Virus record (IMG/VR): IMGVR_UViG_3300031227_010350 | Coordinates: 1-42,882 of that record | Source: a virus | DNA length: 42,882 bases | Reading direction: 5' to 3' (one strand) | Shown here: one piece after another, positions 1 to 42,882 of the stretch | Position numbering within the stretch: position 1 is the stretch's first letter | Layout: every line of letters begins with the position of its first letter | The notes under the pieces: model-generated | What the model saw: the letters and a program-made list of their open reading frames with translations, nothing else | The model's database searches: none | Told to the model about the DNA's origin: nothing | Made by a program: the position numbers and the translations under genes

Positions 1-933
1 CCAAGATTTAAAACAGCAACATGGGATTCAATAAAAACACTTGAGGAAAAAGATGAATTATGCCTTGTAGCTTGCTCAGGTGGTCTTGATTCAACTTTAA
101 CACTTGCAACATTAAAAGCTGCTGGATATAAAGATGTTGTAGCTGTCCATTTTAAATATGGTCACAGAGGTCAAGAAGCAGAAGAAATAGCAATAAAGAA
201 GTCTTGTAAATACATGAATGTTCCTTTGAAAATATTTGATTTAGAAAATGTGTATAAGGAATGTGAATCAAAAGAAACATCAATGCTTATGGATGATAGT
301 CTTCCAATAAGAACAGGAACACCAATAGCTTTAAAAACAACTGAAGCATGGGTACCTGGAAGAAATATGATGTTTGTTACTGTCATGGCTACTTTAGCTG
401 AAAGTTTAGTTATGAAATACGATTACGGAACAGTAAATGTTTTGGGTGGATTTCTTAATCTTACTGAGTCAGGAACTTATCCTGATAATTCTGAGGATTT
501 CTTAAGATCATTTTTAAGCTTTGTCAAATATGGAACATTGTGTGGGGATAGGTTTAAACCTTTATATTGTTTAAGTAATTTGATGAAAAGTGAACAGTGG
601 TTATTAGTACAAGCTCTGGGATTTGAAGATGTCATATCAAATACAATTTCATGTGATAGACCTATTGTTAGACATGGTATCCCATATAATTGTGCGAAGG
701 ATGGAATACCAGCATGTGGATCAGGACTCCTGAGTTATTGGGGAGCAAAGATGGCAGGGATGAAAGGTGATCCTAGAATGTTTTATGAAATTGAAGGTGA
801 TTATATCCCACATATTCCTAAACATCTTATAGAAGGGGCAAAAAGAAATATTGATATTAATCAAATATTAGATAGAATTTTATTACCTGCTGATAAAATT
901 AAAATTCTTAAAGGAAAGGTTTTAGATAAATGA
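1..933 (+). CDS. queC: QueC-like 7-cyano-7-deazaguanine synthase, 5' end outside window
   Basis: The reading frame is open from base 1, so the true start lies upstream. A PP-loop ATPase signature SGGLDS lies at bases 76-93 and the QueC-type motif VPGRNMMF at about 352-375. QueC converts 7-carboxy-7-deazaguanine to preQ0 with ATP and ammonia, for queuosine in tRNA or for 7-deazaguanine DNA modification in phages. QueC normally has four C-terminal zinc cysteines. Here I see three candidates, at codons 218, 231 and 239 of the window frame; the usual CGxCxSC block has become ACGSGLLSYWG, so the zinc site may be altered. The stop overlaps the next start by 4 bases. No other queuosine-pathway gene is visible here. 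A related PP-loop enzyme is possible. Confidence 0.8.
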   Translation, partial: PRFKTATWDSIKTLEEKDELCLVACSGGLDSTLTLATLKAAGYKDVVAVHFKYGHRGQEAEEIAIKKSCKYMNVPLKIFDLENVYKECESKETSMLMDDSLPIRTGTPIALKTTEAWVPGRNMMFVTVMATLAESLVMKYDYGTVNVLGGFLNLTESGTYPDNSEDFLRSFLSFVKYGTLCGDRFKPLYCLSNLMKSEQWLLVQALGFEDVISNTISCDRPIVRHGIPYNCAKDGIPACGSGLLSYWGAKMAGMKGDPRMFYEIEGDYIPHIPKHLIEGAKRNIDINQILDRILLPADKIKILKGKVLDK

Positions 934-1346
934 GAAATTTCATACTCTTGAAGTTAGCAGAGTTGAAGTGTGATCATTATCCTACTGTTTTAGTCTTATC
1001 TACAATTGAACATTATCTTAACCAACCAAATAAAAAAGGGTCATATGAATTTCTTGATAGCTTTTTAGGTCAGGAAGAGTGGTATGAAGAAAATCCAACA
1101 AGTAAAAGATTGGATCGTAATTTCATTAAGAGATTGGGTAAAAGTATACACTTACCAGATATGACAATTAAATTTGGAGAATTCAAAGTTGTTAGAGTAG
1201 GCTATAACAGAAAATACAACAATGTACGATTAGATTTCATATGGAAAGATGATGCTGTATATAGCAATCATATTTCATTGGAGTCTGATAAACTAAAGCA
1301 AATAAGATTTCATCATAAAGGAAATGTTATTTTCTTAAGGAGTTAA
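930..1346 (+). CDS. Unknown protein, 138 aa
   Basis: I do not recognise this gene. It starts in an ATGA overlap with the queC-like gene, which implies translational coupling, and ends one base before the next ATG. The product is soluble-looking, basic and rich in aromatic residues, with no membrane segment or clear catalytic motif. The C-terminal half (residues about 70-135) alternates hydrophobic and charged residues in a way that suggests beta strands. Its place in an unbroken run behind queC suggests co-transcription, but nothing ties it to deazaguanine chemistry. Confidence 0.75.
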   Translation: MRNFILLKLAELKCDHYPTVLVLSTIEHYLNQPNKKGSYEFLDSFLGQEEWYEENPTSKRLDRNFIKRLGKSIHLPDMTIKFGEFKVVRVGYNRKYNNVRLDFIWKDDAVYSNHISLESDKLKQIRFHHKGNVIFLRS

Positions 1347-1347
1347 A

Positions 1348-1788
1348 ATGAAACAATACGACTATTTTTGGATGGCAGATGTAAAAGGATTGCACCTACT
1401 TTCGGATGATATCCCCTCGGGACAGGAGTTTCATGCGATTAAGTTAATGAATAATGCAAATCCTCAAAGACGACCTACATATGGTACGGTCACATTATAT
1501 CCGGATGTAGCTAGATACATACAAAAAATTATACGAATCGGCGGTGATGAAATACTTAAAACATTCCAAAGTGGAATGAAAGATGCTTGGAAACTTATTG
1601 GTGGTACTAAGGAGGATAAGATTCCTATAATCATTACAATGTTAGATACTGGCCCACAAGAAAGAAAAGTGGCCGAAATGATAATGGAAGGGTTTGATTT
1701 CAGACTTGCTAAGGGGATATCAAACGGACAGTTGATTATTGAGAATTATGCGGATAATTTTGACAATCCCATGGTTCAACAAACCTAA
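1348..1788 (+). CDS. Unknown protein, 146 aa
   Basis: Unrecognised. The ATG follows the previous stop by one base, and the ribosome site TAAGGAG lies inside the end of the upstream gene. The product appears globular: an aromatic N-terminus (MKQYDYFWMADVKG), a central acidic and glycine-containing section, and a hydrophobic strand IPIIITML near residue 92 followed by a helix. No membrane segment or metal site is apparent. It sits in the same run as the QueC-like gene and the following 325-residue protein, so the three unknown genes and queC probably form one transcription unit ending at the terminator near 2804. Confidence 0.75.
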   Translation: MKQYDYFWMADVKGLHLLSDDIPSGQEFHAIKLMNNANPQRRPTYGTVTLYPDVARYIQKIIRIGGDEILKTFQSGMKDAWKLIGGTKEDKIPIIITMLDTGPQERKVAEMIMEGFDFRLAKGISNGQLIIENYADNFDNPMVQQT

Positions 1789-1820
1789 CAAACATTTCAT
1801 AGGAAGCGAGATTAGATTTT

Positions 1821-2798
1821 ATGTTGGATATTACCAATCTTGGCGCCCTTGAAGAAAATGGATTATCAGTAACTGATTTCGGGAGGACTTGGTATTATCA
1901 GAGAATTATTGATCCTGATAATAAACCAACTAATCAATGGAATCTTTTTCTTAAAGGGGAACACTCATCAGAATTCCGTGTTATCAAAGGAATTCTTTCA
2001 AATGATTATTCAATACTGAAAACTGAGGATTGTGTCAATGGGATTCAAAGAGCACTTGGTGGAAAGAAAATAGGTAAACCAAGAGTTTTTATAAATCTCG
2101 CAGACATATCTGCATCTTTTCTGTTACAGGATTTTCAGATGGAAATTGCTGAAGTAGGAGCTACAAACAAAATATTGTTTGGACTTCTTACTGATATCAA
2201 CATTGATGAGATAGACGAGAAAACAGCATTGAGTTTCAATGTTATAAATTCAATGGCTGGTTCTCGTAGAATGACTTTGAGTTATGGTTTCTTTACCAAT
2301 TTAATTCCTTTGAAAAATGGTGAACGGAATCGTAATATCAACCCGTTGGCAATTAACAATACAATTCTGTTAAATGAATTTAGTTCATCTCTCATCCACG
2401 ATAAGAAACTTGCTATATCTTATCAGGAAGTATCAGATGTTAAGAAAAGTATTGCCGACAAGATAGCTCATTATAAATCGATACCTGTTCCTAAGGGATT
2501 TATCGTTAAAATGGGAAAAGACAATCCAACATTTCCAAGGAAAGCCATGAAAAGAATTATTTCATGTTGGGAAGAATTGGATGAAGAATTTCAGAACTTT
2601 TATTATCTTAGTTATATTTTGAGTTATACATTTGGGGAGTCTAGAAATATTGCTTATGAAGCAACATCCAGAAAGTATATTTCTAATACTGTCTCAAAGA
2701 TTATAAAGACAGTACAAAAAACTCATGATATTTTAACAAAAGCTGTTGATAGTAAAATACCTGAAGAAGTTGTAGTAGAAGAACAAGTAGCCAAATAG
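1821..2798 (+). CDS. Unknown protein, 325 aa (weak DUF932-like resemblance)
   Basis: Not confidently recognised. The ATG is preceded by AGGAAGCGAG, a plausible ribosome site. The middle of the protein (residues about 145-200: VINSMAGSRRMTLSYGF, then a later NNTILLNEF) loosely recalls the DUF932 plasmid/phage family, in which an NSHDGS-like element precedes a conserved CTNG-like stretch, but the key cysteine is absent and the similarity may be chance. The C-terminus is helical and ends in a Val/Glu-rich tail (EEVVVEEQ). It is the last gene before a strong intrinsic terminator, so it closes the first operon. Confidence 0.7.
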   Translation: MLDITNLGALEENGLSVTDFGRTWYYQRIIDPDNKPTNQWNLFLKGEHSSEFRVIKGILSNDYSILKTEDCVNGIQRALGGKKIGKPRVFINLADISASFLLQDFQMEIAEVGATNKILFGLLTDINIDEIDEKTALSFNVINSMAGSRRMTLSYGFFTNLIPLKNGERNRNINPLAINNTILLNEFSSSLIHDKKLAISYQEVSDVKKSIADKIAHYKSIPVPKGFIVKMGKDNPTFPRKAMKRIISCWEELDEEFQNFYYLSYILSYTFGESRNIAYEATSRKYISNTVSKIIKTVQKTHDILTKAVDSKIPEEVVVEEQVAK

Positions 2799-2803
2799 TA
2801 TCT

Positions 2804-2842
2804 AGACCCGAGGGGATAAACATATTTCCCCTTGGGTCTTTT
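2804..2842 (+). terminator. Rho-independent terminator after first operon
   Basis: AGACCCGAGGGG pairs with CCCCTTGGGTCT (12 positions, one G-T wobble) around a 12-base AT-rich loop and is followed by a short T run. It lies 6 bases after the stop of the 325-residue gene and before a gene with very different base composition. Confidence 0.85.
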
Positions 2843-2870
2843 AGTTAAAATTTAGATAAGGAGGCAGATA

Positions 2871-3575
2871 TTGATCCAAGAAAGTAATGTGATTATATCA
2901 ATATCAAGAAATAATTTTACTATAATGGATAATAAATCAACTAGTCTTATATGTCCAACTCCTATTAATAAAAAATCATTAATACATTTTAATTATGTTA
3001 TAAATAAAATGTGTTTTGAAACAAAAAATATAAAGATTCATACTAAATTTAACAAATTAGAAATAGTAGGGATGACAATACCCATATCATGTGATAATTA
3101 TAATTTGTTAAATTATTTAAATACATTACTCAAATTTATATTATTTGATATGAAAAATAAAATTGATGTCAATAATTATAATAATTTTTATATAAACAAA
3201 TTTAATACTATTTCAAGGTGTTTTAAACTATTTAGATATATTACTATTGAGTTTAAAACAATTGGAAACCAATACGAAAAATACATATCATTTACAAATG
3301 ATATTATAAATAAATGGGAAAACGAAAATTATAATCATATGCCAAATGTAACGAGCAGTGAAGTATTAATTCCTTTATGTGCAATGATTATGATTTATAA
3401 TAAAAATAATTATAAAATTAGATTAAGAAATATATTTAAAAAAGTTGTTGATACTAATACACTTTCAGAATTTATAGAACATAATTTAGTTGATTTGGAT
3501 ATTACTAATGAAAAATTCGGTGGTGATTTTAAAACTGAATTTATTTGTAGTTGTTTAAAATCAGAGGAGGATTGA
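2871..3575 (+). CDS. Unknown Asn/Ile/Lys-rich protein, 234 aa, TTG start
   Basis: Unrecognised. It starts at TTG, 7 bases after a strong AAGGAGG ribosome site; no in-frame ATG has comparable spacing. Composition is extreme: two hand-counted 60-base lines hold 8 and 12 G/C (13% and 20%), well below neighbouring genes, and the protein is dominated by Asn, Ile, Lys and Phe. There is no obvious membrane segment; helical stretches alternate with Asn runs. The stop is directly followed by the start of the DNA ligase gene, so the two are likely co-translated. The composition suggests a recently acquired orphan or a gene under weak constraint. Confidence 0.65.
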   Translation: MIQESNVIISISRNNFTIMDNKSTSLICPTPINKKSLIHFNYVINKMCFETKNIKIHTKFNKLEIVGMTIPISCDNYNLLNYLNTLLKFILFDMKNKIDVNNYNNFYINKFNTISRCFKLFRYITIEFKTIGNQYEKYISFTNDIINKWENENYNHMPNVTSSEVLIPLCAMIMIYNKNNYKIRLRNIFKKVVDTNTLSEFIEHNLVDLDITNEKFGGDFKTEFICSCLKSEED

Positions 3576-3576
3576 T

Positions 3577-5448
3577 ATGGCAGAATTGTTTGATTTACAG
3601 TTTGACACAATTGATGAATTAGCTGGAATTTTACAAGAGTGGACAGAAGCATTTGGTTTGGGATTTCCTCAAGTACCAGATGAAGTTTATGATCATTATA
3701 GGAATATGTTAAAGGTTGAATGTCCTGATCATGATTTTCTTACTAATGTAGGATCAATATCTAAAAGGAATAAAGAAATACTTCCTGTTACAATGGGTAG
3801 TCTTAGGAATAAGACAGCTGTAGATATTGAGGCATGGTTAGCAAAATATTCTAATTCAGGAGGATATATTTTGTCATATAAACTTGATGGAGTTGGTATA
3901 ATGGCTCGATATCAAGATTTAGATTGTGAAGTTGCCTGGTTGAGAGGTGATGGGAGTGTGGGTGAGAATATTACAGAAAAAGCAAAAGTATTTCTTGCTC
4001 AAAAACTTACTGAGCATACACTACCAACAAACTTGAGGGAGCTTCCTAAGGAAAAACTATTTACAGGTGAAATGCTTCTTGATTGTGATCCTGCTGAGTT
4101 AGGATATAAAAATAGAAGGAATGCTGTGTCTGGTATTATACATCGAGAAGATGGAAAAAATCTTGAGCATATTATGGTACTTATGCACGGATGGAGAGAT
4201 GCACCAAAGGCAGGAAATGAATTGTGGAGAATGGGAATTATGAACCATTTAATTCCTACTGTTCCTTTTAGATATATATCTGATAGATTGATTGTAGTTC
4301 CTACAGCAGAAGAAATGATTGCTGAAGAAACTTCATATGATAAAGATGGTATTGTTATAGGTATTAATAACAGTATTGTTGAAAATGTTAAATTTCCGGA
4401 AGCAAAAATTGCTTTTAAATTTAATAAGCAAATTGCTGAAACATATATCACATGGATCGAGTGGAATGTATCACGAACAGCAAAAATAATTCCTCTTGTG
4501 TATATTGATCCTGTAGATTTGGGTGGAGTAACAATAGGTAAATGTACTGCATTTAATGCAAAATTTGTAAAAGATAAAGGTTTAGGTTTGGCTGCTACAA
4601 TAAAGGTATGTCGTTCGGGTGATGTTATTCCCTATATCGAAGAAGTAATTAATGCAAGCGATATTGTGGATATCCCTACGAAATGCCCAACTTGTGATAG
4701 TCCTGTTAAATGGGATGCTACAGAAGTCCATATTGAATGTACTAACTCTAAATGCCCACCTGTTATACAAAAGAAAATTGCTCATTTCTTTCTGCAACTG
4801 GGATTAGAATTTTTCAGTGAGAAAATGATATCTTCTTTAAAATGTAATAACATTACTGATGTATATAAATTAAAAGAAGATGACATATTGAAATTAGAGG
4901 GATGGGGCAAAAATTCAACTAAGGATTTTATAAAAAGAATTCAGGATACAAAAGAAACAACTCCTGATAAATTGTTAGCATCATTAGGTATACATGGGTT
5001 TGGAGGGACCTTGTCTAAATTGATGTTAGATAATTTTACATTTAATCAATTGATTAATTTAGCAGATGATCCTTTAGGTGTAGAAAAACTTGTGAAAATA
5101 AAAGGAGTAGGTGCTAAACGAGCAGTAACATTACTTGTTGGTTTAAGAGAGAGTAAGGATTTACTGCAGGAATTATCTGAATTAGGATTGAATACTAAAG
5201 TTCAAGAAGGTGGAACTTTAAGTGGTCTTAAATTTGAATTTACAGGATCCTTATCAAGACCCCGAAAAGAAATTATAAATTGGCTTGAGCAAAATGGGGG
5301 TAGACATACTTCAATTGGATCAGCTGATCATCTGGTAGCAAATGAGCCATCGGATAAAGGTAAATATAAAAAGGCTATTGATTTAGGAAAGTCAATAATA
5401 ACAGAAGAGCAATTAGTAAAATTGCATTTCGACAATAAGAAAAAATAA
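3577..5448 (+). CDS. ligA: NAD-dependent DNA ligase, complete
   Basis: Seals 3'-OH/5'-phosphate nicks using NAD+. At 623 residues it is slightly short for LigA (usually 650-670). An abbreviated Ia-like N-terminus (PQVPDEVYDHY) leads to the active-site motif YKLDGVG with adenylated Lys102; downstream come GEML, DKDGIVI and KFN of the nucleotidyltransferase core. The OB fold follows (residues about 300-355), then a four-cysteine zinc finger C370-x2-C373-x14-C388-x5-C393, helix-hairpin-helix repeats (about 410-540) and a C-terminal BRCT domain (about 545-620). Start: ATG after TCAGAGGAGG. NAD-type ligases occur in T5 and several jumbo phages, whereas T4 uses an ATP-type enzyme. Probable role: phage replication and repair. 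Confidence 0.95.
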   Translation: MAELFDLQFDTIDELAGILQEWTEAFGLGFPQVPDEVYDHYRNMLKVECPDHDFLTNVGSISKRNKEILPVTMGSLRNKTAVDIEAWLAKYSNSGGYILSYKLDGVGIMARYQDLDCEVAWLRGDGSVGENITEKAKVFLAQKLTEHTLPTNLRELPKEKLFTGEMLLDCDPAELGYKNRRNAVSGIIHREDGKNLEHIMVLMHGWRDAPKAGNELWRMGIMNHLIPTVPFRYISDRLIVVPTAEEMIAEETSYDKDGIVIGINNSIVENVKFPEAKIAFKFNKQIAETYITWIEWNVSRTAKIIPLVYIDPVDLGGVTIGKCTAFNAKFVKDKGLGLAATIKVCRSGDVIPYIEEVINASDIVDIPTKCPTCDSPVKWDATEVHIECTNSKCPPVIQKKIAHFFLQLGLEFFSEKMISSLKCNNITDVYKLKEDDILKLEGWGKNSTKDFIKRIQDTKETTPDKLLASLGIHGFGGTLSKLMLDNFTFNQLINLADDPLGVEKLVKIKGVGAKRAVTLLVGLRESKDLLQELSELGLNTKVQEGGTLSGLKFEFTGSLSRPRKEIINWLEQNGGRHTSIGSADHLVANEPSDKGKYKKAIDLGKSIITEEQLVKLHFDNKKK

Positions 5449-5471
5449 TACTTAAAAAAGGATATTATAAA

Positions 5472-6056
5472 ATGGATATTACTCCAAAAACCAAAAGACA
5501 TCGTGGTTATTTTTATATGGTTTCAACGCCTGATACTTATATGTTAGCATCACATAAATTGAAAAGCGTTTTTAGAAATATGTGGAGATTTTCTAGAGAA
5601 ACTGATTTTCCACAATATAATACTAAATTCTGCAAAGATGAATTTCAAAAGAAAACAGGCTTCAGAATCCAAAATAATATATTAGTAAAAGTATCTGTCA
5701 AAGATGTTAAATATCAAATATTAAACTTATGCCAGATACAAGGTACTCAAGTTGATAATGAAAAATTTATCGACAAATCAACAGACATGATACGATCTAA
5801 ACGTCGTATATTATATGTACATCGTTGTATGTATAATCCTTTGTCTCATAGAGAAGTGGATTATGTAGTGACTAATAAACGAGCAAATCAATTTCTTGAC
5901 AGAAGAGGAAATTGTATGGTCGGTTGGAATGCACCTGATATTGATACTGATTATATACGACCTGCTATATGGGAGAATATATTTGGATTAACAATTCCTG
6001 AAGGAAGTCAAATAGCAATTGATATGACAAGTTTAAAAATGCAAGAAGTAGTTTAA
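5472..6056 (+). CDS. Unknown protein, 194 aa
   Basis: Unrecognised. The ATG is preceded by AAAAAAGGATATT. The protein is basic, with scattered cysteines (for example in LNLCQ, VHRCMYN and GNCMVGW) that form no clear CxxC pair, and has no membrane segment. The N-terminal lysine/arginine cluster PKTKRHRG could bind nucleic acid, but that is inference from charge only. It sits between the DNA ligase and a small membrane peptide in the same direction, so it may be co-expressed with ligase. Confidence 0.7.
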   Translation: MDITPKTKRHRGYFYMVSTPDTYMLASHKLKSVFRNMWRFSRETDFPQYNTKFCKDEFQKKTGFRIQNNILVKVSVKDVKYQILNLCQIQGTQVDNEKFIDKSTDMIRSKRRILYVHRCMYNPLSHREVDYVVTNKRANQFLDRRGNCMVGWNAPDIDTDYIRPAIWENIFGLTIPEGSQIAIDMTSLKMQEVV

Positions 6057-6073
6057 ACCCTTATAGAAAGGGT
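6057..6073 (+). promoter_or_regulatory. Small hairpin over the ribosome site of the 45-aa membrane peptide
   Basis: ACCCTT pairs with AAGGGT around the 5-base loop ATAGA. The right arm is part of the ribosome site GAAAGGG that serves the ATG at 6081, and the left arm overlaps the stop codon region of the preceding gene. Ribosomes finishing that gene could open the hairpin, which would couple translation. This is inference from base pairing alone. Confidence 0.4.
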
Positions 6074-6080
6074 AATTCCA

Positions 6081-6218
6081 ATGAAACAAGAATCTCAAAA
6101 TGGGAATAAAATTGATAAGTGGATTAAAATTTTAATTTCAATTGTTCTGTTGGCTTTAGTTGGAGGAGTATTTATTGTTAATTGGGTAAGTATACTATTG
6201 GAAAAAATATTTAATTAA
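6081..6218 (+). CDS. Small single-span membrane protein, 45 aa
   Basis: A short gene with a good ribosome site (GAAAGGG, 8 bases before ATG) and no overlap with its neighbours. The charged, hydrophilic N-terminus (MKQESQNGNKIDKW) is followed by one long hydrophobic helix, residues about 15-42 (ILISIVLLALVGGVFIVNW), and a short tail ending EKIFN. This is the layout of phage small inner-membrane proteins such as pinholins, antiholins or superinfection-exclusion peptides, but nothing distinguishes among these. It lies 16 bases before the first of three tandem paralogues. Confidence 0.65.
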   Translation: MKQESQNGNKIDKWIKILISIVLLALVGGVFIVNWVSILLEKIFN

Positions 6219-6234
6219 TAAATAAAGGAGTTTT

Positions 6235-6720
6235 ATGGGTACAAAAGGTTCTTTTTGGGTTGGTAACCCAGAAAATCCCGCTAGAAGTAATTGGTTAGGA
6301 ATGAAAAAAATTAGTGGTTATCCACGGACACATTCTTCAAGATCTAACTCACTTAATTTTGGCGGTGTAACGACCAAGAATCAATTTAAAAGAAGAGTAA
6401 AAGAGATACAAAGAGGAACTACAAACTTTGTGTCACCTACATCAGCACTATATAAAGTGGAACAGTTACATTTCTGTGATCACTTACCTAATGAAGTTAA
6501 TTATACTTATGCGTGGTTTGGTGGAAAAGTTCAAATCCAAAAATTCAACCAAGGTTGGAAAGAATGGGGAGACAGAACTCCTTGGACAGGACCTTCAAGA
6601 GGACCGATAAGAATTATAGAACGTCGTCCAGTTCGAGAAATTAGAGCTAGAGAACTTCTTAATGAAGATCCCCCAGAAGATCGTGGATACCGTGGTGACC
6701 CGCATGATGATCCCTTTTAA
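6235..6720 (+). CDS. Trp-rich tandem paralogue 1, 161 aa
   Basis: First of three consecutive homologous genes. Conserved in all three: an opening FW(I/V)GxPxxxxRxNxLGxK, a GxPxxxx element, a (T/S)K(N/K)(Q/E)FK(R/K)(R/K)V helix, and a final YxWFxxKVxVxKFNxxWxxWGxR. The shared core is about 105 residues, probably a small beta-rich fold. This copy adds an arginine- and proline-rich, then acidic tail (RIIERRPVREIRARE followed by DRGYRGDPHDD). No signal peptide or membrane segment. Start chosen at ATG 7 bases after AAAGGAG. The family is unknown to me and its role cannot be inferred beyond local duplication. Confidence 0.8.
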   Translation: MGTKGSFWVGNPENPARSNWLGMKKISGYPRTHSSRSNSLNFGGVTTKNQFKRRVKEIQRGTTNFVSPTSALYKVEQLHFCDHLPNEVNYTYAWFGGKVQIQKFNQGWKEWGDRTPWTGPSRGPIRIIERRPVREIRARELLNEDPPEDRGYRGDPHDDPF

Positions 6721-6733
6721 GAAAGGTGCATAA

Positions 6734-7111
6734 ATGTCAGGAACAATAGCAACATTTTGGATAGGATGCCCAGATGATCCAGGAAGAAGTAATTGGTTGG
6801 GTAATAAGCAATTTGATGGTTACCCAACCACTCATGATAATTCTGGATATGGAATTTATCTGGATGGAATCAAGACCAAAAATGAATTCAAAAGAAGAGT
6901 AAAAGAGATTTATTCAAATAAACCAGAAGAATTTTGGTTACCAACAGAATATATTTATAAGTGGGATCCAAGAAGAACTGAATTTACATACATTTGGTAT
7001 AACAATAAAGTATTTGTTCAAAAATTTAATCTTTATTGGAAAATGTGGGGAGACAGGACTCCTTGGGATCCTTCTATAAGAAGATCAATGGATAGAACCC
7101 CAAGAAGATAA
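6734..7111 (+). CDS. Trp-rich tandem paralogue 2, 125 aa
   Basis: Shortest member of the tandem family, close to the bare conserved core: FWIGCPDDPGRSNWLGNK at the N-terminus, KTKNEFKRRVKEI in the middle, FTYIWYNNKVFVQKFN and WKMWGDRTPW near the end. It is closer to paralogue 1 than to paralogue 3: both keep FKRRVKEI and WGDRTPW exactly. Ribosome site AAGAAAGG lies 8 bases before the ATG, 13 bases after the previous stop. Function unknown. Confidence 0.8.
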   Translation: MSGTIATFWIGCPDDPGRSNWLGNKQFDGYPTTHDNSGYGIYLDGIKTKNEFKRRVKEIYSNKPEEFWLPTEYIYKWDPRRTEFTYIWYNNKVFVQKFNLYWKMWGDRTPWDPSIRRSMDRTPRR

Positions 7112-7153
7112 CTAACAATAACATTATAGCTTATTGTAGAAAGGAGTATATAA

Positions 7154-7633
7154 ATGTCTACTTCGGCTATATTTTGGATAGGTAATCCTGAAAATCTTGG
7201 AAGAAGAAATTATTTAGGGATGAAATTTAGTGATGGTCATCCCTCAATGAATCGTCATATTTCAAGTGGAATTAATTTTAATGGTATTAATTCCAAAAAA
7301 CAATTTAAAAAGAAAGTCGCATATGTTTTAGATGCAAGTGCTCCTAAAACTAGTCAAACTAAAGATGAACCTATCCCAGAATCTTATTTAATACATCCAT
7401 CTCTTATTATTAATTATACATATGCTTGGTTTGATAATAGAGTAAGAGTAAAAAAATTTAATGGAGAATGGATAATTTGGGGTAGTAGAAATTTAATGAG
7501 TGAATTACCACCTACTACTGATTGGCATAATTCATGGACTGGAACATATAACTCACAAAGAGGAACAACATCTGCAATTTCGAGTTTTAATCGTAGTTTT
7601 AATACTGATGGTACTGGTAGTGATAATATGTAA
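7154..7633 (+). CDS. Trp-rich tandem paralogue 3, 159 aa
   Basis: Third and most diverged family member. It keeps FWIGNPENLGRRNYLGMK, DGHPS, the NSKKQFKKKV helix, YTYAWFDNRVRVKKFN and WIIWGSRN. It has an insertion between helix and C-terminal strands (about residues 62-85) and a Ser/Thr/Asn-rich tail of about 45 residues that replaces the arginine-rich tail of copy 1. Ribosome site AAAGGAG lies 7 bases before ATG. A 7-bp inverted repeat (7115-7137) sits in the gap before it and could be a weak processing or attenuation site. Function unknown. Confidence 0.8.
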   Translation: MSTSAIFWIGNPENLGRRNYLGMKFSDGHPSMNRHISSGINFNGINSKKQFKKKVAYVLDASAPKTSQTKDEPIPESYLIHPSLIINYTYAWFDNRVRVKKFNGEWIIWGSRNLMSELPPTTDWHNSWTGTYNSQRGTTSAISSFNRSFNTDGTGSDNM

Positions 7634-7650
7634 ACCAAAAGTAATCTCCT

Positions 7651-7665
7651 GAACAAATATTAAAA
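7651..7665 (+). promoter_or_regulatory. GAACAAATATTAAAA late-type motif
   Basis: One of eight copies of GAACAAATWWTAAAA, all intergenic and pointing at the next gene. Here it directly abuts the ribosome site AAGGAG of the small Cys protein, 29 bases from its ATG. With so little room, any transcript would have to start within or very close to the motif. Confidence 0.55.
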
Positions 7666-7679
7666 AGGAGATTATTGAT

Positions 7680-7916
7680 ATGCAGAAATGTCCAGAATGT
7701 GGGATGATTCATCCTCTCATGAGACCAGGTAGTTGTCCAATGGCTCGAGACGCAAAAATTAAAGAACAAACTGCACAAGACAAGGAAGGGACGCTTAAAG
7801 AAGCAATCCTTACTGTCCAAGAAGTTATGGTGAGCAAATTAAAAGGAAAAGACAAAGCTGCTGTTGATGATATTGTAAAGGAAATTACGAATATCATTAA
7901 TTTAAAAAGTAATTAA
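7680..7916 (+). CDS. Small protein with N-terminal zinc-knuckle-like cysteines, 78 aa
   Basis: Starts MQKCPECGMIHP. C4-x2-C7 plus His11 and C19 (GSCPMA) could form one short zinc site, after which the protein is a long amphipathic, charged helix (residues about 25-75). No membrane segment. It has its own copy of the GAACAAAT motif and is followed at once by a strong terminator, so it is probably a monocistronic late transcript. Family not recognised; a small virion or assembly factor is one possibility. Confidence 0.75.
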   Translation: MQKCPECGMIHPLMRPGSCPMARDAKIKEQTAQDKEGTLKEAILTVQEVMVSKLKGKDKAAVDDIVKEITNIINLKSN

Positions 7917-7922
7917 ATTAAT

Positions 7923-7954
7923 AAAAAGAGTAGGTATTTTACTACTCTTTTTTT
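7923..7954 (+). terminator. Rho-independent terminator
   Basis: AAAAAGAGTAG pairs with CTACTCTTTTT around an 8-base loop and runs into seven T. It lies 6 bases after the stop of the 78-residue gene. The A-rich left arm means it could also act on the other strand. Confidence 0.85.
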
Positions 7955-7974
7955 GTACAATGATTGGATAAATT

Positions 7975-9270
7975 ATGGCTGAACAACAACCGAATACACA
8001 AGGCCCAAGATATGTAATTGGACTCAAAGCTGACAATGGGGTTGATTTAAATAAATTTATAAATAAAGTAAGAATGACTAATTCAATTCATTCGATTTAT
8101 CCAATTGTAACATTAACATTGTTATTAGATAATGCTAATATTATAAAAAATGATATATTTGGTCAAACAGCATTAACTTTATCAATTGAATTAAGAGGTG
8201 AAGATAATATCCCAAAAGAAATCACAGTATTTAAACTTTTATATTTACAATCTAATTTAGATCTTTCTCCTAAAACACAAGTTTCAGAAACTACTGATCA
8301 GGTATATTATAATGTCATGTTAACATGTCTTGTTGAAGATTGTTATATGATAATGAGTAAACATATTAATTATTTAAATGAAGAACCAGCTTCATTGAAT
8401 CCAATATCATTAATAGAAGATGCATTATCTGAAATAGGAATAACAAATCCTAAAGTTGCTATTGATTTCAGAAATATTAATGATCATACTATTGATCAAG
8501 TTATTATTCCTCCTATGTCTGTTAGTCGAATGATTGATTTTATAAATGAAAAATATGGAATATATTATGGTCCATTATTTAAATATTGTACAATTGATTT
8601 TCCTTCCGGGACACCGTCTCTTAAATTGTGGGATCTTACTCAAATAATGAATGATAATGCTGTAGCTACTATTTGGCAAATGCCAGTTGATGGCGGAAGT
8701 AAGAAAAATAAAATTGTTGAATTATGCGTAGATGATTTAAATTTTTATACCATCAGATCAATTAAAACATTAAATTATGCTAATTCAAATATTATAAAAA
8801 ATAGATATGATAAAACACAAATAATTCATCCTGAAGATGAGTTATATGATCATGTTCATTTTACAATGGATGATATTGTTAAAACAGAAGGAACTAGTGA
8901 AAATAAAGTATTAACTTTTAATCCTAAATTAAAAGAAATAGAGAAACATTTTTGTATCAATCTTAAAGGACAAGCATATAATGCTCCTTACGGTGAAGCT
9001 CATTTATCTTCACGTATGGCTGATCAAATGAAAAATAATATATCAATAGGTATTACCCTTGAACATAATCTACGAATAACAAATTTAGTTAAAGTAGGTA
9101 GTTGTGTTCAATTCGAACCAGCAGTTGCAGAATATGTAGATTATCAAGGAAAATATATAATGAGAAACTCTGATATTATATGGGTAAAACAGGGAGATCA
9201 ATGGGATACTATATGTAATATGACATTAATGAGAACAGTAAGAAGTAAAACTCCACCTCCAGTAAATTAA
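7975..9270 (+). CDS. Probable baseplate/hub-type virion protein, 431 aa
   Basis: A soluble, beta-rich, Asn/Ile-rich protein without membrane segments. Residues about 1-130 alternate like a beta domain. SRMIDFINEKYGIYYGPLFKY near residue 182 resembles the segment in phage tail-hub proteins (T4 gp27 / Mu gp44 type) where a helix leads into YGIY, so a hub or baseplate role is my best guess; it was not verified. It is transcribed alone between two terminators, with a weak ribosome site (TTGGATAAATT before ATG) and no GAACAAAT copy, so its promoter is unclear. Confidence 0.45.
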   Translation: MAEQQPNTQGPRYVIGLKADNGVDLNKFINKVRMTNSIHSIYPIVTLTLLLDNANIIKNDIFGQTALTLSIELRGEDNIPKEITVFKLLYLQSNLDLSPKTQVSETTDQVYYNVMLTCLVEDCYMIMSKHINYLNEEPASLNPISLIEDALSEIGITNPKVAIDFRNINDHTIDQVIIPPMSVSRMIDFINEKYGIYYGPLFKYCTIDFPSGTPSLKLWDLTQIMNDNAVATIWQMPVDGGSKKNKIVELCVDDLNFYTIRSIKTLNYANSNIIKNRYDKTQIIHPEDELYDHVHFTMDDIVKTEGTSENKVLTFNPKLKEIEKHFCINLKGQAYNAPYGEAHLSSRMADQMKNNISIGITLEHNLRITNLVKVGSCVQFEPAVAEYVDYQGKYIMRNSDIIWVKQGDQWDTICNMTLMRTVRSKTPPPVN

Positions 9271-9275
9271 GTACA

Positions 9276-9313
9276 AAAAAAAAAACCACCCCATAATGAG
9301 ATGGTCTTTTTAG
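9276..9313. terminator. Probable bidirectional terminator between convergent genes
   Basis: A run of A followed by ACCACC pairs imperfectly with GATGGTCTTTTT (about 10 of 12 positions) around the loop CCATAATGA. The sequence has an A tract on the left and a T tract on the right, so it can work in both directions. It sits in the 54-base gap between a plus-strand and a minus-strand gene that run toward each other. Confidence 0.6.
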
Positions 9314-9324
9314 TTAATTCCTTT

Positions 9325-10029
9325 TTAAAAAAACATTATTTTTTGTGGTTCATGTATTATATCAGATTTAAATTTATTTGCTTCTTGATATAATATTTCA
9401 TCATCTGGTAATACAGGAAGTGATTTAATACGTTTCATTATTGAATTAATTGAAAACCCTTTCCATACGGATATCATATTAGATGCATGATGATCAAATG
9501 TTTCAGATCCAATTACACGCATCTTGATAAGTTCACCCTTTTTTGTTTGAAATTTGACTACTACAACATGTATAAGTTTTTCAATTTTAGGATATCTGAA
9601 TAGTTTTAGTTCATGGGTAAGTGGTACTTTTTCGCCTGTTGTTACATATGATTCACCACTTCTTATATTTTCAATAGCTATATTGTTTGTAAGATCAACT
9701 CTCCAACTCGTAGTTTCAATTTTTCGTACTATTTCGCAGTTAACATATATGTATGATTGATCTCGTTTAGTTTTCTTTGCTGGAACTACATTTATCCTTC
9801 CTGTTTCAATTTCATAATCTTCTTTATCAAATAATTCAAATTTATGAATATTTGACATTCTGAATACCCGGATAGATGATTTGTTTGCAAGATATTTATC
9901 TTCTTTGAAAAAAGCAGGTGCAAATCCTAAATTTGTTGACTTAGGATCAGGAGTTACTCGTAAAACAATTAATGTACCCTTTTTCCATCTTTCCCCTGTT
10001 TTGTTTTCAATTTGACCATTTAAAAACAT
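9325..10029 (-). CDS. Unknown protein, 234 aa
   Basis: Unrecognised. The ATG is 7 bases downstream of GGGGGG on the minus strand. The product is basic and beta-rich: an opening LNGQIENKTGERWKKGTLIVLRV, charged turns, then a helical C-terminus (NSIMKRIKSLPVLPDDE). It has no membrane segment or cysteine cluster. It is the last gene of a three-gene minus-strand unit that converges on the 431-residue gene. The position in a small island between structural genes gives no clear function. Confidence 0.7.
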   Translation of the reverse strand: MFLNGQIENKTGERWKKGTLIVLRVTPDPKSTNLGFAPAFFKEDKYLANKSSIRVFRMSNIHKFELFDKEDYEIETGRINVVPAKKTKRDQSYIYVNCEIVRKIETTSWRVDLTNNIAIENIRSGESYVTTGEKVPLTHELKLFRYPKIEKLIHVVVVKFQTKKGELIKMRVIGSETFDHHASNMISVWKGFSINSIMKRIKSLPVLPDDEILYQEANKFKSDIIHEPQKIMFF

Positions 10030-10047
10030 TTGTCATCCCCCCATTTT

Positions 10048-10254
10048 TTATTTTGTTTGTATTTTATGGGTTATCCCACATTCACAATCAATTTCAATAG
10101 ATCCTTTTTTATCTGGGCATACTCTAACATCACTCATTTTAGCACGAAAGAATTGACTCATCTTTCCACAAAAATATTTTATATAAAATAAACTTGTATC
10201 TTTTGAAATTTGAGATATCTGATCATCTGTTAAGTTTATCTGTTTAGTTGACAT
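10048..10254 (-). CDS. Unknown small protein, 68 aa
   Basis: Unrecognised. Start ATG has GAAAGGA at good spacing. Cysteines occur at VRVCPDKKG and IDCECG, giving C-x11-C-x1-C, which might bind a metal with an earlier Cys (YFCGKM), but the spacing fits no family I know. The N-terminal half is an amphipathic helix. It sits between two other unknown minus-strand genes with short gaps (18 and 21 bases), so it is probably co-transcribed. Confidence 0.65.
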   Translation of the reverse strand: MSTKQINLTDDQISQISKDTSLFYIKYFCGKMSQFFRAKMSDVRVCPDKKGSIEIDCECGITHKIQTK

Positions 10255-10275
10255 ATCAATCCTTTCAATTTGGGT

Positions 10276-10680
10276 TTACCATGTTCGAGCCATACCTTTT
10301 GGTTCAACATCTTCTTTTTCTAACTTCCAAAAGATAATCTCGGTTTCAGTTGCCTTCCTTAATATTCTAATATCTGGAGGATTCAATCTTAAAGGAGAAA
10401 ATTCAGTTCGAGTTACTTGATAAATAATATGTAAACATTTACCATCACGAGGTGGGTCCCACCATATCCTTTGCCTATTTGTATCTGATTTTTCTTCATC
10501 AATATCTTTAATCAACTTACCAACTACTTTAATAGTAGCAATATCATTTCCATATTCAAGATATACTTTTTGATCAATCAAGTCAGCATATTTTTTAAAT
10601 ATTTTATTTGTATATACTGGGAGAGGATTAGATATTCTCTCCAAATTATACATGATCATTTTCTTTTTAGTATTTACCAT
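10276..10680 (-). CDS. Unknown protein, 134 aa
   Basis: Unrecognised. The frame is open further upstream to 10857, but I place the start at the ATG at 10680 because AAAGGAAATT precedes it and the extension reads as hydrophobic noise running across the divergent promoter region. The product begins MVNTKKKMIMYNLERIS, is basic, with a Trp/Pro-rich centre (RIWWDPPRDGKC) and a C-terminal helix. Residues 30-60 look like a small beta domain (QKVYLEYGNDIATIKVVG). First gene of the minus-strand trio, divergent from terminase. Confidence 0.65.
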   Translation of the reverse strand: MVNTKKKMIMYNLERISNPLPVYTNKIFKKYADLIDQKVYLEYGNDIATIKVVGKLIKDIDEEKSDTNRQRIWWDPPRDGKCLHIIYQVTRTEFSPLRLNPPDIRILRKATETEIIFWKLEKEDVEPKGMARTW

Positions 10681-10780
10681 AATTTCCTTTCTTTCTGGTT
10701 TTTCAATTAATTCAGTGATAAAAAGTATTAAATTTTTAATCATTAAAAGTAGTTTGATTATCATGTTATTATTATCCTCC

Positions 10781-10795
10781 GAACAAATTAATAAG
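10781..10795 (+). promoter_or_regulatory. GAACAAATTAATAAG late-type motif, terminase
   Basis: Copy of the shared motif in the 178-base divergent gap, 78 bases before the terminase ATG, directly after CCTCC. The same gap holds an AT-rich stretch (ATTAATATATATAAC) just before the terminase ribosome site AAAAAAGGA. I see no convincing sigma-70 site for the divergent minus-strand genes. Confidence 0.5.
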
Positions 10796-10858
10796 GATTT
10801 ACGCCAATATTTTATACCATCAAAAATTAATATATATAACTTAAAAAAAGGAATCAAG

Positions 10859-12652
10859 ATGTCTTCACTAACACCTGAAGTGAAGCAAAAGGTGATCGAG
10901 TATCAAAAATGTAAAACTGATATGTTTCACTTTGCTGAACTATATGTAAAATTAGCTCAGTCTGGTACCTTTGTGATTCCTATATTATATGAACCACAAA
11001 AGAAATTTCTTCGATCATTGCTTACCAATCATTATGAAGTGCTTCTTAAAACTAGACAAACAGGTGGAAGTACAGCATCTCAAATATATTGTGCTTGGGC
11101 AATGGTATTTCATAAGAATATTGTTGTAGGAATCATATCTCGTAAAGGATCTGAAGCTACCGACTTTGCTAAAAAGGTAATGAGAATTATTGAAGCATTA
11201 CCTGACTGGATGAGACCAGACTTTGTTAAACAGAGTGAACAGCAATTTGCATTAGATAATGGGTCTGAATTATATGCCGAATCAATCTCAGCATCCAACC
11301 CTCAAGGTGTATTTCGTGGTAAATCAATTACAATAGCTGTTATTGATGAAGCAGCGCATACACAATACCTTGATGATGCTTATACATCATTTGCACCGGC
11401 TCTCTTTAAAGCACATAAAGTCGCTGAACAACAAGGTGTTCCTTATGGGTTAATGATTATATCAACACCGAATAGGACAATGGGTATAGGTAAATGGTTC
11501 TTTGAGATGTGGGATGAAGCAAAACAAGAAGATTCATTATTTAAAGCTAATACTTTATATTGGAAAGATATTCCAGATTTTGCTGATGATCCTAAGTGGT
11601 ATGTTACACAATGTAAACTACTTAAAAATGATCAAGGTAGAATTAAACAAGAGTTGGAAATGGAATTCCTTGGCTCTACTGACTCATGGTTACCTCTTAC
11701 TACAATTGATCAGTTGAATAAGTGTCATTGTTCACCTATGTCAGTTATGAACTTCCAAGGAGGAGAATTATGGCAGTGGAAACCTCTCAATATGCAAGAA
11801 TTTTATTTATTAGGTGTTGATACAGCTTCTGCTTCTGGAGCAGATAAATCAACAATTGAAATATTTGATATGATGGCTTTTGAACAATGCGCTGAATTTT
11901 CGGGTAAATTAGAAGTATTTGAATTTTGTAAAGTCCTTCATACTATTAATAAAATATATCCTAATAATTTAATGATAATTGAAAATAATTCATATGGGAA
12001 TCAAGTAGTTGAAACATTAAGACATTCTAAAGATTCATTCAATTTATTTGTCCAGAAAGAAGAACATAAAAAACAAAATGCTCAACAGAAATCAAGCCGA
12101 GCTGTATTTTCAAGTAAAACTACAAAACGTCCATTAGTTACAGGATTAAGTACCAATGCAAGAACTCGACCATTAATGATGGATGCACTTTATTCTGCAG
12201 TTGTTGATAATCCTAATATGATAAAAAGTGAAAGATTAGTTCATGAATTGATTGCTTTAGTTGAAGTTAATACAGCTAGAACTGTTAGGGTAGAAGCTGA
12301 TTCAGGATTTCATGATGACTTAGTTATGGCATTAGCATTTCTTTCATATGTTAGAAAGTTTGATCCTCCTATGGGATTTGAAACTATTGCAACCGCCGAA
12401 CTAGCTGATGATATAATGGAAACAATTATTTATAATGATGATGTTGTTAATTTCCAAAAATCGGCAAGCGTTGGTACAATAAATAATTATAGTCAATTCA
12501 CTCAACATAAAACTGTTGATAATCTTAATGCTCATTTAAGAAGGCATGTGAAGGATAATTTACATGAAATGGGGCAGGCAGGGCAGGCAGGTAAAATAGA
12601 TACCTTCAGTATAATGGGTATAAATCGAACTGGCAAGAAATCTAATATTTAA
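10859..12652 (+). CDS. Terminase large subunit (gp17-like), 597 aa
   Basis: The ATPase-nuclease motor that packages DNA. Start is at MSSLTPEVKQ, 6 bases after AAAAAAGGA; the frame is open upstream but that extension crosses the promoter region. N-terminal ATPase: modified Walker A KTRQTGGST at residues 64-72, Walker B IAVIDEAAH with D163 and E164, then a TPN coupling element. C-terminal RNase H-like nuclease: GVDTASASGADKS with D321, IENNSYG with E375 and HDDLVMALA with D486/D487, the usual three acidic positions. T4 gp17 is 610 residues. A Gly/Gln repeat (GQAGQAG) lies near the C-terminus. The small terminase and portal genes are not in the window. Confidence 0.95.
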   Translation: MSSLTPEVKQKVIEYQKCKTDMFHFAELYVKLAQSGTFVIPILYEPQKKFLRSLLTNHYEVLLKTRQTGGSTASQIYCAWAMVFHKNIVVGIISRKGSEATDFAKKVMRIIEALPDWMRPDFVKQSEQQFALDNGSELYAESISASNPQGVFRGKSITIAVIDEAAHTQYLDDAYTSFAPALFKAHKVAEQQGVPYGLMIISTPNRTMGIGKWFFEMWDEAKQEDSLFKANTLYWKDIPDFADDPKWYVTQCKLLKNDQGRIKQELEMEFLGSTDSWLPLTTIDQLNKCHCSPMSVMNFQGGELWQWKPLNMQEFYLLGVDTASASGADKSTIEIFDMMAFEQCAEFSGKLEVFEFCKVLHTINKIYPNNLMIIENNSYGNQVVETLRHSKDSFNLFVQKEEHKKQNAQQKSSRAVFSSKTTKRPLVTGLSTNARTRPLMMDALYSAVVDNPNMIKSERLVHELIALVEVNTARTVRVEADSGFHDDLVMALAFLSYVRKFDPPMGFETIATAELADDIMETIIYNDDVVNFQKSASVGTINNYSQFTQHKTVDNLNAHLRRHVKDNLHEMGQAGQAGKIDTFSIMGINRTGKKSNI

Positions 12653-12659
12653 CGAAATA

Positions 12660-12674
12660 GAACAAATAATAAAA
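12660..12674 (+). promoter_or_regulatory. GAACAAATAATAAAA late-type motif
   Basis: Exact consensus copy located 24 bases before the ATG of the metallopeptidase-like gene. Its end overlaps the likely ribosome site AAAAGG. This is the tightest spacing among the eight copies and argues for a transcript start inside or at the 5' side of the motif, or for an RNA-level role. Confidence 0.55.
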
Positions 12675-12683
12675 GGTTCTTAT

Positions 12684-13622
12684 ATGGCAATTCAGAATGT
12701 AGAAGAAAAATTAAGACCTAAAGCGAGTCCAACAGGTCTTAAATATTCGGGGACTGTAGAAGGATTTAAAATATATAGTTCAGATAAATTGCAAGAGGAG
12801 TTTATTAATATAATAAATTATGCGAGAGTATTATCTCCTATAAGAGAAACAATAAAAGATTTGATTGATAGAGGAATAATTTTCCCGTGTTATACATCAG
12901 GTGGGGCTATTAGATGGTTTATTGAAAAGACAAAAACTCAATTGGTTACAAAATCCGCTGTATTAGCATTTTATACTCCAGCAACAAATAAAATATACGC
13001 TACATTTGATCACCAGTGGCATACATATGGGATGGATGAAAGTGTATTCTCTAGAATATTAATACATGAACTCCAACATTTTTCTGCTTTTAATATAAAG
13101 AATACATATTATTCTGCATTTAAAAAATTATATATTGAGTGGTATCAACAATTTTGGAATCTTTATTTTGATACTATAAATGTAAAAAAAGAATCATGTG
13201 ATAAACAAGCTCAATTTTTAACAAGAATATTTGAATGGAAAAATGGACATATTGATTTTAAAAAATTTATTATCGAGTATAAGAAAATTGTTGAAAACAT
13301 TGCGAGACAAGCAATGGTTTTAGAAAATCCTGAAATTAAAATGCGTATAGATGAATTCTTTGAAGTTATTGAAGTATTCTGGAATAAACCATCGAAATAT
13401 TCAATGGGAATTGCGAGTCAAGCAGAACCATATTGGATGTTTTATAAAAGTTGTTTAAATGCTTATAAACGAACGGGTTATAAAGCTAGATCAACTAGTC
13501 TTTTTATACAAGAATTATTTGTACCTAGTGAAATAGCAAGTATAACTTCAGAACATCCAAATTCTACACATTTTAAAATTATAAATTCATTAAAAAATAA
13601 AAAATTTAAAACTTATCAATAA
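12684..13622 (+). CDS. Putative zincin-like metallopeptidase, 312 aa
   Basis: The helix RILIHELQHFSAF contains HExxH at residues 128-132, preceded by a typical beta-strand segment (KIYATFDHQWH). This is the zinc site of zincin proteases; a third ligand is not certain, though glutamates follow in the long helical C-terminal half. No signal peptide. Its position between terminase and tape measure, with a late-type motif in front, suggests a virion or assembly protein, such as a maturation or injection protease. That role is inference: HExxH can occur by chance, and T4's prohead protease gp21 belongs to a different (serine) class. Confidence 0.6.
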   Translation: MAIQNVEEKLRPKASPTGLKYSGTVEGFKIYSSDKLQEEFINIINYARVLSPIRETIKDLIDRGIIFPCYTSGGAIRWFIEKTKTQLVTKSAVLAFYTPATNKIYATFDHQWHTYGMDESVFSRILIHELQHFSAFNIKNTYYSAFKKLYIEWYQQFWNLYFDTINVKKESCDKQAQFLTRIFEWKNGHIDFKKFIIEYKKIVENIARQAMVLENPEIKMRIDEFFEVIEVFWNKPSKYSMGIASQAEPYWMFYKSCLNAYKRTGYKARSTSLFIQELFVPSEIASITSEHPNSTHFKIINSLKNKKFKTYQ

Positions 13623-13634
13623 ACGAGGATACTA

Positions 13635-16600
13635 ATGCCAAACCCTAGAGATTGGAGCAAGACAGTTGATCTTGGAGATGAAGCACCTGTTAATCGTGGT
13701 GCAATAAGTACTCTTAGAGAATCTATCAATTCCCTTGCAAGTACAATAGGCAAGACTGCTTCTGTTCCAGTTAAATATACACATGAATTTGGTAGAGGAA
13801 TTCAAAACGAATTAGGTTTGCATGAGCATAAATTAGCAAGAACAGCTGCTTCAATGCTTAATCCTATGGCAGGAAAAGCTACTGAAAAATTTCTCGAGAC
13901 TCAAGCTTATAAGGATCTTAAAGGTATTCCTATATCATTGATAGAAAAAGGAAAAGAAATATTAGCAAAACGAAAAGAAAAAGAATCTGAACGACATCAA
14001 ACTAAACAAGATGAATTTATGTCTTCTGTTATTGATATGGGTGAATCTACTAGTGAAATAATTAAAGAACAAAAAAGAAATAAAAATAGTAAAACAGGAC
14101 AGGCTAAAAGTAATATAGCAAATTCTCAAAAAAATTATGATGACTTAATAGGTTTACAAAAAGAAAACCTTGAAAGAGATAAGAAAAAGAGACTTATAGA
14201 AGCACCTAGAAGAAAGAAAGTTGACCCTAGAATTTCTCCAAAACCTAAGGTTGAATCTACTGCTGGTGGAGATGAATTTGGTGGCGGTAAACATGTTAAA
14301 TTTTCATTTCTTGCATTTCAAGCAAAGAAACCTAGAGAAATTCGTTCTAAATTAAGAAGTAAAGATGATTACCAGGTTGCTCAATTAAGTACATTAATGA
14401 GAATTTATCAGTCGCTTGATGAAGGTGATGGTAAAGGTGGAAAATCATCACAAAAAGATTCATCAGTACGCGGTAGACAAATGAGTGATATGGGTGGAAT
14501 CGGAAGAGGAGCCCGAGCATTCTTTGGATCTAGTGGCGAACAAATGTACGGTATTTCTAATTGGCAAGAAAGAACATGGCGTGAGTTAAGATTACTTCGT
14601 CAACAATTAGTTGGTGAAAAAGAAATCCCATTAGGTACAAGAATAGGTGAAGCAATGTCAGCTGGGCTTTCAGGAAGTCCGGTAATGAGAAATATTGTAA
14701 GTATTACCAAAATGACTTCTTCAGTATTCAAGAAAGCAAAAGAGAAAAAGAATAAATTTACCAAATGGACAAATGAACTTTCTAATACAAGTTCTCCTAT
14801 GAATGATACTGCTACAAATACAGCTGCAATATATGGAGTACTAAGAGAAGGTTTTTCTTGGATTGAAAATTACTTTAGTGGTACAAAGGCTCCTTCTGGA
14901 GATACTGCTTCAAGTAGAAAAAGACAAACTGTTAAAGGCATGGAAAGTGAATTTATACCTTCTGGTATTAGAGATTTTGTTAATATGTACAGACAAGGTA
15001 CCGCTTGGTATAAAGGAAAACCTAAAGGTACTACTGATTTATTAGGGGATACACAAAAATTTGCTGGTGGTGGTAAAGTTAAAGATAAAGGCGCTCCTAA
15101 AGATAAAGATGGAGAAATGCTTATAAAAGCAAAAGCGGGCGAATGGGTATTTACTCCTGAACAGTTGACTAAATTATTTAAGACTGCGATGGAGTCATCA
15201 TCTGAAGCTGCAACTAGCGCTGCTCTTAAAGCAAGCAAGAAAGTAAAAAATTCTTGGTTGGGTGGAGCGGCTTCATATTATAAAAATGTAGCAGAAGAAA
15301 AAGCAGGAAGTGCCTCAATTGGAATTGGCTCAATGCAACCTAAAGGTTGGATGGGTAAAGCTGGTAAATGGGCAGGCGAATCAGTTGGTAAAACTCAAAA
15401 GTGGGCAAGAGATAAATATGGTAAAACAAAATCAACAGTAACAGGTTCTTGGTTAGGTGAGGGTGCTTCATATTATAAAGCTGCAGCAAAAGATAAAGCA
15501 ACTAATATGAAAAATACTGTAAGTGGAGTAACTGGTAACCTTAAAGGAAAAGCTGAAAAAGAATATAAAGATGTTAAAGGTAAACTCGATGATTGGCAAA
15601 AAGGTAAACTGACTGCAGGTGAAGCATTTAAAGCGATTGCCAAAAAACTTCTATTAGATATTCCTATTCAAGGATCAAAAGCATTAGCAAAAATACTTCT
15701 TTGGAAGTTGCCTAAATTTTTAATTAAAGGTGTAGCTACAGGTATTAGAGATATGTCCAAGTTAGCTATGTATGATATACCTAAATGGTTATTAAAAAAT
15801 GGACTAGCAGGAATAATGACAACAGGAGCATTAAAAACAATTAATGCTTTATGGAAAGTTCCACTTCGAGTAATTGAATTTGGAGCAATTGATCTTCCTA
15901 AATTTATGATAAAGAAAATTTCATCTGTATTTACAATTGGATCAAAACTTTCTCAAAAAGCAATCCTCAGTATTCCTAAAATTGCAAAAGGAGTAATTGG
16001 TGGAGTTACTGCTGTGATGGGAGGAATTAATTCAATATTAAAGGCTCCTCAAAAACTTCAGAAAATGATAGCTGGTGTAAAAGATGGAGAATCATTCTGG
16101 GGTAAAGTTGGAAAACAAATGAAGAACAGTTTCAAAAAATGGAATGAAGGTAACCTAGAATGGATGCCTAAAAAAGGCTGGTCAATACTTCGTAAGATTG
16201 AAGGTATATATAAAGAACAAACTCCAGGCGAAATATTAATGGTAAAATCTCGTTTGGATCTTAATGCACTTGCAAAAACATATGGTATTCAAAAACCTGA
16301 AAGAATTAAAGATCAAGCGGGATTAGTAAAGGCTATTAGAAAAAGACAATCTAAATATTCATGGGGGATTGCTCCTGCTCTTAGAACACTTTATAATGAT
16401 ATAACTCATTTTGGTGAAAAATGGGATCAATCATTAGGAATGACTCCTAGAAAAGTTTTACTAAAAAATAACAGATTACAATTATTAACATTGGCTAGTA
16501 GTGTAGGAGTTAAGAATGCTAGTAAATTAAAAACTCCTGAATTGATTAGAGCAATTAGACATCGTCAAGCAAATGATCCTCTTTATAAATTAGCTGCAAC

Positions 16601-18830
16601 ATTTAAACAAACAGGAAAAACAATTATTGATTCTGGTGTAGCAACTTATAAAATATTTGCTGGTGATAATATTACTCCATCAACTGTTCTTCGAAGATCA
16701 AATAAATCAAATTTGAAAATATTAGCTCTTGAAGTGGGTGTTAAAAATCCAGATCAATTTAAAACTAATAATGATTTAATAATAGCAATTAGATTACAGC
16801 AAAGAATAAATACTACTATCTGGGGAAAAGCATACACCGGTCTTAAATCAATTGGTTCTACGATGCTTAATTCATACAAGTGGGCATTTGGTGATTGGAC
16901 TCCTAGAAAAATGTTAGCTAGAATGCAACATGGAGATTTAGTAAAACTTGCTAGAGATAATTATGGCATTAAAAATGCTGATGGAATGACTCAATGGCAA
17001 TTAATGAAAGAAATCCAAAGTAAACAAAGATGGGAAAGCAATATTATAGGTCGTACTTGGAAAGGTCTTTCTACAATAGGAAAAGGTATATCGTCAATAT
17101 GGAAATTCGCAGCAGGAACAGTAACACCTGCATCAATACTACAACAAAAGGATCGTAAAGATCTTGAGTTGATTGCTAAACGATATGGTATTAATCCTAA
17201 AAAATATAAAACAAATCATTCTCTGATGAAAGCAATTCAAAAAGCTGAAAGAGGAGAAACTAGTATATTAGGTAAAGCAAAATCATTTGGACAAGGGATT
17301 AAATCTAGTTATAAATCTGCTAAAGGTATGGGTGGATTCTTAAAAGAAGGTTTAAAGAAAGGTGCTGGTTCATTAAAGGCTGGTGCTGAATGGGCTAGTA
17401 GAAGAAGATTTGATATGGATGATTGGGGTTCTGCTGCAATTCCTGAACAGAAAAGAGGATTTGCTACTGGTGGTATTGTAGCTGGAGCATTTGGTAAAGC
17501 TACTAAAGTAGTTGCTCATGGTGGAGAAAGAATATTAACTAGTGCTCAACAAAAAGTAATGGGCGGTAAAGGTACAAATAGTATTGAATATAAAACTTAT
17601 TCTAAATTGTCTGAATTAGTTTCTATCCAGAAAAATGAACGACATGATGAAGTAATCCATCGAAGACGAGAAAAGAAAGCAATGAAAGAAGAAAGATGGT
17701 TTAGAAAATGGAAGAAAGCTCGTGCAGCTGGAAAATGGATAATGGGTATGTTAACTACAGTAGGTGGATTTATAATTACTGGTCTATCAGCTTTATTAGC
17801 TCCTGTCATAGGACTGGTTACTACTATTGCAGGAGGAATAATGGGATCAATTATAGGTGGTGGTACTTTAGCTTCAGTCGCTACTACTCTTGCAGGAGTA
17901 ATAGGACCAGCATTGGCTGTACTTGCAGCAGGTGCATTAGGTGCTTTAATTGGTACTTTAGTTAATAAAGGAATCACAGCTGCACTCGGAGGAAAATCAC
18001 TTGGTGAATGGGTTTATGATAATACTCATAAACCTGCAATTGATCCAAAAGATGCAAAAGCAGTTGATAACTTAACTACCTTAACAACTAAAGCGAGAAA
18101 TAAAAAGAAAGACCTCAAAAAAGCAAAAGGTGAAGATCCGCTATTAGAAAAGAAACTCAAAAAAGAAATTGAGTGGATCGAGATAGAAATCAAGAAAGCA
18201 AAACTTCAAACTAAAGTAGGTCGAGTACAAGAATCAAGAGTACGTGCAGGAATATCAATGGTAGATGGGCAATGGAGAGACAAACATGGACGCAAATTAT
18301 CAGAAAGCCAACGTGCTGTTGAAGAAAATAAAGAAAGAAGAAAAATGTTGAAGGAAGGTGTTACTCAAACATTTGCATTGGGTGGACTTGTAAGAGGTAA
18401 GCCAGGTAAACCTGTTAGAGTAAAAGCTCACGCTGGTGAAATGATATTGAGTCCAGAACAAACTTTAGAACTAGCACAATTAATAGGTGAAGGTGGAAGT
18501 TTAACTCCACATTCTAGAGGAGTAAGCTTATTAAATGATACAAAAATGAGAGTAGCTGAAAAAGGAATGCTTGATACAAGAATGACTAAAGAAGGTCTTG
18601 AAAAACTTGGAAGAATAACTGAAGAAAGTGGTGATAAGATAGTAAATACAAGTGCTAATGGAGCATCATTTGTAGCACAAACAGTTAATAACACATCAGT
18701 AGCAAATACTAGTAATCGAAGTTCAAGTTCAAGTTCAAATGTTTCAGGTGGTGGTGGTAGAGGTAATGAATATAATGCTCTTGAAAATGGTGATACAATC
18801 GCTGGAATCACATCAGGAAGGATGACATAA
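13635..18830 (+). CDS. Tail tape measure protein, 1731 aa
   Basis: The longest gene here; it sets tail length and occupies the tube lumen until injection. Typical marks: great length, charged helical N-terminal third, an amphipathic middle, a Gly/Ala-rich hydrophobic block (residues about 1366-1447: GFIITGLSALLAPVIG and following), and three copies of a tape-measure motif of the form FAxGGxV...K(A/V)(H/K)xGExIL(T/S)xxQ near residues 475-513, 1276-1309 and 1580-1613. Residues 863-1209 hold five repeats (separate entry). The C-terminus is Ser/Gly/Asn-rich. By the rule of about 1.5 angstrom per residue the tail would be up to 260 nm, less if repeats fold compactly. Start ATG follows CGAGGA. Confidence 0.88.
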   Translation: MPNPRDWSKTVDLGDEAPVNRGAISTLRESINSLASTIGKTASVPVKYTHEFGRGIQNELGLHEHKLARTAASMLNPMAGKATEKFLETQAYKDLKGIPISLIEKGKEILAKRKEKESERHQTKQDEFMSSVIDMGESTSEIIKEQKRNKNSKTGQAKSNIANSQKNYDDLIGLQKENLERDKKKRLIEAPRRKKVDPRISPKPKVESTAGGDEFGGGKHVKFSFLAFQAKKPREIRSKLRSKDDYQVAQLSTLMRIYQSLDEGDGKGGKSSQKDSSVRGRQMSDMGGIGRGARAFFGSSGEQMYGISNWQERTWRELRLLRQQLVGEKEIPLGTRIGEAMSAGLSGSPVMRNIVSITKMTSSVFKKAKEKKNKFTKWTNELSNTSSPMNDTATNTAAIYGVLREGFSWIENYFSGTKAPSGDTASSRKRQTVKGMESEFIPSGIRDFVNMYRQGTAWYKGKPKGTTDLLGDTQKFAGGGKVKDKGAPKDKDGEMLIKAKAGEWVFTPEQLTKLFKTAMESSSEAATSAALKASKKVKNSWLGGAASYYKNVAEEKAGSASIGIGSMQPKGWMGKAGKWAGESVGKTQKWARDKYGKTKSTVTGSWLGEGASYYKAAAKDKATNMKNTVSGVTGNLKGKAEKEYKDVKGKLDDWQKGKLTAGEAFKAIAKKLLLDIPIQGSKALAKILLWKLPKFLIKGVATGIRDMSKLAMYDIPKWLLKNGLAGIMTTGALKTINALWKVPLRVIEFGAIDLPKFMIKKISSVFTIGSKLSQKAILSIPKIAKGVIGGVTAVMGGINSILKAPQKLQKMIAGVKDGESFWGKVGKQMKNSFKKWNEGNLEWMPKKGWSILRKIEGIYKEQTPGEILMVKSRLDLNALAKTYGIQKPERIKDQAGLVKAIRKRQSKYSWGIAPALRTLYNDITHFGEKWDQSLGMTPRKVLLKNNRLQLLTLASSVGVKNASKLKTPELIRAIRHRQANDPLYKLAATFKQTGKTIIDSGVATYKIFAGDNITPSTVLRRSNKSNLKILALEVGVKNPDQFKTNNDLIIAIRLQQRINTTIWGKAYTGLKSIGSTMLNSYKWAFGDWTPRKMLARMQHGDLVKLARDNYGIKNADGMTQWQLMKEIQSKQRWESNIIGRTWKGLSTIGKGISSIWKFAAGTVTPASILQQKDRKDLELIAKRYGINPKKYKTNHSLMKAIQKAERGETSILGKAKSFGQGIKSSYKSAKGMGGFLKEGLKKGAGSLKAGAEWASRRRFDMDDWGSAAIPEQKRGFATGGIVAGAFGKATKVVAHGGERILTSAQQKVMGGKGTNSIEYKTYSKLSELVSIQKNERHDEVIHRRREKKAMKEERWFRKWKKARAAGKWIMGMLTTVGGFIITGLSALLAPVIGLVTTIAGGIMGSIIGGGTLASVATTLAGVIGPALAVLAAGALGALIGTLVNKGITAALGGKSLGEWVYDNTHKPAIDPKDAKAVDNLTTLTTKARNKKKDLKKAKGEDPLLEKKLKKEIEWIEIEIKKAKLQTKVGRVQESRVRAGISMVDGQWRDKHGRKLSESQRAVEENKERRKMLKEGVTQTFALGGLVRGKPGKPVRVKAHAGEMILSPEQTLELAQLIGEGGSLTPHSRGVSLLNDTKMRVAEKGMLDTRMTKEGLEKLGRITEESGDKIVNTSANGASFVAQTVNNTSVANTSNRSSSSSSNVSGGGGRGNEYNALENGDTIAGITSGRMT
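16221..17259 (+). repeat. Five ~75-residue SAP/Rho-N-like repeats inside the tape measure
   Basis: Units begin at residues 863, 937, 1014, 1089 and 1164 (spacing 74, 77, 75, 75). Each opens with TPxxxL, then a three-helix-like pattern DLxxLAxxYGI, a short loop, and (L)xxAIRxxQ. A linker resembling IxGKAxxGLKxIGxxxxxSYKxA joins the later units. The pattern (helix, glycine-hydrophobic turn, loop, helix with Ile/Arg) is like SAP, HeH or Rho N-terminal nucleic-acid-binding motifs. DNA identity between units is low, so the duplication is old. Confidence 0.8.
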
Positions 18831-18833
18831 TAA

Positions 18834-20501
18834 ATGCCAACATTTGCAGTAGGATCAAATCAAATTGATGAAATCATCGGTCTTCCGCCGATAGCTACTC
18901 CGACAGAAATATCTGGTTTTGCTTCTAAGCATCAACAATTTGTAATAGATACAATGCCAATTTTATATATGAGACCAATGCTTCCAGAATTCACATTAAG
19001 TTTACAAGGTTATAGGCTAAAACCTGCATGGAAGAAATATATGAAAAGATTAGCAACCCTTGGACCAAACTACACATATACAGGAAGAAACTGGATAAAG
19101 TTTGCACACCTAGCAGTAAATCCACCTACTGAACAATTTAGTAATACATTTGGTAAATCTCAATTACATTCTGGGTTTGAACAATTCAGTGAAACATTAA
19201 CTGATTTATCATTTACAGCTGGTGGAAGTGAAGGGATGAAAGCTGGATTAGGTGCAGCAAAAGATATGATTGGGAATATACCTGGCGCAGGCGGAGCAAT
19301 GGATGCAATAGGTACAGGAATAAAAAAAGGAGCAACAAATCTTTCAGGTGCAATAGGCAGGGGCCTAAATATGAAGCAAGGCCAAATTGAAAGTAAACAA
19401 AGAAGTATGGGTAAGACAATGGAGGAATTAGCATTAGGATCAAAAATAGACTTTCCTGATGTATGGAAATCTTCAGATATGTCTCCTTCATATTCAGTTA
19501 ATATAAGATTATATAATCCAAACCCTGCTAATGTCGAGTGGCATGATAATCGAATAGTTGGTCCTTTAAGTATGTTACTTCTATTTGTTGTTCCTCATTC
19601 TGCAGATGGAGAAACATATAAGTGGCCTTATTTATGTAAATTTAGAATGCCCGGAATTGTTCAAGAATTTGCAGGATATGTAAAAAGTATCTCGGTTGTT
19701 AAGGGTGGGGATGATAATGTAATTTCTTATTTACAACGACCAGTAATTGTTGATGTAAAATTAGATTTAGGTATTTTATATTCAACAATGTTAGATCAAG
19801 CAGATCCATCATCTGGTCCTCGTGATATTCCTAGATTGAATGATTATATTGATGAATTGAGAAAAGATAAAGATATATCTCCTTGGGATTGGACAGCGGG
19901 ATTATATAACACATCTGATGATACTTTAGATGTTTCAAATATTGCAGCTAATACAGGAGCAAATGTAGAAGTTGTTGATCGTGATAATCCTCCTACTCGA
20001 GTTGTTGAGAATGTAGAAGAATCTGATATGCAATTACAAGGTGATACTACAAGAATGGCTGAAGCAGTTGAACAAAGTCTTGTAGATGGCGGTGAATTAG
20101 CATATCAATCAATAGATGAATTACAAGCAGGGGATTTGATTATAGGACCAAATCCAACTGGAGCAACAAATGCATACTTACTAGGACAAACTACTTTAGC
20201 TCAATCAGAAGCTTATATGAAAACATCAAAGACTTTTGCTGGAGATATAGCAGCAACAACATCAATATCACCTACTGCTCAAGCATTAGCATTATTATGT
20301 GAAACACAATCGTCAGCAGCAGAAGAAAAAATTACTTTATCTGGAACAGCTGCAGGAGAAGCAGCGACTTATATGGCAGCAGCTAATGGAGCAGAAGCAG
20401 CAAATTCATCATATATCTCACAAGTACTTGCAGAAGAAGGTGCAATATTAGCAGCTGCAGCAGAAAGAACTTCTAAAAAATTACAGAAGGAATTAGCATA
20501 A
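18834..20501 (+). CDS. Probable baseplate-tail tube junction protein (gp48/gp54-like), 555 aa
   Basis: The segment at residues about 205-320 (DFPDVWKSSDMSPSYSVNIRL, later VGPLSMLLLFVVP and PYLCKFRMPGIVQEFAGYVKSISVVKGG) follows the pattern of tube-initiator and tube-like proteins in T4-like and Bacillus myophages: a strand pair, a hydrophobic helix with Pro, then G-x-V-x-S-I-x-x-x-x-G. A Gly/Ala-rich loop (about 135-175) interrupts the N-terminal half. The C-terminal 200 residues are Ala/Thr/Ser-rich and helical, possibly contacting the tape measure encoded directly upstream. Spacing of 3 bases to the tape measure stop supports joint expression. Its identity as gp48/gp54 is inferred. Confidence 0.5.
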   Translation: MPTFAVGSNQIDEIIGLPPIATPTEISGFASKHQQFVIDTMPILYMRPMLPEFTLSLQGYRLKPAWKKYMKRLATLGPNYTYTGRNWIKFAHLAVNPPTEQFSNTFGKSQLHSGFEQFSETLTDLSFTAGGSEGMKAGLGAAKDMIGNIPGAGGAMDAIGTGIKKGATNLSGAIGRGLNMKQGQIESKQRSMGKTMEELALGSKIDFPDVWKSSDMSPSYSVNIRLYNPNPANVEWHDNRIVGPLSMLLLFVVPHSADGETYKWPYLCKFRMPGIVQEFAGYVKSISVVKGGDDNVISYLQRPVIVDVKLDLGILYSTMLDQADPSSGPRDIPRLNDYIDELRKDKDISPWDWTAGLYNTSDDTLDVSNIAANTGANVEVVDRDNPPTRVVENVEESDMQLQGDTTRMAEAVEQSLVDGGELAYQSIDELQAGDLIIGPNPTGATNAYLLGQTTLAQSEAYMKTSKTFAGDIAATTSISPTAQALALLCETQSSAAEEKITLSGTAAGEAATYMAAANGAEAANSSYISQVLAEEGAILAAAAERTSKKLQKELA

Positions 20502-20743
20502 TGAAAATCATCCAAGAGTTCCTAACTACTAGTTTAATTGTCGGACACCATGTAGGAAAAGAAATAAAATCTCGGTTTAGAAATAGGTATCGTACCCCCA
20601 AATCAAAACTCACAATATTTAAACGAGATATGATACAGCGAAATAAATGGGATTCTCTCGTCGAATTATATAAACAAGATAAAGAAAAATTCAATCGAAT
20701 AAGAAAAGACTATTGGAAAATGCGAGGATGGGGAAAATTTTAA
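20501..20743 (+). CDS. Small basic protein with MKxIxxFL N-terminus, 80 aa
   Basis: Starts on the last base of the previous stop (TAATG). The first residues MKIIQEFLTTS resemble the T4 capsid-targeting leader MKTYQEFIxE, although the expected LxE cleavage glutamate is absent here. The rest is strongly basic (many Arg/Lys, pI clearly high) and helical, ending WKMRGWGKF, compatible with binding DNA. Not recognised as a known family. An internal head protein is a reasonable guess given the next gene. Confidence 0.65.
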   Translation: MKIIQEFLTTSLIVGHHVGKEIKSRFRNRYRTPKSKLTIFKRDMIQRNKWDSLVELYKQDKEKFNRIRKDYWKMRGWGKF

Positions 20744-20744
20744 A

Positions 20745-20906
20745 ATGAAAACAATTAATCAGTTTTTGACAGAGGATGATAAAATTATAATGGTCGGTCC
20801 ATATCCTGTACCTAAAGAAGTTGTTAAAAAAGGTAAAGTGGCTACTCAAGGTTATATTTCTAAAATGAAAAAGAAAAGAAAAATAATAGGTAAAGGAGTA
20901 AAATGA
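20745..20906 (+). CDS. Small basic protein with capsid-targeting-like N-terminus, 53 aa
   Basis: ATG one base after the previous stop; the TGA overlaps the start of the GDPD gene (ATGA). N-terminus MKTINQFLTE-DDK closely matches the T4 capsid-targeting sequence MKTYQEFIxE, and FLTE fits the gp21 protease rule (L/I)-x-E with the cut after Glu10. The mature part would be a 43-residue basic peptide (KMKKKRKIIGKGVK at the end). This suggests a peptide packed in the head with the DNA. No prohead protease is in the window to confirm this. Confidence 0.65.
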   Translation: MKTINQFLTEDDKIIMVGPYPVPKEVVKKGKVATQGYISKMKKKRKIIGKGVK

Positions 20907-21649
20907 AAACAAATTGGATTATAGAGAGACCTATTGCTCATAGAGGATTATGGTCAAATAGTATACCGGAAAATTCACTAGCTGCATTTGATCGCGCGAC
21001 AACAAAAGGATTTCCGTCTGAATTAGATATTCATATGACAATTGACGGGAGAATTGTAGTATTCCACGACGATTTTTTAACCAGGGTAACTAATAGAAAA
21101 CAATTAATATCACAAACCTCCTGGGTAGATATTCAAAAATTAAATATATTCAATACTAAACATAAAATTCCTTTATTTGAAGATGTATTAGATACAGTAA
21201 ATAAAAGACAACCTTTATTCATTGATATCAAGAGTGAAGAACATGCATCTCCAAGAGAGGTTATACATTCATGTAAAGAAACTTGGCAAATATTAAAAAG
21301 ATATAATGGACCTATTGTAATTGTATCACTTGATCCTTTAATATTACAATGGTTTTCAAGAACAGCTCCAAAAATACCTAGAATGTTATCAGTATCTCCG
21401 AATGGTGGTCATAAATTAATATTACGAGTTGGAACACATGATATTGTTAGATTTGAAAAATATATAAAAATGAGTCGACCATCGGTTATAGGATTTGATA
21501 TAATGAAGACATTACCATCTCCTATATATACAAGAGCAAAAGAATTAAAGTTTCCTACAATTTCTTGGGTAGTAGATAATAATACATTAAAGAAAGTATC
21601 ATTGAAATTTTGTGATACTTATATGTTTGAAAGAATTGCAGGGTCATAA
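20903..21649 (+). CDS. Glycerophosphodiester phosphodiesterase family protein, 248 aa
   Basis: Hydrolyses glycerophosphodiesters to glycerol-3-phosphate and an alcohol using a divalent metal. All catalytic marks are present: H13-R14 in IAHRG, PENSLAAF, E40-x-D42 in SELDIH, H55 in VVFHDD, and the later IDIKSEE strand that supplies a further acidic ligand. No signal peptide or membrane anchor, so it acts in the cytoplasm or as a virion component. Length is normal for bacterial GDPD. The 4-base overlap with the preceding small gene implies coupling. In a tail operon it might act on lipid or on teichoic/capsular phosphodiesters during entry; that is speculation. Confidence 0.9.
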   Translation: MKTNWIIERPIAHRGLWSNSIPENSLAAFDRATTKGFPSELDIHMTIDGRIVVFHDDFLTRVTNRKQLISQTSWVDIQKLNIFNTKHKIPLFEDVLDTVNKRQPLFIDIKSEEHASPREVIHSCKETWQILKRYNGPIVIVSLDPLILQWFSRTAPKIPRMLSVSPNGGHKLILRVGTHDIVRFEKYIKMSRPSVIGFDIMKTLPSPIYTRAKELKFPTISWVVDNNTLKKVSLKFCDTYMFERIAGS

Positions 21650-21669
21650 ATAAAAAATGGGGAATTATT

Positions 21670-21933
21670 ATGTCTGTAAAAATAATTGATTTTCCTCAAA
21701 ATAAATGGGGAAAACTACAAAACACCATTGTGGCTAGGGGTTCGATTCTTGTTATGCGAAAAAATTTACCATATGGTAAATACAAAGTAGATGACATTGT
21801 TCGAACTCCGTGGGGTCAAAATTTAAAGGTTGAAAAAATAGAATCGACAAAAGATGAACCAAAAGATCCTAATATCCCTAAACGTCTTGTTCAAAAACAA
21901 GTCGAAATTATCAAGCTAGTCCCATTAAAATAG
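21670..21933 (+). CDS. Unknown small protein, 87 aa
   Basis: Unrecognised. Start ATG follows GGGGAATTATT. Residues about 35-60 (LPYGKYKVDDIVRTPWGQNLKV) read as a small beta-barrel-like module, similar in style to DUF/KOW-type domains found in phage small proteins, and the C-terminus is Lys/Pro-rich and strand-like (VQKQVEIIKLVPLK). No membrane segment. It is the last gene before an imperfect hairpin, in the same run as the GDPD gene. Confidence 0.65.
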   Translation: MSVKIIDFPQNKWGKLQNTIVARGSILVMRKNLPYGKYKVDDIVRTPWGQNLKVEKIESTKDEPKDPNIPKRLVQKQVEIIKLVPLK

Positions 21934-21952
21934 TTAAATAAGTAATATTAAA

Positions 21953-21990
21953 TATATAAAAAAGAAGGGTTGTATCGACTTCTTTATATA
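21953..21990 (+). terminator. Imperfect AT-rich hairpin, possible weak terminator
   Basis: TATATAAA...GAAG pairs with CTTCTTTATATA (12 bp with a three-A bulge) around the loop GGTTGTATCGA. No long T tract follows and it ends 18 bases before the DUF192 start, so it may be a weak terminator, a processing site, or structure in the leader of that gene. Confidence 0.4.
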
Positions 21991-22008
21991 ATATAGAAGA
22001 GGAAAAAT

Positions 22009-22620
22009 ATGAAGATAGCGAGAATTGAAACACCCACAGGTTATGTAATTCCGAAAGACTTGAAAGTGGAAGTAGCTCGTGAAAAAGATGAATTACTCAA
22101 AGGATTAATGCATCGTGATTCTCTTTTAGCTAACCATGGGATGCTTTTTGAATTTCCTGAAGTTAGACCTCAAGGCGTATGGATGAAAAATACCAAGTTT
22201 CCTTTAGATGTAATGTTTATTGATGAAGATGGTTATATAATTAAAATCGTAAGAAATATGGAACCGATGAGTAAAAAAATACATTCAACTGAAGGATCTT
22301 GTAAATATGCTTTGGAAGTAAATGCCGGGTATTGTAATCAACATGGTATATCATCTGGTTCTAGAGTTGACATATTAGAAGGTAAAATGAGTCAATATCA
22401 AATACTTGAATCCTATCTTTCAGAACAAGTTCCTCAATTTAAAGTTGGTGATATGATATTAGTAGGTAAGTTTAAAAACAGAAGAGCCATTGTAAAGGGA
22501 TTCGGAAAAGATAAAAATAATCAACCTACGGTTAAAACAACTAAAGGAGAGTATTCTCTTTTTAGGTTTAGAATAAATAAATTAATGCCGGAAGATAAAC
22601 GTAAACAGAGGATTGAATAA
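22009..22620 (+). CDS. DUF192 domain protein with C-terminal barrel extension, 203 aa
   Basis: Residues 1-125 are a full DUF192 domain: VEVAREKDELLKGLMHRDSL, GMLFEF, VWMKNTKFPLDVMFID, then YALEVNAGYCNQHGI. DUF192 proteins are small secreted or cytoplasmic beta proteins of unsettled function. This one lacks a signal peptide. Residues about 140-200 add a KOW-like strand module (FKVGDMILVGKFKNRRAIVKGFG, later RFRINKL) of a kind seen in small T4-like phage proteins. Start ATG after AGAGGAAAAAT. The stop shares a base with the next start (TAATG), so the two are coupled. Confidence 0.85.
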   Translation: MKIARIETPTGYVIPKDLKVEVAREKDELLKGLMHRDSLLANHGMLFEFPEVRPQGVWMKNTKFPLDVMFIDEDGYIIKIVRNMEPMSKKIHSTEGSCKYALEVNAGYCNQHGISSGSRVDILEGKMSQYQILESYLSEQVPQFKVGDMILVGKFKNRRAIVKGFGKDKNNQPTVKTTKGEYSLFRFRINKLMPEDKRKQRIE

Positions 22621-23021
22621 TGAAAGCTATAAAAAGACTTCTCAATGAATCTACATTGATTCAACCAGATCCTAAATTGGACAAGATAATAAGTAAATTC
22701 CTTTTAGCTCGTCCTGATATTAATGATGATCAAATTCATGCTCTTGCTGATAAGATAGGTATGGAGCATCATGATCTTGAAAAACAAATATATCTTATGC
22801 TTCGTAAATGGTTAGTATTTGCTCCTGGAAAACATAAAAATGTACCTGATGAAAAATTTGATGCTAATGAACTTAAAATGGGAATTGATGTAGAGAAAGA
22901 ACATACTGATTGCCCTTTAATTGCAAAAGAAATTTCTAAAGATCATTTAGCTGAATTACCTGACTACTACACTAGATTAGCTAAAATGGAAAAAGAAGGC
23001 GAAGCAGCTAAAGAAAGTTAA
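22620..23021 (+). CDS. DUF5661-like protein with cleavable head-targeting-like N-terminus, 133 aa
   Basis: The C-terminal half contains FDANELKMGIDVEKEHTD then AKEISKDHLAELPDYYTRL, which matches my memory of the DUF5661 family (phage and plasmid proteins of unknown function). The N-terminus MKAIKRLLNE-STLIQ resembles the T4 capsid-targeting leader, and LLNE-S fits the T4 prohead protease consensus (L/I)-x-E with the cut before Ser. Residues 20-70 form a small helical domain. Last gene of the long plus-strand run; a terminator hairpin lies 3 bases beyond. An internal virion protein is suggested but not shown. Confidence 0.75.
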   Translation: MKAIKRLLNESTLIQPDPKLDKIISKFLLARPDINDDQIHALADKIGMEHHDLEKQIYLMLRKWLVFAPGKHKNVPDEKFDANELKMGIDVEKEHTDCPLIAKEISKDHLAELPDYYTRLAKMEKEGEAAKES

Positions 23022-23023
23022 AC

Positions 23024-23061
23024 AAAAAAGACCCGGTAGGGTCATGAATCATACCGGGTCT
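23024..23061 (-). terminator. Strong terminator for the minus-strand operon
   Basis: AGACCCGGTA pairs perfectly with TACCGGGTCT (10 bp, 13-base loop). Only on the minus strand is it followed by a T run (six T), so it ends leftward transcription from the small-membrane-protein island; it may also impede rightward RNA from the DUF5661 gene. A second, weaker hairpin (23068-23092, ACTTCCCT with AGGGAGGT) lies next to it. Confidence 0.85.
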
Positions 23062-23113
23062 CTCAACACTTCCCTTTAAACAGTAGGGAGGTCAAAATGT
23101 TATTAATACTTAA

Positions 23114-23248
23114 CTACTTGTTATCTACTACTTTAGACACCTTCTTTATATTATTGTATACAGAATACAATGAAGCTATAAGACAAACTGTAACTTCTAA
23201 TATATACAATGATTTGTTTCTAGGTTTTTTACCTTTACCGTCTTTCAT
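23114..23248 (-). CDS. Small single-span membrane protein, 44 aa
   Basis: Short gene with strong ribosome site GAGGAGGG before its ATG. Basic N-terminus MKDGKGKKPRNKS, then one hydrophobic helix (residues about 14-31, LYILEVTVCLIASLYSVY) and a basic tail. Positive charges on both sides leave topology open. It is the last gene of the minus-strand operon, next to the terminator. It belongs with the next two small genes: all are Lys-rich at the N-terminus with a single helix, although sequences differ. A lysis or exclusion role is possible but unproven. Confidence 0.65.
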   Translation of the reverse strand: MKDGKGKKPRNKSLYILEVTVCLIASLYSVYNNIKKVSKVVDNK

Positions 23249-23291
23249 AAAATACCCTCCTCGTTTCTTTCCCCCTTCTTTTTTAAATCAC

Positions 23292-23459
23292 CTACGCTTT
23301 CTTGTTCATCATGTTAAAGTAACATCCTATTCCTGCACCAATCAAACATCCGAATGCGAATTTAAATTTTTTGCTGGTAAACCATTTAGGTTTAACATTG
23401 TCGTCAGTTTTGGATTTATCATCCGGTTTGGATTTATCATCCGGTTTATTTTTAGCCAT
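23292..23459 (-). CDS. Small membrane protein with KPDDKS repeat, 55 aa
   Basis: Ribosome site AAGAAGGAGA lies 6-8 bases before the ATG. The N-terminus is a charged repeat (KPDDKSKPDDKSKTDD, residues 5-20), encoded by an exact 18-bp tandem duplication. One hydrophobic glycine-containing helix follows (FAFGCLIGAGIGCYF, about residues 34-48), with two cysteines inside it, then a short basic tail. Probably an inner-membrane protein with the charged repeat in the cytoplasm. Unknown family; second of three similar small genes. Confidence 0.65.
   Translation of the reverse strand: MAKNKPDDKSKPDDKSKTDDNVKPKWFTSKKFKFAFGCLIGAGIGCYFNMMNKKA
23412..23447. repeat. Exact 18-bp tandem duplication in a small membrane-protein gene
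   Basis: GGATTTATCATCCGGTTT occurs twice head to tail. It encodes the doubled KPDDKS of the minus-strand 55-residue protein and, being a multiple of three, can expand or contract without breaking the frame. Confidence 0.9.
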
Positions 23460-23499
23460 GATATATCTCCTTCTTGTTGATGTTAAGTTTATTCTCTCG

Positions 23500-23667
23500 T
23501 TAATTTTTACTCTTTTTTCTTTTGATAGAATCTGATATAGACATGGATAGTCCTAATGTTGACAAAGCTATTCCTACACATACATTTGCAATACATGCGA
23601 CCAATCCGAATGTGTCCATATCTTCAGATTTAGTTTTACGTTTAGATTTAGTCTTTGGTTTAGCCAT
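23500..23667 (-). CDS. Small single-span membrane protein, 55 aa
   Basis: Strong ribosome site AAAGGAAGG before a double ATG; I use the second (the first, at 23670, would add one Met). Layout matches the neighbouring small genes: Lys/Arg-rich N-terminus MAKPKTKSKRKTKSED, then a hydrophobic helix from about residue 19 to 44 (FGLVACIANVCVGIALSTLGL), then a basic C-terminus KRKKSKN. Two cysteines lie in the membrane segment. Unknown function; a holin, antiholin or exclusion factor is conceivable. Confidence 0.65.
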   Translation of the reverse strand: MAKPKTKSKRKTKSEDMDTFGLVACIANVCVGIALSTLGLSMSISDSIKRKKSKN

Positions 23668-23699
23668 CATAAATATCCTTCCTTTTTATTATCCCTCTA

Positions 23700-23879
23700 C
23701 TACTTCTTCTTTTCTTTATTCCTAAAAATCAAATTGTACGCATTTTCAATGCTTCTTTTTTCAACGTCTGACATTTCATTCCATTTTTTTTTTAGCTCTT
23801 TCTTCTGGCTCTTCAATGTTCTGCCATCTCTGTGTAAAGCGATTATAGCTTTAATACCTTCTGCTTCACTAAACGCCAT
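23700..23879 (-). CDS. Small charged helical protein, 59 aa
   Basis: I start at the internal ATG (MAFSEAEGIKAIIALH) because AAAGGAAGG lies 6-8 bases upstream; the open frame extends another 14 codons without a good ribosome site. The product is soluble, helical and basic, with a long Lys run (KKELKKKWNEMSDVEKRSI) and a KEKKK tail. It resembles small nucleic-acid-binding or coiled-coil phage proteins, but no family is recognised. About 170 bases of apparently non-coding DNA separate it from the next gene upstream (to 24053); I see no tRNA or clear promoter in that gap. Confidence 0.6.
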   Translation of the reverse strand: MAFSEAEGIKAIIALHRDGRTLKSQKKELKKKWNEMSDVEKRSIENAYNLIFRNKEKKK

Positions 23880-24052
23880 ATCATTCCTTCCTTTAAAATT
23901 TAACAAGAGGAAACTCCCCAATTTCGTAAGCGGTACTAGGTAGTTTTACAAAGATATCCCGCTGGCATCGATGCAACAATTACATGAAATATTAGCAATT
24001 CGATTTATCTAGCCGTTTTGTTTGTACCAATAACCTCTTTTATTAATTATTT

Positions 24053-24478
24053 TTATACTGACTCAGGTATTGCTTCTCTTTGCTCATTCATATAAATATT
24101 CGCTATACGACATGTAACTGATGTTATAGCTATACCAGTAATAATTATACTCCAGTTGAAATTGAAATGTGAAGGATTAGTCATAAGATGATAAATCCCA
24201 CCAAAACCATTTCCAACAAGACCGAAAAGTAAAATTGAAGTTCCTCCACTTAAGACTATTACTGGACCCCATAACCAACCAAAAGATATGATTATAGGAC
24301 TTCCTAACACAAAAAGACATAATGCACCTATACTCATACCAGATACCGTTGCTACTATATTAGGAATAATCATTTCAAACCAGCTCTTTTGCTCTACTCC
24401 TCCAAACAAATATATGATATAACATCCTACCATAATAATTATTGAATGGATTATACTTTGTACTTTTTTACTTACCAT
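24053..24478 (-). CDS. Multi-span membrane protein, 141 aa
   Basis: Four hydrophobic segments are visible: about residues 10-26 (HSIIIMVGCYIIYLFGG), 36-60, 62-92 (Gly-rich: PIIISFGWLWGPVIVLSGG) and 108-128 (WSIIITGIAITSVTCRIAN). Basic N-terminus MVSKKVQ; charged C-terminus. The size and number of spans are compatible with a class I holin-like protein, but no endolysin gene is next to it, so the role is open. Ribosome site AGAAGAGGTG precedes the ATG. Upstream lies the GC-rich hairpin and the IS66-accessory-like pair. Confidence 0.7.
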   Translation of the reverse strand: MVSKKVQSIIHSIIIMVGCYIIYLFGGVEQKSWFEMIIPNIVATVSGMSIGALCLFVLGSPIIISFGWLWGPVIVLSGGTSILLFGLVGNGFGGIYHLMTNPSHFNFNWSIIITGIAITSVTCRIANIYMNEQREAIPESV

Positions 24479-24564
24479 AATAACACCTCTTCTACTGTAT
24501 TACATTAATATTACCCATAACGTGATTTTGTGATTCACCTCACTCCTTAAGTTGAGGTTTAATA

Positions 24565-24634
24565 AATAGACTCGAAGGGCGCCGGACTACTCTTACAGTA
24601 CCCTTCGAGTCGTGAGGATCCCCCGAGGTCTATT
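24565..24634. other. Strong hairpin with competing outer stem
   Basis: GACTCGAAGGG pairs perfectly with CCCTTCGAGTC (11 bp, 21-base loop). AATAGAC on its left edge is also complementary to GTCTATT at 24628-24634, and the two pairings compete for GAC. On the minus strand the hairpin lies just after the stop of the 134-residue gene and is followed by TCTATTTATT, so it can serve as a terminator; the alternative pairing overlaps the stop region. Confidence 0.6.
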
Positions 24635-25034
24635 CAGAGGATCGATTTTCTTTATACTGTTTAGCCAGTCGAGGATGATCTTCCTCGAATTCATTGGCTA
24701 TTGCATTACTTCTGGAAAATGCCCTATCAGAAAAGGTCAAATCCATATTGAAGCAATTCAATGCCATTTTAAATATCTGTTCCTGCCTGAGTGTAACATC
24801 CCATGTCAGATTCTCTCCAAGCTTATGAACAATTACAGCTCCTGAGTTACCAATCAATTTAAGGATATTGCGTTTTCGATTTAAGAAAGCATATACTTCT
24901 CCGTTATCGAGATTTTCTACTCGACGACACCTTTCCCCAGCAATGATAGCTTTTAAACTATCACTACCATACCTCATGTTCACATTACTCCACCACTGTA
25001 CAATAATAATTCCTATATTGCTTCTAGCCATCAT
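24630..25034 (-). CDS. IS66 accessory TnpB-like protein, 134 aa
   Basis: Residues about 15-80 follow the IS66 Orf2 (TnpB) pattern: NMRYGSDSLKAII for the usual DMRKGxDGLxxxV, GEVYAFLNRKRNILKLI for xLFVFxxRRxxxxKxL, then a strand and VHKLGENLTW for the KRLExGxFxWP end. The C-terminal 45 residues are extra. The ATG overlaps the upstream stop (ATGA); the second in-frame ATG at 25031 has better spacing to GGAGG. Base composition is clearly richer in G+C than the tail genes. No transposase or inverted repeats are visible, so this is probably a domesticated or stand-alone member. Confidence 0.5.
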   Translation of the reverse strand: MMARSNIGIIIVQWWSNVNMRYGSDSLKAIIAGERCRRVENLDNGEVYAFLNRKRNILKLIGNSGAVIVHKLGENLTWDVTLRQEQIFKMALNCFNMDLTFSDRAFSRSNAIANEFEEDHPRLAKQYKENRSSE

Positions 25035-25522
25035 CTTCCTCCGTTTCCATTGAGCATAAACTTTATTGCTTCAGCATCCCCTTCAAGTGTAACTTTTACG
25101 GTTCTGTCAACAAGAGGTGATACATCAGTTCCGTTTCCTCCTAAGTGAAGAGGACCTTCCAACTCTGCAACGGGTCCTGTGCCATTATGTTTTTCAATAT
25201 CAACACCAGGAGGTTTACGTTTATGAACTTTTCTGGCCGGATCATTTTTGAGTAGCTTAGTAGCTTCTCTTATTCCCTTTAAAGCAAGTTCATAATCAGC
25301 TTCTGTCAGTGGAGTCGGGTCAAGTACTTTATACCCATTACTTCCCTGAACCTTTTCAATACGGTTTACCATCTTTAACTTGTCGGTGAAATTGTAAATT
25401 TTCCATACACCAACTTTCAAATTTGCAGCTTTTTCTTCCTGTGGTAAATTGATGAATTTCTCACTTTTAAGACTTTCAAGAAATTTATTGATCTTCTTTA
25501 AATCTCCTTTAGCTTTTGCCAT
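25031..25522 (-). CDS. Unknown partner of TnpB-like gene, 163 aa
   Basis: Overlaps the TnpB-like gene by 4 bases, as IS66 orf1/orf2 pairs do. Helical, Lys-rich N-terminal half (KGDLKKINKFLESLKSEKF), a Pro/Gly-rich middle, and a C-terminal VDRTVKVTLEGDAEAIKFML, reminiscent of the end of IS66 Orf1 proteins where a strand leads into a helix after Gly-Asp. A helix-turn-helix is not evident. Two hand-counted 60-base lines give 42-43% G+C against about 25% in the adjacent gene, so it was likely acquired. Ribosome site AAAAAGGAGA precedes the ATG. Confidence 0.6.
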   Translation of the reverse strand: MAKAKGDLKKINKFLESLKSEKFINLPQEEKAANLKVGVWKIYNFTDKLKMVNRIEKVQGSNGYKVLDPTPLTEADYELALKGIREATKLLKNDPARKVHKRKPPGVDIEKHNGTGPVAELEGPLHLGGNGTDVSPLVDRTVKVTLEGDAEAIKFMLNGNGGR

Positions 25523-25644
25523 TTTAAATCTCCTTTTTCTGGTTAAATTAATAGACCTCTTTGTTGATTTACTACTTAAAAATGTTACCGTAGAATCCTC
25601 ACTTATTACTAATTAATATATATAACACAAATTTCCTTAAATGG

Positions 25645-26760
25645 TTAGCAGATATAGCTCCTCATATAGAATGCTAAGTAATAAGCAATAAAGTCTCTAG
25701 ATACTTTTTTAGTTTGAATTGATAGCTTTTTAAACCAAATAGTCAATTCAAGATCAGGAATGATATGATTATCATGTAGTTGCATTAAATTCTTTTTGAA
25801 ATAAACTGGCTTGGATGATGTTTTAACTGCCATTAATTTTTTAATATGATCAATAAATTTATTAGTACATACTTCATCCATCGAAGTCAATCCTCGCATC
25901 ATAAGTATAAGTAATGTTTCTATTTGATCAATATATTCAGAATTGTTTAATGACTCAGCATATTTAACAGATAATGTTTTATTAAATCTAGTTAATCGTT
26001 GAGCTTCTAAAATTGCTTTCCTATTTACTTTACCATATACACAAATATCTTTTGATTTATCACTTGCAAATTTCTTAATATTTTGCTCAAATGTTTCACG
26101 TGCATATGCTTCTTTATCATCCGATGTTGAAGAAAGACCTTTCTTTTCAGCACTTGCTCTATAATAATGTCTGTAAAAACTTTTACTTGATTGATTGATT
26201 CTTGATCTTAAATACATGATCATTTTCATAATACCTTCGGGGTCATCTTCAACCATATCTTTATGATGTCTGTTATATACTTGTTGACTTAAATACATAA
26301 CTGAATTACCAACTGTTTTCTGTGTTCTGAATAAATGTGAATGAGAAATATGCTCCATCGCATATCTCCAATAATCAGGGTTACATCCCATTTTAATATA
26401 TTTATACATGATATTTGAATAATATCTTATTGCAAATAAGTTATAAGCCCATCTAGCTCCTGTTTCATCTTTTTTATCATTAATAAAATATTGAGTAATT
26501 AAAATGAGTAATGTAGTATAATTATCATGTAACAATTTAAATTTATATTGAGGGTATCTACGACGAGAATATTCTTTTAACATTTTTTCATTTGTATTAG
26601 TTCTCATCATTAATTCTTTAAATAAAGGTGCTACTCGAGGATAATAACAATCTTTAGCCATTTTAGAAAGTTCATTTCCCACATTAGATTCAATGAATCT
26701 ACGTAGAAGATTTCCATCACGATCATCGACCTCAAATCCTGAAAGAGTAAGTTTTATCAT
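25645..26760 (-). CDS. Unknown, probably structural protein, 371 aa
   Basis: Unrecognised. Fourteen bases after the gp6-like wedge gene, with ribosome site AAGGG, so part of the baseplate operon. The protein is almost entirely helical, basic and Tyr/Arg/Lys-rich, with repeated aromatic helices (WAYNLFAIRYYSNIMYKYIK, YRHYYRAS). No membrane segment or enzymatic motif. Context suggests a baseplate or tail-completion protein. About 120 bases follow before the IS66-like gene: AT-rich with ATTAATATATATAAC, no clear terminator. Confidence 0.65.
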   Translation of the reverse strand: MIKLTLSGFEVDDRDGNLLRRFIESNVGNELSKMAKDCYYPRVAPLFKELMMRTNTNEKMLKEYSRRRYPQYKFKLLHDNYTTLLILITQYFINDKKDETGARWAYNLFAIRYYSNIMYKYIKMGCNPDYWRYAMEHISHSHLFRTQKTVGNSVMYLSQQVYNRHHKDMVEDDPEGIMKMIMYLRSRINQSSKSFYRHYYRASAEKKGLSSTSDDKEAYARETFEQNIKKFASDKSKDICVYGKVNRKAILEAQRLTRFNKTLSVKYAESLNNSEYIDQIETLLILMMRGLTSMDEVCTNKFIDHIKKLMAVKTSSKPVYFKKNLMQLHDNHIIPDLELTIWFKKLSIQTKKVSRDFIAYYLAFYMRSYIC

Positions 26761-26774
26761 TATGAGCCCTTATA

Positions 26775-29405
26775 TTAATTATTATCTATTTCACGAATTG
26801 ATATACTAATATTATCATATGTAAATGCAACTAATTGAGGAGTATAATCTAGCAATTGAGTTTGAGGCAATTCTTCTATATTGTAATTAAATTTGATATT
26901 AATACTAGGATAAATTAAATCACAATATGTTACACCTGGAACATTTCTTATTACTTTGATTATTTCACTTCTGTCTATATTTACATCCATTGCAAATTTA
27001 GGAGTAAACGTTTCAAGAAGTGAATCACGTATATTTTCAATTAATGCTGAACTACTTAATGGACTTAGTAAATCTTTACTTACAACAGCTTGTACACCGA
27101 ATGGTATATCAAATATAGGTTCAATCCATTCTGTATTATTATATACTACATTGATTTCTTCATCTTCTACATAAGCACTACTATTTCTTGAAACTTCAAT
27201 AAATATCCAACCGATATCAGTCCATCGACCTATCTTCCATCTGTGTTGAACCCAACTAACATCTTCTGTACCATTTACTATCCATTGTTCTCCAATTACA
27301 GGTGATGCTGGAACTGCTGATTGAGTTCTACTAGTAACATCACCTTGACTAGGAACATTGTATTTCATATTATTTAATGTACCAGTAGTATCTGAGAATT
27401 TTACATTAATAAAATCAGTTAACATTCTTTTTGAATTAATATCAATATTTCCAATTAATGCCTGAACAGTTACTAATTCAAATAAACTCCTATCAACTTC
27501 TTCATCAATAAACCATTGTGTTCTAATTACAGGTACATTATGAATTTCATAACTAGATGTAGAATCTCCAGTAATACTAGATATCATAAATTCACTTAAA
27601 TCTTTTCTTATAATTGCATCAGATGAATATACTGATATCGTTAATCTTTCATCTACAGTACCACCAGGAATTAAATCGAATGGGACCATTCCTGTAATTC
27701 TAAATTTGAATTTTTGCTGATTTAATGGAATATCACCATAATAAGGGAATTCATAAAAGAAGCTAACTAAATTACCACTTCCATCTATTTGAGACATCAT
27801 ATTATATATATCGCCATCCCATATGGTAGTAAGTTCACATTCAAAATCATATACTCTATCAGTAATGTTTGTTACTTCAGCAGTCAATTCAATTTTATTT
27901 CCAACCCTTTTAAAATTACAATTTGTGATAATGATATATGAATATTGAGCATAATCAGATATTTGTTCAATTACTGGTGTAATATTTACATCATTTACAA
28001 GATAACTATAATCAACTGATTTAGTATATATATCTGGTTCCATTGCAAACATTGTTTCATAATCTTCACCATCAATATCTATAATTGTACTAGGATCAAT
28101 TATCACATCATGTGATGAAGAATCAATTTCCATTATGATATTACGAGTAGGACAAATTTGATCTTGATATTTCAATTTAGTAAATACCATAATTTCATTT
28201 ACTTTTATATCAGATCTTTTCAATACTGGCTTAGCATCGCTTAAAGGGGTATCAGGTATGATATCAATCATATCATCATAATCAAGTTCAGAAACAAATC
28301 TTCCCTTTGATGTTAAATTAGCAATTGCTCTAGATTTAATTGCTGATAATGATGGAGAATCTTCTCCACCTTCTGCTGGGGATGGATTAGTACTAACTAC
28401 TTTAATAGGAAGAGTTTTATTTTTTCCACTAGGAGAATCATAATAGGTATAATATAATTTGTCAGGTTTAGTTAATGTTCCTGTAATTACTCTACCACCT
28501 TCACCTTTAGTTAAAAATAATTCAACTTTAATTGTAGATCCCGGTGTTGGTTGTTTACCAATAACACCATTTCCAAAGAAAATATCTGCTTTATTATAAG
28601 TTGAAACAAATACATATTTTTTATCATATGAACTCATTGTATAAAGTGAATTTCCTTCTGCTTGTTCTAAAAGATCATATACAATTGTATCACCTTGTTT
28701 AATACCTTCATATACATTTACTCTCCAAGGCATTCCTTTGAATTCTAATTGCACTGACCAGAATTGATAAAATTCTAAATCTTGAGGGACACTATATGTA
28801 AATTCTTGAGTTTCATATTGTGTAAATGGAATAAGTATCTGAGCAACTTCTGTTTCTGAATTTAAAAGAACAGGATAAAAATAACCTTCAGGATTCCTAG
28901 CAGTAACAGCTTTATTATCAATTACTCTAACATTTATACCATCACTCTCCATATCTTGATATTCAATATCTACTAATGATTGTTCTATTTGAATAGTCAT
29001 AGGAAGATCTCTAGTGTAAATAATATCTCCACTTTTAATCTGATATCCATTAGGTATAATAAAAGTTACATCATCTTCTTTGAATTTTAACGGGAATGTT
29101 AATAATACATCACACATTGCTGGTAATGCTGTACTTGGAATATATCCTATCCATTTAGCAAGATTGTATACAGACTCTTCCATTTGTGCTTCAGTAATAA
29201 AGAATTCTCTATATACACTTGATGTATAATATAATTGATTAGCAGTTAATTGACTAAGTACATTGATTACATATGATAAAAATGAAGTATATGTAAAATC
29301 TACATTTTGCAAATCAAGATAATCTTTTGCATAATCAATTAATTTACCTCTAATCGAATCCCTAGAAGTTAAAATATCAATTGCTTTTGTATTAGAATCA
29401 AACAT
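26775..29405 (-). CDS. Baseplate wedge protein, gp6 / baseplate-J-like, 876 aa
   Basis: Forms the wedge ring that holds the baseplate together in contractile tails. N-terminal helical region (residues about 10-85, including EESVYNLAKWIGYIPS, typical of J/gp6 proteins), a beta middle, then at about residue 340-385 the hallmark region: PSPAEGGEDSPSLSAIKSRA, NLTSKGRFVSELDYDDMI, matching the 'ARxxxxxxxRxVTxxDYE' pattern of the baseplate-J family. Length fits T4 gp6 (660) with an inserted beta domain (about 560-760). The C-terminal 120 residues return to gp6-like arrangement (FTPKFAMDVNIDRSEIIKVI). The stop of this gene is followed after 14 bases by the next unknown gene. Confidence 0.88.
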   Translation of the reverse strand: MFDSNTKAIDILTSRDSIRGKLIDYAKDYLDLQNVDFTYTSFLSYVINVLSQLTANQLYYTSSVYREFFITEAQMEESVYNLAKWIGYIPSTALPAMCDVLLTFPLKFKEDDVTFIIPNGYQIKSGDIIYTRDLPMTIQIEQSLVDIEYQDMESDGINVRVIDNKAVTARNPEGYFYPVLLNSETEVAQILIPFTQYETQEFTYSVPQDLEFYQFWSVQLEFKGMPWRVNVYEGIKQGDTIVYDLLEQAEGNSLYTMSSYDKKYVFVSTYNKADIFFGNGVIGKQPTPGSTIKVELFLTKGEGGRVITGTLTKPDKLYYTYYDSPSGKNKTLPIKVVSTNPSPAEGGEDSPSLSAIKSRAIANLTSKGRFVSELDYDDMIDIIPDTPLSDAKPVLKRSDIKVNEIMVFTKLKYQDQICPTRNIIMEIDSSSHDVIIDPSTIIDIDGEDYETMFAMEPDIYTKSVDYSYLVNDVNITPVIEQISDYAQYSYIIITNCNFKRVGNKIELTAEVTNITDRVYDFECELTTIWDGDIYNMMSQIDGSGNLVSFFYEFPYYGDIPLNQQKFKFRITGMVPFDLIPGGTVDERLTISVYSSDAIIRKDLSEFMISSITGDSTSSYEIHNVPVIRTQWFIDEEVDRSLFELVTVQALIGNIDINSKRMLTDFINVKFSDTTGTLNNMKYNVPSQGDVTSRTQSAVPASPVIGEQWIVNGTEDVSWVQHRWKIGRWTDIGWIFIEVSRNSSAYVEDEEINVVYNNTEWIEPIFDIPFGVQAVVSKDLLSPLSSSALIENIRDSLLETFTPKFAMDVNIDRSEIIKVIRNVPGVTYCDLIYPSINIKFNYNIEELPQTQLLDYTPQLVAFTYDNISISIREIDNN

Positions 29406-29408
29406 TGG

Positions 29409-29915
29409 TTATCGTCCTTTAGATTTTTTTAATGCTTTAGCAATTTTTTTCGATGCCGATACTTTATTTATTTTTCTTATTTGAGTTTTTCTCTTTTTAA
29501 TAGTCATTTTAATTTTATTTAAAGTATCTCGATAATATTTTTTAATAATACGAGTTACAATTCGTTTTTCTTCATTTTTATCAATCTTCTTTTTAATTTT
29601 TTTTCGTTCATTTTTATATTTATTTATTTTAATTCCTTTGTTCTTTTTTCGTTTAGGTTGTTTTTTGCCATTTATTTTTTTATATTCTTCTAATGTCTCT
29701 ACAGCTTTTGACCCATAATTACTATACAATTCTGTCATTTTAAGACTTTCTTCTGCCAATCTCTCTAATTTAGATTTTTCTTTTTTAAAACTTTTTCTTA
29801 AATCTTTTTCTTGTTTTAATAAAGATGACAGTTGTTTATCTCTTGACATTAGAACTTTAGAAGCTTCATTTACTAATACTCTATTTATTAGATTGGCAGT
29901 ATATGGGATTGGCAT
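29409..29915 (-). CDS. Highly basic coiled-coil protein, 168 aa
   Basis: Starts immediately after the previous stop (no gap) and ends 3 bases before the gp6-like gene. The protein is helical with heptad-like stretches (SSLLKQEKDLRKSFKKEKSK, residues about 30-60) and an exceptionally Lys/Arg-rich centre (KKQPKRKKNKGIKINKYKNE). It ends KKSKGR. No membrane segment. Not recognised. The charge would allow binding to DNA or to acidic tail proteins; location in the baseplate operon favours an assembly or virion component. Confidence 0.65.
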   Translation of the reverse strand: MPIPYTANLINRVLVNEASKVLMSRDKQLSSLLKQEKDLRKSFKKEKSKLERLAEESLKMTELYSNYGSKAVETLEEYKKINGKKQPKRKKNKGIKINKYKNERKKIKKKIDKNEEKRIVTRIIKKYYRDTLNKIKMTIKKRKTQIRKINKVSASKKIAKALKKSKGR

Positions 29916-30566
29916 TTATTTGTCCATAAAATATAAATTAGGATTTGATTTATAGTAATCATTTATTGTAGATAAATTTTGGTTTTTCTCTAATAACCTA
30001 AACATAAAAGCAGCTTTCTCTGATTTATATATCCTTTTATTATAATCAAGAAATACATCAACTGCGGATAAAGATCTATCTAACTGTTTAGTAGTAGCAT
30101 GACTAACTTTAGCTTGTGCTTTCCAATGAGTAATTTGAGTATTAGTAGCTTTTTCAAAATTTGAAATTTCATATGTAGGATAATATCCCTGACTATCTGG
30201 TTGAAGAACATGCTGTTCGAATTTAATAAAATCATGAGGCATCGGATTAAAACCATATTCACTAGGTATTACAAATGAAACTGTTTGTTCTTTTTTAGTC
30301 ATACCTTGCTCATCTGCATTTTGTTGTACTGAAATTTGCTCGATATGGAATACTGGAAGGAATAATATTTTTCTCCATCTCATACCTGATAAATTATCAA
30401 ATTGTTGATAAAAAGCATTATCTAATACTTCTCCGTCATAAACTGAATTAGGAAGATCTTGATTCCAATATGTACAAGGATAAGCTGGTCCCATTTCTGA
30501 ATACATCTTGTATACCCACTGTTGGTACTGATAGGCATAATCATGAATCCTAGACCATTTTTGCAT
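29916..30566 (-). CDS. Unknown baseplate-operon protein, 216 aa
   Basis: Aromatic and rich in Tyr, Trp, Gln: MQKWSRIHDYAYQYQQWVY, then AYPCTYWNQD and LSGMRWRKILFLPVFHIEQI. Residues about 95-115 (SFVIPSEYGFNPMPHDFIKF) look like a conserved virion-protein element, with strands followed by an 'EYGFxPxxxDFxKF' turn that I recall from uncharacterised myovirus structural proteins. No membrane span or enzymatic motif. Located between the coiled-coil protein and the Cys-rich membrane protein. Function is not known; a baseplate or neck component is likely. Confidence 0.65.
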   Translation of the reverse strand: MQKWSRIHDYAYQYQQWVYKMYSEMGPAYPCTYWNQDLPNSVYDGEVLDNAFYQQFDNLSGMRWRKILFLPVFHIEQISVQQNADEQGMTKKEQTVSFVIPSEYGFNPMPHDFIKFEQHVLQPDSQGYYPTYEISNFEKATNTQITHWKAQAKVSHATTKQLDRSLSAVDVFLDYNKRIYKSEKAAFMFRLLEKNQNLSTINDYYKSNPNLYFMDK

Positions 30567-30571
30567 ATTAA

Positions 30572-31189
30572 TTACCCTTTAAGTTTAGATAATTTATCTT
30601 TATATTTGTTTATTGATTGTTCTTTTTTCACTATCAATTTGTTAATATATTTAAGACACTTTTCAGGTTTACTAGTATTTTTACATCCTTTTTTCCGACT
30701 ATTAAGATATTTTAATTCTTTCTGTTTACCTTTTATTATTACTAACAATAAACATATTTTTTTCTTATCACCTTTTAGGTGTCCGCATACCCGTTGAGTT
30801 TCTGCTCGTGCTTCATTTCTTAATCGAACTAATACTGTAGTAAGTATAATTGCAAAGAAACTCAAATCTATAATAGCAGTAACTTTTGCTTGGCTCCTTC
30901 CTGAATACCTATAATTACTTCCGGCTCCGCCAGTCCAACGTCGTCTACCACCACCAAGAGGAGGGGGAGCAGATCTTTTATAATGATTTGCTTTCAATTT
31001 AAGTTTTTTCAAATATGGATATTTTTTTTGCATTTCTACAAGTCTTAATTTAGCATTAGATACTGTATTTTTTATTCCTGGATCAGTACTATCTTTTTGA
31101 AGATCAATGAATTGAAGTAACTTCATATATTTTTCTTTTTCTGTACCTTCAAGAAGTAGGTATTCTAATAAAACATTAAAGGTTGCCAT
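30572..31189 (-). CDS. Membrane protein with C-x10-C-x22-C-x8-C domain (copy A), 205 aa
   Basis: Soluble helical N-terminus (residues 1-70), Pro/Gly/Arg-rich linker (PPPLGGGRRRWTGG), one hydrophobic span (about 103-123, VTAIIDLSFFAIILTTVLV), then a Lys-rich helical tail with four cysteines at C-x10-C-x22-C-x8-C. The motif starts RVCGHLKGDKKKIC and its second pair is GCKNTSKPEKC. The next gene upstream shows exactly the same spacing, so the domain is paralogous. The pattern recalls the paired-cysteine helical hairpins of CHCH proteins, in which two disulfides clamp two helices; here that is an analogy. Ribosome site CAGGAG precedes ATG. Confidence 0.7.
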   Translation of the reverse strand: MATFNVLLEYLLLEGTEKEKYMKLLQFIDLQKDSTDPGIKNTVSNAKLRLVEMQKKYPYLKKLKLKANHYKRSAPPPLGGGRRRWTGGAGSNYRYSGRSQAKVTAIIDLSFFAIILTTVLVRLRNEARAETQRVCGHLKGDKKKICLLLVIIKGKQKELKYLNSRKKGCKNTSKPEKCLKYINKLIVKKEQSINKYKDKLSKLKG

Positions 31190-31204
31190 TATAAATTCTC
31201 CTGA

Positions 31205-31663
31205 TCATTTTGTATTTTTATATTTTTCTTTTAAATTTCTAATATCATCGGATACAGATGAAATTTTTCTTTTCATTTTAAATTTACATTCTATCGGTTT
31301 AGGAGTAGCTACACAGAATGTCATCTTTTTCTGAAGAACTAATATTTGTTGTTTTTTTGCAGACATTTGTAATTTGACTAAACATTTTTTCTTTACTAAT
31401 CCTTTAGTTTTCATGCATTCAATTGCATATTTTTTAATATACCAATTGTATACTGCTACACTTAAACTTAATACTAAACCTACAAAAGTAGCACCTGCAG
31501 CAGCAAGAGCTGCACTTTTAATTGACCCTTTAACAGAAGTTTGTTTTCTTAACATTTCATATAACTGGTTTATTTTCTTCTCAAGTCGATTTATCGCCTC
31601 TTGTTCTTGAGTAGACTCATATACAGTTTTTAATGACTTATATTGGTTTCTCATAGTAATCAT
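31205..31663 (-). CDS. Membrane protein with C-x10-C-x22-C-x8-C domain (copy B), 152 aa
   Basis: Helical coiled-coil N-terminus (EAINRLEKKINQLYEMLRKQ), a single membrane span near residues 48-72 (AALAAAGATFVGLVLSLSVA), then the same four-cysteine domain as copy A: ECMKTKGLVKKKC, 22 residues, FCVATPKPIEC. Identical spacing plus shared KKK before Cys2 and KP two to three residues before Cys4 argue for homology. The coiled-coil N-terminus differs from copy A. Position just after gp25 in the baseplate operon suggests a virion or injection component; the tail would enter an oxidising compartment if the C-terminus faces the periplasm. Confidence 0.7.
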   Translation of the reverse strand: MITMRNQYKSLKTVYESTQEQEAINRLEKKINQLYEMLRKQTSVKGSIKSAALAAAGATFVGLVLSLSVAVYNWYIKKYAIECMKTKGLVKKKCLVKLQMSAKKQQILVLQKKMTFCVATPKPIECKFKMKRKISSVSDDIRNLKEKYKNTK

Positions 31664-31668
31664 TAAGT

Positions 31669-32094
31669 TTACTCCAATCCAAAAATTACGAGTTCATCTA
31701 ATTCAACTTTTACATCAGCCTCTTCTTCATCCTTTTTAATTTTAACTGTTACCGTTACTCCTTTTCTGTCTGATAGCGGAACAATAGTTACACTTTGTAC
31801 ATTTATTCTATCATCAAATTCAATCACACGATCACGAATTTCAAATTCAATATCTTCATTAGTTTCAGAATCTAAAGGATCAAATACCTTCTTATATAAT
31901 TCACTACCATAATTAGGATTAAATGGGTATGTACCTAAAGGTGTCAATAATAAGTTTCGTAATGACTGGACAATAACATTAATTCCTGCTATTTTAGCAA
32001 AATCTCCAGTTGATGCAATAGAGTCTTTATAATCAGAAAGACTATTAACTTTTCCTTTAATTTCGGTATCAAACGTTTTTAAATCATTTGCCAT
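31669..32094 (-). CDS. Baseplate wedge protein gp25-like (GPW/gp25 family), 141 aa
   Basis: The N-terminal gp25/GPW pattern is clear: a helix SLRNLLLTPLGTYPFNPNYGSELYKK near residue 45, where T4 gp25 has a similar LLTxxGERxxxPxFGxxL. It continues with IRDRVIEFDDRINVQSVTIV and the family's terminal strands. Length is close to T4 gp25 (132). Role: sheath-nucleating wedge component at the top of the baseplate. A GAACAAAT motif lies 12-28 bases upstream and the ribosome site is TTAGGATTG. The homology to lysozyme sometimes noted for this family does not imply enzyme activity. Confidence 0.88.
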   Translation of the reverse strand: MANDLKTFDTEIKGKVNSLSDYKDSIASTGDFAKIAGINVIVQSLRNLLLTPLGTYPFNPNYGSELYKKVFDPLDSETNEDIEFEIRDRVIEFDDRINVQSVTIVPLSDRKGVTVTVKIKKDEEEADVKVELDELVIFGLE

Positions 32095-32105
32095 ATGTCA
32101 ATCCT

Positions 32106-32122
32106 AATTTTAATATTTGTTC
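32106..32122 (-). promoter_or_regulatory. GAACAAATATTAAAA late-type motif, gp25
   Basis: Minus-strand copy GAACAAATATTAAAATT, 28 bases from the gp25 ATG, immediately before the ribosome site TTAGGA. It is identical over 15 bases to the plus-strand copy at 7651, which lies in an unrelated position, so conservation is not due to local duplication of genes. Confidence 0.6.
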
Positions 32123-32142
32123 TATTATCGCCACTAGTATTT

Positions 32143-32394
32143 TTATTTTTTATTAATCTCCTCTTGTTGGATCTTTGCTACCTCCTTGTCGAATTTATCT
32201 TTGAGCTTGAGTAGCCCATAAAACCTATCTATGGGCATTTTCAATATATCTAAATAATTTTGATGAAGTAGTTCCTGCATCAAAAATATATTCTCCTCAA
32301 GCGATTTTATAAACTGTTCAATTGATTCCTTATTGATACAATGCGCGAAAAAATTGGTTGACGAGGTCGATTGAAGACTCCGCAACTTCGCCAC
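32143..32394 (-). CDS. Short ORF overlapping the gp26-like gene; possible frameshift extension
   Basis: 83 codons from a GTG with no convincing ribosome site; 65 bases overlap the end of the gp26-like gene in the +1 (equivalently -2) frame. The six-T run inside the overlap (CAATTTTTTCGC on the minus strand) is a possible slip site. Downstream of the overlap the sequence is acidic/basic helical (EQFIKSLEENIFLMQELLHQ). It may be a separate small gene, or the C-terminal extension of a frameshifted tail-assembly protein, as in lambda G/GT and Mu-like systems. Confidence 0.5.
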   Translation of the reverse strand: MAKLRSLQSTSSTNFFAHCINKESIEQFIKSLEENIFLMQELLHQNYLDILKMPIDRFYGLLKLKDKFDKEVAKIQQEEINKK

Positions 32395-33391
32395 AAAAGC
32401 TGCATCGAGTTTGTACCTTTAGAGCAATTCCGTATTTGCCAAAATTATCAATATATGCTTTATTAATTAACTTCCTGTCAGTTGCAGGTAGTTTACGATA
32501 TAAAACATATAGATTATCTTTTTCTTTAATAATAGCTTTGTTTCTAGAATCTTCACCTTCACCAGTAGGAATTATTTCAAACCTATCAATTACAAGAAGT
32601 TCAGTTGCAATATTCTGCTCTTTTTCTGATTGAAATAAAGGATCTTTTGTAACCAATTCTTCATCAGCTAATGTTGGTTGTTTTATATAAGCAATGATAT
32701 TAGTAGCTGTAGGTAAAACGACTTTTACTCTTTTCTCGATTATTTCATCATGATTGATAGTAGTAAGAATTGGATCTTCAATTGGTTCAGGTCCTCTTGT
32801 TTCAACAATAGGTTTCAATTCAGTTTTGATAATAGGTTTATCAGTAATAGGAGCAATCAAAGTAGGATCTTCTTTTGATAATAAACTAGCTGCTTTTTCT
32901 TCACTCAATGAAGGATCATTCTTATCTACTTCTGGAACTTGTGCATTAGCAACTGGAATACCTTTTTGTTTCTTTTGAAAATCAAGATACCTTTGAACTT
33001 GGTCATATGGGATATAAGGTTCAGCTGAAAAACATTTAGCTATATTGATTTTAACTGGGAATTGTTTTTCACATGCAGAACAATACACATCATAATCACT
33101 TATTTCTTTATAACTAATATGATACAAACCATAAAGAAGAGCATCACGATCACGAATTGTTGTTTTTTGCAGGAAGGTTGGAAAATCAGTAATATCTCCT
33201 GATTTTTTTACTATGCATGCCCAAATGATTTTATTCAAATGTTCAGCAAATTGATTAGGTATCAATATACTTGATTTGAAATGTTCCTCTTCCTCTACAT
33301 TTAGAGTTCTAACAGTATACTCTCTCATTGTTTGAGGAGTGATAACTGAATACTCTGGATACTTAATTTGTACATTTGGAAGTATTTCCAT
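32330..33391 (-). CDS. Putative gp26-like baseplate hub/chaperone with split zinc ribbon, 353 aa
   Basis: The N-terminal 125 residues resemble the T4 gp26-type baseplate hub family: a strand-containing start, a helical domain ending RDALLYGLYHIS, then a CxxC knuckle (C104, C107, plus C120). A second knuckle CSFCGE (C330, C333) lies 20 residues from the end, so the ribbon appears to be split by an inserted region of about 200 residues (Pro/Glu-rich to about 215, then beta-rich). T4 gp26 is only 208 residues. Strong ribosome site AGGAGG. The assignment is by pattern and location between tube/sheath and gp25; other tail-assembly roles are possible. Confidence 0.55.
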   Translation of the reverse strand: MEILPNVQIKYPEYSVITPQTMREYTVRTLNVEEEEHFKSSILIPNQFAEHLNKIIWACIVKKSGDITDFPTFLQKTTIRDRDALLYGLYHISYKEISDYDVYCSACEKQFPVKINIAKCFSAEPYIPYDQVQRYLDFQKKQKGIPVANAQVPEVDKNDPSLSEEKAASLLSKEDPTLIAPITDKPIIKTELKPIVETRGPEPIEDPILTTINHDEIIEKRVKVVLPTATNIIAYIKQPTLADEELVTKDPLFQSEKEQNIATELLVIDRFEIIPTGEGEDSRNKAIIKEKDNLYVLYRKLPATDRKLINKAYIDNFGKYGIALKVQTRCSFCGEVAESSIDLVNQFFRALYQ

Positions 33392-33429
33392 TTTGTGAGA
33401 CCTCCTGAAATAATTTAACCATTAACGAA

Positions 33430-33437
33430 TATTTATA
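33430..33437 (-). promoter_or_regulatory. T4-late-like TATAAATA box
   Basis: The minus strand reads CTATAAATATT about 40 bases before the ATG of the gp26-like gene. TATAAATA is the exact T4 late -10 element. This gene lacks a GAACAAAT copy, although the surrounding gap is 179 bases and it follows a terminator. In such AT-rich DNA a single match has little weight. Confidence 0.35.
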
Positions 33438-33518
33438 GTTTCCGACATATTGATTATATGTTAATCAATTTTATAATAAAAATAATCCTTTAAAAACTTT
33501 TTTATAATTTCCTTATGG

Positions 33519-33554
33519 AAAAAAATGATATTGGGGAAAATTAATTCCCCAATA
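33519..33554 (-). terminator. Terminator after the tail tube gene
   Basis: TATTGGGGAA pairs perfectly with TTCCCCAATA around a 6-base loop; on the minus strand a T-rich run (TCATTTTTTTCC) follows. It lies 17 bases after the tail tube stop. This separates the abundant sheath/tube messages from the downstream gp26-gp25-gp6 operon. Confidence 0.88.
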
Positions 33555-33570
33555 CCATATGTAAATTTAA

Positions 33571-34317
33571 TTATACTTTTGGACTATCATGTGCTCCATC
33601 AGCATCAGCGCCATCTTTAAGCTGACCGTGGAAATTAGCACCTTCGCCTCTGTAACGACTAGCTAATATCTGACATTGAGTATAAACCCAGTCTTCATGC
33701 CAAACACGATCAACATGAAATTCAACATCGACTTCAAGTTTATCAATTGTTGCAATATCACCTGCATAAAGATCTTGAGGATCTTTAGTAGGAAACATTC
33801 CAACCATCAATGAATAATATTCAACTGTAACGCCATCTGGTTTAGTTGTCCAGAAAAACATTGAGCAAGAATAATTTTGTTTTGCATAATTAGCGCCGGT
33901 CAATGAAGAAGCACCTGTGCGATAATCTCTAATCATTCTTGTCCAACCATGGAAAATAGCCAGGATAGGAAGAGATGAATATTCTAAGAATTTAACTGTC
34001 ATTGTATTACCATAATCTACACTTGTAGGAGCTCCCCATTTAGTTCCACCAAGACCAGCAAATTCTGTCTTATTTAATGTTCCTCCCGGAGGAGTAACAG
34101 ATTGACATGAAGCTTCAAGAGTTGCTGAAATATCTTTTGCTCCCGTCAATCCAGGTAGATTTGCAGTAGCTCCAAGCGCACCTGGTAATGTTGTTGGCAA
34201 GTCGACGAACTTGACGAATTGATAACCAGTAATGTAAGGATCAGCTACCCCTACATTGGTACCACCGAAGTTTCTATCGAACCTGTTATTAATTATGTTT
34301 TGGAAAGATTGTTCCAT
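33571..34317 (-). CDS. Tail tube protein (gp19-like), 248 aa
   Basis: Major subunit of the inner tail tube. Beta-rich, without membrane segments: FVKFVDLPTTLPG near the N-terminus, then Gly/Pro-rich strands, and a tube-type core with TVKFLEYSSLPILAIFHGWTRMIRD (about residues 107-132) that parallels the T4 gp19-type helix between the two sheets. The C-terminus is acidic and His-rich (ADADGAHDS). It sits just downstream of the sheath gene, the usual order, with a GAACAAAT motif and strong GGAGG site of its own, consistent with high expression, and is followed by a terminator. Confidence 0.8.
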   Translation of the reverse strand: MEQSFQNIINNRFDRNFGGTNVGVADPYITGYQFVKFVDLPTTLPGALGATANLPGLTGAKDISATLEASCQSVTPPGGTLNKTEFAGLGGTKWGAPTSVDYGNTMTVKFLEYSSLPILAIFHGWTRMIRDYRTGASSLTGANYAKQNYSCSMFFWTTKPDGVTVEYYSLMVGMFPTKDPQDLYAGDIATIDKLEVDVEFHVDRVWHEDWVYTQCQILASRYRGEGANFHGQLKDGADADGAHDSPKV

Positions 34318-34337
34318 TGTATATCCTCCAGAATTTC

Positions 34338-34351
34338 TTTTTTATTTGTTC
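34338..34351 (-). promoter_or_regulatory. GAACAAATAAAAAA late-type motif, tail tube
   Basis: Minus-strand GAACAAATAAAAAAG in the 37-base gap between sheath stop and tube start, 34 bases before the ATG and 14 bases upstream of GGAGG. It would let the tube be transcribed separately from the sheath. Confidence 0.55.
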
Positions 34352-34354
34352 ATA

Positions 34355-35998
34355 TTATTTAACGTACAGGTTAAGCATAATTTTCTCAATTATTGGAGTT
34401 GGTTCCAGTGTAACATTACAATGACACATTTTAGATTTTAATTCGTATTCAGTTGCACCAACTTCAACATTGTAAGATCTAAGGCCTCTTGCTGCCTGTA
34501 TATACTCAAGAAACGGAGTAATATCACTAGCAATCTGTGACCAAGTTTCTTCATCATTAAACTCAAAGATAAAGAATTTAAGATATTGCTCAAGAGCTCT
34601 CTTAATATAAAGAACAGTACGAATTGCATGAAGATCCTGAAGTTTACTAGGTCTCTTTTGAGAAGTCAATTGACCCCAAACAGTGTAACCAACATTAAAC
34701 TTCACAATCGGATTCAATTGAGCAAGATACATGTTATCTCTTTGACCCAATTTAGGATTGAATCTAAGTTCTTTAATTGTACCTATTGTTGCACGATTCA
34801 ATCCTGCAGATGGATACCAGATATCATACAATTTATCATTAAGCGGAATTAATGTCGCCATATGATAAACTGGAGAAACCCAAATATCACGACCTGTAAA
34901 TGTATCGTAAACTTTATTATATGATTCATATAAAGCAACATATCTAGAATCAAATGTATGTTCATCTTCTCTTGCTATTATTGCATCTGCATAAGTAGCA
35001 TTGTCACCATTATCCATGATAGCAACACAATCGCGTCTGTAATCATTTACAAGTGTATAAATTGCCATTTTAACATTTGTAGGATATCCTGCATCCCAAA
35101 CAAGTGTAAAATAGATATTATCAAGATCTACAACATCATCATCAATAATTCCAGAATATGCTTGAGAAAGAACTTGATCTGCAACTGTAGAATCGATTCT
35201 AGCTTTTCCAGTATCTGGATCAACTATCACGAGTGAACCTTCACTTCCTTCAGCTAAATGAATCGCAACTGGACTAGAGAAAGGCTCAGTATAATCAAGA
35301 CTATTTATTTCTACTGCATCTACTCCATTTTCATTAACTTTACAAATTAAAGTTTTGGAATAGGTTTTAAGAACATCTTCGATGAAAATTGATTCTCCTG
35401 ATTCGTCTAACAGTGTATCATCAAATGAAACTTCGAAAGTTTCAATAATAACATCATCCCCATCAAATTGAGTTTCATATACGTCAAGTATATAAACATC
35501 TTCAACTGTAGGATTTGCATGTACAGTTAATCTTACACCTAAATCTTCATATACATCACCACGACCTACAGGAATAAAATAACAAATTGGAGTAAGGAAA
35601 CCAACTGCTGTTTCCAATTGAGTATTCAATTCTAAAATTGTATTCTGAGAAGGAAGTGATTCTACTGTAACTGCCATATTTGTTGAATCTGCTACCATGA
35701 AAAGGTTTGCATAAGTTGCATCCGCAGGAAGTGGCCTTATAACATACAATGAATATGAAACAGACATATGGTTATTGGCTATATAAAGACCTTGACCATA
35801 TTGTTTGCCATAATCGGTGATATTAGGTTTGCCGAATTGCTGAAACAATTCTTCCTGACTACCAACAAATGTAAGTTTATTGTCTGGACCTTTTCTGGAA
35901 ATTACACAGACGAAACCTATAGTTCCAGGTACAGCTTGTACATAAGTAGATAGGTCAATTATTTTGGTATAGACACCTGGTGAAATTGGAATTGCCAT
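34355..35998 (-). CDS. Contractile tail sheath protein (gp18-like), 547 aa
   Basis: Forms the contractile outer sheath. N-terminus MAIPISPGVYTKIIDLS is the classic PGVYxxExD-type start of sheath proteins; it continues PGTIGFVCVISRKGPDNKLT with a typical Ser/Gly turn and later QFGKPN. The C-terminal domain shows QYLKFFIFEFNDEETWSQI and ends in ELKSKMCHCNVTLEPTPIIE-type strands, the standard sheath interlocking arm region. The inserted beta domain (about 150-290) is acidic. Length matches sheath proteins of T4-like phages (T4 gp18 is 659) with a smaller insertion. Strong AGGAGG ribosome site. Confidence 0.9.
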   Translation of the reverse strand: MAIPISPGVYTKIIDLSTYVQAVPGTIGFVCVISRKGPDNKLTFVGSQEELFQQFGKPNITDYGKQYGQGLYIANNHMSVSYSLYVIRPLPADATYANLFMVADSTNMAVTVESLPSQNTILELNTQLETAVGFLTPICYFIPVGRGDVYEDLGVRLTVHANPTVEDVYILDVYETQFDGDDVIIETFEVSFDDTLLDESGESIFIEDVLKTYSKTLICKVNENGVDAVEINSLDYTEPFSSPVAIHLAEGSEGSLVIVDPDTGKARIDSTVADQVLSQAYSGIIDDDVVDLDNIYFTLVWDAGYPTNVKMAIYTLVNDYRRDCVAIMDNGDNATYADAIIAREDEHTFDSRYVALYESYNKVYDTFTGRDIWVSPVYHMATLIPLNDKLYDIWYPSAGLNRATIGTIKELRFNPKLGQRDNMYLAQLNPIVKFNVGYTVWGQLTSQKRPSKLQDLHAIRTVLYIKRALEQYLKFFIFEFNDEETWSQIASDITPFLEYIQAARGLRSYNVEVGATEYELKSKMCHCNVTLEPTPIIEKIMLNLYVK

Positions 35999-36044
35999 TC
36001 TTTATCCTCCTAATGAAGTATATTTCACAGAAAACGTGGATATA

Positions 36045-36059
36045 TTTTTATTTTTGTTC
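36045..36059 (-). promoter_or_regulatory. GAACAAAAATAAAAA late-type motif, sheath
   Basis: Weakest of the eight copies (A for T at position 8), 61 bases upstream of the sheath ATG, inside a 102-base gap. It is followed by TATATCC, then AGGAGG. Confidence 0.45.
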
Positions 36060-36100
36060 TAAAAATGAATCGAGAAAAATTGACCATTAACCTATCTTTT

Positions 36101-36787
36101 TTAGAAGTAAATCGACCAAATAAAAACTATCTCTCTTTCATCATGTTTTCTGATGGTGCTGAAGGTAACTCTAGCAAATAAAATTAAACTTGTTGGGTCA
36201 ACACTTGCAGCTACATTTGTATTTGATGCCCATAAACCTGCTTCACTTAAATCATAAAAAGTAGTTCCTGTAGGTCCATCAGCATCGTTGTTGCCAATTG
36301 TTGTTGTTACTTTTGAAATTAAATATTGATTGTCATTTGCTACATCTTGTTCATATACAATCGAGTCAAATGGATGAAGATATCCGCTATTAGCACATTG
36401 TGGATCAGTTGCATTAATAATAGCTGGAGTATCTAAATCTGTATCAGTAGCGACTGGAACTACAGGATCTAAAGGATCACCTGAAGTTGCTCCGCCTGTT
36501 CCTAAACCAAACCAAGAAATATATGATGAAGCATCTCCTGATGATGGTACAAGATCCTGATCAAATGCTCTTTGCATTAACCATGTTCTTCCAGAATAAA
36601 CAATAAGATTTGGTCCATCATGAAGTTTATTTTCAGGAAATGTTACTTGATCAGATTCCCCTAGTAATTCACCTGATGATTTATCAAATATTTGAACTCG
36701 ACCTTTCGGTCTCTTACTGTCTGAAGATAACATATCTTTCATGTATCTTTTCTGGTTATCAAATATACGTACCTTTTTTGTACTCAT
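36101..36787 (-). CDS. Unknown virion-type protein, 228 aa
   Basis: Beta-rich, Gly/Asp/Thr-rich acidic protein: a basic start (KKVRIFDNQKRYMKDMLSS), then GRVQIFDKSSGELLGESD and NLIVYSGRTWLMQRAF, then Gly-rich FGLGTGGATSGDP and strands to VTFSTIRKHDEREIVFIW. No membrane span. The pattern 'IFDKxxGEVxxxxxNxIVxxGRxxLxQ...FGxGxGG' recalls structural proteins in large Bacillus and other myophages that I cannot name reliably. It has its own GAACAAAT copy and AGGAGG site and lies between baseplate genes and sheath. A tail or neck component is likely. Confidence 0.65.
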   Translation of the reverse strand: MSTKKVRIFDNQKRYMKDMLSSDSKRPKGRVQIFDKSSGELLGESDQVTFPENKLHDGPNLIVYSGRTWLMQRAFDQDLVPSSGDASSYISWFGLGTGGATSGDPLDPVVPVATDTDLDTPAIINATDPQCANSGYLHPFDSIVYEQDVANDNQYLISKVTTTIGNNDADGPTGTTFYDLSEAGLWASNTNVAASVDPTSLILFARVTFSTIRKHDEREIVFIWSIYF

Positions 36788-36812
36788 TTTGAATCCTCCT
36801 ATCGAACAATAA

Positions 36813-36829
36813 TTTTATAATATTTGTTC
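36813..36829 (-). promoter_or_regulatory. GAACAAATATTATAAAA late-type motif
   Basis: Minus-strand GAACAAATATTATAAAATT, 42 bases before the ATG of the 228-residue virion-type gene, in the 61-base gap after the baseplate operon. Confidence 0.55.
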
Positions 36830-36848
36830 ATTACGGTGGTAGTAATTA

Positions 36849-38882
36849 TTATGGATACCATTGATTTGGTGGAACAACTCCACCATCATCAATAACAGTG
36901 ATCACAATTTCATCTCTCCAATAATCTTCAAGAGTTTCAAATCCCACACCAATTTCACCACTACCAGCCACATCTGTAAATTGCACTTCTACTCGTTCTC
37001 TAAACCATTCATTTATACATATTCTTTCAGGGTCAACACATTTATACCAATCAGGAAGGACAATTAATTCTCCAGTAGTATCTTTACAAATGTATTCATC
37101 CACATCATATATATACCCGATATCATATGTTTTAGTCCTATCAGGATAAGGCCATCCAGGTATACCACAAGGATGAAAATCATTTTCTCTAACTCTGAAA
37201 GCTATATCATCAAATTTTAAAATATTTGTAATGTTTAATTTATCTGTTATATTATTATAACTGTCAGCATACCATGCTGTAGGTATAACTTCATTCAAAT
37301 AGTCAACATGAGGAATAATATCTTCTGCTGGTTGACGAATAATTATTTCACTAGAATCATGAAGACATACCCATGGTATACTATCAAAATAATTACCCAT
37401 GTCAAAATTTTCTAAACTACTTCCTTCACAATTATAATAATCCCTATTAGTATGTGTAATATTTAATCTGTTTAATTCATCTTCTAATTCAATATATCTT
37501 TCTGGATGATATTGTCGAATATTATGATCCCATATTTCAGCCATTGTAATTGCATGATGAAGTGGATCATCTATGGCGTATATTAAATTAAAGGAAATTA
37601 ATCTCGCTCGTTTAGGTTTAAAAAAATTTATAACATCATCAATTGATTCATCACTAAGACCCAATAACATATTAGAAAAACTTAATACTTGTATACCATA
37701 TTGCATCCGAATGTATATATCAAATTCTTTCATCAATGTGGCTAAAGTAGAAATGATTATATCATCAGACGAGGCTAGAATTTCATTAAGCCATTCTAAA
37801 ACTGTAGGGTTTACTTCATTTAAAATATCAGAAACATCAGTAGGATTTTGTATAAAATTTTCACTCTGAAGTTTTGTAAATTTAAGAAGGTATTCTGCTT
37901 GTAATTCTTTTGCTCTATCTCGATCAGGTGGTCGTCTCAATACTTGATTATATTCATCTACTATAACATCAAAATCTGTTTCATCTCCTTGATAATATTC
38001 ATAATTTGGAGAATTACTTCCGTATGTTCTTCCTGACCATGTATTATATATATGTGATATTGATAATATTAATTCAAGTATTGAAAGATTTATATTATAT
38101 GTTTCTACAAATATAACTCTATCCAATGGAATTAAGTTATCATGAACGTCAACATATTCATCATTGATTTTTCTAGCTATTATTCCATATAATTGTTTTA
38201 ATTTTAAAATATTAGCTGAAGCTTGAATACTGAAATAAGGAGTGATTGATGGTAATGCAATACATGATTGGTTATCAATATCTTTAATTTCTTGTTCAGT
38301 GTACCACCAATGATTATCAAACTTGAATTGATTATAAGGAACTTTTTGAATTTCTAATTTTTCAACCTCAATCCCACCAAGGTCGATAGGTTTACTATGT
38401 ATAAATAATTGATCAAGAACTGGATCATTTTTTAACCACCACTCATATATTTGAACATCATATACTCCAAAGAATTCTAAAGCACTTTTCATTGATTTTG
38501 GAGTACCTTTGATTTTATATAATTCACATAATGAATAAAGAAATAATGCTTTATCAATTCTTGTTCCTATGCCGTCAGCATAAACAAATCCAAATCCTCT
38601 ACATGCTCTATTCAATAAATTATGAGGAAGACTTGATGCATCAGAACTTGTTTTTTGCAAATCTTGGAAAGTTGCTAATGAAGAATACCAATCAATTAAC
38701 ATTTTTCTGAGTCTATTATAATCAGAAGAATTAAATGGGACTTGATCAATAACACGACTGAAAAAATTCTGAGTTCGTATTTTTGTATTATTCGCTAAAT
38801 TCCGCACTTCTTCTGGGACATCGCCGTTATCGCCCTCTTTTAAAAACTGCAGGATTTCGAAAAAATCATTTTCATTAATCAA
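36849..38882 (-). CDS. Probable baseplate wedge protein (gpI/gp7-like N-terminus), 677 aa
   Basis: Starts at TTG, 8 bases after GAGG and adjoining the upstream stop; the nearby ATGs are out of frame. The region ALFLYSLCELYKIKGTPKSM, ALEFFGVYDVQIYEWWL (residues about 108-150) matches the P2 gpI / baseplate pattern in which KGTP is followed by a helix, G(V/I), strand and EWW. A long helical/acidic middle and a beta C-terminus follow (EVQFTDVAGSGEIGVGF). No membrane spans. Part of the two- or three-gene baseplate operon with the 308-residue gene. The gp7 assignment is inference; peripheral wedge or fibre attachment is possible. Confidence 0.55.
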   Translation of the reverse strand: MINENDFFEILQFLKEGDNGDVPEEVRNLANNTKIRTQNFFSRVIDQVPFNSSDYNRLRKMLIDWYSSLATFQDLQKTSSDASSLPHNLLNRACRGFGFVYADGIGTRIDKALFLYSLCELYKIKGTPKSMKSALEFFGVYDVQIYEWWLKNDPVLDQLFIHSKPIDLGGIEVEKLEIQKVPYNQFKFDNHWWYTEQEIKDIDNQSCIALPSITPYFSIQASANILKLKQLYGIIARKINDEYVDVHDNLIPLDRVIFVETYNINLSILELILSISHIYNTWSGRTYGSNSPNYEYYQGDETDFDVIVDEYNQVLRRPPDRDRAKELQAEYLLKFTKLQSENFIQNPTDVSDILNEVNPTVLEWLNEILASSDDIIISTLATLMKEFDIYIRMQYGIQVLSFSNMLLGLSDESIDDVINFFKPKRARLISFNLIYAIDDPLHHAITMAEIWDHNIRQYHPERYIELEDELNRLNITHTNRDYYNCEGSSLENFDMGNYFDSIPWVCLHDSSEIIIRQPAEDIIPHVDYLNEVIPTAWYADSYNNITDKLNITNILKFDDIAFRVRENDFHPCGIPGWPYPDRTKTYDIGYIYDVDEYICKDTTGELIVLPDWYKCVDPERICINEWFRERVEVQFTDVAGSGEIGVGFETLEDYWRDEIVITVIDDGGVVPPNQWYP

Positions 38883-39809
38883 TTAAATTACCTCGATTGG
38901 AGTGTGATTATAAGTCCAAGCTGTTTCATGTGAATATGAAACAAACAGTTTATCACCTACTTGTAATTGTGATTGTAATCCTAAACCTTCCCAACTAAGG
39001 AAAGGGATATTATCAATAATTATAACAGTATAATCTACGGCTACTTGTTTTTTGGTACCATCAATAATTACAATTACATCTTCTAAAAAGAAAGGAATTT
39101 CCTTTAATTCAGTTATATTCAAAGTCATTGATGTAGCATCAACTGTAAGATATTCAATTTCATTTTGAAGATTGATAACTTTACTCTCACTACTAGAATC
39201 TAAAGCTATATATTCTCCCTGAAATTTTCTAAAGCATGAATCTAATACAAATTTTTCATATACTAATTCAATTAATCTATTTGGGTCAGCAATAGGTTCA
39301 GTAGTATCATATAATGATATATCATCATTTATCATTACTTGTAAATAAATATATATTAATTTTGAGAAAGTAGATTGTAGATTATTATAATCAATTTCAT
39401 CTAATTTATCAGTAACAATAACAATACTAGATGAATCATTAGATGTAACAATCCTATAATCTAATAATATATTGGTTAATTCAATTTCTTCTCCTGTTAA
39501 TTCAAGAGTATTTGTTAAATTATTTGTAATATTTTCATTTGGAATTACATATATATTTAAATTTCCTCTATAAGCAGAAAGTCTCATTCTTAATGATGTA
39601 CATGTGATTTGTTGAAATGATATATTCTGAAACATATATCTATATGAATCACATGTAAATGATTCATTAAAAAGAAGATTTATTATCGAGTCATCAACAC
39701 TCCAATTTTGTTGACTAAGTTCTTCTGGAAAATTGAAATGGTATTCATTCACAGGAGATTCAAAATATCGATTATAAATCCAGTAATTCAATTCAGGAAT
39801 GAAATTCAT
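38883..39809 (-). CDS. Unknown baseplate-operon protein, 308 aa
   Basis: Acidic, beta-rich, Asn/Ile-rich, no membrane span. It starts MNFIPELNYWIYNRYFES and ends in a strand-rich region with VGDKLFVSYSHETAWTYN. The start overlaps the stop of the 55-residue gene by one base (TAATG) and its stop abuts the TTG start of the wedge-like gene, so the three are translationally coupled. Not recognised; the partner order (small gene, 308, 677) suggests a wedge-associated or fibre-connector component. Confidence 0.65.
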   Translation of the reverse strand: MNFIPELNYWIYNRYFESPVNEYHFNFPEELSQQNWSVDDSIINLLFNESFTCDSYRYMFQNISFQQITCTSLRMRLSAYRGNLNIYVIPNENITNNLTNTLELTGEEIELTNILLDYRIVTSNDSSSIVIVTDKLDEIDYNNLQSTFSKLIYIYLQVMINDDISLYDTTEPIADPNRLIELVYEKFVLDSCFRKFQGEYIALDSSSESKVINLQNEIEYLTVDATSMTLNITELKEIPFFLEDVIVIIDGTKKQVAVDYTVIIIDNIPFLSWEGLGLQSQLQVGDKLFVSYSHETAWTYNHTPIEVI

Positions 39810-39976
39810 TAATAATCCTTTTTCTCTTTTTTAGGTTTTTGTTTACTCATGATGCCTCTGTATTGCATCTTTTTAAAACCTCCGCTCCCAGCGGGAGTCT
39901 CATATGCAGCCATTCCAGCTGCAGCATTTTGCTCCAAGAAAGTTTGGAGTTGCTCATATATACTTTTAGATTTCAT
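39809..39976 (-). CDS. Small baseplate-operon leader protein, 55 aa
   Basis: First gene of the minus-strand structural run. ATG 9-11 bases after AAGGG, stop overlapping the next ATG. The sequence is helical N-terminally (MKSKSIYEQLQTFLEQNAAA) then Gly-rich (ETPAGSGGFKKMQYRG) with a strongly basic tail (KQKPKKEKKD). MKSKSIYEQLQTFLEQ is faintly like the MKxIxxFLxE leaders of three plus-strand genes but shifted, so I do not include it in that set. Unknown function. Confidence 0.65.
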   Translation of the reverse strand: MKSKSIYEQLQTFLEQNAAAGMAAYETPAGSGGFKKMQYRGIMSKQKPKKEKKDY

Positions 39977-40029
39977 AATGTCAATTTCCCTTATTTTTTA
40001 CATACTATATAGACAAATGAAAATGCTAT

Positions 40030-40045
40030 AATTTATAATTTGTTC
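40030..40045 (-). promoter_or_regulatory. GAACAAATTATAAATT late-type motif, baseplate operon
   Basis: Minus-strand GAACAAATTATAAATT in the 216-base divergent gap, 69 bases before the ATG of the 55-residue gene. It is the likely head of the minus-strand structural run. Confidence 0.5.
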
Positions 40046-40105
40046 ATAACTTTATGTAAGCAATTTCAACTAGAGAATTCATAATTTTCTAAGAGCCGAG
40101 GAAAT

Positions 40106-40134
40106 TTGGATAGATAACTTAGATTATATATATA
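40106..40134 (+). promoter_or_regulatory. Possible sigma-70-like promoter for MoxR/VWA operon
   Basis: TTGGAT, a 17-base spacer and TATATA, 59 bases upstream of the ATG of the zinc-ribbon gene. No GAACAAAT copy points this way, which would fit expression by host polymerase. AT-rich context makes chance matches common. Confidence 0.35.
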
Positions 40135-40192
40135 AATTTATGATATCAAGATTGTTGTAATTATTAATTTTAAATATTGAAAGGAAATAAAA

Positions 40193-40402
40193 ATGGCTAT
40201 ATCAATGATTTGTGATATATGCGGGAAACCAATTGATCCAAAAGAAAATTTTAAAGATATAAAGCGTTTATCAGGTACGAATAATATCAGATTAACAATA
40301 AGTAATGTAGATATAATGAGCAATAAAGCACCCCCTAGACACAAACAAGCAGTATGTAAAACTTGTATTATAAATTGTCTTAATAACAGCTATATAGTTT
40401 AA
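40193..40402 (+). CDS. Small zinc-ribbon protein, 69 aa
   Basis: Two CxxC pairs: C7-x2-C10 (ICDICGKPID) and C55-x2-C58 (AVCKTCIIN), enough for one zinc ribbon. The region between is a charged helix/strand (KDIKRLSGTNNIRLTISN). No membrane segment. Ribosome site GAAAGGAAA precedes the ATG. It is the first gene of the operon with the DUF2201 and MoxR-type genes, 20 bases apart, so it may regulate or assist that pair, but this is only inferred from position. Confidence 0.75.
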   Translation: MAISMICDICGKPIDPKENFKDIKRLSGTNNIRLTISNVDIMSNKAPPRHKQAVCKTCIINCLNNSYIV

Positions 40403-40422
40403 TTTTTAATGAAAGGATTATC

Positions 40423-41868
40423 ATGATAGAAAAGGACAATGTTGATTTAAGTCGAGGATATCAAATTCAAAAGTTATGTCTTCGACTAGCATCTAAAATG
40501 ATCAGGGATCCCATATTTCGACCACATGGGTTAAAGTTATTAGAATATGAAATAATTCCAACTAAAACATTACCAAAACATGCAGGAGCTGCTATCGACC
40601 ATTATAGACAGCAGATATATATCGGGACAAAACCAGACGACCCAATTGAAAGGATAAAAGAAGAAAAACATATTGCTGCATTTATTTTGTTACATGAAAT
40701 GATGCATATAATTCTTTTTCATGATTTTAGAATTAAAAATCGAAATCCTTATATGTGGAATATCGCTGGGGATTTTGTTATTAATTTGCTATTACAAGCT
40801 CTTGAGCCACATCAAAAGGTTAAACTTATTTCATGTAATACAAGTCAATATAATAAAGAATTTTGTATTGATAACATGTTTGATAACATGATCGAAGAAG
40901 AAGTTTATGATGTACTTATGAGTAAGAAATGTAAATACAAACAAAAAATATCCAAGATGTCTATTTCAGATTTATTGGGTGGCAAAGATCCAGGAGAAGG
41001 AGAAGGAGATAAAAATGACAAGGATAAAGATAAGAAACCTGGTGATAAAGGTACTGAAGAAGATTCATCTCAGGAAATAAATGTAATTGAAACTACATTT
41101 GAAGTTAATGGTAAAAAGTTTAAAGATGTACAAGTTGAATTCCCAACTCCTGCAAATATGACTTCTGAGCAGTTAGATGAAATGGATAAGAAGATGAAAG
41201 AATCTGCTGCGATTGGTCGTCAAATGATGGAAGGTGAATTAACAAGAGGAATAGGTTCATCTAAACTTGGGAAATTTATTAAACGACTTTTTAAAGTACA
41301 GGTTGATTGGAAGAAGATATTAGCTGATTCAATCATGACTGCACTTGAAAAATCTTGGGAAGTCGCTTGGTCGAAACCCAGTCCTTTATGGTTAGCTAAT
41401 CCTACAACAATTGCTTATAGACCAGTTCGAATTGAAGAAGAAAAATTCGGGATTGTTATATTTAGTATTGATGAATCAGGATCAATGAGTGATAATGATG
41501 TTCGAGATGCTGTAGGTATTGTTCAACAAAGCCGAGAACATTATAAAGCTCTTTGGGTTATTAAACATGACTGGAATGTTGGGTGGACTAAAATGTATGA
41601 AGATATGGGTGAAGTTGATATTGATGAACTTCTTGAAAGAAAACAAAGTGGCGGTACAAGTCATAAAGATGTATTTGAAAAGATTACTGAGTATATAAAT
41701 AAAGATCCAGATAATATGGTATCAGCATATATAAGTTGTTCAGATTTGGATTCAGATGTGGAAGATACTCAACATTTACTTCCATATTGGTTACCAAGGA
41801 TTTATATTACAAATAACGACAGACAACATCCCGGGATCAATGGGAAAATAATAAAAGTTAAAATATAA
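40423..41868 (+). CDS. DUF2201-type metallopeptidase/VWA protein, 481 aa
   Basis: The N-terminal domain has the DUF2201 putative metallopeptidase signature: AAFILLHEMMHIILFH with HExxH at residues 91-95, then MWNIAGDFVINLLL, the typical WNIAxDxxIN. A charged linker (about residues 187-219, Asp/Lys/Glu-rich) separates it from a C-terminal VWA-like domain with a MIDAS site D350-E-S-G-S354 (FSIDESGSMSD) and a Thr/Gly loop (SGGTSH). Such proteins act with MoxR-type AAA+ ATPases as metal-dependent chaperone or protein-remodelling modules. The ATPase gene follows 14 bases later. No signal peptide; cytoplasmic. Length is normal for the family. Confidence 0.88.
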   Translation: MIEKDNVDLSRGYQIQKLCLRLASKMIRDPIFRPHGLKLLEYEIIPTKTLPKHAGAAIDHYRQQIYIGTKPDDPIERIKEEKHIAAFILLHEMMHIILFHDFRIKNRNPYMWNIAGDFVINLLLQALEPHQKVKLISCNTSQYNKEFCIDNMFDNMIEEEVYDVLMSKKCKYKQKISKMSISDLLGGKDPGEGEGDKNDKDKDKKPGDKGTEEDSSQEINVIETTFEVNGKKFKDVQVEFPTPANMTSEQLDEMDKKMKESAAIGRQMMEGELTRGIGSSKLGKFIKRLFKVQVDWKKILADSIMTALEKSWEVAWSKPSPLWLANPTTIAYRPVRIEEEKFGIVIFSIDESGSMSDNDVRDAVGIVQQSREHYKALWVIKHDWNVGWTKMYEDMGEVDIDELLERKQSGGTSHKDVFEKITEYINKDPDNMVSAYISCSDLDSDVEDTQHLLPYWLPRIYITNNDRQHPGINGKIIKVKI

Positions 41869-41882
41869 GGGAGATGGGGATT

Positions 41883-42882
41883 ATGGCAGGAAAAAGGAAA
41901 GTAGCTGACGACGAAGGAGTATTTGGGGGTGTTCTTGATCTTAATAAAGTAGTACCATTTGTTGAAAATCATATCATGATGCATAAGACTGCATTAAGTA
42001 AACATTCACATGCTAATGAACTTCGATATAGTGCACTTTGTATATCAGGTCCTCCTGGAATAGGTAAGAGTGATTTACTTGAAACAATTTGTAAACAACT
42101 TACTGCAAAGGGTCATCCTACTGCATTGACTGTTTATTATATGGCAACAATGCAACTTGAGCAGTTAACTGGTTTACCTAAAGCAGGATCAGCATCTGAA
42201 AAACAATGGCATCGTTGGTTTGCTCAAAGTTTAAAAGATGTTAAAGGAATGAAAGAACTTTCAAAAATGGGACCGATTTCAGATATTATTAAAACTATCC
42301 CTGAGTATGAAGTACAGGAAGAACCACTTTATACTCAATGGTCATTACCTGAATTATTTTCATTTCGGAATATAAGATATACTCCAACTGATGATAAAGG
42401 TAATGTAGCATTTAATTGGGATAAAGATACAATGGTACTCGCATTGGATGATATTCATTTGTTAAATAAAACAATGCAGAGTTACTTATTCCAGTTACTT
42501 ACATATCGGTCTATCAACTCACATCAACTTCCTAAGAATGTTGTTTTAATAATGGCAGGTAATAGGTCAAACGACAGAGCAGGATTCCAGCAGATGCTTG
42601 CACCTATTACTAACAGGATTGATTTTATTGATGTTAAAAGCGACATTGATGACTGGACAAGAAACTTCGCTGTGGATTATGGTATAAGGACAGATATATT
42701 AATGTTCTTACAAAATCAACCGATGTATTTATCCAGTGATCCAAGAGAAAATGAAGCATGGGCATCTCCCAGATCGTGGACATATGCTTCAGATAAATTA
42801 ACTCATTTTGAGGACTGGGTAGACAGAGTAGATATTGCTCAAATTTATACAATTATGAAAGGTCATATTGGATCTGAATATG
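41883..42882 (+). CDS. MoxR-type AAA+ ATPase, 3' end outside window
   Basis: Walker A GPPGIGKSD at residues 56-64, Walker B LALDDIH with D189-D190, and a sensor-1-like strand NVVLIMAGNRSND. LAPITNRIDFIDV follows the Asn loop as in MoxR/dynein-type AAA+ proteins that select substrates through VWA partners. The start ATG follows GGGAGATGGGGATT. The open frame continues to the window end. Paired with the DUF2201/VWA gene, it probably remodels or activates a protein complex in an ATP-dependent manner. Which phage target it acts on is unknown. Confidence 0.9.
   Translation, partial: MAGKRKVADDEGVFGGVLDLNKVVPFVENHIMMHKTALSKHSHANELRYSALCISGPPGIGKSDLLETICKQLTAKGHPTALTVYYMATMQLEQLTGLPKAGSASEKQWHRWFAQSLKDVKGMKELSKMGPISDIIKTIPEYEVQEEPLYTQWSLPELFSFRNIRYTPTDDKGNVAFNWDKDTMVLALDDIHLLNKTMQSYLFQLLTYRSINSHQLPKNVVLIMAGNRSNDRAGFQQMLAPITNRIDFIDVKSDIDDWTRNFAVDYGIRTDILMFLQNQPMYLSSDPRENEAWASPRSWTYASDKLTHFEDWVDRVDIAQIYTIMKGHIGSEY

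What the first reader, a model, noticed from the sequence alone, without database searches (positions are those of the whole stretch)
30572..31663. Adjacent membrane proteins share an exact C-x10-C-x22-C-x8-C domain
Two neighbouring baseplate-operon genes encode different N-termini but each has one membrane span followed by a Lys-rich helical tail with four cysteines at identical spacing, plus a shared KKK before Cys2 and KP near Cys4. Two CxnC pairs separated by a helix are the layout of CHCH-type helical hairpins with two disulfides, rare in phages as far as I know. A tail facing the periplasm could form disulfides there, suggesting an injection or membrane-channel role.
Basis: partly seen in the sequence, partly recalled or inferred. 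Interest (0 to 1): 0.75.

Follow-up and report, generated by a model that had tools for sequence, protein, structure and literature searches.

The report
Phage Cys-clamped membrane proteins, likely injected
Two neighbouring genes of an uncultured T4-like giant phage encode members of a so far undescribed, many-copied phage protein family in which a membrane helix is followed by a positively charged helical zigzag probably stapled by disulfide bonds, and several clues suggest the proteins are packed in the virus head and delivered into the host with the DNA.

Summary
In detail: ORFs 31205-31663 (A) and 30572-31189 (B), both minus strand, each have one membrane helix followed by C-x10-C-x22-C-x8-C. 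Searching outward gave 91 non-identical copies of this TM+Cys domain across a lineage of uncultured T4-like large myoviruses, with 0-6 copies in each of eight large contigs. Pfam, PHROGs and NCBIfam hold no convincing match, and the cultured phages tried gave none. Cysteines are gained and lost in pairs (C1 with C2, C3 with C4, an extra pair four residues outside C1/C2). With the AlphaFold helix layout this predicts one disulfide clamp per helix turn, as in alpha-hairpinins, not the CHCH pattern. The genes are accessory. They recur at tube|hub-chaperone, gp25|gp53, around portal/core/head protease, and in a tail/lysis cassette. Members without a second, N-terminal domain, such as B, start with a short leader ending in (L/I)-x-E in 21 of 30 cases (17% of other ORFs), the cleavage motif of T4-type head protease. 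The lineage's probable major capsid protein has a conserved LAE/S site. Best reading: T4-internal-protein-like virion cargo, ejected with the DNA, inserting in the inner membrane. Virion location, cleavage and ejection remain unproven.

The parts
31205..31663 (-). Protein A, 152 aa: leader-like N-terminus, helix, TM helix, 4-Cys domain
   Evidence: ORF; orthologue in L005 at 48% identity with identical Cys spacing; AlphaFold model pLDDT 85.8
31616..31663 (-). A residues 1-16, leader-like MITMRNQYKSLKTVYE|S (orthologue in L005: ...QPLYE|A fits L/I-x-E; here V-Y-E, a near match only)
   Evidence: sequence
31436..31513 (-). A residues about 51-76, predicted membrane helix (AlphaFold helix 50-84)
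   Evidence: hydropathy of the family, AlphaFold helix
31286..31417 (-). A Cys domain C83-x10-C94-x22-C117-x8-C126
   Evidence: pattern match; family alignment A5
30572..31189 (-). Protein B, 205 aa: leader, Pro/Gly/Arg linker, TM helix, 4-Cys domain
   Evidence: ORF; relatives in L005
31148..31189 (-). B residues 1-14, capsid-targeting-like leader MATFNVLLEYLLLE|G ending in L-x-E (L005 copies: MKSIIQEYLLFE|S)
   Evidence: sequence; leader statistics
30827..30883 (-). B residues about 103-121, predicted membrane helix
   Evidence: sequence/hydropathy, alignment to the family
30656..30787 (-). B Cys domain C135-x10-C146-x22-C169-x8-C178
   Evidence: pattern match
29409..29915 (-). 168-aa very basic (net +39) protein without Cys or TM, leader-like MPIPYTANLINRVLVNE|A; accessory neighbour also seen in L005, absent from L006 and L014 at this place
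31669..32094 (-). gp25 baseplate wedge gene, upstream border of the accessory slot
   Evidence: PF04965 E=1.6e-13
29916..30566 (-). gp53-position gene (216 aa; the name gp53 is by position, no family match), downstream border of the accessory slot
   Evidence: conserved order in 56 contigs

Best explanation
A and B are accessory virion cargo proteins that work like T4 internal proteins. SHOWN BY SEQUENCE: a homologous C-terminal module (short membrane helix, then two further helices) with cysteines that covary in turn-clamping pairs; many paralogues with different N-termini; genes at recurring accessory slots in late structural operons, in three contigs around portal, core and head protease; an N-terminal leader ending in (L/I)-x-E enriched in members like B; a gp21-type head protease and a conserved LAE|S site in the probable major capsid protein of relatives. 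INFERRED: the leader docks the protein in the prohead core and is cut off by the protease; the disulfides form once the virion is oxidised outside the cell; at infection the protein leaves with the DNA, the membrane helix enters the inner membrane, and the rigid Lys-rich disulfide-clamped helical zigzag stays beside the membrane, helping DNA entry or acting on an envelope or defence target.
For: Homology and modularity. Disulfide pairing by covariation: C1-C2 p=8e-5, C3-C4 p=8e-5, outer pair p=2.5e-17, only one cross-pair association, a negative one between the outer Cys and C3 explained by the CCCC-- copies. Helix ends place each pair at one turn. Head context: Cys genes beside portal/core/protease in L249, L250 (4 genes) and L258 (3 genes) of 13 independent protease loci; protease and portal identified by PHROGs. 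Leader: (L/I)-x-E at residues 8-20 in 21/30 versus 204/1213 other ORFs (p=3.5e-10) and 21 versus a shuffle mean of 9.0, maximum 17 of 5000. Strict-leader hits among other ORFs include head-cluster genes, for example Lys-rich proteins directly after the protease in L256/L257. Probable MCP has LAE/LCE|S or LAE|G near residue 45 in 13/13; T4 gp21 cuts after L/I-X-E and T4 IPs are accessory, basic and CTS-led (PMC9026906).
Against: No virion proteomics exists for this lineage. Two thirds of the operons sampled lack the genes, so they are not essential. The copies in the window sit in the baseplate operon, not the head cluster. Protein A has V-Y-E, not L/I-x-E. Most family members carry a different N-terminal domain with no clear leader (58 Cys+N proteins, 29% with the motif). 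The (L/I)-x-E motif is short, and these N-termini are rich in L and E in later windows too. Members are related, so p-values overstate independence; covariation events are perhaps 5-7. The window itself contains no head protease or capsid gene; these were seen only in relatives.
Confidence: 0.45

Rival explanations
1. Tail-borne cargo or baseplate accessory: the proteins sit in or on the tail tube or hub and act as membrane anchors or extra channel pieces when the tube reaches the inner membrane.
For: In 19 of 56 complete operons the genes lie between tube and hub-chaperone genes or between gp25 and gp53; late operon with strong ribosome sites; a crAss-like phage stores cargo in its tail as well as its capsid (PMC10172136).
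Against: Copies also surround head protease and portal; the leader resembles a head-targeting signal; accessory, so not a core baseplate part.
Confidence: 0.2
2. Membrane-bound assembly factors: they tether prohead or baseplate assembly to the cytoplasmic membrane of the infected cell, with the Lys-rich tail inside the cell, and are not virion parts.
For: Positive-inside flank pattern predicts a cytoplasmic C-tail (69 versus 12 copies); genes sit next to the structures they would serve.
Against: Paired gain and loss of cysteines argues for disulfides, which are unusual in bacterial cytoplasm; the genes are missing from most relatives, with 0-6 copies.
Confidence: 0.15
3. Superinfection-exclusion or envelope-acting immunity proteins made in the infected cell, like T4 Imm or Spackle: membrane-anchored, disulfide-bonded helical domains that block entry of other phages.
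For: Accessory, tandemly duplicated, fastest-evolving genes of the operon (48% and 33-42% identity versus 66-85% for neighbours); Spackle is a periplasmic helical bundle with a disulfide (PMC7677548).
Against: Lie in late structural operons rather than early regions; positive-inside predicts a cytoplasmic, not periplasmic, tail; no signal-peptide-like N-terminus; leader motif unexplained.
Confidence: 0.1
4. Lysis proteins: holin or spanin-like membrane proteins.
For: A alone matches PHROG 9233 (holin) at E=2.9e-4; copies in L128 and L137 neighbour a TM protein and a DUF5675 gene.
Against: Only 1 of 45 members matches that PHROG; up to six copies per genome, far from what lysis needs; other copies are in head and tail clusters.
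Confidence: 0.06

Closest known systems
T4 internal proteins IPI/IPII/IPIII (capsid targeting sequence plus basic body)
   Same: Short N-terminal leader ending in (L/I)-x-E, strongly basic bodies, accessory and fast-changing genes, unrelated bodies behind similar leaders, gp21-type protease in relatives (PMC9026906)
   Different: T4 IPs are not described there as having a membrane helix or conserved disulfides; no sequence similarity to T4 proteins found (a search without a positive control); cleavage and virion location not shown here
Alpha-hairpinins (plant CX3C...CX3C helical hairpin peptides)
   Same: The first turn of the phage domain, in members with six cysteines, has the same CX3C-x10-CX3C layout and the same nested pairing (C1-C4, C2-C3); the only PDB hits of the profile are alpha-hairpinin-type chains (7uv4, 7uv2, 2m6a; E 0.17-0.57)
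   Different: E-values not significant, so probably convergent; the phage domain continues into a second clamped turn and is joined to a membrane helix; not free peptides
CHCH / twin CX9C proteins
   Same: Helices held together by two disulfides formed from four cysteines
   Different: In CHCH each CX9C pair lies on one helix and both bonds join the same two helices; here C1-C2 and C3-C4 each clamp a separate turn
crAss-like phage cargo proteins (gp45/gp46 of phage crAss001)
   Same: Virus cargo with a predicted transmembrane helix thought to form the entry channel; virion with disulfides (PMC10172136)
   Different: Much larger proteins; no sequence relation found or expected; different phage order
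T4 Spackle
   Same: Small helical phage protein with a disulfide (PMC7677548)
   Different: Spackle is an early, exported periplasmic lysozyme inhibitor with one disulfide and no Lys-rich membrane-anchored tail

Membership tests
CHCH / twin CX9C | Two CX9C motifs, one per helix, disulfides C1-C4 and C2-C3 joining the same two helices | tested here: not met
   Spacing is C-x10-C-x22-C-x8-C; cysteines covary as C1-C2 and C3-C4; AlphaFold puts C1 at the end of helix 50-84 and C2 in helix 88-119, C3 near its end and C4 in helix 123-150
CHCH / twin CX9C | Sequence or fold similarity to known CHCH proteins | tested here: not met
   No CHCH hit in Pfam, PDB sequences or Foldseek; one of 45 members hits zf-Tim10_DDP at E=0.017, noise level
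Alpha-hairpinin | CX3C-xn-CX3C on two antiparallel helices with nested disulfides | tested here: inconclusive
   Met in pattern by the 15 six-Cys members in their first turn, with nested covariation and weak PDB hits; A and B have only the inner pair; homology not shown
T4-type internal (IP) proteins | N-terminal capsid targeting sequence ending in an (L/I)-x-E cleavage site | tested here: inconclusive
   B and its L005 relatives fit; A is V-Y-E, its L005 orthologue fits; 21/30 members without the N-domain fit versus 17% background, but the motif is short
T4-type internal (IP) proteins | gp21-type head protease cutting the capsid protein after (L/I)-x-E | tested here: inconclusive
   Protease present in relatives (phrog_207, E=3e-23); probable MCP (identified by length and position) has a conserved LAE|S near residue 45; cleavage itself not observed; gene not inside this window
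T4-type internal (IP) proteins | Present inside the capsid and ejected with DNA | not testable with these tools
   Needs virion proteomics or injection assays
Holin (PHROG 9233) | Family-wide profile match | tested here: not met
   Only protein A of 45 members matches (E=2.9e-4)
T4 baseplate core proteins | Conserved in every baseplate operon of the lineage | tested here: not met
   Absent from 37 of 56 complete tube-to-gp6 operons

The most novel reading that the evidence does not exclude
A previously undescribed class of phage-delivered membrane proteins: T4-like giant phages carry a swappable set of up to six head- or tail-borne proteins that share a disulfide-clamped, Lys-rich helical zigzag attached to a membrane helix, loaded either by a short capsid-targeting leader or by a dedicated 60-residue docking domain, and planted in the host inner membrane during DNA entry, where they serve as entry channel parts or as counter-defence.
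Probability: 0.3. Interest if true: 0.8.

Novelty: new variant of a known kind. Interest (0 to 1): 0.62.

Why it matters
How large contractile phages get DNA through the inner membrane, and what else they inject, is an open question. This family offers a concrete, testable set of candidates that automatic annotation misses: no Pfam, PHROG or NCBIfam entry fits convincingly. Its cysteine covariation gives a precise, checkable disulfide map, and its (L/I)-x-E leader makes a specific prediction about which proteins are packed into the head. If right, it extends the T4 'internal protein' idea to membrane-inserting, disulfide-stapled cargo in a widespread group of uncultured phages (279 tube-gene relatives in IMG/VR).

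Tried and rejected
CHCH fold: rejected by cysteine pairing and lack of matches. Single four-Cys metal site: rejected, because copies lose C1+C2 or C3+C4 as a pair and keep the other pair, and others gain a third pair. Holin: one weak match only. Defence proteins: no PADLOC match. tblastn of A, B and three distant members against 50,697 phage records: no match. Profile search of T4, Flavobacterium phage immuto, Microcystis phage Mel-JY01 and Staphylococcus phage Machias: no match, without a positive control in that call. PF03420 protease search: uninformative, control silent. First DNA pattern with TGT at Cys1 missed the window's own TGC codons and was replaced. Genome-contig scan: 35 hits, none kept - stops inside the pattern, or unrelated open frames without a Lys-rich membrane-anchored tail. 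Foldseek on both models: nothing significant. The E|A[ST]D motif of the N-domain as a cleavage site: dropped, because some members lack the E and it looks like a helix cap; no N-domain is detectable in A or B. Alternative genetic code: TAG ends 4 of 43 window ORFs, so the in-frame TAG of the third L005 copy is more likely a mutation or error.

Full report
OBSERVATION. The two ORFs are real, adjacent and in one operon. A (31205-31663, 152 aa) and B (30572-31189, 205 aa), both on the minus strand, lie between gp25 and a gp53-position gene; each has a good ribosome site. Both contain exactly four cysteines with 10/22/8 spacing in a Lys-rich tail after one hydrophobic helix. Random tails would agree in all three gaps with P about 2e-5, and the motif as a DNA pattern occurs nowhere else in the window. 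In the 78%-related contig L005 the same place holds three such genes, all with exact 10/22/8 spacing. So the shared spacing is homology of a C-terminal domain behind different N-termini.

FAMILY. tblastn found no relative in 50,697 phage records, and a single-protein scan of IMG/VR found only the near-identical contig. A degenerate DNA pattern of the Cys motif found two new genuine copies. A profile from eight copies (A4) found six in one 248-kb contig whose gp6-like protein shows it belongs to the same phage lineage. A second pattern and the profile brought the total to about 45, and further loci gave 91 non-identical domains. The 35 prokaryote-genome hits of the pattern are stops inside the pattern or unrelated frames. 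Pfam, PHROGs, NCBIfam and PADLOC have no family-wide match.

CYSTEINE PAIRS. In 91 domains the patterns are: four Cys 65, six Cys with an extra pair (C1-4, C2+4) 15, first-turn pairs only 3, second-turn pair only 2, outer pair plus second turn 1, and a few truncated or single-loss copies. C1-C2 and C3-C4 co-occur (p=8e-5 each), and the extra pair co-occurs with p=2.5e-17. The only cross association (outer Cys with C3, negative) comes from the CCCC-- copies. The AlphaFold model of A (pLDDT 85.8) has helices 4-43, 50-84, 88-119 and 123-150, which places C83/C94 at one turn and C117/C126 at the next. Atom distances could not be inspected. The inferred structure is a membrane helix followed by a zigzag of two more helices, each turn stapled. 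The first turn of six-Cys members is laid out like alpha-hairpinins: the only PDB hits of the profile are such chains, though not significant (pairing in PMC7191063). This rejects CHCH as the model, and the pairwise losses argue against one four-Cys metal site. The copies share ancestry, so I count perhaps 5-7 independent events (tree); the p-values are upper bounds on strength.

TOPOLOGY. The hydrophobic helix is short (median best 17-residue hydropathy 1.76). The flank after it is more positive than the flank before it in 69 of 88 copies (12 the other way), which predicts a cytoplasmic Cys tail if the host inserts the protein. A cytoplasmic tail with conserved disulfide pairs is easiest to reconcile if the protein becomes oxidised in the released virion. 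This step is inference.

WHERE THE GENES SIT. An unbiased sample made from the tail-tube gene gave 56 contigs with the whole tube-to-gp6 operon. In 19 of them one to three family genes lie at tube|hub-chaperone or gp25|gp53; in 37 they are absent. A second sample, made from the head protease, gave 13 independent contigs, of which three have family genes around portal, acidic core gene and protease, up to four at once. A further slot lies beside a tail cassette with a TM protein and DUF5675. Eight large contigs carry 0, 0, 1, 2, 2, 4, 5 and 6 copies. A and B diverge faster than all neighbours: 48% and 33-42% identity against 66-85% for gp25, gp53, gp6, tube and hub chaperone. These are accessory, duplicating, fast-evolving genes inside late structural operons.

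N-TERMINI. Of 91 Cys proteins in one count, 54 share a 60-residue four-helix N-terminal domain (AlphaFold pLDDT 91.9), which also occurs in 24 proteins without the Cys domain, some with histone-like tails. A and B lack it. Of the 30 Cys proteins without it, 21 have (L/I)-x-E ending at residue 8-20, against 17% of 1213 other ORFs (p=3.5e-10) and a shuffle mean of 9.0 (0 of 5000 shuffles reach 21). In T4, gp21 cuts after L/I-X-E, and internal proteins are loaded by an N-terminal targeting sequence of ten residues (PMC9026906). The lineage has a head maturation protease (phrog_207), and its probable major capsid protein, identified by length and position, keeps an (L-A/C-E)|S or G site near residue 45. 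Other ORFs with the strict leader include head-cluster genes, such as very basic proteins placed directly after the protease in L256 and L257.

INTERPRETATION. Taken together, the most likely reading is T4-internal-protein-like virion cargo with a membrane-inserting, disulfide-clamped basic tail (0.45). Rivals are tail cargo or a baseplate accessory (0.2), membrane assembly factors (0.15), exclusion proteins (0.1) and lysis (0.06). Shown: homology, cysteine covariation, gene placement, leader enrichment. Inferred: packaging, cleavage, oxidation in the virion, ejection, membrane insertion and function. The family itself seems undescribed in the resources searched; the kind (phage internal or ejected proteins) is known, hence 'new variant of a known kind'.

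Noticed in passing
L005:6135-6824 (+): The third tandem Cys gene in the related contig carries an in-frame TAG between its N-terminal half and TM/Cys half; either a recent nonsense mutation, an assembly error or readthrough.
   Followed up: partly
window 32143-32394 (-): An 83-aa ORF overlaps the 3' end of the gp26/hub-chaperone gene (32330-33391); a 69-96 aa ORF follows that gene in nearly all related contigs, resembling tail-assembly chaperone pairs made by frameshifting or overlap.
   Followed up: no
window 6235-7633 (+): Three tandem paralogues (161, 125, 159 aa) starting ...FW(I/V)GNPEN...(N)(W/Y)LGMK; undescribed small duplicated family.
   Followed up: no
L161:159-992, L245:10121-11323, L226:9956-11125, L258:544-1389: Single proteins that contain two copies of the TM+Cys domain in tandem.
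   Followed up: partly
e.g. L206:8268-8519, L222:7441-7947, L225:6890-7982: A four-helix N-terminal domain (hhxES...K.AK.QL.NF...EA[ST]D.Q) occurs with many different C-terminal bodies, including histone-like Lys tails, at the same accessory slots; it looks like a docking module. Sometimes two copies in one protein (L132, L239).
   Followed up: partly
window 22620-23021 (+): 133-aa protein whose homologue in L130 has a different N-terminus; the window copy starts MKAIKRLLNE|S, as if a targeting leader had been added to a non-structural gene.
   Followed up: no
L006, L014, L016, L176, L251, L252, L259: Homing-endonuclease-like genes sit at the same operon junctions (tube|hub-chaperone, next to protease) where Cys genes sit in other contigs; these junctions look like insertion hot spots.
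   Followed up: partly
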